Positions 1 to 64,000 of a stretch of 64,000 nt of DNA are shown here, in pieces. The stretch spans positions 1 through 64,000 of the forward strand of contig JAHBSH010000002.1 of assembly GCA_019639215.1 (NCBI GenBank), in the 5' to 3' direction. Source of the DNA: Acidobacteriota bacterium (GTDB lineage: Bacteria > Acidobacteriota > Blastocatellia > Pyrinomonadales > Pyrinomonadaceae). Each line of letters begins with the position of its first letter. Position 1 is the first letter of the stretch. Position numbers and translations under genes: made by a program. The notes under the pieces are model-generated. The model had not been told where the DNA came from. It saw only the letters and a program-made list of their open reading frames with translations, and did no database searches.

Positions 1-236
1 CGGAATTTGAGATCCTGCGTTCAATGATCGACCAAACTCAAGAGACCGTTAACGGCGACGTCCGCCTGAAACTGTACAAAGGCAACGTCACCATCACCGG
101 CCGCAAATCGCCAAATTCTTTGTATAGAGAAAGAGTTGTTACCTTCGAAGACGACGCCGGAGCCTACGACCAACACGACGCAGAAGGATTCATTAAACTG
201 CAGGCATTGAGGTTGCGATTGAGGAATATGGAATAA
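1..236 (+). CDS. argG: argininosuccinate synthase, C-terminal end (partial)
   Basis: The gene runs in from before the window; the visible frame starts at base 3 and ends with TAA at 234-236. Argininosuccinate synthase joins citrulline and aspartate using ATP in arginine synthesis, in the cytoplasm. The visible 77 residues carry the family's conserved C-terminal end: a VRLKLYKGN strand, the RKSPNSLY segment, a FEDD-x-GAY stretch and the closing [14 protein letters not shown]. The last 24 codons (165-236) occur again, about 90% identical, at 1681-1752. Family assignment is from recognised conserved blocks; the catalytic half is outside the window. Confidence 0.9.
165..236 (+). repeat. argG 3' end, copy A of a direct repeat
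   Basis: This 72-base stretch from the TAC codon to the TAA stop of argG matches 1681-1752 at 65 of 72 positions by hand alignment. It is the intact copy, continuous with the rest of argG. After the stop, both copies are followed within about 45 bases by a short similar spacer (CCTGTCG then CAG) and a new small gene. Confidence 0.85.
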
Positions 237-282
237 ACTGTATTGCTAGCGATAGGAACACCTGTCGGCAGAGAATTGGCTC

Positions 283-957
283 ATGGGAAACAACGAAAAA
301 CCGCATAAGGACAACGCTCCGGGGCCATTTTATGTGTGTGACGGATGCTGTACTGCGTGTGAACTTCCATTCACGGAAGCTCCGGAGTTGTTTGAATATG
401 ACAGCGATAATCATTGCTTTGTAAAACGCCAGCCTGAAACAAAAGATGAGTTGAACAAAATGCTTCGAGCATTATATGGAGCTGAATTGGAGTGTATTAG
501 ATACGGAGGTAGTGACCCTGAAGTTCTCCGACGGTTGGCGGAAAGCGGACAGGCACATCTCTCTGATATTACTGTCTCCGGCATCAAACAGGTTTTGCGC
601 AATCATGTTACTTTCGACGCGGTCGATCCTATTGATAAATTGCTGTTAGATAAAGATCTGGCAATTGATTTTCAGAATTACCTTCGGTCACGAACAAATG
701 AGTATCTAACTTATAAATTCACAAAGACAGTTACTGATGGTGAAAAAACCTCATTTTCTTATTCTTGGTACGAAGATAATTTTCATAAAATAGAGTTCCA
801 TTTTCTAGGGCTGCCTGAGTGCCGATGGCTGATCGTGTCCGACACATTTTTTACGGTCTATGATTGGCTGGTTGACGATGGGCGTTTTTGCAATCAACGA
901 TGGTACACGAAAGAACAGTGGAACACATCAAAGGAATGGCAGGACATACCGTGGTAA
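283..957 (+). CDS. ferredoxin-like small protein with unknown C-terminal domain
   Basis: This 224-residue protein is likely cytoplasmic, with no signal peptide or membrane segment. Its first ~85 residues look like a single-cluster ferredoxin-type domain: cysteines 19, 22, 23 and 26 in VCDGCCTAC, a later C45, and C71 followed by IRYGGSDPEVLRRL. This matches a family of small ferredoxin-like proteins often found in accessory regions. Residues ~100-224 are rich in aromatic and acidic residues and I do not recognise them. The gene starts 46 bases after argG and lies between the two argG tails, so it is probably an accessory gene. Binding of a [4Fe-4S] cluster is inferred from cysteine spacing only. 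Confidence 0.55.
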   Translation: MGNNEKPHKDNAPGPFYVCDGCCTACELPFTEAPELFEYDSDNHCFVKRQPETKDELNKMLRALYGAELECIRYGGSDPEVLRRLAESGQAHLSDITVSGIKQVLRNHVTFDAVDPIDKLLLDKDLAIDFQNYLRSRTNEYLTYKFTKTVTDGEKTSFSYSWYEDNFHKIEFHFLGLPECRWLIVSDTFFTVYDWLVDDGRFCNQRWYTKEQWNTSKEWQDIPW

Positions 958-1012
958 ATATCATAGTCTGTAGTTTTTGAGGGTCGTATTTGAATACAGC
1001 ATCTTACTCCTC

Positions 1013-1029
1013 GTGTATCTGTTATACAC
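1013..1029. promoter_or_regulatory. palindrome upstream of parD, possible operator
   Basis: GTGTAT (1013-1018) and ATACAC (1024-1029) are perfect inverted arms around five bases, about 80 bases before the antitoxin start. ParD-family ribbon-helix-helix proteins usually repress their own operon at such sites. The role here is inferred. Confidence 0.35.
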
Positions 1030-1110
1030 TTGCGTGATTCATTTTAATAGACATGACAATTCTTGCCAACATTTGCCACATCCGTGTTAATATAGCTTTG
1101 AGGTAGAGAG

Positions 1111-1359
1111 ATGAGTGTAACTACGATGAATGTGTCATTACCGGAATCAATGAAGGCGTTTGTTGATGAGCGGCTTAAGGGCGACGGTTATGGTTCGGCA
1201 AGCGAGTATGTCAGAGCTCTAATACGTTCAGACCAAAAACGCATTGAGCAGGAAAAGCTTGAAAAACTGTTGTTGGAGCGGCTTGAAAGTAAAAACGTAA
1301 AACATTGGGATGTCGAAGAACTGAGAAACGAGCTTAAACGTCGAAAAAGTAAAAAATGA
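1111..1359 (+). CDS. parD: ParD-family antitoxin (type II toxin-antitoxin)
   Basis: An 82-residue protein with an N-terminal ribbon-helix-helix fold: the beta strand TTMNVSLPESMKAFVDER is followed by helices containing YGSASEYVRALIR, the typical ParD/CopG pattern. The charged C-terminal tail (LEKLLLERLESKN onward) is expected to wrap around and neutralise the toxin. The family also binds its own promoter as a dimer. The stop overlaps the start of the downstream toxin gene by four bases (ATGA at 1356-1359), so the two are translationally coupled. A GAGG-type ribosome site precedes the ATG. The pair lies between the two copies of the argG tail. Confidence 0.88.
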   Translation: MSVTTMNVSLPESMKAFVDERLKGDGYGSASEYVRALIRSDQKRIEQEKLEKLLLERLESKNVKHWDVEELRNELKRRKSKK

Positions 1360-1673
1360 AAATTAGTTACGAAGACAATGTCTTTGAGGAACTTCTCGCT
1401 ATCTCATCCTACCTTTTTGATATTGAAGAAAACCTTGCTCAGCGATTTTTAGACTCTTGTGACGACACGTTTAAGCTAATCGCAACCAATCCTCTTATTG
1501 GAGCCCCAAACAAATTTGATTCTCCTAAACTTTCGTTGGTGCGAATGTTTAGGGTAAAAGATTTCGATAATTATTTACTCTTTTACGTTCCAATAGAAAC
1601 TGGGATCAGAATCATACATGTTATCCATTCCGCAGTAGATTATAATCGTATCTTCAGTGATGAACAGTCGTAA
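1356..1673 (+). CDS. parE: ParE/RelE-superfamily toxin
   Basis: A 105-residue protein of normal ParE length. It has the family pattern: an opening strand (MKISYEDNVFEELLAI), two helices with a run resembling FLDSCDDTFKLIATNPLIG, and closing strands with RMFRVKDFDNYLLFYVP and IRIIHVIHSAVDY. ParE toxins of this type usually poison DNA gyrase, while RelE relatives cut mRNA on the ribosome; sequence alone does not separate these here. It overlaps parD by four bases. The reading frame is intact, so the toxin is probably functional and held in check by the upstream antitoxin. Confidence 0.85.
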   Translation: MKISYEDNVFEELLAISSYLFDIEENLAQRFLDSCDDTFKLIATNPLIGAPNKFDSPKLSLVRMFRVKDFDNYLLFYVPIETGIRIIHVIHSAVDYNRIFSDEQS

Positions 1674-1680
1674 GACAGCT

Positions 1681-1752
1681 TACCACCAATACGACGCCGA
1701 AGGCTTCATCAAACTGCAGGCGTTGAGGTTGCGATTGAGGAATATGGAGTAA
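1681..1752 (+). repeat. argG 3' end, copy B (gene remnant)
   Basis: Bases 1681-1752 encode [20 protein letters not shown] plus NME and a stop, the last 23 residues of ArgG, with no start and no upstream argG sequence. It matches 165-236 at 65 of 72 bases; five of the seven differences are silent third-position changes. That pattern suggests this copy diverged while still part of a working argG, then arrived by recombination, rather than decaying after a local duplication. It starts eight bases after the parE stop codon. Confidence 0.85.
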
Positions 1753-1791
1753 TCCGTACGACAGACATTCCGGCCTGTCGCAGAAAAAGAT

Positions 1792-2208
1792 ATGAAGAAA
1801 TTTATTCACATTAAATCAGACAAGTTTCCGATTCTGCCTGGTGAAGAAGAGGAGATAATTAATGAAGGAATGTATGGAAAAGCTCTTGCAGAGTATTTGC
1901 AGGAAAAATTGACCGAGAGAGATTATACAGTACCCTTTGTTTGTGCAGAAGATTGGGGTTGGTGGGTCGAGCTTGTATTTGGTCAGATAAGATCCGGAGC
2001 TTGTATCTACGCTATGCCTGACGCGAAAGACCCTATTGAATACGTTTGTACAGACGGATTTAAGAGCGAGAGGAAGTGGAACTGGTCAAGTTTCCGCTTC
2101 GTTGACACAAAGCCTTTGGCTTCAAAATTGTATTACGACCTGACCGAGATCTTCCAGAAAGACCAGGAGATACAGATTGTAGGTATCTCCGACGACTTTC
2201 CTTTTTAA
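1792..2208 (+). CDS. conserved hypothetical protein
   Basis: A 138-residue, acidic, probably cytoplasmic protein with no signal peptide, membrane segment or recognisable catalytic motif. The N-terminal part has an acidic loop (LPGEEEEIINEGMYG), then a helix (KALAEYLQEKLTER) and a tryptophan-rich strand (AEDWGWWVELVFG). The C-terminal half has a second aromatic patch (RKWNWSSFRFVDT). It reads as a compact alpha/beta protein. The gene follows copy B of the argG tail by 39 bases, just as the ferredoxin-like gene follows copy A. It may belong to the same class of accessory genes; the function is unknown. Confidence 0.6.
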   Translation: MKKFIHIKSDKFPILPGEEEEIINEGMYGKALAEYLQEKLTERDYTVPFVCAEDWGWWVELVFGQIRSGACIYAMPDAKDPIEYVCTDGFKSERKWNWSSFRFVDTKPLASKLYYDLTEIFQKDQEIQIVGISDDFPF

Positions 2209-2257
2209 GGTATCCACTGGGTTTACATTATGGAACAGGTCAACAGGAGTTCGGATA

Positions 2258-2542
2258 ATGAAATGTTTAGCATGTGGCGGTGAGTCGATGGTTGGCGGCA
2301 TCATTATTGATTCGAATGGTGGAAAGCCATATTTCAAGCTTGATGACGTCTCGATATGGAAGAGCCTTTTCGGTGTAGGCACACGTACGATTCGAGGATA
2401 TGGCTGTGTGCGTTGCGGGCACCTTCAACTCTCTGTCGATTTTAACGAAACAGACCTGCAACGTTACCAACAGTTCGAAGGGGAACAGCCGGGCGTGCTT
2501 GAACGAATTAACTCTGATCCAAAGAATTTGAAAGGGCAATAA
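2258..2542 (+). CDS. small zinc-ribbon protein, function unknown
   Basis: A 94-residue protein with two CxxC knuckles, CLACG near residue 3 and CVRCG near residue 50, separated by a strand-rich stretch. This is the layout of a structural zinc ribbon. The C-terminal tail is charged and likely helical. No signal peptide. It starts 49 bases after the 138-residue gene and is the last gene of the accessory patch; a long gap with no gene follows. Zinc binding is inferred from cysteine spacing; nothing shows whether it binds nucleic acid or protein. Confidence 0.6.
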   Translation: MKCLACGGESMVGGIIIDSNGGKPYFKLDDVSIWKSLFGVGTRTIRGYGCVRCGHLQLSVDFNETDLQRYQQFEGEQPGVLERINSDPKNLKGQ

Positions 2543-2899
2543 TATTTCGGATACGCATAAATAACTTGCATCTTTCGGCATTTATCTATAGTCTTATTTG
2601 TTTGGTAAATCCGTGTCTCATTCATCGACGGTAGAGCCTTTGTTCCGGTTGTCGGACGGCTATGGTAAGAGCGAGAGGCGGTCACGTAACAAATAACGTC
2701 AGAAGCGGCCCGGCGTGATGGGCCACGAACGTAGAACTTCCTTGCAACCGTTTCACTGAAGAACCTCCGCGTTAGTAACTTCTTATTACATCCTGAGAGA
2801 TAGGCTCAAAAAGCTTGTCGGTTTGATCGTATCTTGAAAAAGATCATCAACTGATCAGTGCCTGAGCGTGGTTCTTTCCGTTGATAGAGATATTTTTAA
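2543..2899. other. 357-base gap before the helicase gene
   Basis: No convincing gene or tRNA is visible on either strand. A short inverted repeat GGCCC/GGGCC sits near 2709-2727. DEAD-box helicase genes often have long regulated 5' leaders, so part of this gap may be leader RNA, but nothing in the sequence proves it. Confidence 0.4.
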
Positions 2900-4099
2900 A
2901 TGACATTCAAAGACTTAGGTTTACATCCCGCTTTGACGGACAAATGTGAACAGATGGGTTATATCGACCCTACCCCTATACAAAAACGGGCGATCCCGGC
3001 TGTGCTGTCAGGCGAGGACGTGCTTGCCTGTGCAGAAACCGGAACAGGCAAGACCGCTGCATTTCTGCTGCCGATCTTGCACGGCCTGCAAAACAACAAA
3101 AACTTTCGCGGCACACGCGTTTTGGTTTTATCACCGACGCGCGAACTGGCAAATCAGACTGAGGCAGTTTGCAGATCATTCATGCCCAAAGGCGTTACCT
3201 GTGTTGCGATCATTGGCGGAGCCGGATATAAGCGTCAGATGGAGGCGCTAAAGAAAGGCGTTAATATTATAATCGCAACGCCGGGCCGCTTGATCGATTA
3301 CTTGCAGCAAGGCGTGCTTGATCTTAAAAAAGTGAATACGCTTGTCTTGGATGAAGCTGACCGTATGTTGGACATGGGTTTTCTTCCGCCTATAAAACGC
3401 ATTTTACAAGCTATTCCTGAAAAGCGGCAGACACTTTTCTTTTCGGCAACTATGTCAAAAGAGATCGAGGGCATTGCTTACTCGATGCTCAATGACCCGG
3501 CGATCATAGAGGTAAGCAAACGCGGTAAAGCAGCGGCAACCATCAGGCAAACAGCGTATCCGGTTGCTCCGCAATTTAAGATGCCGCTGCTGCTAAATCT
3601 GCTTGAGACCGAAGACTATGACCGCGTGCTGGTTTTCACCCGCACCAAACGTGGTGCTGACCGTTTGGCCCATATTCTCGAAAAACGAGATCATAAGTCG
3701 AACCGCATCCATGGAGACCGCTCCCAATCTCAGCGTGAAACTGCATTGAGAGCTTTTAGATCAGGCAAAACAAACATACTTGTTGCTACGGACGTAGCGG
3801 CACGTGGAATAGATATAGATTCCGTGTCACACGTAATAAATTACGACATACCGGAAGCTCCCGAGGACTACGTTCACCGCATTGGCCGTACAGGCCGTGC
3901 TGGAAACACCGGCAATTCGATAACGCTTTTCACGCTTGCCGAAGAACACTCAATGAAAGCAATCGAAAAACTTACGGGCGAAAAGCTAGAACGCATTCAT
4001 CTTCCGGATTTCGGAGGCCACGTTGTATTAGAGAAAAAAGCGGCGACACCACTCCGGCGTTCCAGAAGTTCGTTTAAGCGTTCAGGACGCCGCAGATAA
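2900..4099 (+). CDS. DEAD-box ATP-dependent RNA helicase, RhlE-like
   Basis: A 399-residue helicase that remodels RNA using ATP, probably in ribosome assembly or cold adaptation. Motifs in order: Q motif ending PTPIQ (24-28), Walker A AETGTGKT (45-52), PTREL (79-83), TPGR (127-130), DEAD (151-154), SAT (182-184), then in the second RecA-like domain a VFTRTKRGADRLA strand, a VATDVAARGIDI motif and HRIGRTGRAG. The short basic tail (RRSRSSFKRSGRRR) is the RNA-binding tail typical of the RhlE group. All catalytic motifs are intact. It is transcribed alone, with a hairpin terminator just downstream. Confidence 0.93.
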   Translation: MTFKDLGLHPALTDKCEQMGYIDPTPIQKRAIPAVLSGEDVLACAETGTGKTAAFLLPILHGLQNNKNFRGTRVLVLSPTRELANQTEAVCRSFMPKGVTCVAIIGGAGYKRQMEALKKGVNIIIATPGRLIDYLQQGVLDLKKVNTLVLDEADRMLDMGFLPPIKRILQAIPEKRQTLFFSATMSKEIEGIAYSMLNDPAIIEVSKRGKAAATIRQTAYPVAPQFKMPLLLNLLETEDYDRVLVFTRTKRGADRLAHILEKRDHKSNRIHGDRSQSQRETALRAFRSGKTNILVATDVAARGIDIDSVSHVINYDIPEAPEDYVHRIGRTGRAGNTGNSITLFTLAEEHSMKAIEKLTGEKLERIHLPDFGGHVVLEKKAATPLRRSRSSFKRSGRRR

Positions 4100-4130
4100 C
4101 GAGCTAATCAAGCCCGTTGCGATCATTAAA

Positions 4131-4163
4131 AGGGCAAACGTTGCACGGACGTTTGCTCTTTTT
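4131..4163 (+). terminator. Rho-independent terminator after the helicase gene
   Basis: Stem AGGGCAAACGT (4131-4141) pairs with ACGTTTGCTCT (4149-4159) with one G-T wobble around a seven-base loop, followed by a T run. Confidence 0.85.
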
Positions 4164-4315
4164 CTCATCTGACGTAAATTAAACACCCGCAATTTATTTA
4201 ACCTCTCACTCCTAATCGGTTAACATCAGCCTATGATCAACTAAACTGTGTCTGCGTAGTATTGAGCAATTCCCCTTACTAATACGATGGAAGTTTTGTA
4301 GGAGGCAAAGGTAGA

Positions 4316-4942
4316 ATGGTTATGTCGAGTTGGTTTGTGTCAATGAAAAGAATTCTTTATTTGATTTCTATGATCTGTGTGTTCGGTGTCTTTACGTACT
4401 CACGATCAACCTGTTTAGACCAAAACGGATTGAATGATGCTCAGATAAGCGATTGGGTAAGCAACGATGTGCGTTGGATAATAACTACCTATGAGGCCGA
4501 TAGCTTTTCTAGACTTACATCTGTTGCAGACCAAAAACGATTTATTAAAGATTTTTGGTTAAGAAGAGATCCGACTCCCGAAACAGATGAAAATGAATTT
4601 CTGATCGAGTATTGTGAAAGATATGCGTACACAGCTAAGTTCACCTCAGACATACCGGGATCTATCACTGACATGGGGCGGATCCATATTCTTTGGGGTT
4701 CTCCGGACCTTATCGAGATCGGAAAGGGACGTATCGATGGAGTAGATGATATCGCATATGAAAAATGGACATATAATTATGTCTTTGGTTTAGGTAGAGA
4801 TATCTCGGTAAAATTCACAGATACTGCTAGAAACAATGAATTTTGCTTATCTAAGGCAGACGCAGCAAAGCTTGAACCGTATTTCTCCGATCTAAAGAAA
4901 GGCCTATCTTCTGTAAAACAAGAACATGCTGACAACAATTGA
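4316..4942 (+). CDS. GWxTD-domain-like exported protein
   Basis: A 208-residue protein with a hydrophobic N-terminal segment (ILYLISMICVFGVF), so likely exported or membrane-anchored. It carries the GWxTD-family core known from Acidobacteriota: a WVSNDVRWIIT opening, a QKRFIKDFWLRRDPTP block, NEFLIEYCERYAYT, and PGSITDMGRIHILWGSPD. The tryptophan that names the family is replaced by serine (S116), while the T-D and G-R-I positions remain. Function of the family is not established. AGGAGG lies about ten bases before the ATG chosen; an ATG at 4343 would give a tighter signal peptide. The 3' end overlaps the next gene by 17 bases. Confidence 0.75.
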   Translation: MVMSSWFVSMKRILYLISMICVFGVFTYSRSTCLDQNGLNDAQISDWVSNDVRWIITTYEADSFSRLTSVADQKRFIKDFWLRRDPTPETDENEFLIEYCERYAYTAKFTSDIPGSITDMGRIHILWGSPDLIEIGKGRIDGVDDIAYEKWTYNYVFGLGRDISVKFTDTARNNEFCLSKADAAKLEPYFSDLKKGLSSVKQEHADNN

Positions 4943-5318
4943 GACTTGGCACACCATTGTGAGTAAAAGGGACGCGAGCAGTTTAAGTGATCTACTGGAG
5001 GATGGTGTTGTATTTTACTCGCCGGTGGTGCATACGCCGCAGGTTGGTAAGGCGATAACAACGATGTACCTCTCCGCCGCGATCCACGTTTTTGGAAATG
5101 ATAGTTTCAGATATGTGCGTGAAGTGATCAGCGAAAGCGATGCTGTTCTGGAATTTGAAACTGAGATCGACAGCATAATCGTCAACGGCGTTGATATTAT
5201 CAAATGGAACGCAGACGGTAAGATAGTCGAATTCAAAGTGATGCTCCGACCGCTAAAGGCCGTCAATCTGATCCATGAAAAAATGGCAGAGATGCTCTCT
5301 AAGGGCCGTCTGTCATAG
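4926..5318 (+). CDS. NTF2-like (SnoaL-type) protein
   Basis: A 130-residue protein with the NTF2/SnoaL cone fold pattern: N-terminal helix (ETWHTIVSKRDASSLSDLL), an EDGVVFYSPV strand, a helix around KAITTMYLSAAIHVFG, then long strands ending with NADGKIVEFKVMLRP. The family includes polyketide cyclases, isomerases and many binding-only proteins, so no substrate can be named. No signal peptide. Its start lies inside the end of the GWxTD-like gene in another frame, which implies cotranscription and coupled translation. Confidence 0.7.
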   Translation: MLTTIETWHTIVSKRDASSLSDLLEDGVVFYSPVVHTPQVGKAITTMYLSAAIHVFGNDSFRYVREVISESDAVLEFETEIDSIIVNGVDIIKWNADGKIVEFKVMLRPLKAVNLIHEKMAEMLSKGRLS

Positions 5319-5378
5319 CCATTCTTTATGAAACGTTTCTATTTTAGACTTTCATCTCTGTGCTACCATTGACCCATA

Positions 5379-6938
5379 ATGTCAGACAATTTTTCTTACG
5401 ACCGGCTTTTATACCCAAGCAAATTTTTTGTACAAACCTCACCTGACCGTCTTGCGACCCAGGCTGCGTTGTTCGGCATGGCGCCCGCAAAAGTGGAAAC
5501 ATGCAGTGTGTTGGAGCTTGGTTGCGGCGACGGATTTAACCTGATATCGCAGGCGTATCTTTTGCCAAATGCAAGATTTGTCGGTATTGATCTAGGTAAA
5601 GAACACATTGCCGAAGCAATCGCAGAAGCCGATGCTCTCGGCCTTAAGAACGTCCGATTTGCTCAGATGGACGTTATGGAAATGTCCGAAAGCAATTTTG
5701 GGAAGTTCGACTTCATCATCGCTCACGGCCTGTTCTCGTGGGTGCCTGAATTTGTCAGAGAAAAAGTTCTTGCTCTTTTCAAAGAGCTTTTGAATGAGAA
5801 CGGCGTCGGATATATAAGTTACAGCGCCGGCCCCGGAACACACGCCCGCGAAGCTGCACGGCGAGCCATGAGATTTCACACTTCGGAAATAGATGATCCG
5901 ATGGAAAAATCTTCCGAAGCATTGTCATTTCTTTCATTTCTTTCAGAAAACACGCCGGAGCGAACGATCTACAAAGCATCACTGATGAGTGAGGTGCAGC
6001 GGCACCAATCGCACTCAACCGCTGATGTTTTTCACGACGACCTTTCAGACATCAACCACGCGTTCTACTTTCATGAATTTGCAAAACTCCTGAACGATGC
6101 CGGCCTTCAATATTTGGCCGAGGCAGAACTTCACGCGATGGGAACTCATGGGCTTTCTAAAGATGCGGCGGAATTTGTAAATGCCACAGACGATGTTGTT
6201 GACCGAGAACAATACCTCGATCTATTCAGGAACAGAGAGTTTAGACAGACACTTTTTTGCCATAAAGATCTGGCTCTGCATCATGATCCTGACACATCGA
6301 TTCTGGACAATTTATTGGTCGCCAGTCCGCTTTCGCTAAAAGATCCGAGGTCTTCTATTGGTGAAAACCGCGTGGAAAAGTTTGTCGGAATGAACGGCGA
6401 AACTATAGAGATAGATATACCTTTGGCAAAAGCAGCCCTTGTGCTTCTTGGGCGCTCATGGGGAAAGGCCGTTCAGTTCAGTGAGCTTGTAAGCAAAGCC
6501 GAAGATCTGATAACAGACACTGGGAATGAACTTGAAAACAAAGATGGCCAATTAGAGATATTAAGAAAGGTGCTGATGCGTCTCGCGTTTTCAACGAACC
6601 TTGTTCAGCTTCACGTTCATCAGCCTGATGCTCCGACCGCCGTGCCTGAAAAACCAATGATAAGCAGTCTTAACCGACGACAGATGGCACGAGCGAATAA
6701 CATTCTGACCGGCCTTAACATAGACATTGCAGTTGCCGATCCTGTCTCAAGAAAAACCCTAGACCTGATGGACGGCACACGCAGGGTTGAGCAGATCGCC
6801 GAAGAACTGGCAAGTTTTGTCGCAAACAATCGAATAGAGGAAATAGATAAGAAAAAGATCTTTCTTCGCGACCTTCCGGCCTGGCTGGACAACAATATCA
6901 AACAGCTGGCTCGTCTCGGTGCCCTTTTAGGCGAATGA
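5379..6938 (+). CDS. class I methyltransferase with methyltransferase regulatory domain
   Basis: A 519-residue cytoplasmic protein. Residues ~40-180 form a SAM-dependent methyltransferase: motif I VLELGCGDGFN, motif II VGIDLG, then FAQMDVMEM and FDFIIAHGLFSWVPE, where an aspartate is replaced by histidine-glycine in the usual post-II position. The middle (~200-300) matches the regulatory domain usually fused to this group, and the C-terminal ~150 residues form a helical, acidic tail unlike the core. The substrate is unknown; relatives are annotated as small-molecule or protein methyltransferases. There is no Shine-Dalgarno sequence; an extended -10-like TGCTACCAT box lies nine bases before the ATG. 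Confidence 0.8.
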   Translation: MSDNFSYDRLLYPSKFFVQTSPDRLATQAALFGMAPAKVETCSVLELGCGDGFNLISQAYLLPNARFVGIDLGKEHIAEAIAEADALGLKNVRFAQMDVMEMSESNFGKFDFIIAHGLFSWVPEFVREKVLALFKELLNENGVGYISYSAGPGTHAREAARRAMRFHTSEIDDPMEKSSEALSFLSFLSENTPERTIYKASLMSEVQRHQSHSTADVFHDDLSDINHAFYFHEFAKLLNDAGLQYLAEAELHAMGTHGLSKDAAEFVNATDDVVDREQYLDLFRNREFRQTLFCHKDLALHHDPDTSILDNLLVASPLSLKDPRSSIGENRVEKFVGMNGETIEIDIPLAKAALVLLGRSWGKAVQFSELVSKAEDLITDTGNELENKDGQLEILRKVLMRLAFSTNLVQLHVHQPDAPTAVPEKPMISSLNRRQMARANNILTGLNIDIAVADPVSRKTLDLMDGTRRVEQIAEELASFVANNRIEEIDKKKIFLRDLPAWLDNNIKQLARLGALLGE

Positions 6939-6991
6939 TTGTTTGTCTATCAGAACATGGCGGCCTATCTCCTTAATATCAATGAATGTTG

Positions 6992-8251
6992 TCAGCTGAT
7001 AAAACCTTTGAAATTCGCAGGATCGACAGGATATTGCGGAAATAGGCCCTTCGTTTCTTTGTTTCCTAGATGCTTTGCCGCTACCTCGGCAAACACATCA
7101 CGAAAATCGGTGGTTATGCTTAGGTCGCGTCCCTCGTTCAACTGATCGTTTTTCAGTCCGCTCCATTTGCCGTAAACTTTGCCGCCTTTAACACCATTTC
7201 CCAGTACGATCATCGCGTTGCCGTGACCGTGATCTGTGCCTTGCGTTCCGTTCTCACGAGCCGTGCGGCCAAATTCTGACATTGTAAGCAAAACAACATC
7301 GTCCATCTTTTTGCCAAGGTCAGTGGCAAATGCGGAAATAGAATCAGCAAAGTCCTTTAACAAGTTCGCAAGTTGTCCGCGTGCTCCTCCCTGACGAACA
7401 TGCGTGTCCCATCCGCCTGATTCCGCAAACGCCACCTCAAGACCGACACCGGACTTTATCAACTGTGCGATCTGCATAAGCGACCGGCCAAGTCGTGTTC
7501 TGGGATAGACAGCTCCGTTTGCAGGCTTGTATTTTGCCGGATCAGCCTTTTTCAGAAAATTCATTGCATCAAAGGTGTCTTTTCCGGTTTCGCCCAATTC
7601 TTCTTTCACCTGCTGTTGATAAATTCCTTCAAAACCTCCCTTTAGGTCAGCGGCGTATGTACCGGCTTTGATCGAAAAATCGCCGAGATCGGTCATCGCA
7701 ATGGACGGAGCCTTGCCATAAAGAGAACGAGGAAGCTGTGTCGTCATCGCGACCGCACGAAATGGTGATGCCCCTTTTCCTTCATTTACTTGAAGGAGCC
7801 GGTTCAGCCAACCGTCCTTTGTTGACTTTACTCCCGGCGTGCCGGATTCCATATAATCCTGAGCGTCAAAATGCGAACGTGTATTGTCCGGAGAACCGGA
7901 AGCATTTATTATCGCCAGCCTATCAGAACTCCAAAATGGCTCCAGAGATCTCATAGAAGGGTGAAGACCGAAATAGCCGTCCAGGTCAATGGCTCCGTCA
8001 TTCTGCTTTGGCTTAGGAACGGCAATGGTACGACGTATATTGTAATACTCGCTTTCGCCGTGGGGCACGACCATGTTCAGGCCATCAACGGCGCCGCGTT
8101 GAAAAATTGTGACAAGAATCTTCTTGTTTCCACCTTTGCTGTTCAAGCTCTGCGCAGAGGCAAATTGACGCAAAACCTCAGGTGCTGCCGCCAATAATCC
8201 AAAACTTGCAAGACCTATTCCGCTTGTCTTTATAAAAAACCTTCTGTCCAT
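6992..8251 (-). CDS. DUF1501 protein, Tat-exported
   Basis: A 419-residue protein with a twin-arginine signal (DRRFFIK followed by a hydrophobic run and an AxA-like site), so it is folded before export to the periplasm. The body is a DUF1501 domain, related to the alkaline-phosphatase/sulfatase fold: an ILVTIFQRGAVDGLNMVVPH opening, HFDAQDYMESG, GGWDTHV, and the C-terminal TMSEFGRTARENGTQGTDHGHG with clustered Asp and His residues that could bind metal. These genes usually sit beside a DUF1800 gene; none is seen here. A GGAGG ribosome site precedes the ATG. It is convergent with the methyltransferase gene. Confidence 0.88.
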   Translation of the reverse strand: MDRRFFIKTSGIGLASFGLLAAAPEVLRQFASAQSLNSKGGNKKILVTIFQRGAVDGLNMVVPHGESEYYNIRRTIAVPKPKQNDGAIDLDGYFGLHPSMRSLEPFWSSDRLAIINASGSPDNTRSHFDAQDYMESGTPGVKSTKDGWLNRLLQVNEGKGASPFRAVAMTTQLPRSLYGKAPSIAMTDLGDFSIKAGTYAADLKGGFEGIYQQQVKEELGETGKDTFDAMNFLKKADPAKYKPANGAVYPRTRLGRSLMQIAQLIKSGVGLEVAFAESGGWDTHVRQGGARGQLANLLKDFADSISAFATDLGKKMDDVVLLTMSEFGRTARENGTQGTDHGHGNAMIVLGNGVKGGKVYGKWSGLKNDQLNEGRDLSITTDFRDVFAEVAAKHLGNKETKGLFPQYPVDPANFKGFIS

Positions 8252-8400
8252 AAAACCTCCGGACCAAATTTCTTTTCAATTGGGGAAACTTCTCATTAGA
8301 CGCAGCGAAGTAACCTTTGGTCACAATTTTTCTTTGGGAGGTCTATTGAACATCAAATATGTAGTGGCAAGAAGTAAGATTTACAGTTAAAGTAATCAGC

Positions 8401-8850
8401 ATGAGAACTGGTGACAAAGCTCCTTTCTTTTCTTTGTTTGATGGCAACGGAAATAAATGGTCCTTGGACGATCATCTTGGAAAGACCGTTGTGCTACTGT
8501 TCTATCCCGGCGACAACACGCCGGTTTGTACGGCGCAGTTATGTTCGGTGCGGGATCACTGGTCGGAGTATCAGGCGACCGGTGCTGAGGTTGTCGGTAT
8601 TTCGACCGATTCGGTGGAGTCGCACAAAGGCTTTGCCGAGAAAAACGAGTTGCCGTTAAAGCTGCTTGCCGATACAGACGGCGAGGTCTCCAAAAAGTAC
8701 GGAATGAGGTCATGGCTGCCGGGCCGCTCGGCACGCGGCGTGGTGGTGATAGATAAGGAGGGCAGGATCGCTTACAGCAAGGCCGAAGCCATCAGCCTGT
8801 TCAGACCAAAAGATGACGATGTGCTGGCGGCCATCCAAAAAGCAGGTTGA
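8401..8850 (+). CDS. peroxiredoxin, BCP/PrxQ type
   Basis: A 149-residue thiol peroxidase that reduces hydrogen peroxide and organic peroxides, in the cytoplasm. The peroxidatic cysteine is C43 in the pattern YPGDNTPVCT, with the resolving cysteine at C48 five residues later, the classic atypical 2-Cys arrangement of BCP. An R-containing motif near the C terminus (GRSARGVVVIDKEGRI) completes the active site. Length is normal. The next gene begins four bases after its stop, so the two form an operon. It is divergent from the DUF1501 gene across a 149-base gap. Confidence 0.92.
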   Translation: MRTGDKAPFFSLFDGNGNKWSLDDHLGKTVVLLFYPGDNTPVCTAQLCSVRDHWSEYQATGAEVVGISTDSVESHKGFAEKNELPLKLLADTDGEVSKKYGMRSWLPGRSARGVVVIDKEGRIAYSKAEAISLFRPKDDDVLAAIQKAG

Positions 8851-8854
8851 AAAT

Positions 8855-9493
8855 ATGGGAAAAATGATCGCGGCTTTGCTCGCAATTGTTGGATGGCTTT
8901 CGCTGATCCTGCAATTCGTTCTGCACATGAACAATCCCGTGATCCCCGAGCCGGGCACGGCGGAAAGATTTGTCAGGTTCTTCAGTTACTTTACGGTATC
9001 GACCAATATCATCGTCGCCGTCACGCTGACGGCCATTGCGTTCTTCCCACTCACAAGGTTTGGAGCGTTTTTCTCGCGGCCATCAGTGCAGACGGCCGTC
9101 GCGTCCTATATTTCTATCGTCGGCATAGTTTACAGCCTGTTCCTGCGGACGGCCTGGGATCCGCAGGGATGGCAGGCGGTTGCCGATCATCTGCTTCACG
9201 ATGCAATGCCGCTTGCATTCGTAATCTATTGGCTCGTATTCGCGCCAAAGCACGGCATCACCTGGAACGCTCCTATAAAATGGCTTGGCTATCCGGTTGT
9301 TTATATCGTGTATTCGCTCATACGCGGCTCTTTTGTATCTTGGTATCCTTATTGGTTCGTTGATGTCACGCAGCTAGGCTATTCGGCCTCGCTCAGAAAC
9401 ACGGCTTTTGTTCTCGTCGCTTTTGTGGCGATCGGTTTCATCTACGCAGGCATCGCCAAAGTGATCTCGCGTATAGCAGATACCGGAAAATGA
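8855..9493 (+). CDS. Pr6Pr-family membrane protein
   Basis: A 212-residue integral membrane protein with about six hydrophobic segments (MIAALLAIVGWLSLILQFVL; YFTVSTNIIVAVTLTAIAF; VASYISIVGIVYSLFL; AMPLAFVIYWLVF; YPVVYIVYSLI; FVLVAFVAIGFIYAGIA). The FFSYFTVSTNI and HDAMPLAFVIYW motifs are typical of the Pr6Pr family, whose function is not established. I chose the ATG at 8855 rather than an upstream in-frame start inside the peroxiredoxin gene because it begins directly at the first membrane segment. Probably cotranscribed with the peroxiredoxin. Confidence 0.82.
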   Translation: MGKMIAALLAIVGWLSLILQFVLHMNNPVIPEPGTAERFVRFFSYFTVSTNIIVAVTLTAIAFFPLTRFGAFFSRPSVQTAVASYISIVGIVYSLFLRTAWDPQGWQAVADHLLHDAMPLAFVIYWLVFAPKHGITWNAPIKWLGYPVVYIVYSLIRGSFVSWYPYWFVDVTQLGYSASLRNTAFVLVAFVAIGFIYAGIAKVISRIADTGK

Positions 9494-9536
9494 GCTTGAC
9501 CCCACAGGATATGTGCCTCCGGCAGGGAATTTTTGC

Positions 9537-9542
9537 TAGAAT
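9537..9542 (+). promoter_or_regulatory. -10-like box, possible leaderless promoter
   Basis: TAGAAT preceded by TGC (extended -10 form) lies only six bases before the ATG at 9549 and there is no Shine-Dalgarno sequence. If used, the transcript would begin at or next to the start codon. Confidence 0.45.
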
Positions 9543-9548
9543 CAAGAC

Positions 9549-9842
9549 ATGGCTTTATTTGGTGATAAATTCAAATGCGCACGCTGCGGCGAGAAGAGTG
9601 AGCCCTTGGGCTTTGTTCCGGTACCGACAGAACTGGGTCAAAAGATCTCGGAAGAGATTTGTAAGGACTGTTGGGCGGAATGGCAGAAAAAGCAGATGCA
9701 GCTGATCAATCATTTTGGGCTCGATGTATCAAACCCTGACTCGCATCAGTTTTTGTTCGACAACATGAACATCTTCTTTTACAACGAAGGCGTTGAGATC
9801 GCTCAGATCGATACTTCAAAAGAAGGCTCGGTCAATTGGTAG
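9549..9842 (+). CDS. YggX-like Fe(II)-trafficking protein with zinc-ribbon cysteines
   Basis: A 97-residue cytoplasmic protein. Its middle and C-terminal part follows the YggX pattern (FVPVPTELGQKI, then WAEWQKKQMQLINHFGLDVSNP and FLFDNMNIFFY), a family linked to iron handling and protection of Fe-S clusters from oxidation. Unlike standard YggX, which has a single N-terminal cysteine, this protein has two CxxC pairs (C10/C13 and C38/C41), one on each side of the PVPTELG segment, a likely metal-binding ribbon. It follows a peroxiredoxin operon, which fits a role in oxidative stress. The match to YggX is from motif memory, not from a search. Confidence 0.65.
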   Translation: MALFGDKFKCARCGEKSEPLGFVPVPTELGQKISEEICKDCWAEWQKKQMQLINHFGLDVSNPDSHQFLFDNMNIFFYNEGVEIAQIDTSKEGSVNW

Positions 9843-9889
9843 CTCTGAGTTAAAAGGCAAGCCGCTTACAGAACAAGGCTGCAAAAGCT

Positions 9890-10657
9890 TTATCTGCCTG
9901 CGGCCCAGCCTCCTTCTATTTCAAGAGCAGTTCCGGTGACAAACGCAGCTTCGTCACTTGCGAGATAAAGAGCCGCTGCGGCTATTTCTTCGGGTTTCCC
10001 CATTCTGCCTATCGCCTGCGTCGAGGCCATTTCTTTATACGCCTTTTCTGGGTCGGGGTATTCCGCAAGACGTGAACGAACAAATTCCGTTTCTACGCGA
10101 CCGGGACAGATCGCGTTTGCCCTGATGCCATCCAAAGCGTGATCTAGCGCGATACATTTTGTAAGCCCGACCACAGCAAATTTAGTAGTGCAGTATGCAA
10201 TGCGGTCGCGAATAGCAAGCAGGCCGCCTATTGATGCTGTATTGATGATGACGCCGTATTTACGTTCGATCATTTTCGGGATAAAGGCCTTCGTCAGGTC
10301 AAACATTCCGCGAACATTCACCGAAAACAATCTTTCCAGATCATTAGAATTAGTCGTCAAAATTGTTCCAACGTGACCGATACCTGCATTGTTCACCAAA
10401 ATATCTAGTTTCCCGTGAGCGTTGTGAATCGTACTTGCTGCACGTTCGCAATGGTCTGAAACGGAAACATCCAGCTCGATAAATTCTGCAATATTGCCAT
10501 TAGCGACGATCTCTTCCGCCACACGTTCGCCATTTGCCTTGTCGATATCGCCTACGTAAACGAGTGCACCGGCACGGGCCAGAGTATGTGCGATAGCCTC
10601 GCCGATGCCCGAACCGGAACCTGTCACCAATGCGATTTTCCCTGAAAGATCAAACAT
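9890..10657 (-). CDS. SDR-family NAD(P)-dependent dehydrogenase
   Basis: A 255-residue classical short-chain dehydrogenase. It has the nucleotide-binding TGSGSGIG (12-19), an acidic residue after the second strand (GDID) that favours NAD over NADP, NNAG near 89-92, catalytic S142, Y155 and K159, and the PGRVET segment. It is the last gene of the - strand sugar locus, 78 bases after the FAH-family gene. In non-phosphorylated 6-deoxysugar pathways an SDR oxidises the 2-keto-3-deoxy acid just before hydrolysis by an FAH enzyme, so that role is possible here. The substrate itself cannot be read from sequence. Confidence 0.85.
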   Translation of the reverse strand: MFDLSGKIALVTGSGSGIGEAIAHTLARAGALVYVGDIDKANGERVAEEIVANGNIAEFIELDVSVSDHCERAASTIHNAHGKLDILVNNAGIGHVGTILTTNSNDLERLFSVNVRGMFDLTKAFIPKMIERKYGVIINTASIGGLLAIRDRIAYCTTKFAVVGLTKCIALDHALDGIRANAICPGRVETEFVRSRLAEYPDPEKAYKEMASTQAIGRMGKPEEIAAAALYLASDEAAFVTGTALEIEGGWAAGR

Positions 10658-10735
10658 AAATACAGATCACTCCGCCGCTGATGAACATGAATTAACTAGT
10701 ACAATATTTCATCTGCGAAAACGGCTGGTTTGCGG

Positions 10736-11626
10736 CTAATTTGCACCGGTAACCGGATTGGTCAACACACCAAGCCCCTCGATCTCAACTTCGCAGACAT
10801 CACCATCCTTTAGATAAACAGGCAGTTTACGTGCAAAACCGACACCGGGCGGCGTACCTGTGGCAATGATGTCGCCCGGCTCAAGCGTTATCGAACGAGA
10901 CAGAAATTCTATCAATTCGGGAATGCGAAAAATCAACTCCGCTGTCGTTGAATCCTGCATAGTTTCACCATTTAGACGAAATTTTATTGAAAGATCGTGC
11001 GGATCGGCGATCTCGTCTTTTGTCACAGCATATGGCCCAAGCGGGGCGAAGGTGTCGCACGATTTTCCTCGCTGCCATTGTCCGTCTGCAAACTGAAAAT
11101 CGCGTGCTGAAACATCGTTGCAATTGGTATAGCCAAAAACGTAATCCATTGCGTCAGCCGCAGAAACATGCTTTGCACGTCGGCCGATTATTACGGCAAG
11201 CTCAGCTTCAAAGTCCGTCTGCTCGCTGCCTTGAGGAATCACGATCTCCTCTCCGTAGCCAATGACACTCGTGACAAACTTTGAAAAGATGATAGGCGAG
11301 GTTGGGATATCCATCCCACTTTCTATAGCGTGGTTGCGGTAGTTCAAACCTATACAAATAACTTTTCCGGGTCGTGGTATAGGCGACGCGAGAAAGACCT
11401 CATCAATATGAAAGGTTTGCAATTGGCCGGTATTTGCCAATGCTTCAGCCGCGGGTGTAACAAAATCAGTCTCCAGATCGTAACACCGCAGGATCTCAGA
11501 CGATGTCAGGCCGAGCGGCAAAACAGACGGTGTCAGATCGGCTATCACATCTTCTGCGATCATTCCGCCAATACGAAAATGCGTCGGCCTTTCGGAATAC
11601 TCTTCGTTAAAAACAACTAATTTCAT
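10736..11626 (-). CDS. fumarylacetoacetate-hydrolase-family enzyme
   Basis: A 296-residue cytoplasmic enzyme. The N-terminal ~80 residues form the small domain; the catalytic domain has GLNYRNHA, PIIFSKF, DFEAELAVIIGR (acidic metal ligands), CNDVSARDFQF, KSCDTFAPLGP and a closing DIIATGTPPGVG. The family cleaves or dehydrates 2,4-diketo or 2-keto-3-deoxy acids using Mg or Mn. Its start lies directly after the stop codon of the upstream gene, so the two are translated from one mRNA. With the SDR and the enolase-family dehydratase nearby, a 2,4-diketo-3-deoxy-aldonate hydrolase giving pyruvate and a hydroxy acid is the most economical guess. Confidence 0.85.
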   Translation of the reverse strand: MKLVVFNEEYSERPTHFRIGGMIAEDVIADLTPSVLPLGLTSSEILRCYDLETDFVTPAAEALANTGQLQTFHIDEVFLASPIPRPGKVICIGLNYRNHAIESGMDIPTSPIIFSKFVTSVIGYGEEIVIPQGSEQTDFEAELAVIIGRRAKHVSAADAMDYVFGYTNCNDVSARDFQFADGQWQRGKSCDTFAPLGPYAVTKDEIADPHDLSIKFRLNGETMQDSTTAELIFRIPELIEFLSRSITLEPGDIIATGTPPGVGFARKLPVYLKDGDVCEVEIEGLGVLTNPVTGAN

Positions 11627-12985
11627 TTACTTTTCAAGCCCTTCTATTGGAACCCACACAAATCTTGGCCTATAAAAATCAGCATAGATAGAATCGCCCG
11701 GTTTTGAACCGAAGGGAAGATTGCTGTTGTATGAGATCAAAAGCTTTCCGTCCTCGGTAAACTGCGGATGCATATGCGGATTATAGACACTGAGGCCGCT
11801 TTGCAGGCTTTGATCAGCCGTCATGCCCTGAAATTTTTTAAGTCCGGCGGTCGGCGTCGTGTAAAACTTGTGTTTTGTGCTGAACGGACCTTGCGGTTGG
11901 CATGCAGAATACAGATAGAGATCGCGCCACTCAGAGTATCCCTTTCCCGTATCGAACGTGACCATCACAAAGGTTGGCTTTCCATTTATATTCAGGCGTC
12001 TGATCGTCAGCTCATCGCTGATGCTGTCTTCTGCGGGTATCAGTGACTTTCTTTTACCTAAATTCTTGTTCCATTTTGAACCGTCCCATGCGGTCCAGTT
12101 CTTCAGATCGGTTACGCCCTCCAAACCTTTCTTTGCATCTACCTTTGCAATGTAGAGCTTTTTATATTTATTGGCGACGGCAACGTTCGATTTGACGGCA
12201 TCCGGTATCTCTCCTTCGTTCCTCATTCCGTAGATGTATAGGTCTTTTTTGCCGTTTGCTTCATCCATCCATAACGAAATACCCCAAACCGCTTCATCCG
12301 TTTTGTTTTTTAGATCAACGATCTTTTCCAGTTCAAGCGTTTCGGCGTCCATCTGAGCGATAGCTTGCCCGCGATATTTTATCCAAAAGGTTTTGTCGAA
12401 CGGGCGTCCAACGCTCCACTCATTTAGAAATATCCATATCTTTTTCTTACCGTTGACATCTATCAGCATTGGATCACCAAGCCAATACATTGCGTTCTGG
12501 TCATCGGTCTTTGGATGAAAGAATGCTGTCGAGTATCCATTTTTATCTTTTGGGCCGGTGAGCGTTCTGTGGGTTTTCCCATCCTTTGAGCGGACAACAA
12601 TGCTGTTGTAAACATAGTGAATATGCTCCGGTGCAGGACCGCATATCGGCGGCAGGCAGTTTGGCCTACGCATCCTAAGGCCGTTCTCGTTCAAATAGAT
12701 GCGGCCGTCGCCCGGTTTTTCTGGATATTCGGCAATAAAAGAATCGGAAAAGAAAAACGCCGTATCCCCATTTGGCAGCAGCAGCGAAACGGTCGTGTCA
12801 GCACCTGTAAGCGTCGGACCATCTGCAACTGCTAGGCCTTTGCCTGGCTCGTTCATGGTAAAATCTGCGTTCCACTTTTCAGCGACCTCTCCGTTGCCAA
12901 CCTTGATCTCACATTGAGGAAAGACCGCGATCGTGCTTATTGCCGACAAGGCCAATAACAAAAATATCCTATTTAATAAATTCAT
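11627..12985 (-). CDS. secreted protein, possible beta-propeller glycan-active protein
   Basis: A 452-residue protein with a signal peptide (LFLLALSAISTIAVFPQ). It has regularly spaced strands with FSDSFIAEYP, MYWLGDPMLID, KIWIFLNEWS, DLYIYGMRN and LLISYNSN, resembling five-bladed propellers of glycosidase-like secreted proteins. I cannot name a family; DUF4185/DUF5005-like proteins have a similar look. It lies between the enolase gene (10 bases away) and the FAH gene (no gap), so it belongs to the sugar locus and may act in the periplasm or outside on the glycan. Function is inferred from position only. Confidence 0.5.
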   Translation of the reverse strand: MNLLNRIFLLLALSAISTIAVFPQCEIKVGNGEVAEKWNADFTMNEPGKGLAVADGPTLTGADTTVSLLLPNGDTAFFFSDSFIAEYPEKPGDGRIYLNENGLRMRRPNCLPPICGPAPEHIHYVYNSIVVRSKDGKTHRTLTGPKDKNGYSTAFFHPKTDDQNAMYWLGDPMLIDVNGKKKIWIFLNEWSVGRPFDKTFWIKYRGQAIAQMDAETLELEKIVDLKNKTDEAVWGISLWMDEANGKKDLYIYGMRNEGEIPDAVKSNVAVANKYKKLYIAKVDAKKGLEGVTDLKNWTAWDGSKWNKNLGKRKSLIPAEDSISDELTIRRLNINGKPTFVMVTFDTGKGYSEWRDLYLYSACQPQGPFSTKHKFYTTPTAGLKKFQGMTADQSLQSGLSVYNPHMHPQFTEDGKLLISYNSNLPFGSKPGDSIYADFYRPRFVWVPIEGLEK

Positions 12986-12995
12986 AGATCGTGTA

Positions 12996-14255
12996 TCAGT
13001 AAGCTATTTCAGGCATGCTGGTATCCTTGGGATCTGCCCAGCGATTATTCGGAATGGTAGGCGCCCAGCCGGGTCGCAGCGGATCCTGATCGTAAGCGTA
13101 TCCGCCGAGTCGTTTATATAACTCGCTGTATTCATTAAGTTTGTCGCGGTCTAACTCCACGCCGAGTCCGGGGCCGTCCGGCACTTTGATCTTGCCGTTC
13201 TCATACTTCATCAGCCCGCCCTTGATAACATCATCGGTAAGTTGATGATAATGAGCATCAGCGGCAAAGCTAAGATTTGGGATAACTGCTCCTAGATGAA
13301 GCATCGTCGCGAGCTGGATCCCTAATTCACCCGAAGAATGAACGGCAACGCCGAGTTGGAATGTCTCGCACACACCTGCTGCCTTTACACACTGACGGAT
13401 TCCGCCCCAAAAGGTAGTGTCGAGCAAAATAACATCACAAGCCGGATCAAGAACATTCGCCGAAAGCTGTTCAAAATTTACAACCACCGTGTTTGTCGCG
13501 GTTGGGATCCGAACCATTTCGCGAACACGCCGCATCGCATTAAGACCAAAGACCGGATCTTCGAAATAGTCATTTCGAATATCCTCGATATTTTGCCCAA
13601 ACCATATCGCTTGTTCTGTTGACCACGCCGCGTTTGGATCAAAGCGAAAACTGTCACCTTTTGTCTTGTCCGTTCCTATCTCGGCTGCCAAAGCACGATA
13701 GCATTCTAGTTCGTACTCGGGATGAAAAACACCGCCTTTTAATTTATGCGATGTGAAACCATATTTTTGTTTTAGTTCCTTGGCATGGTCGATCAGTTGT
13801 TCGGCGGTGCGCACCTCGCCACGGCCGTCACGCGGATTTCCGTAACGGAAAAACAGATACGACGCGAATGGAACTTCGTCCTGAAGCTTGCCGCCGAGAA
13901 TGTCATAGACCGGAACGCCCCATTTTTTACCTATGATGTCGAGACAGGCAAATTCCAATGCAGCAAGGATCTGCGTGCGGTTGTTGTAAAGCGATGCTGT
14001 AGGATTCGCGATCTTGAAACGCATTTCTTCGATGCGTGCCGGATCGTGCCCGACAAGGTAACTTTTCATCGCACGAAAAACAGCTTCGGCAGATTCGCCG
14101 CCGCCGCCCATTTCGCCCAATCCCGTTATCCCCTCATCGGTTTCAACCTCGACGATAGTTCGGACAAAACGTCCCCAATGGCAACCGTTTGCATGACGAA
14201 GAGGTGCTTCTAATGGAACGGTAACTGTCGTCGCTTTTATATCAGTGATCTTCAT
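12996..14255 (-). CDS. enolase-superfamily sugar-acid dehydratase, glucarate-dehydratase-like
   Basis: A 419-residue cytoplasmic enzyme with an N-terminal capping domain and a (beta/alpha)7-beta barrel. Visible active-site positions: K171-L-K173 (base), D206-x-N208 and E232 (Mg ligands), a TATN segment near 252-255, D279, and H306 in VHSSGELG. The K-x-K plus H arrangement is that of the glucarate-dehydratase subgroup, which removes water from an acid sugar to give a 2-keto-3-deoxy acid. Related subgroups act on fuconate, galactonate or rhamnonate, so the substrate is open. Gene neighbours (dehydrogenases, FAH hydrolase) point to dehydration of an aldonic or aldaric acid. Confidence 0.82.
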
Positions 14256-14267
14256 ACTGGAGCCATT

Positions 14268-15188
14268 CTATTTGATGCCGTTTGCTTCGAGAAAAGGCCA
14301 GATCTCTTCAAAAGCATCTACGTATTGCTGCTTGGTGAACATTCCGTGATCGCCGCCTTTTACAGTGTGGAGTTTATTCTTTACTCCCTCTTTGTCCAAA
14401 GCCTCCTTAAGGCGAACTCCGTGAGAATAGGGCACAACGCTGTCCTTATCACCATGTATCGTTATCACCGGTGAATTGTTTTTGTTAACGTATGTCAGCG
14501 GAGAAAGTTCTTTTGCAAGTTCGTCTCGGTCACGCAAAGAGCCAAACCACATAACGGCATAATTCTTCTGATTGCTACCTTCAAGCAGATCGTTAACGTC
14601 AGTTATCCCATACCAGTTAACGACCGCAGCCGGTTTCATCTCCGGTTCACCGAACGCGGCGTCGGCAAAGCAGCGGTTGTCGAATTTGCTGTTAAAAGGC
14701 AGCATCGCTGTGATCAACGACAGATGGCCGCCGGCAGAATGGCCGGTCAAAACTATCTTGCTTGTATCAAATTTGTACTGAGCGGCGTTACGGTATATCC
14801 AGCGAAGAGCACATCGTGTGTCCTCGACCGCTCCGGGCGCGTAAGCGTCTGACACCATTCGGTATTCAACGTTAACCACACGCCAGCCTTTTTCCAGATA
14901 GGGAAGAAATTGATAGACCGCACCTTCTTTTTGCCCAAATATCCAGCCGCCTCCGTGAATATATACTACGGTCGGCGTTGGCTTATCGTTATCGCGCGGA
15001 TACCAGACATCCAGCTTGGTCACTACACCACCCGCTTTGTTATAGGCTACGTCGGGCTGCATCCAATAGCGGTCAGCGATCTCAAGCAAAACAGGCGACG
15101 TTTGGGCATCAAGATTCAAAGAGCTTAAAAATATAAATGTAAGAAGCAAAATTGGCGATGCTCTTTTGGCAGAAATTAAGAACTTCAT
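14268..15188 (-). CDS. secreted alpha/beta-hydrolase (carbohydrate-esterase-like)
   Basis: A 306-residue protein with a signal peptide (ASPILLLTFIFLSSLNLDAQ). The oxyanion motif YIHGGGW, the nucleophile elbow GHSAGG, a late Asp in HGDKDSVVP and His in GGDHGMF make the catalytic triad of the BD-FAE/hormone-sensitive-lipase-like group. In a glycan locus such a periplasmic enzyme would remove acetyl or other acyl groups from sugars. It is 12 bases upstream of the enolase gene. The 182-base gap before it holds a nested inverted repeat, so a separate transcript from the large genes upstream is possible. Confidence 0.82.
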   Translation of the reverse strand: MKFLISAKRASPILLLTFIFLSSLNLDAQTSPVLLEIADRYWMQPDVAYNKAGGVVTKLDVWYPRDNDKPTPTVVYIHGGGWIFGQKEGAVYQFLPYLEKGWRVVNVEYRMVSDAYAPGAVEDTRCALRWIYRNAAQYKFDTSKIVLTGHSAGGHLSLITAMLPFNSKFDNRCFADAAFGEPEMKPAAVVNWYGITDVNDLLEGSNQKNYAVMWFGSLRDRDELAKELSPLTYVNKNNSPVITIHGDKDSVVPYSHGVRLKEALDKEGVKNKLHTVKGGDHGMFTKQQYVDAFEEIWPFLEANGIK

Positions 15189-15204
15189 AATTAATTCTTT
15201 AAAT

Positions 15205-15334
15205 TGCCACTAACTTTAGCTAGTGGAAAGAAAGCCCAATAGAAAAGAACTTGGGATTTAGCCCAAACATCGAACATTGGGCTAAAGCCCATCAATGTAT
15301 TTGTAATTTTGCCCACCAGCTAAAGTTAGTGGCA
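15205..15334. repeat. nested inverted repeat, MITE/REP-like element
   Basis: Outer arms at 15205-15226 and 15313-15334 match at 21 of 22 positions as an inverted repeat (TGCCACTAACTTTAGCTA against TAGCTAAAGTTAGTGGCA, with one change). Inside, TTTAGCCCAA (15257-15266) pairs with TTGGGCTAAA (15277-15286). The 130-base element can fold into one long RNA or DNA hairpin with an inner stem. It is the only copy I see in the window. It lies in a gap between two genes of the same strand. Confidence 0.7.
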
Positions 15335-15370
15335 GTTCATAGAACAATTGATCACATTCTCTGGTTTAAT

Positions 15371-17620
15371 TTACCCAATTCCTATGATCGGATCTGCACG
15401 AACACCATTCTTATCGGCAACAAACCTTTTGCCCTGATAGTTGATGTTTATCAACCTCGCATTCGGGTCAAACTTGCCGAACTGCGGTTTTGACGTAATG
15501 TTTCCAAACAATCCTGCGTTGACGCCAAACAATGAATCGACGATCGGTTCAAGGTAATTACAACCGCTGACGCAGGCCCAGTCGTTGATGTAAGGCTGAT
15601 CGGACGGCGTCTTGATCGCTCCGCCGTTCGATTCGGGGCCATAAAAATCTTCGACAAAATTTGCCTGTGCATACGGGCCTTGACCTGCGCTTTTCGCAAG
15701 CCCTTTCATCCATTCGGTCGCCGTATCGACCGCACCCGCGGCAAACAATCCACTCAATGCAAGCGCCGGCCACGAGCAATAGGCTCCGTTCCACTGATGA
15801 TCCGGCCGCGTGCTGAAAGTTACGTCAAGATCTTTGGTCGAAAGAGCTCTCATCCACGTCGGCGTCTGCAGTTCGCGTTTGAAGAATTCGACCATTTCTT
15901 TCTTCTGAGATTCCGGCATAAGATCGCCGATAGTCATCAGCGTAACGCCAAAATCATAACAATGATGTACCTCATTATAATTGCCCTCAGGCAGTTTACA
16001 TTTCCAAATACCCCGACCGGGAATATAAAGCTCCAACACGCGTTTTCCTAGTTCAATGCCCTCTTTACGATAAGCTTCAGCCTTTGCCTTGTCGCCTTTA
16101 TACTCGGCAAGTTCGGCTGCAAATCTGAGGTTATGTACGTTCGCCGCATTCAAGCCGGCTACTTCGTGGACGTAACTCGATACGGCTTCAAGCAAATTAT
16201 GCACGCCGCCGTAATCAGCAAGTCCGTGTTTGTTCGTGTCCAGAGCTCGCCAATGTTCAGCGTAGGTTAGCAAGGTTTCATAAACGGTCTTGCCGTTGAC
16301 GACCTTATCCAACCAAGCTTTGTCGCCGCTCCATCTAAGGTATTCTTTGGCCATGCGCGACATCGCGTAATCATTCACCGAATACCAAGGACCGACGCCT
16401 GCTCCGGTCAAAAATTCAGTACCGAAATGTTTGTAAACGTCGAGTTTCATCCACGTTTCCATCATTCTTTTTAGAATTTCTGGATCGAGCATCGACAACA
16501 GCATTGCGCTCAAAGAGATATCCCAAAGGAACGTCGTTGTCTCCCAATATCGCGGCATCAGCGTGACGTATGTCGTGCCGTAAACCGAATGCGGCGTCGT
16601 TCGCCTGAAATACAATGCGCTCATCACCGCTGAGTGATAGATCGCTTTTACGTCATCATCGGTTGTAACCAACGTAGGTACGTGGCCGGAAAACACATCG
16701 TTGTTTGGTGTGAACGCGGCTTTGAGTTGGCGATTCCATTCGGTGGTGGTTTCGGCGGCGACTTTGTCAAAATCAGCGATGACTTTGTCGTAATATTTTT
16801 CTGCTTCGCCAAGTGTTCCGCCTAATGTGTTTACAAATATGATCGTCTTTGATTCGTTCGGAGCAAGATCAAGATCGTATGAAACCCAAGCGGTGTGGAT
16901 CTTTGTCGGTTTTGGTGAAACTCCTTGCAGCGAAAATGCCTCAGTGTGGCGAGCCTTGCAAACAACGGCATTTCGTCCACCGTCGATCGTTCTTTGATTG
17001 TCGTATTCGCCCGGCGAATAGGCGGCGTTCCATGGTTTTACGCTCTTGGTTGCTCCGCCATTGATGGCGAGTTTTATCTCCGTCTTTCGTCTTGACCCAC
17101 TGACGTTCTTTACGGTCAATTTAACGGCAACCGCCATCGTCTCAAAAGGAACGATCATCACGCTCGACAACTCAAGCCCTTTGTAAACCGAGCGGCGTTC
17201 GACACGATCCGGCTGCCAGTAAAAGTCGATCGGGTTCTTTTCCGCCGCAAAGTATTCTTCATCAACAAAAAGCACTCCGGTCAGCAATTCTCCACCCGAA
17301 CCAAGAGGGGCAACGTTCATCTCACCTTGGGCAAATGGCGGAAATGCAATGCTGCGAACCGCGGTTACGTCCATCGCCGATTGGGCACAACCCCATTGAT
17401 TTGTTAACCCCGGCCACGCAAAAAGATCCAGGAATTTATGCGTCATCTTTACAGAACGCATTGATGAGCATGTCGGTATATCAGGCAATGCCGCTGTTCG
17501 TCCCATTTGCGGTATTACACCTGTCTGCTCGGCAGCAATAGCTGTTCCTTTTAGCAATGCCGGAGCTGCAACCGCGGCGGAGATAGTTTTAAGAAAATCT
17601 CGTCGTTTGTATTTGCTCAT
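15371..17620 (-). CDS. Tat-exported six-hairpin glycoside-hydrolase-like protein
   Basis: A 749-residue protein whose first ~30 residues form a twin-arginine signal (KRRDFLK, then a hydrophobic Ala/Leu run). Residues ~60-300 are strand-rich; from ~330 on the sequence is helical with DVKAIYHSAVMSALYF, YWETTTFLWDISLSAML, a WMKLDVYKHFG stretch and repeated tryptophan-rich helices, the pattern of an (alpha/alpha)6 barrel like those of glycogen-debranching and rhamnosidase-type hydrolases. I cannot assign a GH family. It lies 26 bases after the GH38 gene, so it probably acts on the same periplasmic glycan. Catalytic acids were not identified. Confidence 0.6.
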   Translation of the reverse strand: MSKYKRRDFLKTISAAVAAPALLKGTAIAAEQTGVIPQMGRTAALPDIPTCSSMRSVKMTHKFLDLFAWPGLTNQWGCAQSAMDVTAVRSIAFPPFAQGEMNVAPLGSGGELLTGVLFVDEEYFAAEKNPIDFYWQPDRVERRSVYKGLELSSVMIVPFETMAVAVKLTVKNVSGSRRKTEIKLAINGGATKSVKPWNAAYSPGEYDNQRTIDGGRNAVVCKARHTEAFSLQGVSPKPTKIHTAWVSYDLDLAPNESKTIIFVNTLGGTLGEAEKYYDKVIADFDKVAAETTTEWNRQLKAAFTPNNDVFSGHVPTLVTTDDDVKAIYHSAVMSALYFRRTTPHSVYGTTYVTLMPRYWETTTFLWDISLSAMLLSMLDPEILKRMMETWMKLDVYKHFGTEFLTGAGVGPWYSVNDYAMSRMAKEYLRWSGDKAWLDKVVNGKTVYETLLTYAEHWRALDTNKHGLADYGGVHNLLEAVSSYVHEVAGLNAANVHNLRFAAELAEYKGDKAKAEAYRKEGIELGKRVLELYIPGRGIWKCKLPEGNYNEVHHCYDFGVTLMTIGDLMPESQKKEMVEFFKRELQTPTWMRALSTKDLDVTFSTRPDHQWNGAYCSWPALALSGLFAAGAVDTATEWMKGLAKSAGQGPYAQANFVEDFYGPESNGGAIKTPSDQPYINDWACVSGCNYLEPIVDSLFGVNAGLFGNITSKPQFGKFDPNARLININYQGKRFVADKNGVRADPIIGIG

Positions 17621-17646
17621 AGTATGTTATTCCCTTTGATCCTTTA

Positions 17647-20481
17647 TTATTCCACCTCAACCTTTACGGTGAGGGTCTGATATGGTCGTATCGAGATCGT
17701 TAACGGTTCGATCTGAGAAATGTTTTGAAGTTCTCGGTCTTCTGTTAGCGTGACCAGAGACGCTCGTTTGATCTTAACTGGGAGTGATACTTTTGCGGTT
17801 GCCGGTTTTCCGGCAAATTCCTGCAATCTGACGATGAAGACCTTGTTCTGTCTAGGTTGCAGAGGTGCCGAACTCACCTCACCGCGAACCGAGCTTTCAG
17901 CAAGCGGTTTGACCGTTACTATCTGCACATTTGGCTGATCTATGCCGAAGAAACTCTGTTCACCAATCATCGGAAGAGAAGTAATGAATCCGGACTTGAA
18001 CGGCAGATTGAATTCGTTTCCAAATCTCCACGACTTGACTGGGTCGAACGCTCCATCTGCCGAAAATGCGTAGTCAAATACAAGTCTGTTTCCTAACCCA
18101 GGCTCAACAGTAGCTAGATTTACGGCTGCCATATCATGCGTGTCAGCCTGATTGCTGTGGCGAAGCGCTCGCGAATAGATAGTTGCTTCTGACAAAGGAA
18201 ATTTGCCTGTGTACATCGCCGGAAATTCCGCAGGTGCGTCTTTACCACGCATCTTGGTCGATACATAGCTTGGGAAAGACCAGTGAAATGCCTGCCTATG
18301 AGCGACCACCGTGGTTGAAGCTCCGTTTGTAAAACCGACCAGATGCTGTGTGGTAACTGAATCTTTCCTTGCACCGGCCATGTAGTCATCAGGCAGCATA
18401 TCAAACCATTTCTGGCCGCCACGGATAAATTTCATCCCGTCAGCAGAAACATTGAATGGAAAAGCAAAATAGTATGAGTCGGCCCAATTGCCGCTGCCGC
18501 CGACGAACGGAAACTTTTCACGGTCAAGAATATTCTGTAGTTCCAATCGGTCAAGGTCCTTATAGATCCTGATACGAGTTTCGGGAAATGCTGAACGCCC
18601 ACGCGTTATCGTCATCTCAGCCATTTGAATACCACGATCTAATCGTATGCCGACCGGTTCCGGATAAACGATCTTCGATGCATCATTTCCTTCTACACGA
18701 AGCAGTTCATTGAACGGAAGTTCGCCGTTCTTATTAACAAGTTCGCGTCCTGAACCGTCTTTAATGCTTGCAATGGTGCCGTCGTCATTTGCAACAACTG
18801 TAAAGCTGCCGAATGAAAGAGATCGTCCACGCACCTGACGAAGAGACACTACAGGCTCTCCGACCTCGGTCCTGATGTTGTAGGTTGAATAACCTATTGC
18901 CGGAACATCAGCTGCGACAAAAACCGTCGTCCCATCCTTGTCCGTATCAAAATCTATATTTTTTCCGTCGCGTGAAAGAACTCCGGTGATACGCCTGCCT
19001 TTTGGTGGAGCGATCCTCACAACGTCTGAACGCTTCCATGACAGACCGTTATAGACCAGAAAAGGACGAGTGATAAAGGGCTGTTCCGGTGGTGTTTCAT
19101 ACCGTGTTGCTTGTGACATCACCTTTAGACCTTCGTCGAAAAGTTGGTCTGTTTCGGAAACCGCCTTTTTCATAAAATCAACATACTGTTGATTTTGATC
19201 TTCGAGCGGCTTGCGGCTGTTCAATTGCGGCCATCCGTTATTGCCGGCACCACTGTGCTCGTCATACGTCAGCATCAGGTCAAAGATTGACGCAATATTA
19301 CCAACAGGAGCGGTGAGCTTTCGTGTCATTGACAACGCACTCCACATAGTTTCAGCCGCGGGTGCGTGGTCGTGAACATACCTGGCCGAAGCGCTGACCT
19401 GTGGACTTTGTGTTTTCGCCTCAGACCATAGACCCGACCATTCACCCTTGAATGTCGGTATCTGATCACTGTATTTGGATTCGATGTATTTGAAAAATTC
19501 AGGCGGAGTGGCTATCTTCAGTTCGATCTCTGGATGATGTTGTTTCCACAATGCGACCGCTTTTTCCAGGTTTATAACATCGGTCGGCTCAACAAAATCA
19601 TGAGCTGCAAGAACCATCACTGCGTCATATTTATAGCCGCCTTCGTTATAACGGTTTAGCAGCTTTGTCATCCCTAGCTCCATTTCCTGTATCGGTGTGG
19701 TTTTGCCGATCATTTCAGGATTGAACATTTCAAACGGACGCCGATCGGTATATGGATCATGCGAGAACGGGTCGAGATAAAATTCGGTCGCAGCCTCGAC
19801 ATAAGCACCGCGATTTCCCTGGCTTATCCACGTCAAAATTTTGCTGCCGTCAGGCCCTTCCCAATAAAAAGGAACCTTACCCGGTGCGATATCTGTTGCG
19901 TTCATCAGGAACGTGTTCGCACCGGTAACCATGTATTTCATTCCGCTGCCTGCCAGAACCCCTGGCATCGTTGTCGGGTGTCCCGGTACGTCATTCAGCA
20001 TTGCAAGCTCGGTTTTAATGTTGTAACCCTTGCTGAGTGCGGTGTAATCGTAGATAAGGCGATTCAATTCTTCGCCTCCCATAAAATCAGTGTGCATGCT
20101 GCCCCATGATGACGACAGGGCAACTCGTCCTGATCTGATGAGCTTCATCAAACGCTCTATCTTCTCTTTATCTTTTGGAAGAACGGATGACGGCTTTCTT
20201 TGCCGCTTAAGCCATTCATTTACCTGCCATACGCTCTCTATTGTCCATTTGAAATTAGGATTTTCCTCCGCGACACGAATCACTTCGTCAATATGACGAG
20301 CAGCACGTTCGCGAACCGCGTCCGGCGGTTCAACAAATCCGAAATCATAGTGTGAAAATGGTACGAGATATACGGTTTTGATCGGGCTTTCAGGCAGCTT
20401 TGCCGAACCTTGAGAAAAAACCGATGCTGACAAAACGGTGAAAGCAATAAGCAATTTAACGGTTATAAACTTCATTGTCAT
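17647..20481 (-). CDS. GH38-family alpha-mannosidase, exported
   Basis: About 945 residues, normal for GH38. A signal peptide (ITVKLLIAFTVLSASVFSQ) follows the start chosen at 20481 (ATG ACA ATG); a longer in-frame start at 20556 would place 25 extra residues before it and is less likely. The catalytic domain opens with YLVPFSHYDFGF (zinc ligands His and Asp) and has LNDVPGHPTTMPGVL, which aligns with the DPFGHS nucleophile block of class II mannosidases. Helical and strand-rich C-terminal domains follow. It removes alpha-mannose from glycans and points to mannose-containing material as one substrate of this locus. It lies 98 bases downstream of the TonB receptor gene. Confidence 0.82.
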   Translation of the reverse strand: MTMKFITVKLLIAFTVLSASVFSQGSAKLPESPIKTVYLVPFSHYDFGFVEPPDAVRERAARHIDEVIRVAEENPNFKWTIESVWQVNEWLKRQRKPSSVLPKDKEKIERLMKLIRSGRVALSSSWGSMHTDFMGGEELNRLIYDYTALSKGYNIKTELAMLNDVPGHPTTMPGVLAGSGMKYMVTGANTFLMNATDIAPGKVPFYWEGPDGSKILTWISQGNRGAYVEAATEFYLDPFSHDPYTDRRPFEMFNPEMIGKTTPIQEMELGMTKLLNRYNEGGYKYDAVMVLAAHDFVEPTDVINLEKAVALWKQHHPEIELKIATPPEFFKYIESKYSDQIPTFKGEWSGLWSEAKTQSPQVSASARYVHDHAPAAETMWSALSMTRKLTAPVGNIASIFDLMLTYDEHSGAGNNGWPQLNSRKPLEDQNQQYVDFMKKAVSETDQLFDEGLKVMSQATRYETPPEQPFITRPFLVYNGLSWKRSDVVRIAPPKGRRITGVLSRDGKNIDFDTDKDGTTVFVAADVPAIGYSTYNIRTEVGEPVVSLRQVRGRSLSFGSFTVVANDDGTIASIKDGSGRELVNKNGELPFNELLRVEGNDASKIVYPEPVGIRLDRGIQMAEMTITRGRSAFPETRIRIYKDLDRLELQNILDREKFPFVGGSGNWADSYYFAFPFNVSADGMKFIRGGQKWFDMLPDDYMAGARKDSVTTQHLVGFTNGASTTVVAHRQAFHWSFPSYVSTKMRGKDAPAEFPAMYTGKFPLSEATIYSRALRHSNQADTHDMAAVNLATVEPGLGNRLVFDYAFSADGAFDPVKSWRFGNEFNLPFKSGFITSLPMIGEQSFFGIDQPNVQIVTVKPLAESSVRGEVSSAPLQPRQNKVFIVRLQEFAGKPATAKVSLPVKIKRASLVTLTEDRELQNISQIEPLTISIRPYQTLTVKVEVE

Positions 20482-20579
20482 CCGTATTGGTTTGGTATTT
20501 CTCCCCGGTGAAAATGCAATCAAAGAAACTGAAGGCCGCCGGATCGAATAGTTCACCTGCGGCCCTCAAAATGTTTCAG

Positions 20580-23500
20580 CTAGAAATTAAATCTTGCTGA
20601 AAGCTGTATCTGACGCGGACCGCCAAAACCAAGCAACCCGCCAAGCTGATTCCCGACAGTTGTATTGCTGACACCAAACTCCGCGCAAGTTCCTACCGAA
20701 CCCGAACAGCTCAAACCACCAGAAGGATCTCCGTAGTTTGCAAAATTGAACAGATTGAATATCTCCATTCTAAGTTGCAGAGATGTTCTTTCTGACAAAC
20801 GTGTGTTCTTAAAGAACGACGCATCAACCTGTGCGAATTTAGGCCCGCGGAGCAGGTTGCGGCCGGCATTGCCGTACGTGCCTGCCGCCGGAGTGGAAAA
20901 TGCGGCAGCATTATACTGGCAAGTTGGTACTGAGTAATTTGAACAATACGGATCAACTCCGGAAACTACATTTGGCCGACGAGCAAATCCGCCAAATGTT
21001 CCACCTGTTTCGGTGACATTGACCGGAAAACCGGTTCGTATCTGTGTGATCGTATTGAACTGCCATCCATCAACTATCCAAGATGGGCCACCGCCAAACC
21101 AGTCTCTAAAACGCAGGTCATAACCCGCATCGAAAGAAAAGTTATGGCGAATGTCCTGGTCGCTGCTTGAGCGTTCGGCGGCCATGTTGTCAGGATCCTG
21201 ATGGTCCTTAAAGAAACCTACCGCATCATCAATGGCGTGTGCCCATGTGTAGTTTGCGTTAAAGCGAAATCCATTTGCATAGTTTCGCTTAAGGTTAACC
21301 TGCAGTGAGTTGTAGTTTGACTGCGGATAACCGCCTACCACGAAAATGTCACCCCATGCACCGGAAAGCGGACGCGTTGTTCCATCAACTATACTTTTCC
21401 TGTTGATATTTCGCGGTGTGATAACGCCGTCGGTAAGCAAGTGCGTTACATGATTGCCCACATATCCAACCGTCAATGTACCAAAGCCGAGATCTTGCTG
21501 AACATTGAGCGACCAGTGCTGTGCCATTGCGGTATCAATGTCTTTCTCGATGACCATCGCATTTGAAACCGAACACACAAACGCGGACTGCTGAACCGGG
21601 AATCCCCAATCAGTTACGCCACAGAAGAAAAGAGCTGTGATGATGTCAGTTGTGATCTGCGGGAATGAGTTCAAATGCGGCGAACCAAAGCTTGCAGGCA
21701 GCTCACGGTTATAAAAAATCCCATAACCGCCACGAAGCACTGTTTTCTGATTGCCGAAGACATCAAAGGCAAAACCAAACCTAGGGCCAAAGTTATTTTT
21801 ATCCACATTGTGGATCTTCTCGCCCGGTGCGGTATAGGACATCGTTGCGAGATCAAAATTCTGCAGCCTTCCTTCTTTTTCGCGGCTGACGGTACTTACT
21901 TCATATCGCAAACCAAGGTTAAGCGACAGACGCGGATGAGCTTTCCAATCGTCCTGAAAGAAGAACGAGAAATTCTCATTGGCATAGTCGAGTTTCGGAT
22001 GGCCTGTGCGGTCCATTACGAACGGCTGGTTCAACGCGAGTTCATTCTCACCAAAGAATGTGAAAACATCCTGAGCACCCACAAGAGCCGAACGGCGATT
22101 AAGCCTGATATCAACACCGGCTTTAAGGGAGTGATTGCCGCGAACCATTGTTAGTGTGTCAAGGAAGTGATAAACGACTCCTGTCCTTTCCTGCTCAAAC
22201 TGAGCTGGTCCCGGTCCATTGATCGACGGATTGACGAAGAGAAAACTCATTCGGGGCATCGTTGACGGCCCTGCTCCCACATCCGTGTAGTTGTGATTGA
22301 TACCAAAACCAAATTCGTTGACCGTAGCTCCGTCAAAGGTGTAATTATGAGAGGCTTTGAAAAGCTGGGTTCTCAATTTAGCGTCAGCATATTGATCAGA
22401 ACCAACACCGTAAGGTGTTACTGTGTTTGAATCATTGATGTTGTATCTAAATGAGATCTGGCTTTTTTCATTTTGCAGCCAGTCTATTTTGAACGAACCT
22501 GTGTTCTCATCCAGGTCGGCGATTCGCTGATCAGAATACCAGCCAAGAGTTGTGCTTATATTTCCGGGGCTGATCTCGTAAGGACGTTGCGGCAGCGGCA
22601 GTGTATTAACAAGCGGCCGAGTAGCTGCCACCATTGAATCACGATATGCCTGTGTAAAGGTCAGAACATTGAATGTTTGACCGCGTGTTTGCCTGACACC
22701 TTCATAGTTAGCAAAAAAGAACACGTTGTCTTTTGATATCGGCCCGCTGATGTTGGCTCCGAACTGGTTCAATCGAAAACGCTGTTTACCGGCAAGCGCA
22801 TCATCACCGTCGAGTGCTTCATTTCGAAAATATTCAAAAATGCTTCCGTGAAAATTATTGCTGCCGGATTTTGTGATCGGGTTGATAACAGCACCCATCG
22901 CTTGGCCGTACTGTGCGGTATAGTTTGATTCAACAACCTGTACTTCCTGGATGCTGTCCATGCTGACGCGGTTGACGCGAGATTCGACACGACCAAGAAC
23001 ATTTGACGTTCCGTTAACGTCAACGCGACTCGCGTCGATTCCATCCACCAAAACGCTTGTACCGCCAAATGTTGACGGAATGCCGTTGATCGATGTTTGA
23101 AACTGATTGGTTGTCTGAACAGAGCCGGGAACTGTTGATAAAAGCTGAGTAAAATCACGTCCATTTACTGGATTGTCCGCAATTCTCTTCATGTCAATTG
23201 TATCGCCAATGACCGACGTTTCAGTATCAACACGTGTCTGGCTGACAACTTCAACCACAGCATCGACGCCTTCCAAACCAAGTGTTATATCAAGACGGGC
23301 TCTTTCACCCACAGCAAGCCGCAGATCCTTTCTGGATGTTGCTTGAAATCCTGACGCATTCACCTCGATCGAGTATATGCCGTTTGGAAGCGACGGCACG
23401 TCATAACGGCCAACCGAATCTGTAGTAACAGTTCGCCTTTCGTTAGTTCCCTGATTGATGATAACAACGGTTGCAGTCGGCACGACAGAACCGTTCTGGT

Positions 23501-23621
23501 CGCTGATAACGCCAGTTATCGAGCCGGTGTTTGACTGAGCAAAGACGGAAACCGCCATGATAATAGCGATCGATGTGAGAGAAATCGCCTTTCTTATTAT
23601 TGATATTGCATGAATTTTCAT
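20580..23621 (-). CDS. TonB-dependent outer-membrane receptor, Oar-like with carboxypeptidase-regulatory domain
   Basis: A 1013-residue protein. A signal peptide (SIAIIMAVSVFAQ) is followed by a carboxypeptidase-regulatory-like domain (~30-115: GSITGVISDQNGSVVPTATV to the NGIYSIEV strand), a plug domain (RDFTQLLSTVPG, SVLVDGID) and a long beta barrel ending in the aromatic residue expected for outer-membrane assembly (QLSARFNF). This is the Acidobacteriota/Oar type that lacks a SusD partner. It probably imports oligosaccharides or large glycosides using TonB energy. A GGAGG ribosome site precedes the ATG. Its place between the sugar-binding protein and the mannosidase makes it the uptake gate of the locus. 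Confidence 0.88.
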   Translation of the reverse strand: MKIHAISIIRKAISLTSIAIIMAVSVFAQSNTGSITGVISDQNGSVVPTATVVIINQGTNERRTVTTDSVGRYDVPSLPNGIYSIEVNASGFQATSRKDLRLAVGERARLDITLGLEGVDAVVEVVSQTRVDTETSVIGDTIDMKRIADNPVNGRDFTQLLSTVPGSVQTTNQFQTSINGIPSTFGGTSVLVDGIDASRVDVNGTSNVLGRVESRVNRVSMDSIQEVQVVESNYTAQYGQAMGAVINPITKSGSNNFHGSIFEYFRNEALDGDDALAGKQRFRLNQFGANISGPISKDNVFFFANYEGVRQTRGQTFNVLTFTQAYRDSMVAATRPLVNTLPLPQRPYEISPGNISTTLGWYSDQRIADLDENTGSFKIDWLQNEKSQISFRYNINDSNTVTPYGVGSDQYADAKLRTQLFKASHNYTFDGATVNEFGFGINHNYTDVGAGPSTMPRMSFLFVNPSINGPGPAQFEQERTGVVYHFLDTLTMVRGNHSLKAGVDIRLNRRSALVGAQDVFTFFGENELALNQPFVMDRTGHPKLDYANENFSFFFQDDWKAHPRLSLNLGLRYEVSTVSREKEGRLQNFDLATMSYTAPGEKIHNVDKNNFGPRFGFAFDVFGNQKTVLRGGYGIFYNRELPASFGSPHLNSFPQITTDIITALFFCGVTDWGFPVQQSAFVCSVSNAMVIEKDIDTAMAQHWSLNVQQDLGFGTLTVGYVGNHVTHLLTDGVITPRNINRKSIVDGTTRPLSGAWGDIFVVGGYPQSNYNSLQVNLKRNYANGFRFNANYTWAHAIDDAVGFFKDHQDPDNMAAERSSSDQDIRHNFSFDAGYDLRFRDWFGGGPSWIVDGWQFNTITQIRTGFPVNVTETGGTFGGFARRPNVVSGVDPYCSNYSVPTCQYNAAAFSTPAAGTYGNAGRNLLRGPKFAQVDASFFKNTRLSERTSLQLRMEIFNLFNFANYGDPSGGLSCSGSVGTCAEFGVSNTTVGNQLGGLLGFGGPRQIQLSARFNF

Positions 23622-23657
23622 AGAAATTCCTCCGAAAAATGTTTCTAACGATTCCCC

Positions 23658-24698
23658 TTAAACTTTTTTACACGCATTCGCGGTCGGTATCGAAGCGATC
23701 GTTTTAAGATCCGGTGTCCATACCCCATCGACGTTGGGGTAAAATTTGTCGAGCAGGTCTGCTGTCATCGATATTGTAGGCGTCACATCACGAATGGAAA
23801 CCTTCTGTCCATCGAACAACTTTATCGCTCCGTCAACGCATCTGAGGCCGACGTATTCCGGAAACATTGCCTGACTTACTTTCAGCGCCTCACGACGCAT
23901 CATCCACTCTTTTTCGTGAACACCTGAGAGGCCAAATCCGGCAACTGTCACTGTGTCCGGGGCAAAGCCTGCTTCCAGATATCCGTTGTACGCACCCTGT
24001 GCGGTCTCATCATCCATTGCAAAGATCACATCGACATCACCTTTTTCACGAAGCGTTTCTGCGGCTACCTTTTGAGCGATAGAAGGCGTGGCCTCACCGT
24101 TTATAGATGCAACAACCACCGCGTCCGGCTGAATGCTGCGAACACCTTCGACAAAACCTTCGCTGCGAAGCAAACACGGACGGAGCCACGGCAGCCCGAC
24201 ATCCAAAATGCGAAGCGGCGAACCGTCTTCGTTTCTAATGTTGCTGCCTACCCAAACTCCAAGATCAAACCCTGCATCGTAATCACAGATGGCGACCATT
24301 GTTTCCATGCCTTCGACCGGATTGGCCTCAACCACCACTTTTTTCCCGGAAGCAGATGCAATGCTCAGAATCTCTTCAAGACCAGATGTATTTGCCGGTG
24401 TCAGAACAATGACATCAACCTTTTCAACCATTTCTTTCGCCTGTGCTATCTGATTTTCAACAGATAGACCGGCATCGACCACTTCGATCTCAGCTCCGTA
24501 CTGTGCAGCCCTACGCTGCATTACCTCAATTACGATCTGGTACCAGATGTGAAAAGCATAATTGGTCAGATAACCGATCTTTTTCGGCTTTTGCGATGCT
24601 TCAACCAAAGGTACCGCGTGTATGGCGGCGTCTAATCCTGGTGGCGGATCATATGGCGTTGTCGGCGGATGTTCGTGTTCTACTGCTGCGTCACTCAT
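23658..24698 (-). CDS. periplasmic-binding-protein-type sugar-binding protein, no signal peptide
   Basis: A 346-residue type I periplasmic-binding fold: KKIGYLTNYAFHIWYQ, EIEVVDAGLSVENQIAQAKEMVEKVDVIVLTPANTSGLEEIL, KVVVEANPVEGME, VAAETLREKGDVDVIFAMDDETAQGAYNGYLEAG. This is the ribose/galactose-binding family. The N terminus is hydrophilic and proline-rich (HPPTTPYDPPPG) with no signal peptide or DNA-binding helix-turn-helix, so the protein is predicted cytoplasmic and is not a LacI regulator. No ABC permease or ATPase is nearby. A good AGGAG site precedes the ATG. It may act as a cytosolic sugar sensor or buffer; this is inference. Confidence 0.72.
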   Translation of the reverse strand: MSDAAVEHEHPPTTPYDPPPGLDAAIHAVPLVEASQKPKKIGYLTNYAFHIWYQIVIEVMQRRAAQYGAEIEVVDAGLSVENQIAQAKEMVEKVDVIVLTPANTSGLEEILSIASASGKKVVVEANPVEGMETMVAICDYDAGFDLGVWVGSNIRNEDGSPLRILDVGLPWLRPCLLRSEGFVEGVRSIQPDAVVVASINGEATPSIAQKVAAETLREKGDVDVIFAMDDETAQGAYNGYLEAGFAPDTVTVAGFGLSGVHEKEWMMRREALKVSQAMFPEYVGLRCVDGAIKLFDGQKVSIRDVTPTISMTADLLDKFYPNVDGVWTPDLKTIASIPTANACKKV

Positions 24699-24730
24699 AT
24701 TTCTTCTCCTGATCTAAACCTAGCTTTTGT

Positions 24731-25513
24731 TTAATTTGTCTGCGGAACGCCGCCGATCTGCGTCAACAAACCGCCATCAACGGTCCAGACGGCTCCGGTG
24801 ACAAAAGATGCTGAATCGTGTGCCAGAAATACAACAACCTCAGCTATCTCTTTCGGCTGAGCGATGCGTCCCAACGGATGCATTGCATTACAGGCGTCAT
24901 AGACCGAACTTGGATCGGGATCCAACGAAGCTGCCCATTTAAGCATTGGCGTATCGACCGTTCCGGGACACACAGCATTTGCCCTTATTCCATCAGATGC
25001 AAAATCCATCGCGATCGAGCGGGTCAGGCCAATAAGTCCGTGTTTGCTGATGGTATAAGCCAGTACATTCTGCTGGCTTGCAAGGGCCTGAACGGAAGAG
25101 ACGTTAACAATGCTTCCACCATTCTCACGCATGTATGGTATTGCCGACTTTGCGACATTCCATGCACCGCGAAGATTGACATCCAAAACCTCATCCCACT
25201 GTTCGTCATCGGTCGAAACGGCAGTACCGTAACGCTGAATACCAGCACTTACAACGACTGCGTCAATAGAACCGAATGAAGCGTGAGTGGCATCCACCGC
25301 AGTTTTAACATCGTCAAATTTTGCTACATCTACGTGATGAAACACAGAGCTCGCTCCTGTCTGCGTTAGGTCAGAGCAAAGCGTATTTCCTGCGGCCTCG
25401 TCATAATCCAGAATGGAAACTGCGGCTCCGCGTTCGGCAAAAAGACGTGATACTGCCTGTCCGATACCCAACGCGCCACCTGTTACAACTACTGTTTTTC
25501 CGTCAAATCTCAT
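24731..25513 (-). CDS. SDR-family dehydrogenase, sugar-locus type
   Basis: A 260-residue classical SDR with TGGALGIG (11-18), an Asp after strand two (SILDYD, favouring NAD), SAGI in place of NNAG near 89-92, catalytic S140, Y153 and K157, and PGTVDTPM. It is 20 bases after the symporter gene and 32 bases before the sugar-binding protein gene, so all three share one mRNA. In non-phosphorylated sugar oxidation an SDR of this type oxidises the free sugar to its lactone; that role fits here but is unproven. The replaced NNAG motif is unusual but tolerated in the family. Confidence 0.83.
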   Translation of the reverse strand: MRFDGKTVVVTGGALGIGQAVSRLFAERGAAVSILDYDEAAGNTLCSDLTQTGASSVFHHVDVAKFDDVKTAVDATHASFGSIDAVVVSAGIQRYGTAVSTDDEQWDEVLDVNLRGAWNVAKSAIPYMRENGGSIVNVSSVQALASQQNVLAYTISKHGLIGLTRSIAMDFASDGIRANAVCPGTVDTPMLKWAASLDPDPSSVYDACNAMHPLGRIAQPKEIAEVVVFLAHDSASFVTGAVWTVDGGLLTQIGGVPQTN

Positions 25514-25533
25514 ATACAGATATCTGGTCGATC

Positions 25534-27420
25534 CTACGCCGCATCCGAAGCGGCCACACCCTCTGTAGGTCCATCAATTTCATCAGACGTGTTGTTTGAC
25601 GGAGGCGGCAGAGTTTTATACCAAGTGAAATACAGAATGATCACTGTAACCAAAGTCACACCCAAGAGCCCAAATCCTATAGTTAGCCTGTGCAAGACCA
25701 AGTAGAGCATTGATATATAGAGGGCGGTGATCCCTATCATTGCGATGATCGTGTTAAAGAATTCGACGGCAAAAGGCAACTGCTTCTTGAATTCCGGGTC
25801 TTCTTCCAACACATCTTTCTTGACGGGCGACCATAGCCCAGCCGGCTGTACTTTTCTATAAAAGGTCTTCAAGGTCTCGCTGTCTGTTGGCGAAGTTAGC
25901 ATTGCTACTACAATGGTTAGCAGCGTGGACGCTATGGCTATCACAGGAAACCCGATATAAAGAGGAAGTGGTTCGGCAAAAACGAACTGATCGAAGAATA
26001 CCTGTCCGAGCGACAATATCATTCCGCCAAATACACCGGCGGCATACCCTTGACCGTTCAATCGCCACCAATACCACCGCAAAACATTAGGCGGCAAAAT
26101 GCCTGCAGCAAGAGTGCCGAAGATCCATAAAAATGCTGTATTAATTGACGTTCCGAATATGGATATGACCAGTCCTGTCAGAATCAGCAATGTCGAGGAA
26201 AAGTAGCTTACCCTTACCAGCTTTTTGTTGTCCGCATCCGGATTTATATATCTTTGATAAATATCCTTTACCAGATACGCGGCTCCACCATTAACTGTCG
26301 AACTAAATGTCGCAAGAAAGCCCGACAACAATGCGGCCAGCATAAAACCGACCAGCCCCATTGGAAGCATCTCTCCGATAATGACGGGAAGTGCGGTTTC
26401 AGGATCGGCTCTAAGCTGTGAATCAAGAGTTGCGTCGCCGATTCCCATGATCGCCATCACTGCTATCGCCATTGCGAATGGCCATCTTACTGTATGTATC
26501 ACACCCCACAGAGCTCCGAGCTTTGCCGCATCACGCTCGTCCTTTGCGGCCAAAAATCTCTGAAAATCATAAAGCTGCTCAGGCCCGCTGAGGCACAGCA
26601 ATAGTCCCTTTGCTACCCATACGGCAACCAGGGCTCCGAACAGCGAATAATCCGTTCCGCCTGATACCAAACCCTGAAAAGCGTCCGGCCTCCACGAAGG
26701 CCATATGTCGCTCCAACCCGTAGGAATGTTTGCTGCAAACATCTCGCTGTTGTAATGAGCAAATCCTACAATGGAAAAGAGAATAGCTCCGATGCTCAAC
26801 ACGATCGTCTGTACGATCTCAACACGGACAATGCCGTGAAAACCACCAAGAATTACGTATGCACCTGTTACTCCAAGTATCAGAAAAGCACATATGTTCT
26901 CAGAACTAAGCGTAAGAACGGTGCTGCCGATATTGAAATGCCAAGGTTCAAAATGAAGAAAGATCGAACCAAATTTGCCCATGCCTATCGCGCCATAGCC
27001 AAGCAGGGCAGTTATTGTAAGAATTGCAAAGAGAGTGTATGAGAGCCTGGCGATGTCGCCTGATCTTCCGGTGCCGAAACGTGTCCTCATCCATTCCGCT
27101 CCGGTCATCGCGTCAGAGCGGCGGATCCATTTACCCATGTAAGCCAGGTAAAATGCTGTTATCGGAAACCCCCACAGCATGTGAACCCACATGCCTTTCA
27201 TCCCCAGAGCGATAAACGTGGAAACGATCCACATCGTACCTGTGATATCAAAATAGCTGGATGAGCCCGACATTGCCAAAGCCCACCAGGGAAGCTGACG
27301 CCCGCCGAGAAAATAGGATGACATTCCTTTAGCGGCTTTCCGCTTCATGGCGAAGCCGATTCCCATTATCGCAGCCAGATAGATCACGACAATGATCTGA
27401 TCAACAGGATGAAGGTTCAT
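25534..27420 (-). CDS. sodium:solute symporter, SGLT-type sugar transporter
   Basis: A 628-residue inner-membrane protein, slightly long for the solute:sodium symporter family, with about 13-14 membrane segments. Family blocks include SYFLGGRQLPWWALAMSG, DITGTMWIVSTF, GAEWMRTRFG and a long helix-rich core; a hydrophilic stretch with DSETLKTFYRKVQPAGLW precedes the last segments. It would bring a sugar from the periplasm to the cytoplasm with sodium. It is the first large gene after the ROK regulator and probably leads the catabolic operon. No phosphotransferase or kinase lies nearby, which suits a non-phosphorylated pathway. Confidence 0.86.
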   Translation of the reverse strand: MNLHPVDQIIVVIYLAAIMGIGFAMKRKAAKGMSSYFLGGRQLPWWALAMSGSSSYFDITGTMWIVSTFIALGMKGMWVHMLWGFPITAFYLAYMGKWIRRSDAMTGAEWMRTRFGTGRSGDIARLSYTLFAILTITALLGYGAIGMGKFGSIFLHFEPWHFNIGSTVLTLSSENICAFLILGVTGAYVILGGFHGIVRVEIVQTIVLSIGAILFSIVGFAHYNSEMFAANIPTGWSDIWPSWRPDAFQGLVSGGTDYSLFGALVAVWVAKGLLLCLSGPEQLYDFQRFLAAKDERDAAKLGALWGVIHTVRWPFAMAIAVMAIMGIGDATLDSQLRADPETALPVIIGEMLPMGLVGFMLAALLSGFLATFSSTVNGGAAYLVKDIYQRYINPDADNKKLVRVSYFSSTLLILTGLVISIFGTSINTAFLWIFGTLAAGILPPNVLRWYWWRLNGQGYAAGVFGGMILSLGQVFFDQFVFAEPLPLYIGFPVIAIASTLLTIVVAMLTSPTDSETLKTFYRKVQPAGLWSPVKKDVLEEDPEFKKQLPFAVEFFNTIIAMIGITALYISMLYLVLHRLTIGFGLLGVTLVTVIILYFTWYKTLPPPSNNTSDEIDGPTEGVAASDAA

Positions 27421-27556
27421 ATTGTTCCCTCTGCTCTTCTACTTTTGCGGTCTTTTTTTCTTGCCGGGTGTTTGACCTGTCCTGATCCGCGAGAGATGAA
27501 CTTTCTCTTGGTCGATGACTAAGTCTTTGAATCAAACCGTATAAATCCATTTCCAT
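27401..27556 (-). CDS. possible 51-residue leader or small protein before the symporter
   Basis: An ATG at 27556, with AGGAG about ten bases before it, opens a 51-codon frame ending with TGA 20 bases inside the symporter gene. The product is hydrophilic and charged (starts MEMDLYGLIQRLSHRPRESS, then lysine/glutamate-rich). The overlap would couple its translation to the symporter's. No known family is recognised, and it is unlike the hydrophobic small accessory proteins of some symporters. It could simply be a chance frame. Confidence 0.35.
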   Translation of the reverse strand: MEMDLYGLIQRLSHRPRESSSLADQDRSNTRQEKKTAKVEEQREQYEPSSC

Positions 27557-27797
27557 TGATCACATCTCCTGTCTAAAGTTGGAGTGACCAATTATTTTAC
27601 GTGCTGAGAATGCGTTCTGTCCGGCGTGTTACAGGAAAATCCTGAATGCGAAAATTCAGGTTCTTTTTCGCCGGCATCCGAGAACTGCTCAAAGAATATT
27701 TACCGGCTGCCTCGGAGGTCGATAAACCACTTTCAGTCCAATAAATATCGCCATGTTTTAATTTTGCCAATCTTTCTTCGCACCGAAGATAAAGTGA
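27557..27797 (-). other. possible leader RNA region with a hairpin
   Basis: No clear gene apart from short frames. A perfect seven-base-pair hairpin lies at 27641-27660 (CCTGAAT and ATTCAGG around GCGAAA). If the promoter at 27798-27826 is used, this would be a ~240-base leader ahead of the symporter operon. Confidence 0.35.
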
Positions 27798-27826
27798 TTT
27801 GTAACACAAACTTTAGTGGGTGTCAA
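27798..27826 (-). promoter_or_regulatory. sigma-70-type promoter for the symporter operon
   Basis: On the - strand TTGACA (27821-27826) and TACAAA (27798-27803) are spaced by 17 bases. The -10 overlaps a short inverted repeat TTTGT-GTT-ACAAA, a possible regulator site. It starts just after the end of the ROK gene and points toward the symporter. Confidence 0.55.
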
Positions 27827-27833
27827 TGTTTTT

Positions 27834-29057
27834 TTAATCGCTTTCAGTCCACTGAGGCCGGAATGCCTGTCTGTCGCCGGGTGAGCGAAAATAATTCTGC
27901 AAGGCGACGGGAATGGCCCCAAAAAGGCTCGGACGCTGAACACTGGCAGTTCTAATGTTTATCTGTTTAGGCGAAACAATGTACCGGCTTTTCACCCGCT
28001 CACGTATGATCGGTTCGAGTATCGGCCACGCTCCGATGATGTTGCCGCCTATGACAACCGTCTCGGGATAGATCCCGTGAGCCAGGTTGCAGATACCCTC
28101 GCCAAGATATTCCGCAGTTATTTTAATTGACTGCATCGCCATCTCGTCACCCGCATTTGCCTTTGCGATCATCTCAGAAAGGCCGACAAGAGGCAGGCCT
28201 TGTTTTGCCGTAACACGGTGGTAGCGTTCAACCGTTGCGCGTTCAGATGCAAATGTCTCCCAACAGCCGCGTCGGCCGCACGAACATAACTCTCCGTTCG
28301 GATCGATGCTCATATGTCCAAAGCCGCCAAGACCAAACCGCGGGCCGACGCGCAATTCTCCATTGATTATCAGACCTGTTCCTAAGCCTTCAACGACGAG
28401 AACAAACAGAAGCGTCCGGGAACCATTACCTTCTCGCGGACCATACCAAAGTTCGGAAAAGGCCGCTGCGTTCGCGTCGTTTTCGACAAAAACAGGCAGA
28501 CCCAATTTTTCTTCAAGCGTTTTCCTTAAAGGAACGTTGCGCCATTCCAGATTTGGAGACACCTCTATCGTACCTGTTTCACGATCTATAAGACCCGGAA
28601 CACTCACGCCGACACCGGCGAAACTTGAACGAGGAAAGTGCTCTTTCCTGAGTTTGGATATCTCAGATGCAAGTTTTGTCAAGAACCGCGTTGGGTCACC
28701 CTCGCTTGGAATCGAACGCTGCTTGAGGATCCTGCCGTTAAAATCGCTAACCGCAAAAGCGGTATCCAAAACACCTATATCAACAGCTAAGACATAGAAA
28801 CTTTCTCCGTTGATATAAAGATTTTTAGGAGGGCGGCCACCGCTGGAAGGTCCTTCGGTTCCTTCAAACACCAGATTTTTTTTGATCAGACGGTTTACGA
28901 TCGAAGAGACCGTTCCAGGCCGCAAACCCGTCAATTTTGCTATGTCAGCACGCGAAATTGGTTGACGCTCCCTGATAAGATGGAGAAATACGGTCTGATT
29001 CACATCCCGGATGTCACTGACGCCGACCATCTTGTAACCTGTTTTGCGTTTTGTCAT
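27834..29057 (-). CDS. ROK-family transcriptional regulator (NagC/XylR type)
   Basis: A ~407-residue protein from the ATG at 29057; an in-frame start at 29108 adds 17 residues of unlikely sequence. N-terminal winged helix (DVNQTVFLHLIRERQPISRADIAKLTGLRPGTVSSIVNRLI), then a ROK sugar-kinase-like domain: LAVDIGVLDTAF, GVGVSVPGLID, VENDANAAAFSE, GLGTGLIINGEL and a zinc site HMSIDPNGELCSCGRRGCWE. Such proteins usually bind a sugar or its phosphate and control uptake genes. It is the first gene of the - strand locus and very likely regulates it, perhaps at the promoter just downstream of its own stop. Confidence 0.88.
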   Translation of the reverse strand: MTKRKTGYKMVGVSDIRDVNQTVFLHLIRERQPISRADIAKLTGLRPGTVSSIVNRLIKKNLVFEGTEGPSSGGRPPKNLYINGESFYVLAVDIGVLDTAFAVSDFNGRILKQRSIPSEGDPTRFLTKLASEISKLRKEHFPRSSFAGVGVSVPGLIDRETGTIEVSPNLEWRNVPLRKTLEEKLGLPVFVENDANAAAFSELWYGPREGNGSRTLLFVLVVEGLGTGLIINGELRVGPRFGLGGFGHMSIDPNGELCSCGRRGCWETFASERATVERYHRVTAKQGLPLVGLSEMIAKANAGDEMAMQSIKITAEYLGEGICNLAHGIYPETVVIGGNIIGAWPILEPIIRERVKSRYIVSPKQINIRTASVQRPSLFGAIPVALQNYFRSPGDRQAFRPQWTESD

Positions 29058-29172
29058 GATAAAAAAGTTCTTTGGACGAATGATAATCCCAGCCGATGAT
29101 AAACCCAAGTGAATAGGCGGACTTTTATGTTTTTATTTCAAACAAACCCCTACACAGGGTTCTTTTTCTCTA

Positions 29173-29961
29173 TTGGTGAAAATGCAACCGACGTCATGTG
29201 GTGGTTCCGCACTGACCTGTGAAAGTCCTATAATACGTCATATGTTTGACGGCTCTCCGTTCATAAACGAGCAGTTTTCTGCAGACCATATTCAACCGGC
29301 TGAAATGGACGAGCTTTGGTCCGAAGGATGGCGGCATTTTGGATCTTATTTTTTTCGTTACAACATTGGGATACATGACCACGAAATACGCCGCGTCGTC
29401 CCTCTTCGAATAAGCCTTGAGGAACTTTCACTGTCTAAAAGCCATCGGCGAAACCTGGCGCGAAACCGTGATCTCTTATGTAGCGTAAAACCTTTTGAGC
29501 TAACAGATGAATCTGTAGAACTTTTTCATCGCCATAAAACTCGCTTTCGTGAGAATGTTCCACCTTCGATCTTTGAATTCTTGCCCGAACATGCTGATGC
29601 CGCTCCGTGTGAAATAATGGAGGTCAATGTCAGAGATGCTGCCAAGCTTCTCGCCGTCAGTTATTTCAGCGTCGGCCACAAAGCAAACTCCGGCATCTAT
29701 GCGATGTTTGAACCGACCGAACTTCGCCGCGGTCTGGGGATATTTACATTGCTGAAAGAGCTCGAATTTGCAAAAGAAACAGGCCGCACAGTTTATTATC
29801 TGGGCTACTCTTATGAGGGAAGGTCATTTTACGATTATAAGAAACAGTTTCGTGGAACTGAGGCCTACGATTGGACGGTCGGATGGCATCCATTTAGTTA
29901 CAGAGATGAAAGCATTGCTTTAGGTGTGAAGCGAACAGAAAAAATTATTACAGACGCTTAG
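29173..29961 (+). CDS. arginyl-tRNA--protein-transferase-like protein
   Basis: A 262-residue protein. It matches the C-terminal GNAT-like domain of ATE/Bpt aminoacyl-tRNA-protein transferases: MDELWSEGWRHFGSYFFRYN, RRVVPLRISLEELSLSKSHRRNLARNRDL, SGIYAMFEPTELRRGLGIFTLL and YYLGYSYEGRSFYDYKKQFRG. These enzymes add Arg or Leu to N-terminal residues to mark proteins for Clp degradation. The usual N-terminal cysteine motif of the family is not seen, so the acceptor specificity is unclear. It is divergent from the ROK gene; the phosphodiester glycosidase gene follows after 38 bases. ATGs at 29182 and 29242 are alternative starts. Confidence 0.62.
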   Translation: MVKMQPTSCGGSALTCESPIIRHMFDGSPFINEQFSADHIQPAEMDELWSEGWRHFGSYFFRYNIGIHDHEIRRVVPLRISLEELSLSKSHRRNLARNRDLLCSVKPFELTDESVELFHRHKTRFRENVPPSIFEFLPEHADAAPCEIMEVNVRDAAKLLAVSYFSVGHKANSGIYAMFEPTELRRGLGIFTLLKELEFAKETGRTVYYLGYSYEGRSFYDYKKQFRGTEAYDWTVGWHPFSYRDESIALGVKRTEKIITDA

Positions 29962-29999
29962 ATCATAGAAAGATCTTTCTTTGGCGTTTTTGTACATTT

Positions 30000-31193
30000 A
30001 TGAGCAATAACTTTTCATTTATGACTAGCTTTTTTCTCAGGCACAAAATGCTTGCATTTTGTACGGCTGTGTTCGTCACGGCTTTTGTTTTTGGATGCGG
30101 CTCGCAGGTCAAAGCTCAAGAGTTTAGAACAGTTCATGATGGTGTCGAATATGCACGTGCCGATCATAAGATCGGAAACGATCCGGTAAAGATCGATCTT
30201 TTGCGTCTGGATCTGTCAAAGGTGCGCATTGACGCAAAGATGGCTCTCGACACCGTGATCGGAACTGAGACCACATCGTCAATAGCTGCGCGCTACGGAG
30301 CAGTCGCAGCTGTCAACGCAGGTTTCTTTCGTCTTGATACAAGCATCTTTGCAGGAGAACCGGCAAACTTTTTCATGATAGACGGAAAGGTGCTAAGTGA
30401 AGGAAGCAATGAACGCATTACTTTGGCAATAGCGAATCATTCATCTGCCACGCGTGTCTCATTCTTTCGCCCCATTGCAGAATTTCAACTGGAGATCGGC
30501 AAAGAAACTTTTCTGGTAAATGGACTCAACCGCGAAATAAAAGAAAACGAGCTGATCGTCTTTACCCAGGAGTTTCACAAGACAACTTTGGCAAAGGCAG
30601 GATGTGTTGAGGTTGCCGTTTCAAACGAACGTATAAGAACCGTGTCGCAGGCAGGAAGTTTGCGCATTCCCTCTGATGGTTTTGTTGCTGTCACATGCGG
30701 AGATCAAAGATCCGGTCTGCAAAGAGCTGCAAAAGCAGGCCGAAAAGCAAACGTCTTTCGCGTTGAAGCCACACGCAAAAGATCGGACGGGTATGAGCTG
30801 GACGACATTGGCCGTATAGAAGATGCGGTTGCAGGAGTGAGTCTGTTGCTAAGGGACGGTCGCGTTGAACTGACTTGGCAACAAGAAAAAGCCGCACGCT
30901 CTTTTGCAGAATCGCGTCATCCGCGAACCGCGGTAGCAAAACTGAAGGACGGAAAGCTTTTGTTAGTAACTGTTGATGGCCGTCAGCCGGGCGTCAGCGT
31001 CGGAATGACATTACAGGAATTGGCAGATTACCTTTTGTCGATAGACGCGGTTGATGCGATGAATCTTGACGGAGGCGGCTCTACCGCCATGGTCTTGGAC
31101 GGTAAGCTTGTGAATACACCTTCAGATACTAATGGTGAGCGAAAGATCGGCGACGCGCTGATCGTTACTTTGAGAAATACGGGGAAGCGATAG
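30000..31193 (+). CDS. phosphodiester-glycosidase-family lipoprotein
   Basis: A 397-residue protein. The signal region (MLAFCTAVFVTAFVFGCGS) has a lipobox-like VFGC, so it is probably a lipoprotein at the cell envelope. The body has the NAGPA-like phosphodiester glycosidase domain: AAVNAGFFRLDTSIFAGEPANFFMIDG, and the signature AMNLDGGGSTAMVLDGKLVN with a closing IGDALIV strand. Enzymes of this family cleave GlcNAc-phosphodiesters, such as those on polysaccharides or wall polymers; the bacterial substrates are mostly unknown. Start at 30000 or 30048. Confidence 0.82.
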   Translation: MSNNFSFMTSFFLRHKMLAFCTAVFVTAFVFGCGSQVKAQEFRTVHDGVEYARADHKIGNDPVKIDLLRLDLSKVRIDAKMALDTVIGTETTSSIAARYGAVAAVNAGFFRLDTSIFAGEPANFFMIDGKVLSEGSNERITLAIANHSSATRVSFFRPIAEFQLEIGKETFLVNGLNREIKENELIVFTQEFHKTTLAKAGCVEVAVSNERIRTVSQAGSLRIPSDGFVAVTCGDQRSGLQRAAKAGRKANVFRVEATRKRSDGYELDDIGRIEDAVAGVSLLLRDGRVELTWQQEKAARSFAESRHPRTAVAKLKDGKLLLVTVDGRQPGVSVGMTLQELADYLLSIDAVDAMNLDGGGSTAMVLDGKLVNTPSDTNGERKIGDALIVTLRNTGKR

Positions 31194-31342
31194 CTCGTTG
31201 GTCGGTTTTTTGAAAAGCGTATCGCTCTCCCCAAGTGACCGAAATTTGGCGTTGCCGCAATACGGCAAACTTGATTCTGCCGCGCAACAAGTGATATTTT
31301 CGCTAAAACTTTCCCTTACTTCCTTTGATTCGGATCTCAATT

Positions 31343-33838
31343 ATGAAAACGATTTTTGCTTCTTTGTGTCTATTGGTCTTGTTCGCCACGCTTTCGGTCG
31401 GTCAGGCTCCTCAAAAACGTACGTTTGCATCCCTCACAGAAAACGCTCAAAAGATCGACGGCTTTATTCCGATCTATGTAAACAGCGAGGATGGAAAGAT
31501 ATTCCTTGAAGTGACTTCCTTTAACAAGGAATTTCTTCATCTAGTGTCATTACCGACCGGAGTTGGCTCCAACGCTATCGGACTCGACCGCGGGCAACCC
31601 GGTTCTACAAGAGCCGTCTTTTTTGAACGTGCTGGTAACAAGATTCTTCTCATTCAACCAAACTATCGTTTTCGGGCTCTGTCGGGAGAAGCAGAACAAA
31701 AGCGCTCTGTTGAAGAATCGTTCGCACGTTCGGTCATATGGGGATTCAAAATTGAAGCATCGGAAGGAGACCGGTTTTTGGTCGATGCCACTAGCTTTTT
31801 CATCAGAGATGCTCATGGTGTTGCTGAAAGGCTAACGGCAGCAAGAGGCGGGACTTATTCTTTCGATGAATCACGCAGTGCATTGTATCTGCCAAACACT
31901 AAAGGCTTTCCGAAAAACACTGAGGTCGAAGTAACGACAACTCTCACATCAAATTCAGGTTCGGGCGGAGCTGTCAACCAGGTCACTCCTATGGGCAGAC
32001 ACGTGACCGTTCGGCAGCGCCAGTCCTTTGTCGAACTTCCCGACGATAATTATCGTCCCCGAAAATACGATCCGCGCGCGGGTGTTTTCGCAATGAGCTT
32101 TTACGATTACGGAACTGATATAAACGAAGATCTGGAACAGCGCTGGATCAGACGCTTTCGTCTGGAGAAAAAAGATCCAAATGCAGCGGTAAGCGAAGCC
32201 ATCAAGCCGATCGTCTTTTATGTTGATAACGGAGCTCCGAAAGACATCCAAAAAGCTCTGGTTGAAGGGGCAGCGTGGTGGGATCAGGCATTTGAGGCAG
32301 CAGGTTTTAAGAATGCTTTTCAGGTAAAAGTTTTGCCATCAGATGCTGACCCAATGGACATTCGCTATAACGTGATCAATTGGGTTCATCGTTCGACCCG
32401 CGGTTGGTCAATTGGAAATAGTGTTGTCGATCCTAGAACTGGCGAGGTGTTGAGAGGTATTGTAACACTGGATTCACAGCGGGCTAGACAGGATTTCCTC
32501 ATCGGTACCGGACTCTTACCGCAGTATGGTGAAACGAATGAGTTCTGCAACATCGGTTCAACACCTGACATCGGATATCTATCTTCGGGACTTTCTGCTG
32601 AAGAGATCACAACAATGTCATACGCGCGCATTAGACAGCTTTCGGCGCATGAGGTTGGGCATACTCTCGGTTTTGCTCATAATTTTGCGGGCAGCGCTTA
32701 TGGTGATGCATCAGTAATGGATTATCCCGCACCGAATGTAAGCATTAAGAACGGCCGCCTTGATTTTTCAAATGCCTATGATGTGAATATTGGCGAGTTT
32801 GATAAGTTTGCCGTCACATATGCCTACAAACAGTTTCAGAACAATGTGAATGAAGATGCCGAACTTGAGAAGATCATAAATAAAGGAATAGCTGAGGGGA
32901 TGCTTTTTCTGACCGATCAGGACGCTCGACCCGCAGGCGGCGCTCATCCGCTTGCAAACCTTTGGGACAACGGTCCTGATCCGGTTGCTCGTCTTAAGCA
33001 TGAAATGAATGTTCGCAGGATCGGGATAGAAAATTTTGGTTTGCAAAATATTCCTGTTGGAACGCCGTTGTCAGAACTTGAGAACAAATTAGTCCCGCTT
33101 TATCTTCATCATCGTTATCAGATAGCGGCAGCGGCAAAGTCGGTCGGTGGTGTTAACTATACATTCTCCGTCAGGTCCTCATCGGGTCCGGTTCCATCAC
33201 AGGTCGCGGAAATAGTAGCACCGGAAAAACAACGTGATGCAATAAGCTCTCTTTTAATGACATTGGAACCGCAAGAATTAGCGGTACCCGAACGCATACT
33301 TAGATTGATTCCGCCGACAGCGCCCGGAACCAGATCAGAACGCTCTGAGCTTTTTGCAAAACGAAGTGATCCTCTTCTTGATCCGCTAGGGATGGCAGAG
33401 ATAGCGGCTTCAATGACCGTCAGCAGCCTCCTCAATCCTGCGCGTGCCGCAAGAATGATCTCCTTTAATATGCGTGACGGATCATATCCGCATTTTCGTG
33501 AAGTTACCGAAGCTATTTTGGCGCAAGCTGCAAAACCAACAACAAACATGTCGTCTTATCAGTCGAACATTCAGTTGACGATAAGAAATGTTGTGGTCGG
33601 TCAGTTTATGGATCTGGCTGTTAATGCAAACGCAGATCAGCACGTCAGAGTTGTTGCTTTATCGTCACTCAGTTCTTTCATGACCACACTACGACAAAGC
33701 AAAGAGACGGGTGAATCGGCATCATTCAATGCGGCATTGGCCAAAGACATAGAACTATTCCTAGCTCGTCCAGCTGACCAGCGTAAGGCTCCGGAAGTTT
33801 TAACACCACCGCCCGGCGATCCAATCGGCGGAAAATGA
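31343..33838 (+). CDS. zinc-dependent metalloprotease, DUF5117/DUF4953 type, exported
   Basis: A secreted protein of 831 residues. I start it at the ATG at 31343, which begins the signal peptide MKTIFASLCLLVLFATLSVG; a TTG 18 bases earlier is less likely. Residues ~30-300 form the N-terminal strand-rich domain of this family. The zinc motif is HEVGHTLGFAH (H436, H440, H446) with catalytic E437, and a later GDASVMDYP supplies the Met-turn, so it is a metzincin-like protease. Acidobacteriota and Bacteroidota carry many such secreted proteases of unknown target. It follows the glycosidase by about 150 bases. Confidence 0.88.
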   Translation: MKTIFASLCLLVLFATLSVGQAPQKRTFASLTENAQKIDGFIPIYVNSEDGKIFLEVTSFNKEFLHLVSLPTGVGSNAIGLDRGQPGSTRAVFFERAGNKILLIQPNYRFRALSGEAEQKRSVEESFARSVIWGFKIEASEGDRFLVDATSFFIRDAHGVAERLTAARGGTYSFDESRSALYLPNTKGFPKNTEVEVTTTLTSNSGSGGAVNQVTPMGRHVTVRQRQSFVELPDDNYRPRKYDPRAGVFAMSFYDYGTDINEDLEQRWIRRFRLEKKDPNAAVSEAIKPIVFYVDNGAPKDIQKALVEGAAWWDQAFEAAGFKNAFQVKVLPSDADPMDIRYNVINWVHRSTRGWSIGNSVVDPRTGEVLRGIVTLDSQRARQDFLIGTGLLPQYGETNEFCNIGSTPDIGYLSSGLSAEEITTMSYARIRQLSAHEVGHTLGFAHNFAGSAYGDASVMDYPAPNVSIKNGRLDFSNAYDVNIGEFDKFAVTYAYKQFQNNVNEDAELEKIINKGIAEGMLFLTDQDARPAGGAHPLANLWDNGPDPVARLKHEMNVRRIGIENFGLQNIPVGTPLSELENKLVPLYLHHRYQIAAAAKSVGGVNYTFSVRSSSGPVPSQVAEIVAPEKQRDAISSLLMTLEPQELAVPERILRLIPPTAPGTRSERSELFAKRSDPLLDPLGMAEIAASMTVSSLLNPARAARMISFNMRDGSYPHFREVTEAILAQAAKPTTNMSSYQSNIQLTIRNVVVGQFMDLAVNANADQHVRVVALSSLSSFMTTLRQSKETGESASFNAALAKDIELFLARPADQRKAPEVLTPPPGDPIGGK

Positions 33839-33893
33839 TCTTGGATACTATCTATTATTTGAAAAGCAGGTAGATCGCTAAATTGTTCACACT

Positions 33894-35291
33894 ATGAGAA
33901 TCACATTTTTCAGAACATCCTTGCTAGCTCTTTCGGTCGTTCTCCTTTTTACATTATCTGCGCAGGCAGATCGTGTAGATGATCTGATAAAAGAACGTCT
34001 TAGGGAAAGAAACATTCCGGGTGCTGCCGTAGCTGTTGTAAAGAACGGCAAGGTGGAAAAGATAAAGGCTTACGGAGTAGCGAGCGTTGAGTTCAATGTG
34101 CTGGCAACTACTGAGACCGTGTTTGAAATAGGTTCCGTCTCAAAGCAAATGACGGCTGCAGGCATCATGCTGCTTGTGGAAGAAGGAAAGGTCGATCTGG
34201 ACGAACGCATATCAAAGTATCTGCCAAACACACCGTCAGCATGGGCCGATGTGACCGTCCGGCATCTTCTTACGCATACGTCTGGGATCAAAAGTTATTC
34301 AAGCTTGTCAGGTTTTAATTTGTCCAGACGTGTAAGCATGGAAGGTTTTATTGAGCAGCTCGCTCCGTATCCTTTAGAATTCATTCCGGGCGAAAAGAAT
34401 ATATACAGCAACAGCGGTTACAATCTGTTGGCATATATTATTCAAACTCAGAGCGGAAAACCCTTTATGGAGTTCATGCAGGAGAGAATTTTTAAACCTC
34501 TGGGCATGACCAAAACTGCCGATCGAGATCCGCAGTTCATAATCCCTCTTAGAGCAACAGGATATGAATGGCAACGAGGAAGCCTTTCAGGACGAGACGG
34601 AAATCTTACAGATCTTATGGGCGCCGGTTCCATCGTTTCCACGATCAGCGACATGACAAAATGGGAAGCAGCTCTTCGCGGAGATAAGTTTTTAAAACCG
34701 TCGAGCAAAAAAGAAATGTGGACACAGTTCACTTTCAATGACGGAAAACTTTCTCCGTATGGCTTGGGCTGGCGCATCTCTGATGTGCGTGGACATAAAC
34801 TGATCGGTCACACGGGACAGACCGCTGGTTTTGGCGCAGCGATCTTTCGTTACGTTGATGATGATGTCAGTGTCATCGCTCTAACAAATTTAGGTGAGAT
34901 AGGAATGGGAGGAATGCTTGCATCAGGCATTGCAAAAATTTTTATTTCATCTTTGTCGATAAAAAAAATGAAGGCGATAAAAATTGATGACAATGAGATA
35001 GACAAGCAGATCGTCACCTCGATCAACAACTTCATCGCAGGTACGCCTAGTGAAGAATTGCTGACGCCACAATTGTTCCGAACACAATCTTCACCACGAA
35101 TAATCTCAGCAAACAGCAGACTTAAAGATTTTGGTGCAGTAAAGAACTCTCGCCTTGTCGGCACGGAAACTATTGAAAAAACAACCATTTACCGTTACCT
35201 CTCAGAGACTCCGAAACGATCTTTACTTTGGCGTGTTGAAGTAAACGAGAATAGAAAAATATCTGCAATGGTATTAGAGGAAGAAGAATGA
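33894..35291 (+). CDS. class C beta-lactamase-fold serine hydrolase, exported
   Basis: A 465-residue protein with signal peptide (LLALSVVLLFTLSAQA). The active-site motifs are S81-V-S-K84, Y171-S-N173 and H306-T-G308, as in AmpC/esterase EstB-like enzymes. A ~115-residue C-terminal extension after the hydrolase domain is strand-rich. The family includes esterases, D-aminopeptidases and penicillin-recognising proteins; true beta-lactamase activity is not implied. There is no Shine-Dalgarno sequence; a TAAATT box lies nine bases before the ATG. The gene is 55 bases after the protease. Confidence 0.85.
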   Translation: MRITFFRTSLLALSVVLLFTLSAQADRVDDLIKERLRERNIPGAAVAVVKNGKVEKIKAYGVASVEFNVLATTETVFEIGSVSKQMTAAGIMLLVEEGKVDLDERISKYLPNTPSAWADVTVRHLLTHTSGIKSYSSLSGFNLSRRVSMEGFIEQLAPYPLEFIPGEKNIYSNSGYNLLAYIIQTQSGKPFMEFMQERIFKPLGMTKTADRDPQFIIPLRATGYEWQRGSLSGRDGNLTDLMGAGSIVSTISDMTKWEAALRGDKFLKPSSKKEMWTQFTFNDGKLSPYGLGWRISDVRGHKLIGHTGQTAGFGAAIFRYVDDDVSVIALTNLGEIGMGGMLASGIAKIFISSLSIKKMKAIKIDDNEIDKQIVTSINNFIAGTPSEELLTPQLFRTQSSPRIISANSRLKDFGAVKNSRLVGTETIEKTTIYRYLSETPKRSLLWRVEVNENRKISAMVLEEEE

Positions 35292-35504
35292 TCGCCGCAG
35301 CAAATTGCCATCACAGATCGATACAAAAAAATTTACTTACTACGCGATCAATGAAACGGAAACTCTCGTGAGGTAACATCTCAATTTTTCTTACACATAG
35401 AAGCTAAAACTTAAAGAAAAACTTTACACAATTTCATAAAGTTGTGATACGTTATAAAACGGTTACTTAAGCTTTAACTAAATCAACTTTGAAAGACTAG
35501 AAAT

Positions 35505-35792
35505 ATGGCAACAAAAAAACCAGCAACAAAAGCACCAGCGAAGAAAGCCGCACCTGCTAAAAAAGCAGCGGCTCCGAAGAAGGCGGCTCCGGCCAAGAAA
35601 GCAGCTCCTGCTAAAAAGGCAGCGGCTCCGAAGAAAGCAGCTCCGGCAAAGAAAGCAGCTCCTGCTAAAAAAGCCGCAGCTCCGAAGAAGGCGGCTCCGG
35701 CAAAGAAAGCAGCTCCTGCTAAAAAAGCCGCAGCTCCGAAGAAAGCAGCTCCTGCTAAAAAAGCTGCTCCAAAGAAAGCGGCAAAGAAATAA
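35505..35792 (+). CDS. lysine/alanine-rich histone H1-like protein
   Basis: A 95-residue protein made almost entirely of KKAAPAKKAA-type repeats with a period near 10 and 20 residues, in the style of eukaryotic H1 tails and bacterial Hc1/BpH1-like proteins. It has no folded domain and is strongly basic, so it should bind DNA without sequence preference, probably as a nucleoid-compaction factor. The repeat count can change by slippage because the DNA is nearly repetitive too (GCTCCGGCAAAGAAAGCAGC units). A strong shared terminator follows. An AT-rich region lies upstream. Confidence 0.8.
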   Translation: MATKKPATKAPAKKAAPAKKAAAPKKAAPAKKAAPAKKAAAPKKAAPAKKAAPAKKAAAPKKAAPAKKAAPAKKAAAPKKAAPAKKAAPKKAAKK

Positions 35793-35821
35793 CACCCGCA
35801 TTCGATTTACAAGCACACACT

Positions 35822-35856
35822 AAAAAGGCTCGACGATATACTCGCCGAGCCTTTTT
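35822..35856. terminator. bidirectional Rho-independent terminator
   Basis: AAAAAGGCTCG (35822-35832) pairs with CGAGCCTTTTT (35846-35856). A runs on one side and T runs on the other make it usable by both the histone-like gene and the convergent clpA gene. Confidence 0.9.
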
Positions 35857-35874
35857 ACTTTCTTGATGATGAGA

Positions 35875-38121
35875 TCAAAACTCAAGTTTAATACCATCTT
35901 CACTCTCTGTAACCAAAACACTTCCGCCTTCTGTAAGCTTTCCAAACAAGATCTCATTTGCGAGCGGCTGTCTGATTCGTTCGTGTATCAGACGTGACAT
36001 CGGTCTGGCTCCGTAACGTGCATCAAATCCGTTTTCGGCAAGCCATGTTCTCGCACTCTCATCTAATCTGACGATCACCCGTTTCTCAGAAAGCTGTCCG
36101 TTAAGCTCTCTGATAAATTTATCAACTATCGACCCGATCACATCGATATCAAGCGGCTTGAACGCAACCCAAGCGTCCAACCTGTTTCTAAACTCCGGAG
36201 TAAAAGTTCTTTCTATCGCGCCGCGAGCGCTTCCTTTTGTCTCAGTCTGATTCCTAAAGCCAACTCCCCCGGATGAAAGCTCACGAGCTCCGGCATTTGT
36301 CGTCATTATTAAAATGACATTACGAAAATCTGCTTTCTTTCCGTTGTTGTCCGTCAGCGTTGCAGAATCCATTACCTGAAGAAGTAGATTAAAAAGATTT
36401 GGATGAGCCTTTTCTATTTCATCAAGCACAAGAACGGAATGCGGAGTTCTCATTATCGCCTCCGTCAGTAAACCACCCTGATCGAACCCGACATATCCAG
36501 GCGGCGCTCCGATGAGCCGGGAAACTGTGTGAGCCTCGGCATATTCGCTCATGTCAAAGCGTAAAAATTCAACGCCTAGAGTTTCAGCAAGCTGTTTTGA
36601 CAACTCTGTTTTCCCGACACCGGTCGGCCCTGAAAAAAGAAAAGAACCCACAGGTTTGGTTTCGTGTCCCAGACCGGCACGTGATATTTGAATTGCATCA
36701 ACGACCTTATCGATCGCTTCGTCCTGCCCGAAGATAAAACGCTTCAGATCATCGCGAAGCGAACGAAGGCGTTCTTTCTCATCTGACACGACAGTCTTAG
36801 GTGGGATCTTTGCCATGCGTGCAACCGTGTTCTCCACCATCTGAACAGAAACGCGTTTTGGTCTGCGACTTACCGGCAGCAGTTTGATCGATGCTCCTAC
36901 CTCATCTATCACATCGATTGCCTTATCCGGCAAAAACTTGTCATTGATATATTTACCTGCAAGTTCTGAAGCACTCCGCAATGCTTCATCGGTGTACTTG
37001 ACCTCGTGGTGTTTCTCGTAAAATTTCTTTAAGCCTTTCAGGATCTCAAAAGTTTCGTCTATCGTTGGTTCACCAATGTCGATCTTTTGAAACCTGCGGG
37101 CAAGAGCGCGGTCGCGGTCAAAGGCGGTCTTGTATTCAGAAAATGTTGTCGAACCAATACATCGTAATTCGCCTGCAGCCAAAGCGGGTTTTAAAATGTT
37201 CGATGCATCCATCGCTCCACCGGAAACCGCTCCGGCTCCTACGATGGTGTGTATCTCGTCTATGAAAAGGATCGCGTTCTTTTCTTTTTTCAGTTCGTTT
37301 AATATCGCCTTGAACCGCTGTTCGAAATCGCCGCGATAACGCGTACCGGCGAGAACCGCTCCCATGTCGAGTGCAAAGATCTTTGCGTCTTCAAGCACCT
37401 CGGGAACATTGCCTTCGCTTATCTTTAACGCCAGCCCTTCCGCCAAAGCCGTTTTACCAACACCCGGTTCTCCGACATACAAGGGATTGTTCTTTTTCCG
37501 CCTGCACAAAACTTGGATCGTTCGTTCTATCTCTTCATCGCGCCCAACTATAGGATCGATAAGTCCTTCCGCGGCTTTTGCTACCAGCTCAACTGTAAAG
37601 TTTGTCAGCGGCCTGGCAGACGCTCCATGTTGTTCCGTTTCGTTCTCGTCCTCGGCGTCAAATCCTTCAGGAACAGGTGTTTCATTACCTAATTTCGAAA
37701 TACCGTGAGATATATAATTAAGAATATCCAAACGAGAGACGCCGTGCTGTAAGAGAAGATAAACAGCGTAGCTTTGTTCCGCCTGATAAAAAGCAGCAAG
37801 TATGTTACCGCCATCTACCATATTCTGTCCGCTGCCTTCTGCCTGAAGCACCGCGTAATTTATGGTTGACTGAAACGTTGCGGTCAGTTCCGGCATTGCC
37901 TGTTGACCGGCGGGCATTCTTTCGAGAGATTCCTCAAAATATTTTTCCAGTGAGTCTGCGATCAGGTCGATGCGCGCACCGCAGTTGAAGAGAATGTCGC
38001 GGGCGGCTGTATCCTGCAATAAAGCGTATAGCAGATGTTCCAGTGTGACGTAGTCATGACGGTATTTTACAGCCTGATCAACAGCAAAGCTCAGAGTTTC
38101 TTCCAATTCGCGGGTCAACAT
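35875..38121 (-). CDS. clpA: ATP-dependent Clp protease ATP-binding subunit ClpA
   Basis: A 748-residue AAA+ unfoldase that feeds proteins into ClpP. An N domain with two Clp repeats (1-145) is followed by two AAA+ modules: Walker A GEPGVGKT at 217-224 with ILFIDEIHTIVGAG, and a second Walker A GPTGVGKT near 500 with VLVLDEIEKAHPN. The loop before the second module lacks the long middle domain of ClpB, and the last third has the ClpA/ClpX-type Clp D2-small domain. No clpS, its usual partner, is adjacent. It starts at 38121 with a TAGAAT box seven bases upstream and no Shine-Dalgarno. Confidence 0.92.
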   Translation of the reverse strand: MLTRELEETLSFAVDQAVKYRHDYVTLEHLLYALLQDTAARDILFNCGARIDLIADSLEKYFEESLERMPAGQQAMPELTATFQSTINYAVLQAEGSGQNMVDGGNILAAFYQAEQSYAVYLLLQHGVSRLDILNYISHGISKLGNETPVPEGFDAEDENETEQHGASARPLTNFTVELVAKAAEGLIDPIVGRDEEIERTIQVLCRRKKNNPLYVGEPGVGKTALAEGLALKISEGNVPEVLEDAKIFALDMGAVLAGTRYRGDFEQRFKAILNELKKEKNAILFIDEIHTIVGAGAVSGGAMDASNILKPALAAGELRCIGSTTFSEYKTAFDRDRALARRFQKIDIGEPTIDETFEILKGLKKFYEKHHEVKYTDEALRSASELAGKYINDKFLPDKAIDVIDEVGASIKLLPVSRRPKRVSVQMVENTVARMAKIPPKTVVSDEKERLRSLRDDLKRFIFGQDEAIDKVVDAIQISRAGLGHETKPVGSFLFSGPTGVGKTELSKQLAETLGVEFLRFDMSEYAEAHTVSRLIGAPPGYVGFDQGGLLTEAIMRTPHSVLVLDEIEKAHPNLFNLLLQVMDSATLTDNNGKKADFRNVILIMTTNAGARELSSGGVGFRNQTETKGSARGAIERTFTPEFRNRLDAWVAFKPLDIDVIGSIVDKFIRELNGQLSEKRVIVRLDESARTWLAENGFDARYGARPMSRLIHERIRQPLANEILFGKLTEGGSVLVTESEDGIKLEF

Positions 38122-38128
38122 ATTTCTA

Positions 38129-38134
38129 ATTCTA
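38129..38134 (-). promoter_or_regulatory. -10-like box before clpA, possible leaderless start
   Basis: TAGAAT on the - strand ends seven bases before the clpA ATG. No Shine-Dalgarno is present, and I see no good -35. Confidence 0.4.
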
Positions 38135-38281
38135 TACTACTTTGACTTGATCTATGCTCCAATGGTTTGCACTCGTTTTGCTAAATTAGGTGTTACGAGA
38201 TCACAGAAAGCATACCTTTTCTTGCCTAAATACATTGTTTCCAAAAAAGAAGTGCTTAAATATTTTTCTAAACCGATGGTC

Positions 38282-39199
38282 TTATAAAATACTTACTCCG
38301 CCGCTTTTTATTCCGGAAACATATGTGTTGAACTCTATACCGGTAGCTGAATACTCGCTTCGTATAGCTTGTTCTATCAATCGAGCCGAATTCTCATTTT
38401 CAGCTAAAAGGAACATCGAAGGCCCGGAACCCGAAATGCCTCCGCCAATTGCACCGGCTGAGCGTCCTGCTTTCATCACTTCGTCAAAATGAGGAATAAG
38501 GCTTTTTCTGACAGGTTCAACTATTACGTCCTCCATCGAACGGTTCAACAGATCAAGATCGCCGCTTGATAAAGCCGCAACGAAAGCACCGAGATTGCTC
38601 CACTGGCGAACAGCGGAACTAAGCGGCACTTGTTTAGGAAGAATCGCTCTAGCTTCCGCAGTTTTTATCTCTATCTGAGGATGGATCACGGTTGCCCACA
38701 ACGCCGGACACGAAAGCTCGACAATATCAAGTGGGTCAACTGACCTGACCAGAACAAAACCACCGTAAATGCAAGGAGCAGCATTGTCGGCATGACGTGC
38801 TCCTGACGCAAGCATTTCACCGTGCATAGCAAACTCCACCAGTTCTCCTTTCGAGAATCCCAGGCCAAGGAGTTCGTTGACACCAACAACCGCTCCGCAA
38901 GAACTTGCCGCGCTCGACCCTATACCGCTGCCGGGCTTTATGCTTTTTGTTGATGTGATCTCCAGTCCCTGATCAATACCTGCAACACGAAGCATTTCCG
39001 AAACCGCCACACCCGCCACATTCATCTGCGGATCGGTCGGCAGTCCAAAGGCATCGTTATTTACTATACTGATCCCTTTTTCATCTGCTTTTCGTATGTT
39101 CAGTTTGTCAAATGGCTGATCAAGCGCGAACCCGAGACAATCAAACCCGCATACTACGTTAGAAACTGTGGCCGGAGAAGAAACTGTTATGTCATTCAT
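38282..39199 (-). CDS. thrB: homoserine kinase
   Basis: A 305-residue GHMP kinase that phosphorylates homoserine in threonine synthesis. The N-terminal strand (SPATVSNVVCGFDCLGFAL), the ATP loop PGSGIGSSAASSCGA near residue 88, and the C-terminal GAIGGGISGSGPSMFLL glycine-rich motif are all present. Length is normal. It is divergent from thrC, with a shared 70-base gap as the only possible promoter region for both directions. In most genomes thrB is on the same strand as thrA and thrC. Confidence 0.93.
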   Translation of the reverse strand: MNDITVSSPATVSNVVCGFDCLGFALDQPFDKLNIRKADEKGISIVNNDAFGLPTDPQMNVAGVAVSEMLRVAGIDQGLEITSTKSIKPGSGIGSSAASSCGAVVGVNELLGLGFSKGELVEFAMHGEMLASGARHADNAAPCIYGGFVLVRSVDPLDIVELSCPALWATVIHPQIEIKTAEARAILPKQVPLSSAVRQWSNLGAFVAALSSGDLDLLNRSMEDVIVEPVRKSLIPHFDEVMKAGRSAGAIGGGISGSGPSMFLLAENENSARLIEQAIRSEYSATGIEFNTYVSGIKSGGVSIL

Positions 39200-39269
39200 A
39201 TTTTCATAAGTCCATGAATGGTATTATCATAGCGTATCGGAAGAACAAGGATCTGTCTCCGAATCATAA

Positions 39270-40568
39270 ATGCAATACTTTAGCACAAACCACCGATCGG
39301 CCTCGGTTTCGTTTCGCGACGCTGCCATCATTGGCCAGCCCGATGACAAAGGCCTGTATTTTCCAGCGGAACTTTCGACGGTTTCGGACGAATTTCTGGC
39401 ATCACTGCCCGAGCTGTCTAACGAAGAAATTGCGTTCAATGTTATGCGGCCCTATGTCGCCGACAGCTTGCCGGACGATGTTCTCGCAGAAATATGCACA
39501 GAAACAGTCAGCTTCGATTTTCCGCTTGTTGCCCTGAATGAAAACATCTCAGTACTGGAACTGTTTCACGGACCAACCCTTGCGTTCAAGGATGTCGGGG
39601 CAAGATTCATGAGTCGCTGCTTGGAATATTTCGCCAGAGATATTTCAAAGCGGCCGGTCGTTATAGTTGCGACATCAGGCGATACGGGGGGAGCTGTGGC
39701 AAATGGGTTTGCAGATGCTGACGGCGTTGACGTAGTAATTCTTTTTCCAAAAGGTTTGGTTAGCCGCATTCAGGAACTCCAACTCACACGCTGCGGAAGC
39801 AATGTGACTCCGCTTGAAGTTAATGGCAACTTTGATGATTGCCAACGATTGGCCAAGACAGCTCTCGCCGACACTGATCTGGGATCAAAGCTTTTTTTGA
39901 CCTCGGCAAATTCAATAAATGTTGCGCGATGGCTGCCGCAGCAGATCTATTATTTTTTGGCCGTCAAACAGTGGAAAGATGTAGAACCACCTGTGTTCTC
40001 AGTTCCTAGCGGAAATTTTGGCAATATCGCCGCAGCCGTCCTCGCTTATCGCTCAGGTTTGCCAGTGCGGTCATTTGTCGCAGCGTGCAATGCAAACGAT
40101 GTTTTCACACGATTTATCCGGACCGGATCTTTTGAAGCGAAACCCTCTGTTCCGACAATATCCAACGCAATGGATATAGGCGACCCGAGTAATTTTGTGA
40201 GGATAGTGGAGCTTTTCGGCGGTGACACGGACAAGCTTAGGAGAATGATCGCGTCATACAGTATTTCAGATGAAGAAACTGCGGAGACGATCCGCTCGGT
40301 TCACGATAGATTTGGATACATCCTCGACCCTCACGGTGCGGTGGCTTTTGCCGCGTTGACACGCCATCAGGAATTCTTCGCGGAGGACAAAGGCATAGTT
40401 GTCGAAACCGCTCATCCTGTGAAGTTCGACTCGGTCGAAAAGATCCTTGGAATGAAGATCGAAGCTCCTGCGTCAATTCTCGATCTGGAAAAGATTCCAA
40501 AATGGAGTATCGAGATCGGCACCAGCTACCAAACTGTTAAGGATATTTTATTAAGTCTTGAGTCATGA
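39270..40568 (+). CDS. thrC: threonine synthase
   Basis: A 432-residue PLP enzyme that turns O-phosphohomoserine into threonine. The PLP lysine is K107 in the LAFKDVGARF block; a phosphate-binding region ATSGDTGGAV and a late glycine-rich VPSGNFGNIAAA follow. The size and the N-terminal FSTNHRSASVSF domain fit the E. coli-like (long) class. It starts the + strand thr pair with thrA 21 bases downstream. Confidence 0.93.
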   Translation: MQYFSTNHRSASVSFRDAAIIGQPDDKGLYFPAELSTVSDEFLASLPELSNEEIAFNVMRPYVADSLPDDVLAEICTETVSFDFPLVALNENISVLELFHGPTLAFKDVGARFMSRCLEYFARDISKRPVVIVATSGDTGGAVANGFADADGVDVVILFPKGLVSRIQELQLTRCGSNVTPLEVNGNFDDCQRLAKTALADTDLGSKLFLTSANSINVARWLPQQIYYFLAVKQWKDVEPPVFSVPSGNFGNIAAAVLAYRSGLPVRSFVAACNANDVFTRFIRTGSFEAKPSVPTISNAMDIGDPSNFVRIVELFGGDTDKLRRMIASYSISDEETAETIRSVHDRFGYILDPHGAVAFAALTRHQEFFAEDKGIVVETAHPVKFDSVEKILGMKIEAPASILDLEKIPKWSIEIGTSYQTVKDILLSLES

Positions 40569-40589
40569 TCGACCGCGAGGTCAAGCAGT

Positions 40590-43034
40590 ATGAAAGTTCA
40601 AAAATTCGGCGGCTCATCAGTAGCCAACGCAGAAAATATAGAAAAGGTTATAGCCATTGTCAGCTCTGACGGTGTTAGTGGAAAACGTGTCCTTATTTTT
40701 TCCGCACTCCAGGGAACAACGGACGCATTGATAAAAGCCGGCCGTTTGGCTGAGGTTGCCGATGATGGGTATCTTGAGATCGTTTCAGAGACAGAACAAA
40801 AACACAGGAATACGATACGAGAACTGTTCCCCGATATCGTTCCGAGCGAACTTGATGAATTTGTTGACGCTGCGATCGCCGAACTTGAGAACGTATACGA
40901 GGGAGTTCGCCGCATTCAGGAATTATCCGGAAGAACTTTGGATAAATTGCTGAGCTTTGGTGAGTTGGTGATGTCTCGTATCATTTCTGAGAAGCTGAAC
41001 TATATTGGTCTCAGAAATGAATGGGTAGATTCGCGTGACATCATTTTCACTGATTCTAATTTTGGTTTTGCTTCGGTTGACCGTGATAAAACCTATGCGG
41101 CAATAGCAGAACGTATTCTAAACACGAAGGCCGACCTTTTTGTCGCTCCGGGATTCATCGGGAGATCTTCTAACGGTTCTACCACCACATTGGGCAGAGG
41201 CGGTTCGGACTACACAGCCGCTCTTTTTGCAGCGGCTACTGATGCCGACGTTCTGGAGATCTGGACCGATGTAAGTGGAATGATGACGGCCGATCCTCGA
41301 TTTGTCCGTAAGGTAAGACAGATCCCGCAGATAAATTATCGCGAGGCAATGGAACTCTCGCATTTCGGCGCAAAGGTAATTTATCCTCCGACCATTCAGC
41401 CGGTGATGTCAAAAGGCATTCCAATGTGGATCAAAAATACCTTTGACCCTGAGGGTCACGGAACACTCGTCAAGACTGAAGCAGGTTCGAAAGAGGATGT
41501 TGTCCGCGGCATCACAAGTATTGACAACATCGCCGTCTTAAGCCTCGAGGGCAGCGGAATGGTAGGTATTCCGGGATTTTCCAAGCGTCTGTTCGACGCT
41601 CTGTCAAAAGCGCGGATAAACGTAATTCTAATAACTCAAAGCTCATCGGAACATTCGATCTGCGTTGCCGTGGATGAGCGCGACGCAGAGATGGCCAGAG
41701 CCGTTGTCGATCAGGAGTTTGAAAACGAGATAAAGATCGGAAAGATCGAGCCGCTTGACGTGCAGAAGGGCTTTTCCATACTCGCACTCGTTGGTGACAA
41801 CATGAAGGCCCATACCGGCATCAGTGGCCGCATGTTTATGACACTCGCCTACAATGGGATAAATATTCATGCTATCGCACAGGGTTCTTCTGAACGAAAT
41901 ATTTCGGCAATAATAACTTCTCGTGACGTCCGCAAAGCTGTTAACGCACTTCATGAGGAGTTTTTCTCTGATGGCAAAAAGCAGATCAATCTATATATCG
42001 CAGGAGTAGGAACGGTTGGCCGCAGGCTACTTGAACAGATCGCATCTCAAGCAGATTTTCTTTCGCAAAAGATGCATTTGAACTTGCGGGTTATAGGTCT
42101 TGCAAACAGCCGCCGCGGTCTTCTTTCAGAAACAGGATTGGAGCTTGGCGGCATAACAGAACGACTTGTCGAAGGTGAAGAAACCGATATTCATAAGTTT
42201 ACTGACGCGATCGGTAAACAAAATCTTCGAAATTCTGTTTTTATTGACCTGTCGGCTAACTCTGAGGTTGTCGAGACATATCCCAAGCTTCTTGAAAGGA
42301 GTGTCGCTGTCATTGCCTGCAACAAGATAGCGTGTTCATCCGAGCTGGCGAGATATAAAAAGCTGAAAAGACTGGCTCGGGAATATAACGCCAACTTTTA
42401 TTTCGAAACAAATGTCGGCGCCGGCCTTCCGATCATAAGCACGCTTAGCGACCTTATCCAAAGCGGCGACAGCGTTAATCGTATCGAAGCTGTTCTATCC
42501 GGCACTCTGAATTATGTATTCAACAACTATGACGGCTCGCGGCCGTTTGCCGACATAGTCCGTCAGGCGCAAGATGAGGGCTATACAGAACCAGATCCGC
42601 GTCTCGACCTTAGCGGAACTGACGTTGCCAGAAAGATCTTGATCCTTGCGCGCGAGGCAGGCTATGACATGGAGATCGATGAGGTTGAAAATACCCCGTT
42701 TCTTCCTGAAAGCTGCCTTCAAGGCTCGGTTGAGGATTTCTACTCTGAAATGGCGCGGAACGAAGATCATTTTCGAAGGCTTTTCGAAGAAGCACGCTCC
42801 GAAAGACTTACGCTGAAATATATAGCCGTTCTTGCAGACGGAAAAGCAAAGGTCGGGTTGCAAAAGATCAGCTCCGATCATAACTTTGCAAATCTTTCCG
42901 GTAAGGATAATGCCGTTCTTTTCTATACATCGCGTTACAATGACCAGCCTCTTGTTATAAAAGGTGCAGGCGCGGGAGCGGACGTTACGGCTGCCGGTGT
43001 GTTCGCTGATATCATCAAGGCTTCTCGTTCCTAA
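40590..43034 (+). CDS. thrA: bifunctional aspartate kinase / homoserine dehydrogenase
   Basis: An 814-residue fusion, normal for ThrA. Residues ~1-290 are aspartate kinase (KFGGSSVANAENI at the start; TTLGRGGSDYTAAL ATP site), ~300-460 are two ACT-like regulatory domains (VLSLEGSGMVGIPG and FSILALVGDNM), and from ~465 homoserine dehydrogenase (LYIAGVGTVGRRLL NAD site, GLPIISTLSDL, then SGTLNYVFN). It catalyses the first and third steps toward threonine, and the ACT domains usually give feedback inhibition by threonine. It follows thrC by 21 bases, a coupled arrangement. The order thrC-thrA with thrB divergent is uncommon. Confidence 0.93.
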   Translation: MKVQKFGGSSVANAENIEKVIAIVSSDGVSGKRVLIFSALQGTTDALIKAGRLAEVADDGYLEIVSETEQKHRNTIRELFPDIVPSELDEFVDAAIAELENVYEGVRRIQELSGRTLDKLLSFGELVMSRIISEKLNYIGLRNEWVDSRDIIFTDSNFGFASVDRDKTYAAIAERILNTKADLFVAPGFIGRSSNGSTTTLGRGGSDYTAALFAAATDADVLEIWTDVSGMMTADPRFVRKVRQIPQINYREAMELSHFGAKVIYPPTIQPVMSKGIPMWIKNTFDPEGHGTLVKTEAGSKEDVVRGITSIDNIAVLSLEGSGMVGIPGFSKRLFDALSKARINVILITQSSSEHSICVAVDERDAEMARAVVDQEFENEIKIGKIEPLDVQKGFSILALVGDNMKAHTGISGRMFMTLAYNGINIHAIAQGSSERNISAIITSRDVRKAVNALHEEFFSDGKKQINLYIAGVGTVGRRLLEQIASQADFLSQKMHLNLRVIGLANSRRGLLSETGLELGGITERLVEGEETDIHKFTDAIGKQNLRNSVFIDLSANSEVVETYPKLLERSVAVIACNKIACSSELARYKKLKRLAREYNANFYFETNVGAGLPIISTLSDLIQSGDSVNRIEAVLSGTLNYVFNNYDGSRPFADIVRQAQDEGYTEPDPRLDLSGTDVARKILILAREAGYDMEIDEVENTPFLPESCLQGSVEDFYSEMARNEDHFRRLFEEARSERLTLKYIAVLADGKAKVGLQKISSDHNFANLSGKDNAVLFYTSRYNDQPLVIKGAGAGADVTAAGVFADIIKASRS

Positions 43035-43047
43035 AGGAGTTGCGGTT

Positions 43048-43500
43048 ATGCAGAAAGTAATAAATGTCATTGTGTTCGCGTGTTTTCTCGGTGCGTTCTC
43101 ACACTTCGTTGTTGCTCAGACGAAACCAAGCAAAGCATAAATCGCTGTAGCTGCAGCAAACGAAGCCTATGACAGAGCAATAGTATCGGCAGACACTTCT
43201 TCTTACAGCCGTATCGTTAGTGACGATTTTCGTTTGACGGATTTCAGGGGTGTGGTCACAACCAAAGCTCAGGAACTCCACAAAATGAATGCACGAACAT
43301 TTAAGTTCATCTACGGAAAAAACAGCGATGTAGTTGTTAGAGTGTATGGCAAGGCCGCAGTTGTAACAGAAAGGTTTGATGCCAAACTCATCGATGATAA
43401 AGGAAAGGAAAATTCTTTTGCTGAACGATACACTGCTATTTTTGTGAAACGCGGATCTGTTTGGCAAATGGCTGCAGAACAATCAACAGAGATCAAATAA
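43048..43500 (+). pseudogene. DUF4440/NTF2-like exported protein broken by one stop codon
   Basis: An ATG at 43048, 13 bases after thrA, with a good AGGAGT ribosome site, encodes a signal peptide (VIVFACFLGAFSHFVVAQ). Codon 31 is TAA (43138-43140). The same frame then continues without another stop to 43500 and reads as a DUF4440 domain (AVAAANEAYDRAIVSADTSSYSRIVSDDFRLTDF, VVVRVYGKAAVVTERF, FVKRGSVWQMAAEQST). So one nonsense change separates the export signal from an otherwise intact domain. It may be a recent pseudogene, a sequencing error, or, less likely, stop-codon readthrough. Confidence 0.78.
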
Positions 43501-43513
43501 CTCAGTAGATAAG

Positions 43514-44746
43514 ATGAAGAACATATATATGAGCTTTCGCCTGATCGCATTGGCTGTTGTCGTGTCAATTTTATCGGTTCATGTTTCAGCTCAGCAACAT
43601 TATGTACCGACCGCAGGAACGTGGGATCGCCGAACGCCTCAACAAGCAAAACTCGATCCAATCAAGCTCAAAGAAGCGATTGATTTTGCGGTTGCAAGTG
43701 AATCTAAAACTACAAGGGATCTTGAACTGGCTCACTACCAATCATTTGGCAGGGAACCTTTTGGCGATGCGATCGGTAGGTTCAAGGCGCGTGGCAACGC
43801 GACTGGCATTATCATCCGTAACGGTTATATTGTCGCAGAATGGGGTGACCCGTCTCGCGTGGATATGACATTCAGCGTGACAAAGAGTTTTATCTCAACC
43901 ACGGTCGGTTTGGCACTTGATCGAAATTTGATAAAAGACCTCAACGATAAAGTAGTTGATTATGATTCTCCTGTTGCATCTTATGTGCCGGGACAAAGAT
44001 TTGACGCTCAGGAACGATTTGGAAAAGATCATTTCATTGAGCTTTTTGCGACACCCCATAACCGCAAGATCACATGGGATCATCTGCTTCGGCAGACAAG
44101 CGACTGGGAAGGCTCGTTGTGGGGAAAATTTGACTGGGCGGACAGGCCTGACCGTGATACATCAAAATGGATCAGCCGGGAAAGGAACGAACCCGGTGCG
44201 GTCTATGAATACAATGACGTCCGGGTCAATGTCCTTGCTCTTGCTGCGCAAAATGTTTGGCGCAGGCCGCTACCGCAAGTTTTGAAAGAGTATGTAATGG
44301 ATGAGATCGGAGCCTCAAATACCTGGCGTTGGTTTGGATATGAGAATTCGTTTGTCATTATGGACGGGCAAATTTCTCAAGCTGTCAGCGGCGGCGGACA
44401 TTGGGGCGGCGGAATGTTCATCAATGCCTACGATATGGCTCGGTTCGGGCTGCTCACATCAAGAAACGGAAAGTGGGGAAACAAACAACTTTTGTCCGAA
44501 GCCTTTAATCGCCAAGCCAGAACACCGACATCCGCACAACCGACTTATGGTTTTATGAACTGGTTCCTTAACACTGATAAGAAAATGTATGCGGCAGCAC
44601 CTGAATCCGCATTTGTCCATGTAGGCAATGGAACAAACATCATCTATATTGACCCAGATAACGACATAGTAGTTGTCGCCCGCTGGATCGAGAATGGAAA
44701 GATAAGTGAGTTTATTGAAAAGGTAACGGCAAGCGTCGAGCGATAG
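43514..44746 (+). CDS. beta-lactamase-fold serine hydrolase, exported
   Basis: A 410-residue protein with a signal peptide (LIALAVVVSILSVHVSAQ). It is a different member from the hydrolase at 33894: S121-V-T-K124, a YEYND block near 231-235 in place of the usual YxN, HVGNGTN late in the chain, and a SGGGHWGGGMF segment. It is close to the CubicO/EstB-type esterases. It follows the broken DUF4440 gene by 13 bases and ends at a strong hairpin terminator. The substrate is unknown. Confidence 0.82.
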   Translation: MKNIYMSFRLIALAVVVSILSVHVSAQQHYVPTAGTWDRRTPQQAKLDPIKLKEAIDFAVASESKTTRDLELAHYQSFGREPFGDAIGRFKARGNATGIIIRNGYIVAEWGDPSRVDMTFSVTKSFISTTVGLALDRNLIKDLNDKVVDYDSPVASYVPGQRFDAQERFGKDHFIELFATPHNRKITWDHLLRQTSDWEGSLWGKFDWADRPDRDTSKWISRERNEPGAVYEYNDVRVNVLALAAQNVWRRPLPQVLKEYVMDEIGASNTWRWFGYENSFVIMDGQISQAVSGGGHWGGGMFINAYDMARFGLLTSRNGKWGNKQLLSEAFNRQARTPTSAQPTYGFMNWFLNTDKKMYAAAPESAFVHVGNGTNIIYIDPDNDIVVVARWIENGKISEFIEKVTASVER

Positions 44747-44766
44747 TTCAGGTATATTCTGTTTTT

Positions 44767-44807
44767 GAAAAGCTGACTGCCGGATGCTTTTCCGCAGCCA
44801 GCTTTTC
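44767..44807. terminator. bidirectional hairpin terminator
   Basis: GAAAAGCTGACTGC (44767-44780) pairs with GCAGCCAGCTTTTC (44794-44807) with one mismatch. It lies between the + strand hydrolase and the - strand pirin, and has T runs on both sides. Confidence 0.8.
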
Positions 44808-44820
44808 TACAGATCACATT

Positions 44821-45519
44821 TTAATTCAGATCGAAAAGAAGGAATTCTGTTTTGTCTTTTGTTGCTTTCAGTGAGAGCAAATGCTCTTCGCTTATCGCAG
44901 CACCGTCGCCAGGTTCCAGAGTCTCTCCGTTTACTTCGAGTTCGCCGCTTATCAACTGTATCCACGCATGGCGTCCATCCGGTATCGAATATTCTATCTC
45001 GTTACCTGCCGAAAGTATCGACGCGTAGAGTTTCACATCCTGATTGATATGAACTGAACCGTCATCGCCGCCACGGGAAGCCACCAGTTTAAGCTTGCCT
45101 TGTTTTTCTTCAGGAGCAAAAAATGTCTGCTCATAGCTTGGTTCAAGGTTTTGCTTTTCAGGCAAGATCCATATTTGCAGTAAATGAGTTTTATCGGTTG
45201 GCGAGCTGAACTCGCTATGCAAAACGCCTGTTCCGGCAGTCATTCGCTGAACCTCGTGCGGACGGATCGTTTCTCCATTGCCCATCGAATCGCGATGCGA
45301 CAATTCGCCATCAATCACGTAAGTAACGATCTCCATATCGCGATGCCCGTGCGTCGGAAAGCCTTGTGCCGGAGCAACGTAATCTTCGTTTATCACACGC
45401 AGATCGCGAAAACCCATATTCTGCGGATCGTAGTAATCAGCAAATGAAAAGCTGTGATATGTATCAAGCCAACCGTGATCAGCATGCCCGCGCTCGTTCG
45501 ATCTTCTTATCTTGATCAT
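44821..45519 (-). CDS. pirin-family protein, YhhW-like
   Basis: A 232-residue bicupin. The start at 45519 has AGGAGG eight bases upstream and gives the typical opening [24 protein letters not shown]; a longer frame to 45567 is unlikely. The N-terminal cupin has [16 protein letters not shown], the metal-binding His/Glu set of quercetinase-type pirins, and the C-terminal cupin has the [13 protein letters not shown] strand. YhhW-like pirins oxidise flavonoids such as quercetin in vitro; the physiological role is not settled. A second pirin gene lies about 600 bases away on the same strand. Confidence 0.88.
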
Positions 45520-45634
45520 CTTTTCCTCCTTGTTTGCTTCTGCTCTCATCAGCAAATGCCTATACAAGAAGTTTATACAAAAACCGCTTCTGTGAAACCA
45601 TCTATTAAGATGACCGATATCTAATACTTTTGGA

Positions 45635-46132
45635 CTACATACTTTCCTTTCTTTCGGTTATGAACCGGAACATAACCAACGAACATACCAAGGCAGGAAC
45701 AGAGAGAATTGCACCGCAGATGAATGCAGATTGGAGTATTTCAAGAAAGGAAAATGTCTCATCCAAAAAAATGTTTGAGTGACTCTTTGCCGGTATAGAA
45801 ACGATCCAGACCCGGAAAAAGAATGAGAAAGTAAAAAGTTGTGCTCCAAGTAATGAGATCAATATCCATGTCGGAATGGAGGACATTATCTTCTTACCGA
45901 ACTTCCATACCATCAATGCGGCAGCAAAATATGATATGACAGCAAAAGCAATGATCTCTGCATAGGTCATCATCTCATTCACCGTGTCTGTGACTTGAGG
46001 AATGTGCTGATATTGTGAATTAGTGTACATCCACGCTAAGGCGGAAGAGATCAGGCCAAAGCTTGCGGCTGAACCGTAAGCGATGGCCTGTTTAAGATCA
46101 TTTCCTTGTTTCACTGCGACAGGATCAATCAT
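45635..46132 (-). CDS. small membrane protein, function unknown
   Basis: A 165-residue protein with about four hydrophobic segments ([79 protein letters not shown]). The ATG at 46132 was preferred to an earlier one at 46201, which would overlap the upstream pirin gene and add a charged stretch of 23 residues. No family recognised. It is 28 bases after the second pirin gene, which suggests cotranscription. Confidence 0.6.
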
Positions 46133-46160
46133 TGCCGCCCAAGTGTACTCTCGTAGATCG

Positions 46161-47057
46161 TTAGTCTGCAAGGTAACCGAACTTTCCTTGTCTGAAATCA
46201 TCTATCGCCTCTGCGATCTGTGCGTTGGTATTCATCAGGAAAGGACCATATTGAGCGATCGGTTCGTTGAGCGGTTCGCCGCTTATCAGAAGCAGAACAG
46301 CATCCTCGTCTGCCTTTACGGTAAATTCCTCGCCGTCATTTGCAAAAACCGCTAGGTGATCGGTCGCGAGTTTCTTTTCGCCGTTTATTGTCGCCGATCC
46401 TTCTATCGCTAATAGAGCCGTCGTGTATGCGGCTGGAAAGCTCAACGTTACCTCCTCTCCGGCTTTCGGTTTAAGGTTGTAAAGATGTACCGGTGAGAAA
46501 GTAGTTGCCGGGCCTTTTACGCCTTCAAATTCGCCCGCGATCACCTCGACATATCCGCCACCCGGCAATTCCTTTCTTCCCATTTGGGCGTTAGTAATTG
46601 CCTGGTATTGCGGCTCGGTCATCTTGTCTTTTGCCGGTAGATTGACCCACAGCTGCACCATCTGAAATTCGCCGCCTGTGCGTGCAAATTCCTTTTCATG
46701 ATATTCCTTGTGCAGCAAACCGCTGCCCGCTGTCATCCATTGCACATCACCTTCACCGATCACACCGCCACCACCGCGACTGTCGTGATGAGCAACGCGG
46801 CCTTTGTATGCGATGGTTACGGTCTCAAACCCGCGATGCGGATGCGACCCAACACCGTAAGGTATTTCGCTCGGCTGAAAGGTGTATTTGGAGCCATAAT
46901 CAAGCAGAAAAAAGGGACTCATCCGCTCCGCATCAAGCGGCCCATGCGGTAAAAATCCGTGAACCCTAAAACCGTCACCTACCCAATGTGGTGGAGGCGG
47001 TGCAACTATCCGCTCTACTGTTTTGACTTGTTTCGTTTTTGTTGAATTTGCCGTCAT
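46161..47057 (-). CDS. pirin-family protein
   Basis: A 298-residue bicupin with the classical pirin motif. N-terminal cupin: HPHRGFETVTIAYKG with YGVGSHPH (metal-ligand His residues), then GEGDVQWMTAGSGLLHKEY; C-terminal cupin with the INGEKKL segment. It is distinct from the YhhW-like copy at 44821 and closer to the human-pirin/quercetinase group. Pirins can act as redox-dependent transcription cofactors or dioxygenases. A ribosome site precedes the start (GGAGG in the - strand). Confidence 0.87.
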   Translation of the reverse strand: MTANSTKTKQVKTVERIVAPPPPHWVGDGFRVHGFLPHGPLDAERMSPFFLLDYGSKYTFQPSEIPYGVGSHPHRGFETVTIAYKGRVAHHDSRGGGGVIGEGDVQWMTAGSGLLHKEYHEKEFARTGGEFQMVQLWVNLPAKDKMTEPQYQAITNAQMGRKELPGGGYVEVIAGEFEGVKGPATTFSPVHLYNLKPKAGEEVTLSFPAAYTTALLAIEGSATINGEKKLATDHLAVFANDGEEFTVKADEDAVLLLISGEPLNEPIAQYGPFLMNTNAQIAEAIDDFRQGKFGYLAD

Positions 47058-47226
47058 TATCGATCCTCCTTTTTCACATTTGCTCGCTGGTTCCTTGACG
47101 CAACTTCTCTCAAGGTGCCAAACCGCAAAGCCATTAAATAGAGTCTATCGATTCAGATGCTGATTGTAATCATCAATTACGGTGAATACGAAGTAATACT
47201 TTTAGGTGAGGTACTATCAAAACCGT

Positions 47227-47448
47227 TTATTTACGCCTACGTAGAAGTATAAATATAAATGAATTTAAGACGGCTCCGACGAGCATTCCGCTTGTAATGA
47301 TCTTTTCACCATTCACGGTAGCATGGTAGATAAGACCGCTAAACATAGCCAGTGGCAAACTCCATGGGACTGTGAACACCATCACAAGAGTGCGAAATTC
47401 TAGGAAGTAGAATAGCAGAACTGATCCAAGATAAAGTCCTACGATCAA
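47227..47448 (-). CDS. possible small membrane protein, TTG start
   Basis: A 73-residue frame with three short hydrophobic segments (LYLGSVLLFYFLEFRTLVMVF; WSLPLAMFSGLIY; GMLVGAVLNSFIFILL) and a basic tail RRRK. It has no ATG; a TTG at 47448 lies 28 bases after the methyltransferase stop with AGGA just upstream. The composition is plausible for a real membrane protein. The function is unknown. Confidence 0.4.
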   Translation of the reverse strand: MIVGLYLGSVLLFYFLEFRTLVMVFTVPWSLPLAMFSGLIYHATVNGEKIITSGMLVGAVLNSFIFILLRRRK

Positions 47449-47476
47449 GAGGTCCTTCGACTTAAACCTGGATATT

Positions 47477-48115
47477 TCAAATCTCCTTGATCGCCACCAT
47501 CAATCCGTCGCGGATAGGTAAAAGAACATTTGCGACACGCCCGTCAGCCAAAACCTTTTGATTAAAGTCATGTAGCGCTTTTGTGTTCTCATCCTGTTCG
47601 CTTTCGAGGACGCGGCCGCTCCAGAGTACGTTGTCGGCAATTATGAATCCGCCAGGACGAATTTTGTCGAAGACCAGATCGTAATAGTTGGAATAATTGG
47701 GCTTATCGGCGTCAATAAACACTAGGTCGAAGGTTTCAGTTAGTTCCGGGATGATCTGAAGTGCGTCGCCGAGGTGAAATTCTATCTTGTCTTTGTAATC
47801 TGTCCTTTCAACGAAAGACCTCGCAACAGCATTTGTGTCTTCCTGTACATCCAGTGTAATTACTTTGCCGTCTTCGATTAATCCTTCGGCAAGACAAAGG
47901 GCGGAATAACCGAGATATGTCCCTATTTCCAGAACATATTTTGGCCTTATCATCTTCGAAAGCATTGCCAACACGCGGCCCTGGAAAAAACCCGAAAGCA
48001 TTGAGGAATCCTCATAATGCTTGTAGCAATGCTCGCGAAGTTCTTGCAGAATTGCACTTTCACCTGATGTAAGGGCTTCCGCATATTCGGTTAGCTCATT
48101 TTTGATCTCGATCAT
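47477..48115 (-). CDS. class I O-methyltransferase
   Basis: A 212-residue SAM-dependent methyltransferase of the catechol/caffeoyl-CoA type. Motif I is LEIGTYLGYSALCLAEG, motif II VITLDVQE, motif III VFIDADKPNYSNYY, and the C-terminal IIADNVLWSGRV completes the metal-binding site (D and N residues). It methylates hydroxyl groups of small aromatic molecules with Mg, or less often other substrates. Its start overlaps the stop of the response-regulator gene upstream by four bases (ATGA), so the two are coupled. Confidence 0.87.
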   Translation of the reverse strand: MIEIKNELTEYAEALTSGESAILQELREHCYKHYEDSSMLSGFFQGRVLAMLSKMIRPKYVLEIGTYLGYSALCLAEGLIEDGKVITLDVQEDTNAVARSFVERTDYKDKIEFHLGDALQIIPELTETFDLVFIDADKPNYSNYYDLVFDKIRPGGFIIADNVLWSGRVLESEQDENTKALHDFNQKVLADGRVANVLLPIRDGLMVAIKEI

Positions 48116-48744
48116 AGATCCACCCTTACAAGCCCGCGTTTTATTGCTGTGGTTGCGGCGGAAGTGCGGTCAGAAACTCCGATCTTTCCAAAAATATTCT
48201 GAATGTGCGATTTGACCGTATTCTCGGAGATATCCATCGCAAACGCGATCTCTTTATTGGACATACCGCCAACGATCATACGAAGAACATTTGATTCGGT
48301 CGCCGTAAGCTCTTCGCGGCCAATATTTTCAGATAAAACCTGTGCAATGTTTCCGGGAATGTATTTTCGTCCTGCAGCAACGGTCCTTATCGCATCAACC
48401 AGCTCTTGCGGGGTCACATCTTTACATATATACCCGGAGGCTCCTTTCTTTAAGGCTTGGGAGATCTCAGCATCGCCAGCATGTTCCGCCAAGACAATGA
48501 TCTTAGCTTTCGGTGTATTTACAAAGTAATTATCGAGGTCATCTATCGCGCAAGAATCGGGTAGTTTGAGTCCCAATATCGTAACATTAGGAGAAAGTTC
48601 TTGAAATTTGGCGAAACCAGCGACAGCAGAATCTGCTTGTCCTGTAAGAATAAGGTCTTCTTCTTTTTCTAAGACAACCTGAATACCTAGACGCACCAAC
48701 GGCTGATATTCAATCAGTAAAATCCTTATTAAGCTCTCCGTCAT
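48112..48744 (-). CDS. LuxR/NarL-type response regulator with degenerate receiver
   Basis: A 210-residue protein. The C-terminal HTH is normal (TATESNVLRMIVGGMSNKEIAFAMDISENTVKSHIQNIFGKI). The receiver is not: in place of the paired acids there is E12-Y13, and the phosphate-accepting aspartate is glycine (G58 in TILGLKLP), while the conserved lysine is kept in GYICKD. So it cannot be phosphorylated in the usual way and probably works without phosphate or by binding another signal. No histidine kinase is beside it. It is coupled to the O-methyltransferase gene. Confidence 0.85.
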   Translation of the reverse strand: MTESLIRILLIEYQPLVRLGIQVVLEKEEDLILTGQADSAVAGFAKFQELSPNVTILGLKLPDSCAIDDLDNYFVNTPKAKIIVLAEHAGDAEISQALKKGASGYICKDVTPQELVDAIRTVAAGRKYIPGNIAQVLSENIGREELTATESNVLRMIVGGMSNKEIAFAMDISENTVKSHIQNIFGKIGVSDRTSAATTAIKRGLVRVDL

Positions 48745-48771
48745 GCTTCAAGTATCATCTCTGAGGATCAA

Positions 48772-49809
48772 TTACGGTTTATTGCCTTTCAACTGCTGAA
48801 TTACTTCACGCAACCTATCTGCATCAGGGGCTTTTGGAACAAGCTTTAAATATGTTTCCAGAGCCGTTATAGCTTGTGCATCATCGCCTGTTTCTATATA
48901 CACACTTGCCAACATTCGATGTGCCTCATTCATTTCCGTTGGCCCACCAATATCAATCGCAATTTTATAGTGCTTTTCCGCTTCCGTGTACCTTTCAAGG
49001 CCTGCGAAGACACGACCCAAATAATAGTTTGCTATTGCAGAGTCGTTCTTTAGTTTGACTGCTTTTTGTAAAACATTTTCCGCTTCAGAGAACCGTTTTG
49101 TACGAACAAGCAAGATACCATGATTAACAAGTGGCTCGAAAGCTTCAGGATTAATATTCAATGCCGCCAGAAAGGACTTCTCTGCATTATCCATATCGCC
49201 TAGCTTAATATGCAGAATGCCCAATTCCGTTAGAGCAGCGACGAATTGCGGGTATGAAGCAATCGCGTTCTCAAGTTCTTTTATTGCTTCTTTTAGTTTT
49301 CCTGCATTAGAAAGCCCTATCGCCTTTTTATAATGATCCATTGATACTTTTGGAACAACGGCGTTTTCAGAGTTCACCACACCAGGTTTTCTAATATCCC
49401 TTTTCTTTTCGTCCAATCGTATGGTCACCGAAAATGATTGTGCTACCGAGTCTCTTGACAAAGCTATTTCAACATGTTGGACAGCTGTCTCATACTCATT
49501 ACCTGCGACAACTGTCACAGTATAGTTACCATTTCCAAGACCGCTAAAAATAAAATTACCTCGGTCGTCAGTTGATGCAATTACCTCGCCTCCAGTCATA
49601 GAAGCAAGCCGTACGGTGATTTTGGAGTTTACAGGACTGCCGTTTGGCAGAAAAACGTTTCCGGTAATATAGTGCTTGCCCCCAAACTCCGTTCTCGTAG
49701 TTTCTGACAGTCCGCCAGCAATCTGAGACGTTGCGGTGTTTGCTAAAGAGGTCAGCAAGATAAAAAGAATGAATACCCTACATGACAGAACATTGAAATG
49801 AAAGGTCAT
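48772..49809 (-). CDS. exported TPR protein with a carboxypeptidase-regulatory domain
   Basis: A 345-residue protein. It has a signal peptide (FILFILLTSLANTATSQ), then a small carboxypeptidase-regulatory-like Ig-type domain (~40-125: GGKHYITGNVFLPNGSP to GNYTVTVVAGNEYE), then about five tetratricopeptide repeats (~150-330: AIGLSNAGKLKEAIKEL, LTELGILHIKLGDMDNAEKSF, YYLGRVFAGLERYTEAEKHY). It is probably a periplasmic or outer-membrane binding protein. Transcribed toward the response-regulator gene after 27 bases. Partner unknown. Confidence 0.8.
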   Translation of the reverse strand: MTFHFNVLSCRVFILFILLTSLANTATSQIAGGLSETTRTEFGGKHYITGNVFLPNGSPVNSKITVRLASMTGGEVIASTDDRGNFIFSGLGNGNYTVTVVAGNEYETAVQHVEIALSRDSVAQSFSVTIRLDEKKRDIRKPGVVNSENAVVPKVSMDHYKKAIGLSNAGKLKEAIKELENAIASYPQFVAALTELGILHIKLGDMDNAEKSFLAALNINPEAFEPLVNHGILLVRTKRFSEAENVLQKAVKLKNDSAIANYYLGRVFAGLERYTEAEKHYKIAIDIGGPTEMNEAHRMLASVYIETGDDAQAITALETYLKLVPKAPDADRLREVIQQLKGNKP

Positions 49810-49900
49810 TGGCTAATTCTCCTTATATGAAGTATGGATTACAACAATACATTGCTTTCAAACCAATTTTTGAGAACTTAGTTGGCTACGATCAATAAAC

Positions 49901-50722
<822 letters not shown>

Positions 50723-50765
50723 CTATCACAATACCCTATATCAAATTATGTGGTCATCGCTGGAA

Positions 50766-51344
50766 TTAAGATTGTTCCTCAGTGTGTTCTGCCGTCTTCT
50801 CAGACTGTGACACTGCAATCGGATATTGTTCCTTTATCAGACCGTATGAAAAGCCCAGACGCATCAGGTGGTCATTGAATTTTTTCATTTCCTCGCGTGT
50901 TTCAGGTATCCCTTTTAACCTGAAGCGCTTTTCCATTGCTTTGATGATCAGCCGTTCTTCCGGCATATTTTCAAACGCATTTTCTATTGCTGCATCTACA
51001 GTCTCTTTTGTAAGCTGTTTGCGAGAAAGGGTTTCACGCAGTTTTCGGCGGCCTTGCGGTTTTTGTCTTAATCTGGACAGCGCGGTGTCTGAAGCAAACT
51101 GTTCATCATCAAGGTAACTATATTCTTCCAGTTTTTTAAGAATATCTTCGACGATCTCTTTATCGGTCCAGGGTTTTTCAAGCAGCCGCGATCTTAATTC
51201 CGCTACCGATCTCGGCTTAGCAGCAAGCAGCCTTATGGCTCGGTGCATTGTCCGCTCGCGCGAACGCAGTCGGTCTTTTACCACACGTTCGGAATCGTCT
51301 ATGGGTTTGAGACTGCGTCGTCGCATAGGATTATGATGATACAC
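50766..51344 (-). CDS. recX: regulatory protein RecX
   Basis: A 192-residue protein of the RecX family, which blocks RecA filament growth. It shows the three-helix repeats: RTMHRAIRLLAAKPRSVAELRSRLLEK with VEDILKKLEEYSYLDDEQFA, then SRLRQKPQGRRKLRETLSRK and the third repeat near residues 125-175. The start is either GTG at 51344 or ATG at 51326; an ATG with a TATCAT box nine bases upstream favours 51326. The usual recA-recX-alaS order is seen as recX-alaS here; recA is not in the window. Confidence 0.82.
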   Translation of the reverse strand: MYHHNPMRRRSLKPIDDSERVVKDRLRSRERTMHRAIRLLAAKPRSVAELRSRLLEKPWTDKEIVEDILKKLEEYSYLDDEQFASDTALSRLRQKPQGRRKLRETLSRKQLTKETVDAAIENAFENMPEERLIIKAMEKRFRLKGIPETREEMKKFNDHLMRLGFSYGLIKEQYPIAVSQSEKTAEHTEEQS

Positions 51345-51420
51345 GGTTAGGTTTTAAGGAACGAAGCCGCACCGCAGCCTTTTACCGCCGGAGTATGAGA
51401 AGATACAGTTCGGAAACACA

Positions 51421-52314
51421 ATGAACGGACTTCTTATTACTGACAAACCAGCCGGAATGACATCACATGATGTTGTAAACCGCATTAGAAGGGCCTTTAA
51501 AACAAAAAAGGTCGGTCACACCGGAACTCTCGACCCTTTTGCAACCGGTGTTCTCGTTTTATTGATCGGAAAGGCCACAAGACTTGCACAATTTTTGGAC
51601 AAGGACGAAAAGGAATACGAAGCCGTTGTAAGGTTGGGTTACGAAACCGAAACGGGCGACCTGACAGGAAGCAAACGCAAAAAAACTTTTGACCGTGAAA
51701 CTGCATCACATCAAGAGATCGTGTCTGTGTTAAAAAACTTCGCAGGTCATATAGAGCAAATTCCGCCAATGTTCTCAGCAAAAAAGGTTGATGGTAAAAA
51801 GCTTTATGAAATAGCGCGTTCCGGCCGGGAAATAGAACGAAAAGCCGTAAGAGTTGAGATAAAAGAAATAGAGCTGATCGATGGCGAAGACACCAGTAAA
51901 GAATTGTCATCTTTCAAAATGCGTGTCGTCTGCTCATCCGGAACGTACATCCGCACACTTGCCGAGGATATAGGCAAAGAGCTTGGAACAGGTGCTCATC
52001 TGACCGAATTGAGAAGAACATGTGCAGGATCTTTCGATCTGTCTATGGCACATACGCTGGATGATACAGAAACTTCGGCTGATCCGGGGAAATTGCTGCT
52101 GCCGATGGCGGCGGCTGTCGAACATTTTCCGGAAATACAACTTAGTGAAGATCGTGTTTTGAAAACATTGAACGGAATGTCAACGCGCGTGTATGACGTT
52201 GTGTTTGCCGATGGCGAAAATGTAAGACTGCTGGGGCCAAATGGTGGTCTGATCGCAATAGGCGTGTTTGACGCTACTGAAACTTCTGTTCGCCCTAAAC
52301 TGGTTTTGGGTTAG
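51421..52314 (+). CDS. truB: tRNA pseudouridine(55) synthase
   Basis: A 297-residue enzyme that makes pseudouridine 55 in tRNA T-loops. GLLITDKPAGMTSHDVV opens the domain, the catalytic aspartate is D38 in HTGTLDPFATGVL, and LAEDIGKELGTGAHLTELRRT and a short C-terminal PUA-like part follow. Length is normal. It is divergent from recX across a 76-base gap; the next gene begins 19 bases after its stop. Confidence 0.93.
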   Translation: MNGLLITDKPAGMTSHDVVNRIRRAFKTKKVGHTGTLDPFATGVLVLLIGKATRLAQFLDKDEKEYEAVVRLGYETETGDLTGSKRKKTFDRETASHQEIVSVLKNFAGHIEQIPPMFSAKKVDGKKLYEIARSGREIERKAVRVEIKEIELIDGEDTSKELSSFKMRVVCSSGTYIRTLAEDIGKELGTGAHLTELRRTCAGSFDLSMAHTLDDTETSADPGKLLLPMAAAVEHFPEIQLSEDRVLKTLNGMSTRVYDVVFADGENVRLLGPNGGLIAIGVFDATETSVRPKLVLG

Positions 52315-52333
52315 AATTCACATTGGAAAAATT

Positions 52334-53338
52334 ATGAGGAAAAGAGATCTGGCTATTGGAGCAATGGGTTTGATCGGCGGTGTTGTTGCTGTGAAGATGT
52401 TGACGCGTGAAAAAACCGTTGACTGGAATACGGTTTCGGATAAGGTTCTTCATTCAGGAAGATCAAAATTTACTTCGGTAGATGGAACACGTGTGCACTA
52501 TCAGGAGTTTGGAAACTCCACTGATCCGGCAATTATTTTGATACATGGATTTACCGCGTCCGTATATGTCTGGAGTAACGTTGCTCCGCAGATAGCTGAC
52601 GCGGGATTTCACGTGATAGCAGTTGATCTTGTCGGATTTGGTTACTCTGAAAAACCGTCTTGGTTTGATTACACCATTAACTCACAGGCAAGAATGATCG
52701 TTCGGCTGATGGATAAGCTGGGCATCGGCAGGGCTGTTATGACAGGCAGCTCATACGGCGGCGCGGTTGCGGCAACAATTGCTCTGGATCACCCTGACCG
52801 CGTTGAAAAACTCGTCCTCGTTGGAGCTGTTATCAATGACGACGTAAAGAATCATCCTTTATTGAGGTTAGCTTCAATACCAGGCATTGGCGAAGCTATG
52901 ACCCCTTTTCTGATCGATTCAAAAATATTCCTGCGAAGGCGGATGTATCTTACTCTTGCTCCGGTCAATCATCACCTTATCGACGATGAAAGAGTGGCAA
53001 ACGTCCAGCGGCCGCTGGCAGCGGCAGACGGCCACCATTCAGTGCTGGCAACCTCGCGAAACTGGCACGCTAACCGTATAGAAAAGGATGCTCATCTGAT
53101 AGTACATCAGACACTATTGATATGGGGTGAGGAAGACAAGGTGATTCCGTTGATCAACGGATATAAGCTTTATGGCTCGGTTGTGAATTCGCGTTTGGTT
53201 GTGCTGAAGAATTGTGGACACGTCCCGCAGGAAGAAATGAGTGATTTGTTCACGCGCCTAGTCACCGAGTTCTGCCATGACCGGGAAGGACGGATCGAAG
53301 CAAAAGAAAACGAAGATATGATGTTGGATATCGTTTAG
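52334..53338 (+). CDS. alpha/beta-hydrolase with membrane anchor
   Basis: A 334-residue protein. An N-terminal hydrophobic segment (LAIGAMGLIGGVVAVKML) anchors it in the membrane or serves for export. The hydrolase domain has IILIHGFTASVYVWSN (oxyanion), the nucleophile serine in GSSYGGAVA, the acid in GEEDKVIP and the His in LKNCGHVPQEE. This is a haloperoxidase/epoxide-hydrolase/esterase-like fold; the substrate is not apparent. I chose the ATG at 52334; an upstream frame inside truB is unlikely. Confidence 0.83.
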   Translation: MRKRDLAIGAMGLIGGVVAVKMLTREKTVDWNTVSDKVLHSGRSKFTSVDGTRVHYQEFGNSTDPAIILIHGFTASVYVWSNVAPQIADAGFHVIAVDLVGFGYSEKPSWFDYTINSQARMIVRLMDKLGIGRAVMTGSSYGGAVAATIALDHPDRVEKLVLVGAVINDDVKNHPLLRLASIPGIGEAMTPFLIDSKIFLRRRMYLTLAPVNHHLIDDERVANVQRPLAAADGHHSVLATSRNWHANRIEKDAHLIVHQTLLIWGEEDKVIPLINGYKLYGSVVNSRLVVLKNCGHVPQEEMSDLFTRLVTEFCHDREGRIEAKENEDMMLDIV

Positions 53339-53490
53339 TATTCCCTAGTATAGGTATCGCGGTTTATTGGCTAACCGGTTGATAGAGTACAACCAAGTTG
53401 TATTTTATCGAACTTTATCTGAGCATTTATCGTTTTTGTCATTGATCCTTCCGATCAGATTTACTAACACTTAAACAATGGAGATCGTTT

Positions 53491-54039
53491 ATGTTTTGTC
53501 CAAAATGCGGCCATCAGCAAAGTGTTGAAGATACTCGCTTCTGCTCGCGTTGCGGATTTCGACTAAAGATCATCAAAGCCATTGTTGAAGGTGATGACAC
53601 AGAAACTTCCATTGGATCCGCTGTGATAGATCCGGCATTTCGACGACGCTATCTGACATTTGGCTCTCTGTTGATGTTCTTCTTTTCCTTCTTCGTATGC
53701 CTGCTCGCGATATTTGCTCCACGTGAAAGCCCGGTTCCGATAATATTGTTGATATTTGCCTGGCTTTTTATCTTGTTTCTTATCTATCTAAAACCTCTTT
53801 TTGCATTCTTTTTCAAGGGGCCGACGGTTGCTTCAAAACACATCGCCGAAAACGAAACATCTCCAAGAAACATAGCGAATGTTGACCTTAGATCCCGTGA
53901 TATTTTGCCTTCTCCAACCTCGCAACCTGCAGGTTCATATTTCTCGCCTGATGCGGTCACAAATAACATGGTAAAATCGCCGCCAAGCGTTACAGAAGAA
54001 ACGACCGATCTATTGAGAAGAGATTCTGACCTTTCTTAG
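53491..54039 (+). CDS. zinc-ribbon membrane protein
   Basis: A 182-residue protein. It opens with a classical zinc ribbon (CPKCG at 3-7 and CSRCG at ~19-23), followed by two adjacent membrane segments (LTFGSLLMFFFSFFVCLLAIF and IILLIFAWLFILFLIYL), then a polar tail rich in Ser/Pro/Thr. The zinc-ribbon-plus-membrane layout is common in Acidobacteriota, but function is unknown. A ribosome site AATGGAGA precedes the start. Followed after 12 bases by another membrane protein. Confidence 0.7.
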   Translation: MFCPKCGHQQSVEDTRFCSRCGFRLKIIKAIVEGDDTETSIGSAVIDPAFRRRYLTFGSLLMFFFSFFVCLLAIFAPRESPVPIILLIFAWLFILFLIYLKPLFAFFFKGPTVASKHIAENETSPRNIANVDLRSRDILPSPTSQPAGSYFSPDAVTNNMVKSPPSVTEETTDLLRRDSDLS

Positions 54040-54051
54040 ATATGAAGGTGT

Positions 54052-54504
54052 ATGAATAGAAGTTTGCTTAAACGATTTCTAGGAGCTTTTGTGGGCTTGA
54101 TCTATGCCGTCCTGTATGGTTTTTGGACAATGTTGAATACGGGCGGCGGCCATGGGAACTTTCTGTGGTTTATTCTTTTCGTCATTACTTCATTCTTTGG
54201 CACATTCTTTCCGATAATAGGCTTTCTTATCGTTGATATGAGGTCATTCTTGACAAAGATCATTGCGGGTTGTTTATTGGCCGTCCATGTTGCATTGAAC
54301 ATTTTTCTTTTATCGAATATGTGGTTTTATGATGAAGGAATGAGACAGGATATTTTGGATTCTTGGAAACGGTCTCCGGAAGGGTTTGTTGTTGCTTCTG
54401 TTCTGTATGTGCTTCCTTTATTTACATTGTCAGCTCTTTATTTATGGAACCTTTTCCGTCAAATTGAGGATGAAACTCCTATTTCTCTGATCAAGGATAT
54501 ATGA
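54052..54504 (+). CDS. small membrane protein, function unknown
   Basis: A 150-residue protein with about four membrane segments (FLGAFVGLIYAVLYGFW; FLWFILFVITSFFGTFFPIIGFLIV; IIAGCLLAVHVALNIFLLSNMWF; VASVLYVLPLFTLSALYLWNLF). No known motif. It follows the zinc-ribbon membrane protein by 12 bases and probably works with it. It ends one base before the convergent DUF1287 stop codon. Confidence 0.6.
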   Translation: MNRSLLKRFLGAFVGLIYAVLYGFWTMLNTGGGHGNFLWFILFVITSFFGTFFPIIGFLIVDMRSFLTKIIAGCLLAVHVALNIFLLSNMWFYDEGMRQDILDSWKRSPEGFVVASVLYVLPLFTLSALYLWNLFRQIEDETPISLIKDI

Positions 54505-54505
54505 A

Positions 54506-55180
54506 CTAGAAATAGCGAAAATGTCCTGTGATCTCCCAATCGAAAATACGGTCTTCGAGTTTTGCTCCGGCACCGATGTTGTGGATTATCATGTATCGGC
54601 CGGTTTCTTTGTTTTGTTGGTTTGAGACAAGGCCAATATGGGTCATTCCTTTTCCGTTGAGGTCCCATGAAACTATGTCACCCGGTTGATAATCTCCGTT
54701 CTCACCTTTCAACGGCAAATTCTTTTTCTTTCTTGTAAAATAGGTTTGAAGGTTTGGTACACGGCGATGATCTATGTTGGTATCAGGCTTCTTTAGTCCC
54801 CATTTTTGAGGATACGAACTGAAGTTTTCTTTCATATCCTCATGAACCTCTTTTTGCAGATCAAGTCCGGCTGAACGCATTGCCCTAATGACGACATCGG
54901 TACAGGCTCCTGTCTCAGATGGAACATCACCGCCGGGATATGAGATCACGAAGTAATCCTGCGTATATTCTGTTGTCGTCTCGGTCTGCTTGAACCCGCT
55001 TTCAAGCATCTTCCTTACCTGTTCTGATGCGATGCGGCCAAGCGGCGGTTCTTCGACCGAATGCACAGCATCAAGGTCTGAAACATTGTTGGAAAGCCTT
55101 GGTTGCGACAGGCTTCCGCCACAGCCGAATATAAGAGCCGCGATAAATACTGTCGGAGGCAAAAAGATCAACTTATTCAT
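54506..55180 (-). CDS. DUF1287 lipoprotein
   Basis: A 224-residue protein. The start is followed by a lipoprotein signal (FIAALIFGCGG, lipobox FGC). The body is a DUF1287 domain: YVISYPGGDVPSETGACTDVVIRAMRSAGLD, DTNIDHRRVPNLQTYF, YQPGDIVSWDLNGKGMTHIGLVSN. This family has an NlpC/P60-like papain fold with C, H residues visible (C in GACTDV; H in GMTHIG), so it may be a cell-wall peptidase or amidase; the activity is not proven. Its stop is one base from the convergent membrane-protein gene. Confidence 0.8.
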   Translation of the reverse strand: MNKLIFLPPTVFIAALIFGCGGSLSQPRLSNNVSDLDAVHSVEEPPLGRIASEQVRKMLESGFKQTETTTEYTQDYFVISYPGGDVPSETGACTDVVIRAMRSAGLDLQKEVHEDMKENFSSYPQKWGLKKPDTNIDHRRVPNLQTYFTRKKKNLPLKGENGDYQPGDIVSWDLNGKGMTHIGLVSNQQNKETGRYMIIHNIGAGAKLEDRIFDWEITGHFRYF

Positions 55181-55258
55181 TGTGTGGACACGAAACCGGT
55201 CGCTTGAAGCGGCTACAGCGATTTACTTTTTATTCCATCTCGCCTGATAATTTATCCA

Positions 55259-56062
55259 ATGAGAAACGTCTTTTGGCAAGACCATATCGTTTCCGATGCA
55301 AGTGAAGCAGATCTGGATGCCTTTTCATCTGCAGCATATTACGGAAAGAGTGTATTCACGACGGTTTCCCTTCGTGAAGGACAGCCATTGTTAAAAGATA
55401 AGCATTGGCGAAGGTTGTTATCCAATGCAGAACTTTTGGGAATCAATGTTTCCGCCTATTCCGAGGAGAGCGTGTTCACCGCATTGGCCGAGCTGGCAAA
55501 TGCCAATTCGCTGCATACTGGTGTAGGCCGCATCACCTTTTTTGATGTGAATCGAGGTGGTCTCTGGACGGGTAATGACAAAGATCTAAAACCTACCCTT
55601 CTAATCACCACAAGAGAAAATAGAAATACCCCCGCTGAATTTAGCCTTGCGATATCGCCTTTTTTGGTTAATTCGACATCACCGCTTGCCGGGATAAAGT
55701 CGGGAAACTATTTGGAAAATCTGATGGCTTTTCAAGAAGCAAAAGAACGTGGTTTTCATGAGGCAGTCCGCGTCAATGAGCGAGGTTTCATCGTCAGCGG
55801 TTGTATGTGCAATATTTTTTGGAGATCAAAAGGGCAATTATTTACCCCGAAACTTTCGACTGGCTGTCTTCCTGGTACCACTCGTGAGTTGATCCTGGAA
55901 ACTTTTGAATGTAAGGAAGTTGCAGCATCCGTTTCCGATCTGGAGACAGCCGAAGAAATATTTCTGACATCAGCGGGTATCGGGATCGTTCAGATTAGAA
56001 ACTTTAATGGAGTGAAACTATCTATTGGCAACGATCATCTCACCTCACTGCTAGAAACGTAG
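55259..56062 (+). CDS. class IV aminotransferase (PabC/IlvE-like)
   Basis: A 267-residue PLP enzyme. The N-terminal YGKSVFTTVSLREGQPLL block, the PLP lysine in GIKSGNYLENLMAFQEAKERG, GFIVSGCMCNIFW and the closing STGCLPGTTRELIL are the class IV signatures. The size and the KSxNYLENL region resemble aminodeoxychorismate lyase (PabC, folate synthesis), but branched-chain or D-amino acid transaminases are possible. The start has no Shine-Dalgarno; a TGATAAT box is seven bases upstream. Confidence 0.8.
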   Translation: MRNVFWQDHIVSDASEADLDAFSSAAYYGKSVFTTVSLREGQPLLKDKHWRRLLSNAELLGINVSAYSEESVFTALAELANANSLHTGVGRITFFDVNRGGLWTGNDKDLKPTLLITTRENRNTPAEFSLAISPFLVNSTSPLAGIKSGNYLENLMAFQEAKERGFHEAVRVNERGFIVSGCMCNIFWRSKGQLFTPKLSTGCLPGTTRELILETFECKEVAASVSDLETAEEIFLTSAGIGIVQIRNFNGVKLSIGNDHLTSLLET

Positions 56063-56145
56063 ATTTACGTAATTTAAATAGAAATCGAGACCGCACTCAC
56101 CAATGTGAACACGATCTCGAATATCTTAAGATCAGGATGAGCTTC

Positions 56146-56505
56146 CTAAGCTGCTGTTTCAAACAGCGCCAATATCTGTTTGCCTTCACCCGACCGCGGA
56201 TCGATGGTACGAATGTGGCGTTGACCCTGCATTTCCCAGATCGCGGTCACAGTTCCGTCCTTTTCGACAGCCTGATAGTGAACGTCCTCTGTCTCAGGTT
56301 CTTCAGTAGCTGAAGCGGCAGAGTCGCCTTCTCTTTCAGCAATAGTAATGGTTGGTGCCGCTTCAGAGGTACTGCTGTCACCCTCGCGTTCTGCTATGGT
56401 GATGGTCGGTGCGGCTGCTGAGGTTTCATCTTTTCCTTCTCTTTCAGCTATTGTGATAGTTGGTTTTGCGATGCCTTCGGCCTCATTATTCGTTTCGTCT
56501 GACAT
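56146..56505 (-). CDS. small repeat protein with three TITIAEREG units
   Basis: A 119-residue, strongly acidic protein. After 14 residues, an 18-residue unit starting PTITIAEREG repeats three times (residues 15-32, 33-50, 51-68; bases 56302-56463). The linkers between are Ser/Thr/Glu/Ala-rich. The C-terminal ~45 residues form a small strand-rich domain (VHYQAVEKDGTVTAIWEMQG). No signal peptide. A good AGGAG ribosome site precedes the ATG. No known family. It lies near a class IV aminotransferase and an SLC13 transporter, but the gene faces the other way. Confidence 0.6.
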   Translation of the reverse strand: MSDETNNEAEGIAKPTITIAEREGKDETSAAAPTITIAEREGDSSTSEAAPTITIAEREGDSAASATEEPETEDVHYQAVEKDGTVTAIWEMQGQRHIRTIDPRSGEGKQILALFETAA

Positions 56506-56998
56506 TTTAAGATTATTTCTCCTGACTCAAGTGTTTTCAGATAGGTTTTTTGAAGTAAACGAGATTTTGTCATATATTACCCGAACTTGTCGAGTATAAC
56601 GCTCACTTAAACTTCTCTCGTGACAGTTTCTCCACTCAACTTCGTTGGCGTTTGATCTGTATTCGTTCTGTCCGGCATTTTCCAAACACCAGCCTATACG
56701 TGATCAAACAAAGCCGAATCACGGTTTGCGCGAGTTATTTTTGACCTCAAGAACCGCTACATTGAACACAGAATTCTGATGCAGACACATTACGATTCTC
56801 TGTTTCTTCTACCAAGTTCGATCTATTTTTGCGATAATGCTAATACTTAAAGACCGCAAACAAATGTATGGTCACAGTTCAGAGGTGCTGTAAGAGGGAT
56901 CCAATTCCTTAAACAGATAGAATTATATTTTCTGGCTCTGATTTGATTACTACCTCCATGTAATCTGAGATCGAACAACAGCCGATCCTTGCTGCTAA
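56506..56998. other. 493-base gap between divergent genes
   Basis: No gene or tRNA is recognisable. The gap holds two start regions that point outward, so promoters for the repeat protein and the SLC13 transporter must lie here. A GATAATGCTAATACTTAA stretch around 56834-56851 is the most promoter-like part. Confidence 0.4.
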
Positions 56999-58795
56999 AT
57001 GTCTGAAACAACTATAACCTTGGTTCTCCTTGTTCTCGCCATCGCTCTTTTCGCTTCGGAAAAGATGCCGGTTGATGTTGTCGGGATTCTTTTAGTTATG
57101 GCGCTGGTGTTGTCACAAGTGCTGACCGTACAGCAAGCAGTTGCGGGATTTGGCAACGACATAATCATTACTATCGGCGGTCTTTTTATACTGGTCGGAG
57201 GATTGATAAAAACTGGTATCGTCGACCTGTTAGGAAGACGGCTCCATCAGATCGCCGGCAATAATGTCTTACTGTTAACGGCTCTTATAATGGGTATCGC
57301 TGCTGTATCAGCGTCCGTACTCAAAAATACGACCACGACCGCCATGTTCTTGCCGGTCGTGATAGGCTTGGCAGCAAAAGCTAAGATCGCTCCTTCCAAA
57401 CTTCTCATGCCGCTTGCCTTTGGAGCGATCCTCGGCGGAAGTTGCACCCTTATCGGCACATCTACGAACCTGGCGGTGAGCGGCACCATTCAGCGTTACG
57501 GCTATGAAGCCATCTCGATGTTCGAACTGACGCCGGTCGGTGTGATGATCGCTCTCGCCGGTATTGCATACATGCTTCTCATCGGGCGCAAAATGCTGCC
57601 GACGCGCGGTGGTGAAGAATCACTGACAGATCAATACAGCATCCGCGAGTATATATCAGAACTGCTCGTGCTTTACGATTCGCGATTGGTTGGTAAAACA
57701 CTTGGTGAATCAAATATATACACCGACCTTGGCTTGAACGTCATAGGGTATATTCGCGATGACAAAAGACGTGTCGCTCCTCAGTCCGATGAAAAGATCC
57801 GTGCCAATGACCTATTGATAGTTCAGGGAAAAATAACTGACATCCTCCGCGTCAAAGAAGAGGCCGGATTGGAGATCAGGCCTGATTTCAAGCTAAATGA
57901 CGATGCGTTAGAAAGCGGTCCTATAGAGCTTTTTGAGGTGTTGGTAATGCGCGATTCATTTCTGCAAGGACAAAATCTTCGTTCACTGAGATTTCGACAG
58001 AATTACGATATGACGGTACTCGCCATAAATCGCCATGGTGAGACCGTTGTTGAAAAACTCTCCGATGTAAGACTAAAGTTTGGCGACGTTCTATTGGTGC
58101 AAGGGTCACGTGACAAGGTAGAACAGCTTGTTATTGACAATGAGATCTTGATGCTTGATGACGTTTCATCAAAGAGCATGCGTCTCGATAAACGCAAATG
58201 GGCGATCGGTGCCTTTTTGCTTTTTCTAACACTGTCTGTTTCAAAGATCACCGTAGGCATCGATATACCATTGGCAATCGCGGTTCTAGCAGGCGTTCTA
58301 CTATTGCTGGGAACCAAAACCGTCAGATACTCAGAGATGTACTCTCTGATAGATTTTCGTCTGCTGGTACTGATCGCATGTATGATGAGCTTTGGCGTCG
58401 CGATGGAGCAGACGGGAACAGATCAATTCCTTGCTAATTTGATCCAGACCAACTTTGGTGAGTATGGCGCCATACCTGTAATCGCCGGATTTTTTATCCT
58501 CACAGTTTTTCTCACACAGCCTATGTCAAATCAGGCAGCCGCACTGGTTGTTTTGCCTGTAGCGGTACAAACGGCGGTTGCTATGGGTCTCAATCCACGC
58601 ACATTCGCCATAATGGTAACTTACGCGGCTTCTTTCTCTTTTATAACTCCATTAGAACCCGCATGTGTTTTGGTTTATACACCTGGCCGATACAGATTCA
58701 TGGACTTCGTAAAGGTCGGAACATTGCTGACTGTAATTGTTTTTATCGTGGCAATGCTTCTGGTTCCGTATCTGTGGCCTATTTATCAGGAATAG
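56999..58795 (+). CDS. SLC13-family transporter with two RCK-C (TrkA-C) domains
   Basis: A 598-residue inner-membrane anion symporter. Four N-terminal membrane helices with GGLFILVGGLIKTG and LGGSCTLIGTSTNLAVSG (the SNT-like substrate motif) are followed by two soluble TrkA-C domains (~205-370, strands like LVGKTLGESNIYTDLGLNVIGYIRD and FLQGQNLRSLRFRQNYDMTVLAIN), then the C-terminal membrane half ending with the second SNQAAALVVLPVAVQTA motif. Relatives take up sulfate, dicarboxylates or citrate. There is no clear Shine-Dalgarno sequence. Confidence 0.85.
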   Translation: MSETTITLVLLVLAIALFASEKMPVDVVGILLVMALVLSQVLTVQQAVAGFGNDIIITIGGLFILVGGLIKTGIVDLLGRRLHQIAGNNVLLLTALIMGIAAVSASVLKNTTTTAMFLPVVIGLAAKAKIAPSKLLMPLAFGAILGGSCTLIGTSTNLAVSGTIQRYGYEAISMFELTPVGVMIALAGIAYMLLIGRKMLPTRGGEESLTDQYSIREYISELLVLYDSRLVGKTLGESNIYTDLGLNVIGYIRDDKRRVAPQSDEKIRANDLLIVQGKITDILRVKEEAGLEIRPDFKLNDDALESGPIELFEVLVMRDSFLQGQNLRSLRFRQNYDMTVLAINRHGETVVEKLSDVRLKFGDVLLVQGSRDKVEQLVIDNEILMLDDVSSKSMRLDKRKWAIGAFLLFLTLSVSKITVGIDIPLAIAVLAGVLLLLGTKTVRYSEMYSLIDFRLLVLIACMMSFGVAMEQTGTDQFLANLIQTNFGEYGAIPVIAGFFILTVFLTQPMSNQAAALVVLPVAVQTAVAMGLNPRTFAIMVTYAASFSFITPLEPACVLVYTPGRYRFMDFVKVGTLLTVIVFIVAMLLVPYLWPIYQE

Positions 58796-58814
58796 AGCTA
58801 AAGAAGAAATTTGA

Positions 58815-59870
58815 TCATTGTCCAAGTAGCCGTCTGAATTTCAGCCCGCGTTTAACTATTAGAATAAATCCAATGAGTGCCCAGAAAAGCATTCTTCCTT
58901 TTCTGATGATCGCTATCGTAACACCGACTCCTGCCCCGATAGCCAATGTCTCGGCCACCATTTGAGATCCCGCCTCATCAACGCCCAGAAGGAACGGGAT
59001 CAGCTTAAATACTATCGATATGAGCCTGTTCACTGATTCCAGCAGAAAGGAATTTAGAAATGTTGCTCCGCCTTCGGTGATGCGTGACAGAATGAACCAA
59101 ACCTCAAGTATGCCAAGCAGGTGAAATGAACATTCGAGTAGAATGATTGGAAGAAACCTTTTAGGATGATGACGATAAAAACCGTAAACAAGATTTTCAA
59201 ACAAACGAACCTGCAGACGCCCGCTTTCCAGAACGCCCTTTAAGACGCCTTTTTTATACAGCCATTCGCAAAACTCGCTGGCAAAATGCCATTGCCTAAT
59301 GACCATCAGTATCAGGAAAATAAGCCCAGCGATCATTAGCCCTATCAGAATATCTATTCCGATCGCAACTGTCGGATCTATATCGAAAGTTCGAACAAAT
59401 GTCAGAGCTCCCAAGATCAGCAGCACGCTCGTCGTCATGCTGTAAAATAAATTCTCTGTCGCTACAGATGACAGCCCGACGACCAATGGAACTTGACGTC
59501 GAACAGCCACAGCTTTAGCAGTTCCGCTGACAACGATACCAATTGGTATTACAGTACTCATCATCTCCCCAATGATGACTGCAGGTATGGTATCTCGAAT
59601 ATTAAGAGAATAGGGCTGATATACAGATAATGCCCACGCTGATGCTCGTAAACATATCCGCAAAAAGAAAATGCCGAGGATGACCGCAAAACCGAATACG
59701 CCAAATCGGGAAACACTTTCAGCGATCTGGCCGACACCCGCGGAATAGACAAAGCCTGCAAAAAGGCCGATACCGAAGATGGTCGCTATGAGCGCGAGCA
59801 TCTTCAAGCGGCCTGAAAGTTCGGGCTTTATTTTCTGCTCTTCAGCATTTTCTGGGCTTTCAAGGTTCAA
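58815..59870 (-). CDS. lysylphosphatidylglycerol-synthase-type/flippase-like membrane protein
   Basis: A 351-residue inner-membrane protein with about eight helices, starting with a soluble charged stretch of ~25 residues. It resembles the UPF0104/YbhN and AglD-like flippase-like domain: an RLKMLALIATIFGIGLFAGFVYSAG start, GEMMSTVIPIGIVVSGTAKAVAV, and a late FKLIPFLLGVDEAGSQMVAETLAIGAGVGV, where the VDEAGS block is typical. Such proteins move or modify lipids. The substrate is unknown. Confidence 0.72.
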   Translation of the reverse strand: MNLESPENAEEQKIKPELSGRLKMLALIATIFGIGLFAGFVYSAGVGQIAESVSRFGVFGFAVILGIFFLRICLRASAWALSVYQPYSLNIRDTIPAVIIGEMMSTVIPIGIVVSGTAKAVAVRRQVPLVVGLSSVATENLFYSMTTSVLLILGALTFVRTFDIDPTVAIGIDILIGLMIAGLIFLILMVIRQWHFASEFCEWLYKKGVLKGVLESGRLQVRLFENLVYGFYRHHPKRFLPIILLECSFHLLGILEVWFILSRITEGGATFLNSFLLESVNRLISIVFKLIPFLLGVDEAGSQMVAETLAIGAGVGVTIAIIRKGRMLFWALIGFILIVKRGLKFRRLLGQ

Positions 59871-59964
59871 TGGAGTTGCCTTCTGTCCGAAAAAACTAAA
59901 ATTAGATGCTAGCTTTTTTTCACAGCTGTCGGCAAATCCTTCTCACCTCGCTTTGATAGTATAC

Positions 59965-60411
59965 TCAAGATGCATCGCTTCGGGCTGACCAAACCATCTG
60001 CATCACTGTATCTCGTGCATACACACCTGAACCTTCGGATGTGATCCCCTCTTTAAGGAATTTTACATAGCCATTGGTGTTAGAACCCGAACGGCCGAGG
60101 TGCAAATGCTGTCCGCTGGTATTGGTATGCGGACCATGCCAGATAAATTCATATCTTTCACCTGTTTTGAAAAACTGCGATGCAAACACTTTGATATGCA
60201 GATACGCCGTTGCGTCGTCATAGTCCTGCACATGAAAATCAGCTGCTCGGTTCTGCAAATGCAGGCTCTTCGAGCCTGCACCGATGGACAATGCTGTACC
60301 GCGATCTCCCGATGTTACATTTACATCCTTACCGAAGTATTCCGAAATGGCTTCAAGGACATTTTTAACCTCTTCATCAGAAACCGTTCTTCCGTTATAG
60401 TTTACTGCCAT
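59965..60411 (-). CDS. small M15-like peptidase domain protein
   Basis: A 148-residue protein. The start at 60411 has AGGAGG six bases upstream; a longer frame to 60561 is unlikely. It has the M15-type pattern: GDRGTALSIG, then SLHLQNRAADFHV (H51 and D58 as zinc ligands), and later WHGP plus GQHLHLG (H102/H104), with E88 a possible catalytic acid. M15 enzymes are D-Ala-D-Ala or L-Ala-D-Glu peptidases that act on the cell wall. No signal peptide is seen, so export is unclear. It is 13 bases after the 449-residue gene. Confidence 0.68.
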   Translation of the reverse strand: MAVNYNGRTVSDEEVKNVLEAISEYFGKDVNVTSGDRGTALSIGAGSKSLHLQNRAADFHVQDYDDATAYLHIKVFASQFFKTGERYEFIWHGPHTNTSGQHLHLGRSGSNTNGYVKFLKEGITSEGSGVYARDTVMQMVWSARSDAS

Positions 60412-60424
60412 TTCACCTCCTGTT

Positions 60425-61774
60425 TTATTTCGAAGTTGAAGGAACGTGATACGGTTTTCCTTTGGTCGGTACTTTTGCGGCTGCCGCTTTTCCTTCCGGC
60501 GATGTCCATGAAATGCCGTAAAAGAATCCTTCATTCGGCAATGGCAAAAGACGATGGTCAACAGAGCTTCCTCCTGTGGGAACTTCTGCTTCTATCAAGT
60601 AACCGTTATAACCCAGATTTACATTGCCGGACTTTTGCTCCGGATGAGCTATAGGCATTCCGTCGCTGCCGGTCTTCCAACGAAATGTTCTTATGGTTTC
60701 CCCATTCTGCCTGACAGAACATTCCCAGTTGCCTTTATGATCAGCCATTCCAAGTCGGTTATTTGCAGGGTCACCTTTAATCAAAAGCGGTAGTCGAAGC
60801 TGGTATTGAACGAACGAAACTTCATCCATATACTCATTGGCACGTTTATATTGCGGCGCAAGACGATCTGTATAGATGCCCCATTCGACTCGCATCATTC
60901 TCAGGCGATTTTCATCCGAATAAGGGCTTGGGCCGGGAAAATTAAGGAAGGTTCCGTTGACGGAACATCTCGTGGCCATGCTTCTTAAGCGGTTCACCTG
61001 CTTTTCAGGCGAAATGTTGAAGTATATTTCTATCTCGCTGTTAAAATCGCCGTCACCTGCTTCACGAAAATAGTTCGGCCCTAAACGCTGGTTCATACCT
61101 ACCGGGCGAACATAAAGAATAGCGGCGGATGTTTCGGCATGACGCTGAATGTAGTAGTGCGGAACATCAGGAACAGGAGCGGTCGCCAAACCGCGAACGC
61201 GGGCCGCCTCGCGGACATCTATCTTATATGTCCTCAACAGCTTTTCCTCATCTGTATTGCCATTTATGAAATAGACCTTTACATCCATTTTTCCCGTATC
61301 CTTTATCGCCTTTGTTTTGTCCTCGCAGCCACGTTGGTTCGTCAAAATATAGTCATCTTCAGGCCGCGTGCGGTTCTCGGGTACAGGATCTTCGCCCTTG
61401 CGGTAAGGTGTTCCTTCGCATCGAACTACGGCAAGTTCCCGTCCGGCTTTGCTGACAATGAGTTTGAACGCACTTCTATTCGGAACGGTTCCGAACATCC
61501 GTAGATTTGACTTCAGATACCAGCCGATTCCTACCTGACGGCGCAATTGGGTGCTGTACTCCTGTAATGGTTCCGCATCAAAAAAGGTAAACCCGTCATC
61601 AATGACCATCTGCCGATTGGAACTTTTTCCGCTCGAATCACGGCCGTTTTCTTTGGCGGGGCTTTTGTCACGGGAGATGGGGACGATCTTGGGGAGTTTC
61701 AAGTTTATCTGCGCCGGGCCGGCGGCGGCAAGAAATAATATCGCAAACAAAGTGACTAATAGTTTTATGTTCAT
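60425..61774 (-). CDS. exported protein of an unrecognised paralogous family (copy 2)
   Basis: A 449-residue protein with a signal peptide (LLVTLFAILFLAAAGPAQ). It shares a clear pattern with the 472-residue protein at 62245: IDDGFTFFDAE (against MDDAYTYFDAE), GWYLKSNLRMFGTVPNRSAFK (against GWYMRSNLRLLGTFPERSAFR), FINGNTDEEKLLRTYKIDV, YYIQRHAE and the C-terminal GFFYGISWTSPEG with YHVPS. No catalytic motif is evident. The two copies lie on one strand with a small lipoprotein gene between them. Function is unknown. Confidence 0.7.
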   Translation of the reverse strand: MNIKLLVTLFAILFLAAAGPAQINLKLPKIVPISRDKSPAKENGRDSSGKSSNRQMVIDDGFTFFDAEPLQEYSTQLRRQVGIGWYLKSNLRMFGTVPNRSAFKLIVSKAGRELAVVRCEGTPYRKGEDPVPENRTRPEDDYILTNQRGCEDKTKAIKDTGKMDVKVYFINGNTDEEKLLRTYKIDVREAARVRGLATAPVPDVPHYYIQRHAETSAAILYVRPVGMNQRLGPNYFREAGDGDFNSEIEIYFNISPEKQVNRLRSMATRCSVNGTFLNFPGPSPYSDENRLRMMRVEWGIYTDRLAPQYKRANEYMDEVSFVQYQLRLPLLIKGDPANNRLGMADHKGNWECSVRQNGETIRTFRWKTGSDGMPIAHPEQKSGNVNLGYNGYLIEAEVPTGGSSVDHRLLPLPNEGFFYGISWTSPEGKAAAAKVPTKGKPYHVPSTSK

Positions 61775-61805
61775 AATGCGTGTTGTTTTCTCTTAAAATA
61801 AGTTC

Positions 61806-62231
61806 TTAATGACAGTTTGTCGAAAGCGTGTGCCGTCCCTTATTCGCTTCTGCCTTGCAACGGGCGGCGCAGTTTCGTGTTACGTGATCGAGAATAGCTT
61901 TGTCCTCGATCACAGCATCTTCATTCGTGGGCTTGCGTTTGAATTTTCGCTCGAATTCTTTTGCGGCCTCCGATGCAAGCCAATCGCGAACCATAGCCTT
62001 AGCGCGATCATCTTCGGCTAGACAAAATTTATTACAGGCGTTTAACCCGGCTTGTTCTTCATCTTTTGCCTTTCCTTCATAGGTTCTTCCATTCACGCTG
62101 ACGGTTCCTTCGCACGAAGAATCATTCGTGCCTGGGCCGAGACAGCCAAGCGCCGCAATCGCCAAAAGCATTATGACGATCAGCAAATTCGTACGGCCGG
62201 CAAACGGCGAATTTCCTTTAACTTGGTTCAT
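61806..62231 (-). CDS. small lipoprotein with twin CX3C motifs
   Basis: A 141-residue protein. The ATG at 62231 has GAGGAG eight bases upstream. A signal with lipobox AALGC (C30) points to a lipoprotein. The mature part has C40, then CNKFC and CAARC, two CX3C motifs about 60 residues apart on predicted helices, which could be joined as disulfides into a helical hairpin, and a last Cys near the C terminus. No known family. It lies 13 bases after the 472-residue gene and 31 bases before the 449-residue gene, so all are one operon. Confidence 0.6.
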   Translation of the reverse strand: MNQVKGNSPFAGRTNLLIVIMLLAIAALGCLGPGTNDSSCEGTVSVNGRTYEGKAKDEEQAGLNACNKFCLAEDDRAKAMVRDWLASEAAKEFERKFKRKPTNEDAVIEDKAILDHVTRNCAARCKAEANKGRHTLSTNCH

Positions 62232-62244
62232 ATGGCTCCTCGGT

Positions 62245-63663
62245 CTATTTCGCCTTGTTGGATGGGATGTGGTATCGGTCTCCTTTTTTCGGAAGACGGC
62301 CTTCCATAGATCTGCCTTCGGCTGTTGACCAAGGAATTCCGTAGAAAAGACCGGAATTCGGCATCGGCGACAGGCGATAGTCGAACACGGCTCCACCTGC
62401 GGGCAACTCCATGTCTACAAGAACCGCATCGTGAAAGAGATTGATATTTCCGCTCTTTTGCTCTGCGTGTACGGCGATCTTGCCATCTTCGACCTTCCAG
62501 CGAAATGTTCTCAGCGTTTCGCCGTCTGCGACGATACGGCATTCCCAATATCCGGGATGATCTTCGATCTTCACGTATCTGATGCCGGAGGTGTTGCCGC
62601 CCGTATAGATCGGCAGCTCGAAAACCAAGCCCTTAAAAAGGACCTTATCAACGTACGGGCCTCCGGTTTTGTATTTTGCCGCAAGGCGATCCGTATAGGT
62701 GCCGACCTCGTCAACGCGGCCGGACGAGTAACTTTTCACATTGTCCCGGTTCCTGTTGTCCGAAAGATCGATCGGCTGTCCGTTGACCGCACAGCGGGCG
62801 AACATACTATTCGGCATATACTTGCCTGCTTGTGGTGAATAAGATGTGTAAAGACGCAGCGTTCGAACATCCCTTTCCCCATAACCTCTATCAACCGGAT
62901 CGCCGTTATAGCCGCCGCTCCGCAGCGTATAATCGAAATATGCGAATGCAACGGCGGATTCGGCGTGGCGCTGAATGTAGTAGCTGGGCACGTCCTGTTC
63001 CGGCCTGGAAGCGTTGCCGCGGACATTTGTCGCACGGTGAACATCTATCTTATATGTGCGTACCAGTTTTTCTTCGTCCGTGTCGCCATTGATGAATAAC
63101 ACATCGACATCCATCTGGCCGGTTTCTTTAGTAACTACATCTTCCTTAAAACAGTGCAGATCTGTACTCATATAATCGTCGTAATTCAACGAATATTTAC
63201 GCATCGGATTTGATCTTAGCTTTTCGTCTTTTGCCTTTGTTTTAATTACTCCGTCGCAACGAACGCTCGTCAGCTGCCGCCCGCTTTTCTTGAGTACAAC
63301 GCGAAAAGCACTTCGTTCAGGAAACGTTCCCAAAAGCCGCAGATTCGATCTCATATACCAACCCACGTCCTGATCGCTTAGCGAACTCGAAGCGGTCTTG
63401 TTCTTATGCTCGGCATCAAAGTACGTATAAGCGTCGTCCATCACCATTTGTCGATCGTAAGTTTTCAATCCTTTTGTGGAGAACAGCTTTTTTTGATCTG
63501 GTTCTCCGGCCGCTCCCGGCGTTGTACCGTTGGTTTTATTGACGGTCTCTTGAACACTATCCTTTTTTGGAAGCTCCACTTTTGGCAAACGCAGCCTTAT
63601 CTGAGCTGATACCGAGACCGAGAAGATCATCAAGATCAATATCGCTGTTGTTCTGTACATCAT
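62245..63663 (-). CDS. exported protein of an unrecognised paralogous family (copy 1)
   Basis: A 472-residue protein with a signal peptide (TTAILILMIFSVSVSAQ) and an RLRLPKVELPKK start repeated in paralogue 2 (NLKLPKIVP). The core blocks match the 449-residue protein at 60425, as listed there; the loops differ (for example MSTDLHCFKEDV in place of LTNQRGCED). Both have one conserved Cys in this region. The last 80 residues carry GLFYGIPWSTAEGRSMEGRLP and YHIPS, a strand-rich end domain. The pair probably arose by duplication within this locus. Family and function unknown. Confidence 0.7.
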   Translation of the reverse strand: MMYRTTAILILMIFSVSVSAQIRLRLPKVELPKKDSVQETVNKTNGTTPGAAGEPDQKKLFSTKGLKTYDRQMVMDDAYTYFDAEHKNKTASSSLSDQDVGWYMRSNLRLLGTFPERSAFRVVLKKSGRQLTSVRCDGVIKTKAKDEKLRSNPMRKYSLNYDDYMSTDLHCFKEDVVTKETGQMDVDVLFINGDTDEEKLVRTYKIDVHRATNVRGNASRPEQDVPSYYIQRHAESAVAFAYFDYTLRSGGYNGDPVDRGYGERDVRTLRLYTSYSPQAGKYMPNSMFARCAVNGQPIDLSDNRNRDNVKSYSSGRVDEVGTYTDRLAAKYKTGGPYVDKVLFKGLVFELPIYTGGNTSGIRYVKIEDHPGYWECRIVADGETLRTFRWKVEDGKIAVHAEQKSGNINLFHDAVLVDMELPAGGAVFDYRLSPMPNSGLFYGIPWSTAEGRSMEGRLPKKGDRYHIPSNKAK

Positions 63664-63700
63664 TTATTTCCTTTTTATTTAATTAGTGAATGTTCCTGAT

Positions 63701-64000
63701 CTAAGGCTGCAAAGCCTGGCGAAATTCAAGAACAGAAGCTGCATCATCACCTGCGATCAGATGGCAAAGAGTGGCTTTGTTATCAGGCCACGTGCAAAAT
63801 CCGTAGTAAGTTTGCTTGTCGTCTTGGAAAGAGCCATTAACGCCTTTTTGGCTCACCCGCACCTTGTCTAAGATCTTCGCTCCCTTTTCCGCCCTCTCTC
63901 TTAATAGACGGGTCAGATAAACCGCTGCTTGAGCCTTTGTTTTGTATTCAGCTACTGTGAAGGTAATGGTTCGGCCTCCTGAAACATATATACCTTTAGC
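63701..64000 (-). CDS. C-terminal end of a hypothetical protein (partial)
   Basis: A frame entering from beyond the window end reads 99 residues and stops with TAG at 63701-63703. It contains a charged helix (LTRLLRERAEKGAKILDKV) and a strand/Cys part (YYGFCTWPDNKATLCHLIAG), ending in FRQALQP. The two cysteines are 10 residues apart. It is upstream of copy 1 on the same strand with a 37-base gap, so it likely belongs to the same operon. No family recognised. Confidence 0.55.
   Translation of the reverse strand, partial: AKGIYVSGGRTITFTVAEYKTKAQAAVYLTRLLRERAEKGAKILDKVRVSQKGVNGSFQDDKQTYYGFCTWPDNKATLCHLIAGDDAASVLEFRQALQP

Follow-up and report, generated by a model that had tools for sequence, protein, structure and literature searches.

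The window analysed here, bases 1 to 64,000 of the 67,889-base contig C48 from a metagenome-assembled genome of the Pyrinomonadaceae (Acidobacteriota, Blastocatellia), ends within a five-gene operon, in which TM220, paralogue A, LIPO, paralogue B and M15 follow one another in this order and are separated by 37, 13, 31 and 13 bases (Table 1). Upstream of the operon lies a divergent gene, whose 741-residue product combines a Trans_reg_C domain, a membrane segment and PD40 repeats.

Table 1. Genes of the operon and its 3′ neighbour.
Gene	Position in the window	Strand	Product and remarks
TM220	63701..64000 (complete at C48:63704-64363)	minus	220 aa; one TM; extracytoplasmic C-terminal domain
Paralogue A	62245..63663	minus	PARA family; 472 aa; signal peptide by eye, MMYRTTAILILMIFSVSVSA followed by Q; two Ig-like domains (model)
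LIPO	61806..62231	minus	141 aa; Cys-rich, probable lipoprotein; loose lipobox ALGC; six more cysteines, including those of CNKFC and CAARC
Paralogue B	60425..61774	minus	PARA family; 449 aa; signal peptide by eye
M15 (M15_3 / LAS-type peptidase)	59965..60411	minus	148 aa; without signal peptide
LPG_synthase_TM / HpnL-like membrane protein	58815..59870	minus	94 bases 3′ of M15; membership uncertain; adjoins module genes in genomes G012 and G104

The open reading frames, coordinates, motifs and last three gaps given in the initial annotation are correct, and the gene that it saw leaving the window upstream is TM220, which is complete on the contig. Two of the listed reading frames, however, begin upstream of the likely true starts. 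The 196-residue frame for LIPO opens with a GTG that is probably spurious, the start being the ATG at 62231, and the TTG of the 198-residue frame for M15 is probably spurious as well, since the shorter protein starts at an ATG behind a strong Shine–Dalgarno sequence, AGGAGGTGAA. Signal peptides and lipoboxes were called by eye. A scan for promoters and terminators returned sites no commoner than in shuffled sequence. The proposal of a single operon is supported by the short gaps and by the partial conservation of the neighbours in other genera.

Paralogues A and B are true paralogues with 41–43% identity, and an alignment of the two with nine relatives has 47 invariant columns. They had been placed in no known family, and this assessment holds: neither gave a profile or sequence match in Pfam, NCBIfam, PHROGs, PADLOC or the PDB sequences. 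Members of this family, PARA, were matched in 27 of the 162 genomes of the class (25 strongly), nearly all in the Pyrinomonadaceae, and a phylum-wide sample of 396 genomes yielded nine matches, eight in the same family and a ninth that is marginal. No relatives were found among viral contigs or plasmids, and a phage or plasmid origin was rejected on this ground. AlphaFold2 models (22 sequences) suggest that PARA is composed of two beta-sandwich, Ig-like domains (pLDDT 82, pTM 0.85), the C-terminal domain being modelled more poorly on its own (pLDDT 73). Foldseek and VIA-align comparisons with the PDB retrieved generic Ig folds only, mostly antibodies and MHC molecules, with Z of at most 3.6 (whole model) or 3.1 (C-terminal domain), and such matches, with Z below 4, suggest the Ig fold class and carry no information on function. 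An assignment of PARA by fold was rejected, there being no informative relative among these matches.

In the gene tree, A groups with the PARA proteins of genomes G019 and G078 and B with those of G080 and G012, all with full support. This separate placement rules out a fresh tandem duplication and indicates that A and B split before the genus and later came to be, or remained, together. In G012, the closest relative, the same locus contains TM220, one PARA gene, M15 and the LPG_synthase_TM gene, with LIPO absent. Its single PARA protein is a chimaera, with the first 60-odd residues resembling A and the remainder about 94% like B, which fits the trace expected of a recombination between A and B that deleted the body of A, LIPO and the start of B. 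The dN/dS values are 0.016 for M15, 0.041 for the body of B and 0.11 for TM220, and the neighbouring genes are likewise under purifying selection.

The twin CX3C motifs that had been noted in LIPO are genuine, but they form part of a larger pattern of six cysteines, joined by a further cysteine that is the probable lipid anchor. Across 21 relatives, each of the seven is kept in 20 or 21 rows. The first follows a hydrophobic stretch and closes a loose lipobox, usually [ASTV]-[LA]-[GA]-C, and the six others include both CX3C pairs. The seven cysteines would fit one lipid anchor and three disulfides. LIPO lies near a PARA gene in the window and in G019, G031 and G104, and elsewhere in PARA-free surroundings. 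Relatives of TM220, whose large outer domain matches no family, are found beside or near PARA genes in G012, G080, G105 and G078.

The M15-like call is borne out by PF08291, which scores 31.7 bits against a curated Pfam cut-off of 23.2. The zinc motif H-x6-D plus HxH, which is the motif of LAS enzymes, is intact (H51, D58, H102 and H104) and kept in the full-length relatives; H51, D58 and H104 are the predicted zinc ligands, and H102 a predicted active-site residue. Among the PHROGs, M15 matches endolysins (E 2.4e-9), with weak matches to Proteus phage endolysins, while the search of the PDB gave only weak, meaningless matches. The N-terminus, MAVNYNGRTV, has no signal peptide by eye, and the relatives likewise start without one. 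The family match, the LAS motif and the missing signal together make M15 very probably a peptidoglycan enzyme, and one unable to reach the wall by Sec or Tat. A relative in G065 is a LysM + PG_binding + M15_3 protein, and those in G019, G031 and G074 are solitary, beside atpD.

The window operon represents one of several versions of a module whose parts are mixed and matched. PARA directly precedes an M74-like + PG_binding protein in G078, and an alpha/beta-hydrolase (esterase) + LysM protein in G032 and G087. In G115, whose genome lacks TssC, a VanY-like + PG_binding protein with its own signal peptide is encoded 26 bases 3′ of PARA, and in G080 a DUF5675-like protein shares one operon with PARA. 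The M74, thioesterase and DUF5675 scores of these neighbours are below the curated cut-offs. Just two genomes of the class have a clear DUF5675-like gene, which in each lies within a PARA cluster, and the literature on DUF5675 that we found consists of phage annotation only. Of the five kinds of hydrolase that adjoin PARA, four lack a signal peptide. Six of 23 PARA operons contain a gene of wall- or lipid-hydrolase type, whereas none of the 30 genes taken as controls from these contigs is accompanied by one (p = 0.004; counting a DUF1287 control raises this to 0.03). The comparison takes the window and G012 as one operon, includes the same enzyme type from both G032 and G087, uses a small control set and was set up after the hydrolases had been spotted. 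In the majority of PARA loci the operon is free of hydrolases, three loci lie within a pyrimidine-catabolism operon, and no gene pair is common to all loci, such absences being soft because several genomes are fragmented.

Other exported partners and a regulator recur as well. Lipoproteins with the BLIP domain, an enzyme-inhibitor fold, adjoin PARA in G102 and G076, and in G101 the neighbour of such a lipoprotein is LIPO. G102 and G101 can be compared at the same site next to ybeY, where the former carries a regulator, PARA and BLIP and the latter a regulator, LIPO and BLIP. A divergent Trans_reg_C/TM/PD40 regulator heads 8 of 22 PARA operons (binomial p about 1e-9 at an assumed rate of 1.6%), its family numbering 8–42 copies per genome, and in G006, G009 and G023 the esterase-LysM gene, there without PARA, is accompanied by the same regulator type and other secreted genes. 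The initial annotation had envisaged a system acting at the cell envelope, so far without a name, and had looked to conserved neighbours as a check. Action at the envelope is supported by the export signals, the peptidoglycan-peptidase domain and the partly conserved neighbours. The notion of a system holds in part: neighbours are partially conserved across genera, but the gene set is not fixed and M15 has no export signal. The set is reshuffled between loci, so that the four genes do not make up an obligate complex.

How a signal-less wall enzyme might leave the cell leads to the secretion systems of the host genome. The genome of the window holds a type VI secretion system (T6SS) cluster, with TssA, B, C, F, G, ClpV and VgrG over their cut-offs. 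Delivery by a phage-like sheath (eCIS) was rejected, as this genome gave no sheath match. TssC is found in 22 of 25 PARA genomes and 52 of 137 others (p = 4e-6), and, counted by genus, in 10 of 11 with PARA and 16 of 42 others (p = 0.002), whereas within the window's own genus the association is not significant (7/8 against 25/33, p = 0.66); all eight genomes with the M15 family have TssC. This co-occurrence of PARA and M15 with the T6SS is a correlation. No VgrG, PAAR or Hcp was found in either C48:58500-67889 or any PARA locus that was read, the T6SS clusters examined contain no relative of PARA, M15 or LIPO, and M15 is a single domain in which no delivery domain (MIX, WHIX and others) was recognised. 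Not all T6SS cargo effectors are linked to vgrG, PAAR or hcp genes or to a delivery domain.

Comparable effectors have been described. Acinetobacter Tpe14 is an M15_3 + LysM effector of the T6SS, and signal peptides occur in seven of nine immunity groups that belong to Acinetobacter peptidoglycan effectors (PMC6833914). WHIX effectors on record include PG_binding + M15 and MepA-like proteins (PMC12135965). Since T6SS effectors that attack the wall have no signal peptide and most of the matching immunity proteins are exported, M15 would by analogy be cargo, and A, B and perhaps LIPO would be guards. We therefore favour, at slightly less than an even chance, an operon that encodes a wall-hydrolase cargo, probably delivered by the T6SS, together with exported, immunity-like antagonists. 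M15 would then be a peptidoglycan peptidase acting in the periplasm, probably of other cells, and would cross the envelope as T6SS cargo injected into the periplasm of a neighbour. In the producer's own periplasm, A, B and perhaps LIPO may bind to such enzymes and inhibit them, as T6SS immunity proteins do, and the divergent regulator may control the operon. The variety of exported families, the pairing of a single family with several enzymes and the recombination of copies would fit polymorphic effector/immunity loci.

The reading as cargo with immunity-like antagonists is favoured by the hydrolase adjacency, the signal-less, endolysin-like M15, the T6SS genes and the TssC association, the published effectors, the BLIP neighbours and the purifying selection. 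Against it count the absence of VgrG, PAAR and Hcp from the PARA loci read and of PARA, M15 and LIPO relatives from the T6SS clusters examined, the missing within-genus association with TssC, and the signal-bearing enzyme of G115 in a genome without TssC. The hydrolase-free PARA loci, the solitary M15 relatives at atpD and the size of PARA, which is large for an immunity protein, also weigh against this assignment, and the balance leaves it a little short of even. G115 and the hydrolase-free loci point to another role, in which PARA may assist wall enzymes in general as their periplasmic partner. A broader proposal, about which we are more doubtful, would see in PARA a family of Ig-like proteins, specific to the Pyrinomonadaceae, that act in the periplasm as immunity factors or antagonists. 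In swappable modules controlled by a propeller-bearing membrane regulator, they would be combined with unrelated hydrolases (M15, M74-like, VanY-like, esterase-LysM and DUF5675-like) and form an antibacterial arsenal. We found no description in the literature of such an arrangement, whether of weapon and protection or of enzyme and inhibitor.

The general role of PARA just mentioned would belong to an endogenous envelope module, in which the regulator senses the state of the envelope and induces secreted Ig-like and lipoprotein factors that aid the cell's own wall hydrolases in remodelling or repair. The Sec-exported VanY-like enzyme encoded just behind PARA in G115 suits this explanation, as do the ToxR/CadC-like regulator at the operon heads and the LPG_synthase_TM gene adjoining module genes in three genomes. 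On the other hand, an endogenous periplasmic enzyme needs a signal peptide, which most of the hydrolase types beside PARA lack, and the patchy distribution of the family and its odd genus grouping in the gene tree suggest mobile genes instead of a core wall function. We regard such a module as rather unlikely; in it, M15 would leave the cell by lysis or by some other route.

Lysis is also central to the idea of a domesticated phage-like cassette for programmed lysis, with TM220 as holin, M15 as endolysin and the lipoprotein as a spanin-like component. The endolysin-like, signal-less M15 and the presence of a TM protein and a lipoprotein in one operon recall such cassettes, but TM220, with its single helix and large outer domain, does not resemble known holins, no role is left for the two large secreted PARA proteins, viral contigs hold no PARA relative and the stretch read contains no phage genes, all of which makes this origin highly improbable. 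The exported proteins and M15 might instead be functionally unrelated and merely co-transcribed, as could be expected where no gene pair is common to all loci and most PARA loci lack a hydrolase. However, PARA is repeatedly linked, in different genera, to LIPO, TM220, the DUF5675-like and esterase-LysM genes and the regulator, which is hardly due to chance, and we judge coincidence improbable.

Pyrinomonadaceae and their relatives are abundant soil bacteria. Their weapons and wall enzymes are hardly known, and in the literature searched a single paper names the family together with type VI secretion. If the pairing with hydrolases is real, PARA would mark the sites of new wall-active toxins in Acidobacteriota and would illustrate how a single exported family can be coupled to unrelated hydrolases of several kinds.

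Several of the parts can be compared with known systems. The regulator resembles ToxR/CadC-type regulators with a TolB-like propeller in its Trans_reg_C domain, TM segment and PD40 repeats, and is divergent from the operon. The BLIP and DUF3862 lipoproteins (PF07467 and PF12978) are exported, have an enzyme-inhibitor fold and adjoin PARA or LIPO in relatives, although the window's own operon lacks them. M15 shares with the LAS enzymes and phage M15_3 endolysins (PF08291, PHROG 894) a score above the cut-off, the H-x6-D and HxH motifs and the lack of a signal peptide, and differs from the phage enzymes in its place in a chromosomal operon with secreted genes; compared with other M15 enzymes, it has HxH and no acidic residue at their ExxH position. 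Like pairs of T6SS peptidoglycan effectors and periplasmic immunity proteins, the operon joins a signal-less hydrolase of M15-type fold to exported neighbours in a genome with a T6SS. It differs from them in that VgrG, PAAR and Hcp are missing from its neighbourhood and no delivery domain was recognised, and its exported partners are lineage-specific Ig-like proteins, present in two copies, with a TM/PD40 regulator at the head.

Tandem pairs of PARA, the exported paralogue family of the window operon, occur in two genomes of different genera. In the tree these copies cluster copy by copy; the pairing therefore either predates the split or was passed on with both copies together. Lone relatives of the operon's peptidase, M15, are flanked by phoH and atpD in three other genomes (truncated in G074), near the ybeY site, which in G101 and G102 holds modules of LIPO (the operon's Cys-rich probable lipoprotein) or PARA with BLIP-domain lipoproteins.

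In the T6SS cluster of the window genome, VgrG is followed by two candidate effectors: one, of 173 aa, has a PG_binding-like stretch at its C-terminal end, and the other, of 413 aa, contains an HExxH motif. The window also encodes a DUF1287 (CHAP/amidase-like) protein, a putative lipoprotein and possibly another wall enzyme, and a 119-aa protein in which three PTITIAEREG repeats precede a short C-terminal domain.

Coordinates of the features (L, contig stretches; G, genomes)
Feature	Genome	Position
DUF1287 putative lipoprotein	window	54506-55180 (-)
Repeat protein	window	56146-56505 (-)
Its counterpart	G012	L014:16431-16856
Candidate effectors	G000 (window genome), contig C77	L133:44-1803
Tandem PARA	G008	L015:8644-11389
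Tandem PARA	G088	L117:3-2837
Lone M15 relative	G019	L122:8814-9275
Lone M15 relative	G031	L123:10030-10611
Lone M15 relative	G074	L167:5595-6035
PARA, preT/preA-like flanks	G019	L019:8375-11665
PARA, preT/preA-like flanks	G031	L020:7960-11784
PARA, preT/preA-like flanks	G074	L110:8229-12661

PARA lies between preT-like and preA-like genes at three loci, accompanied by LIPO at two of them, and these surroundings look like a reductive pyrimidine-catabolism operon.
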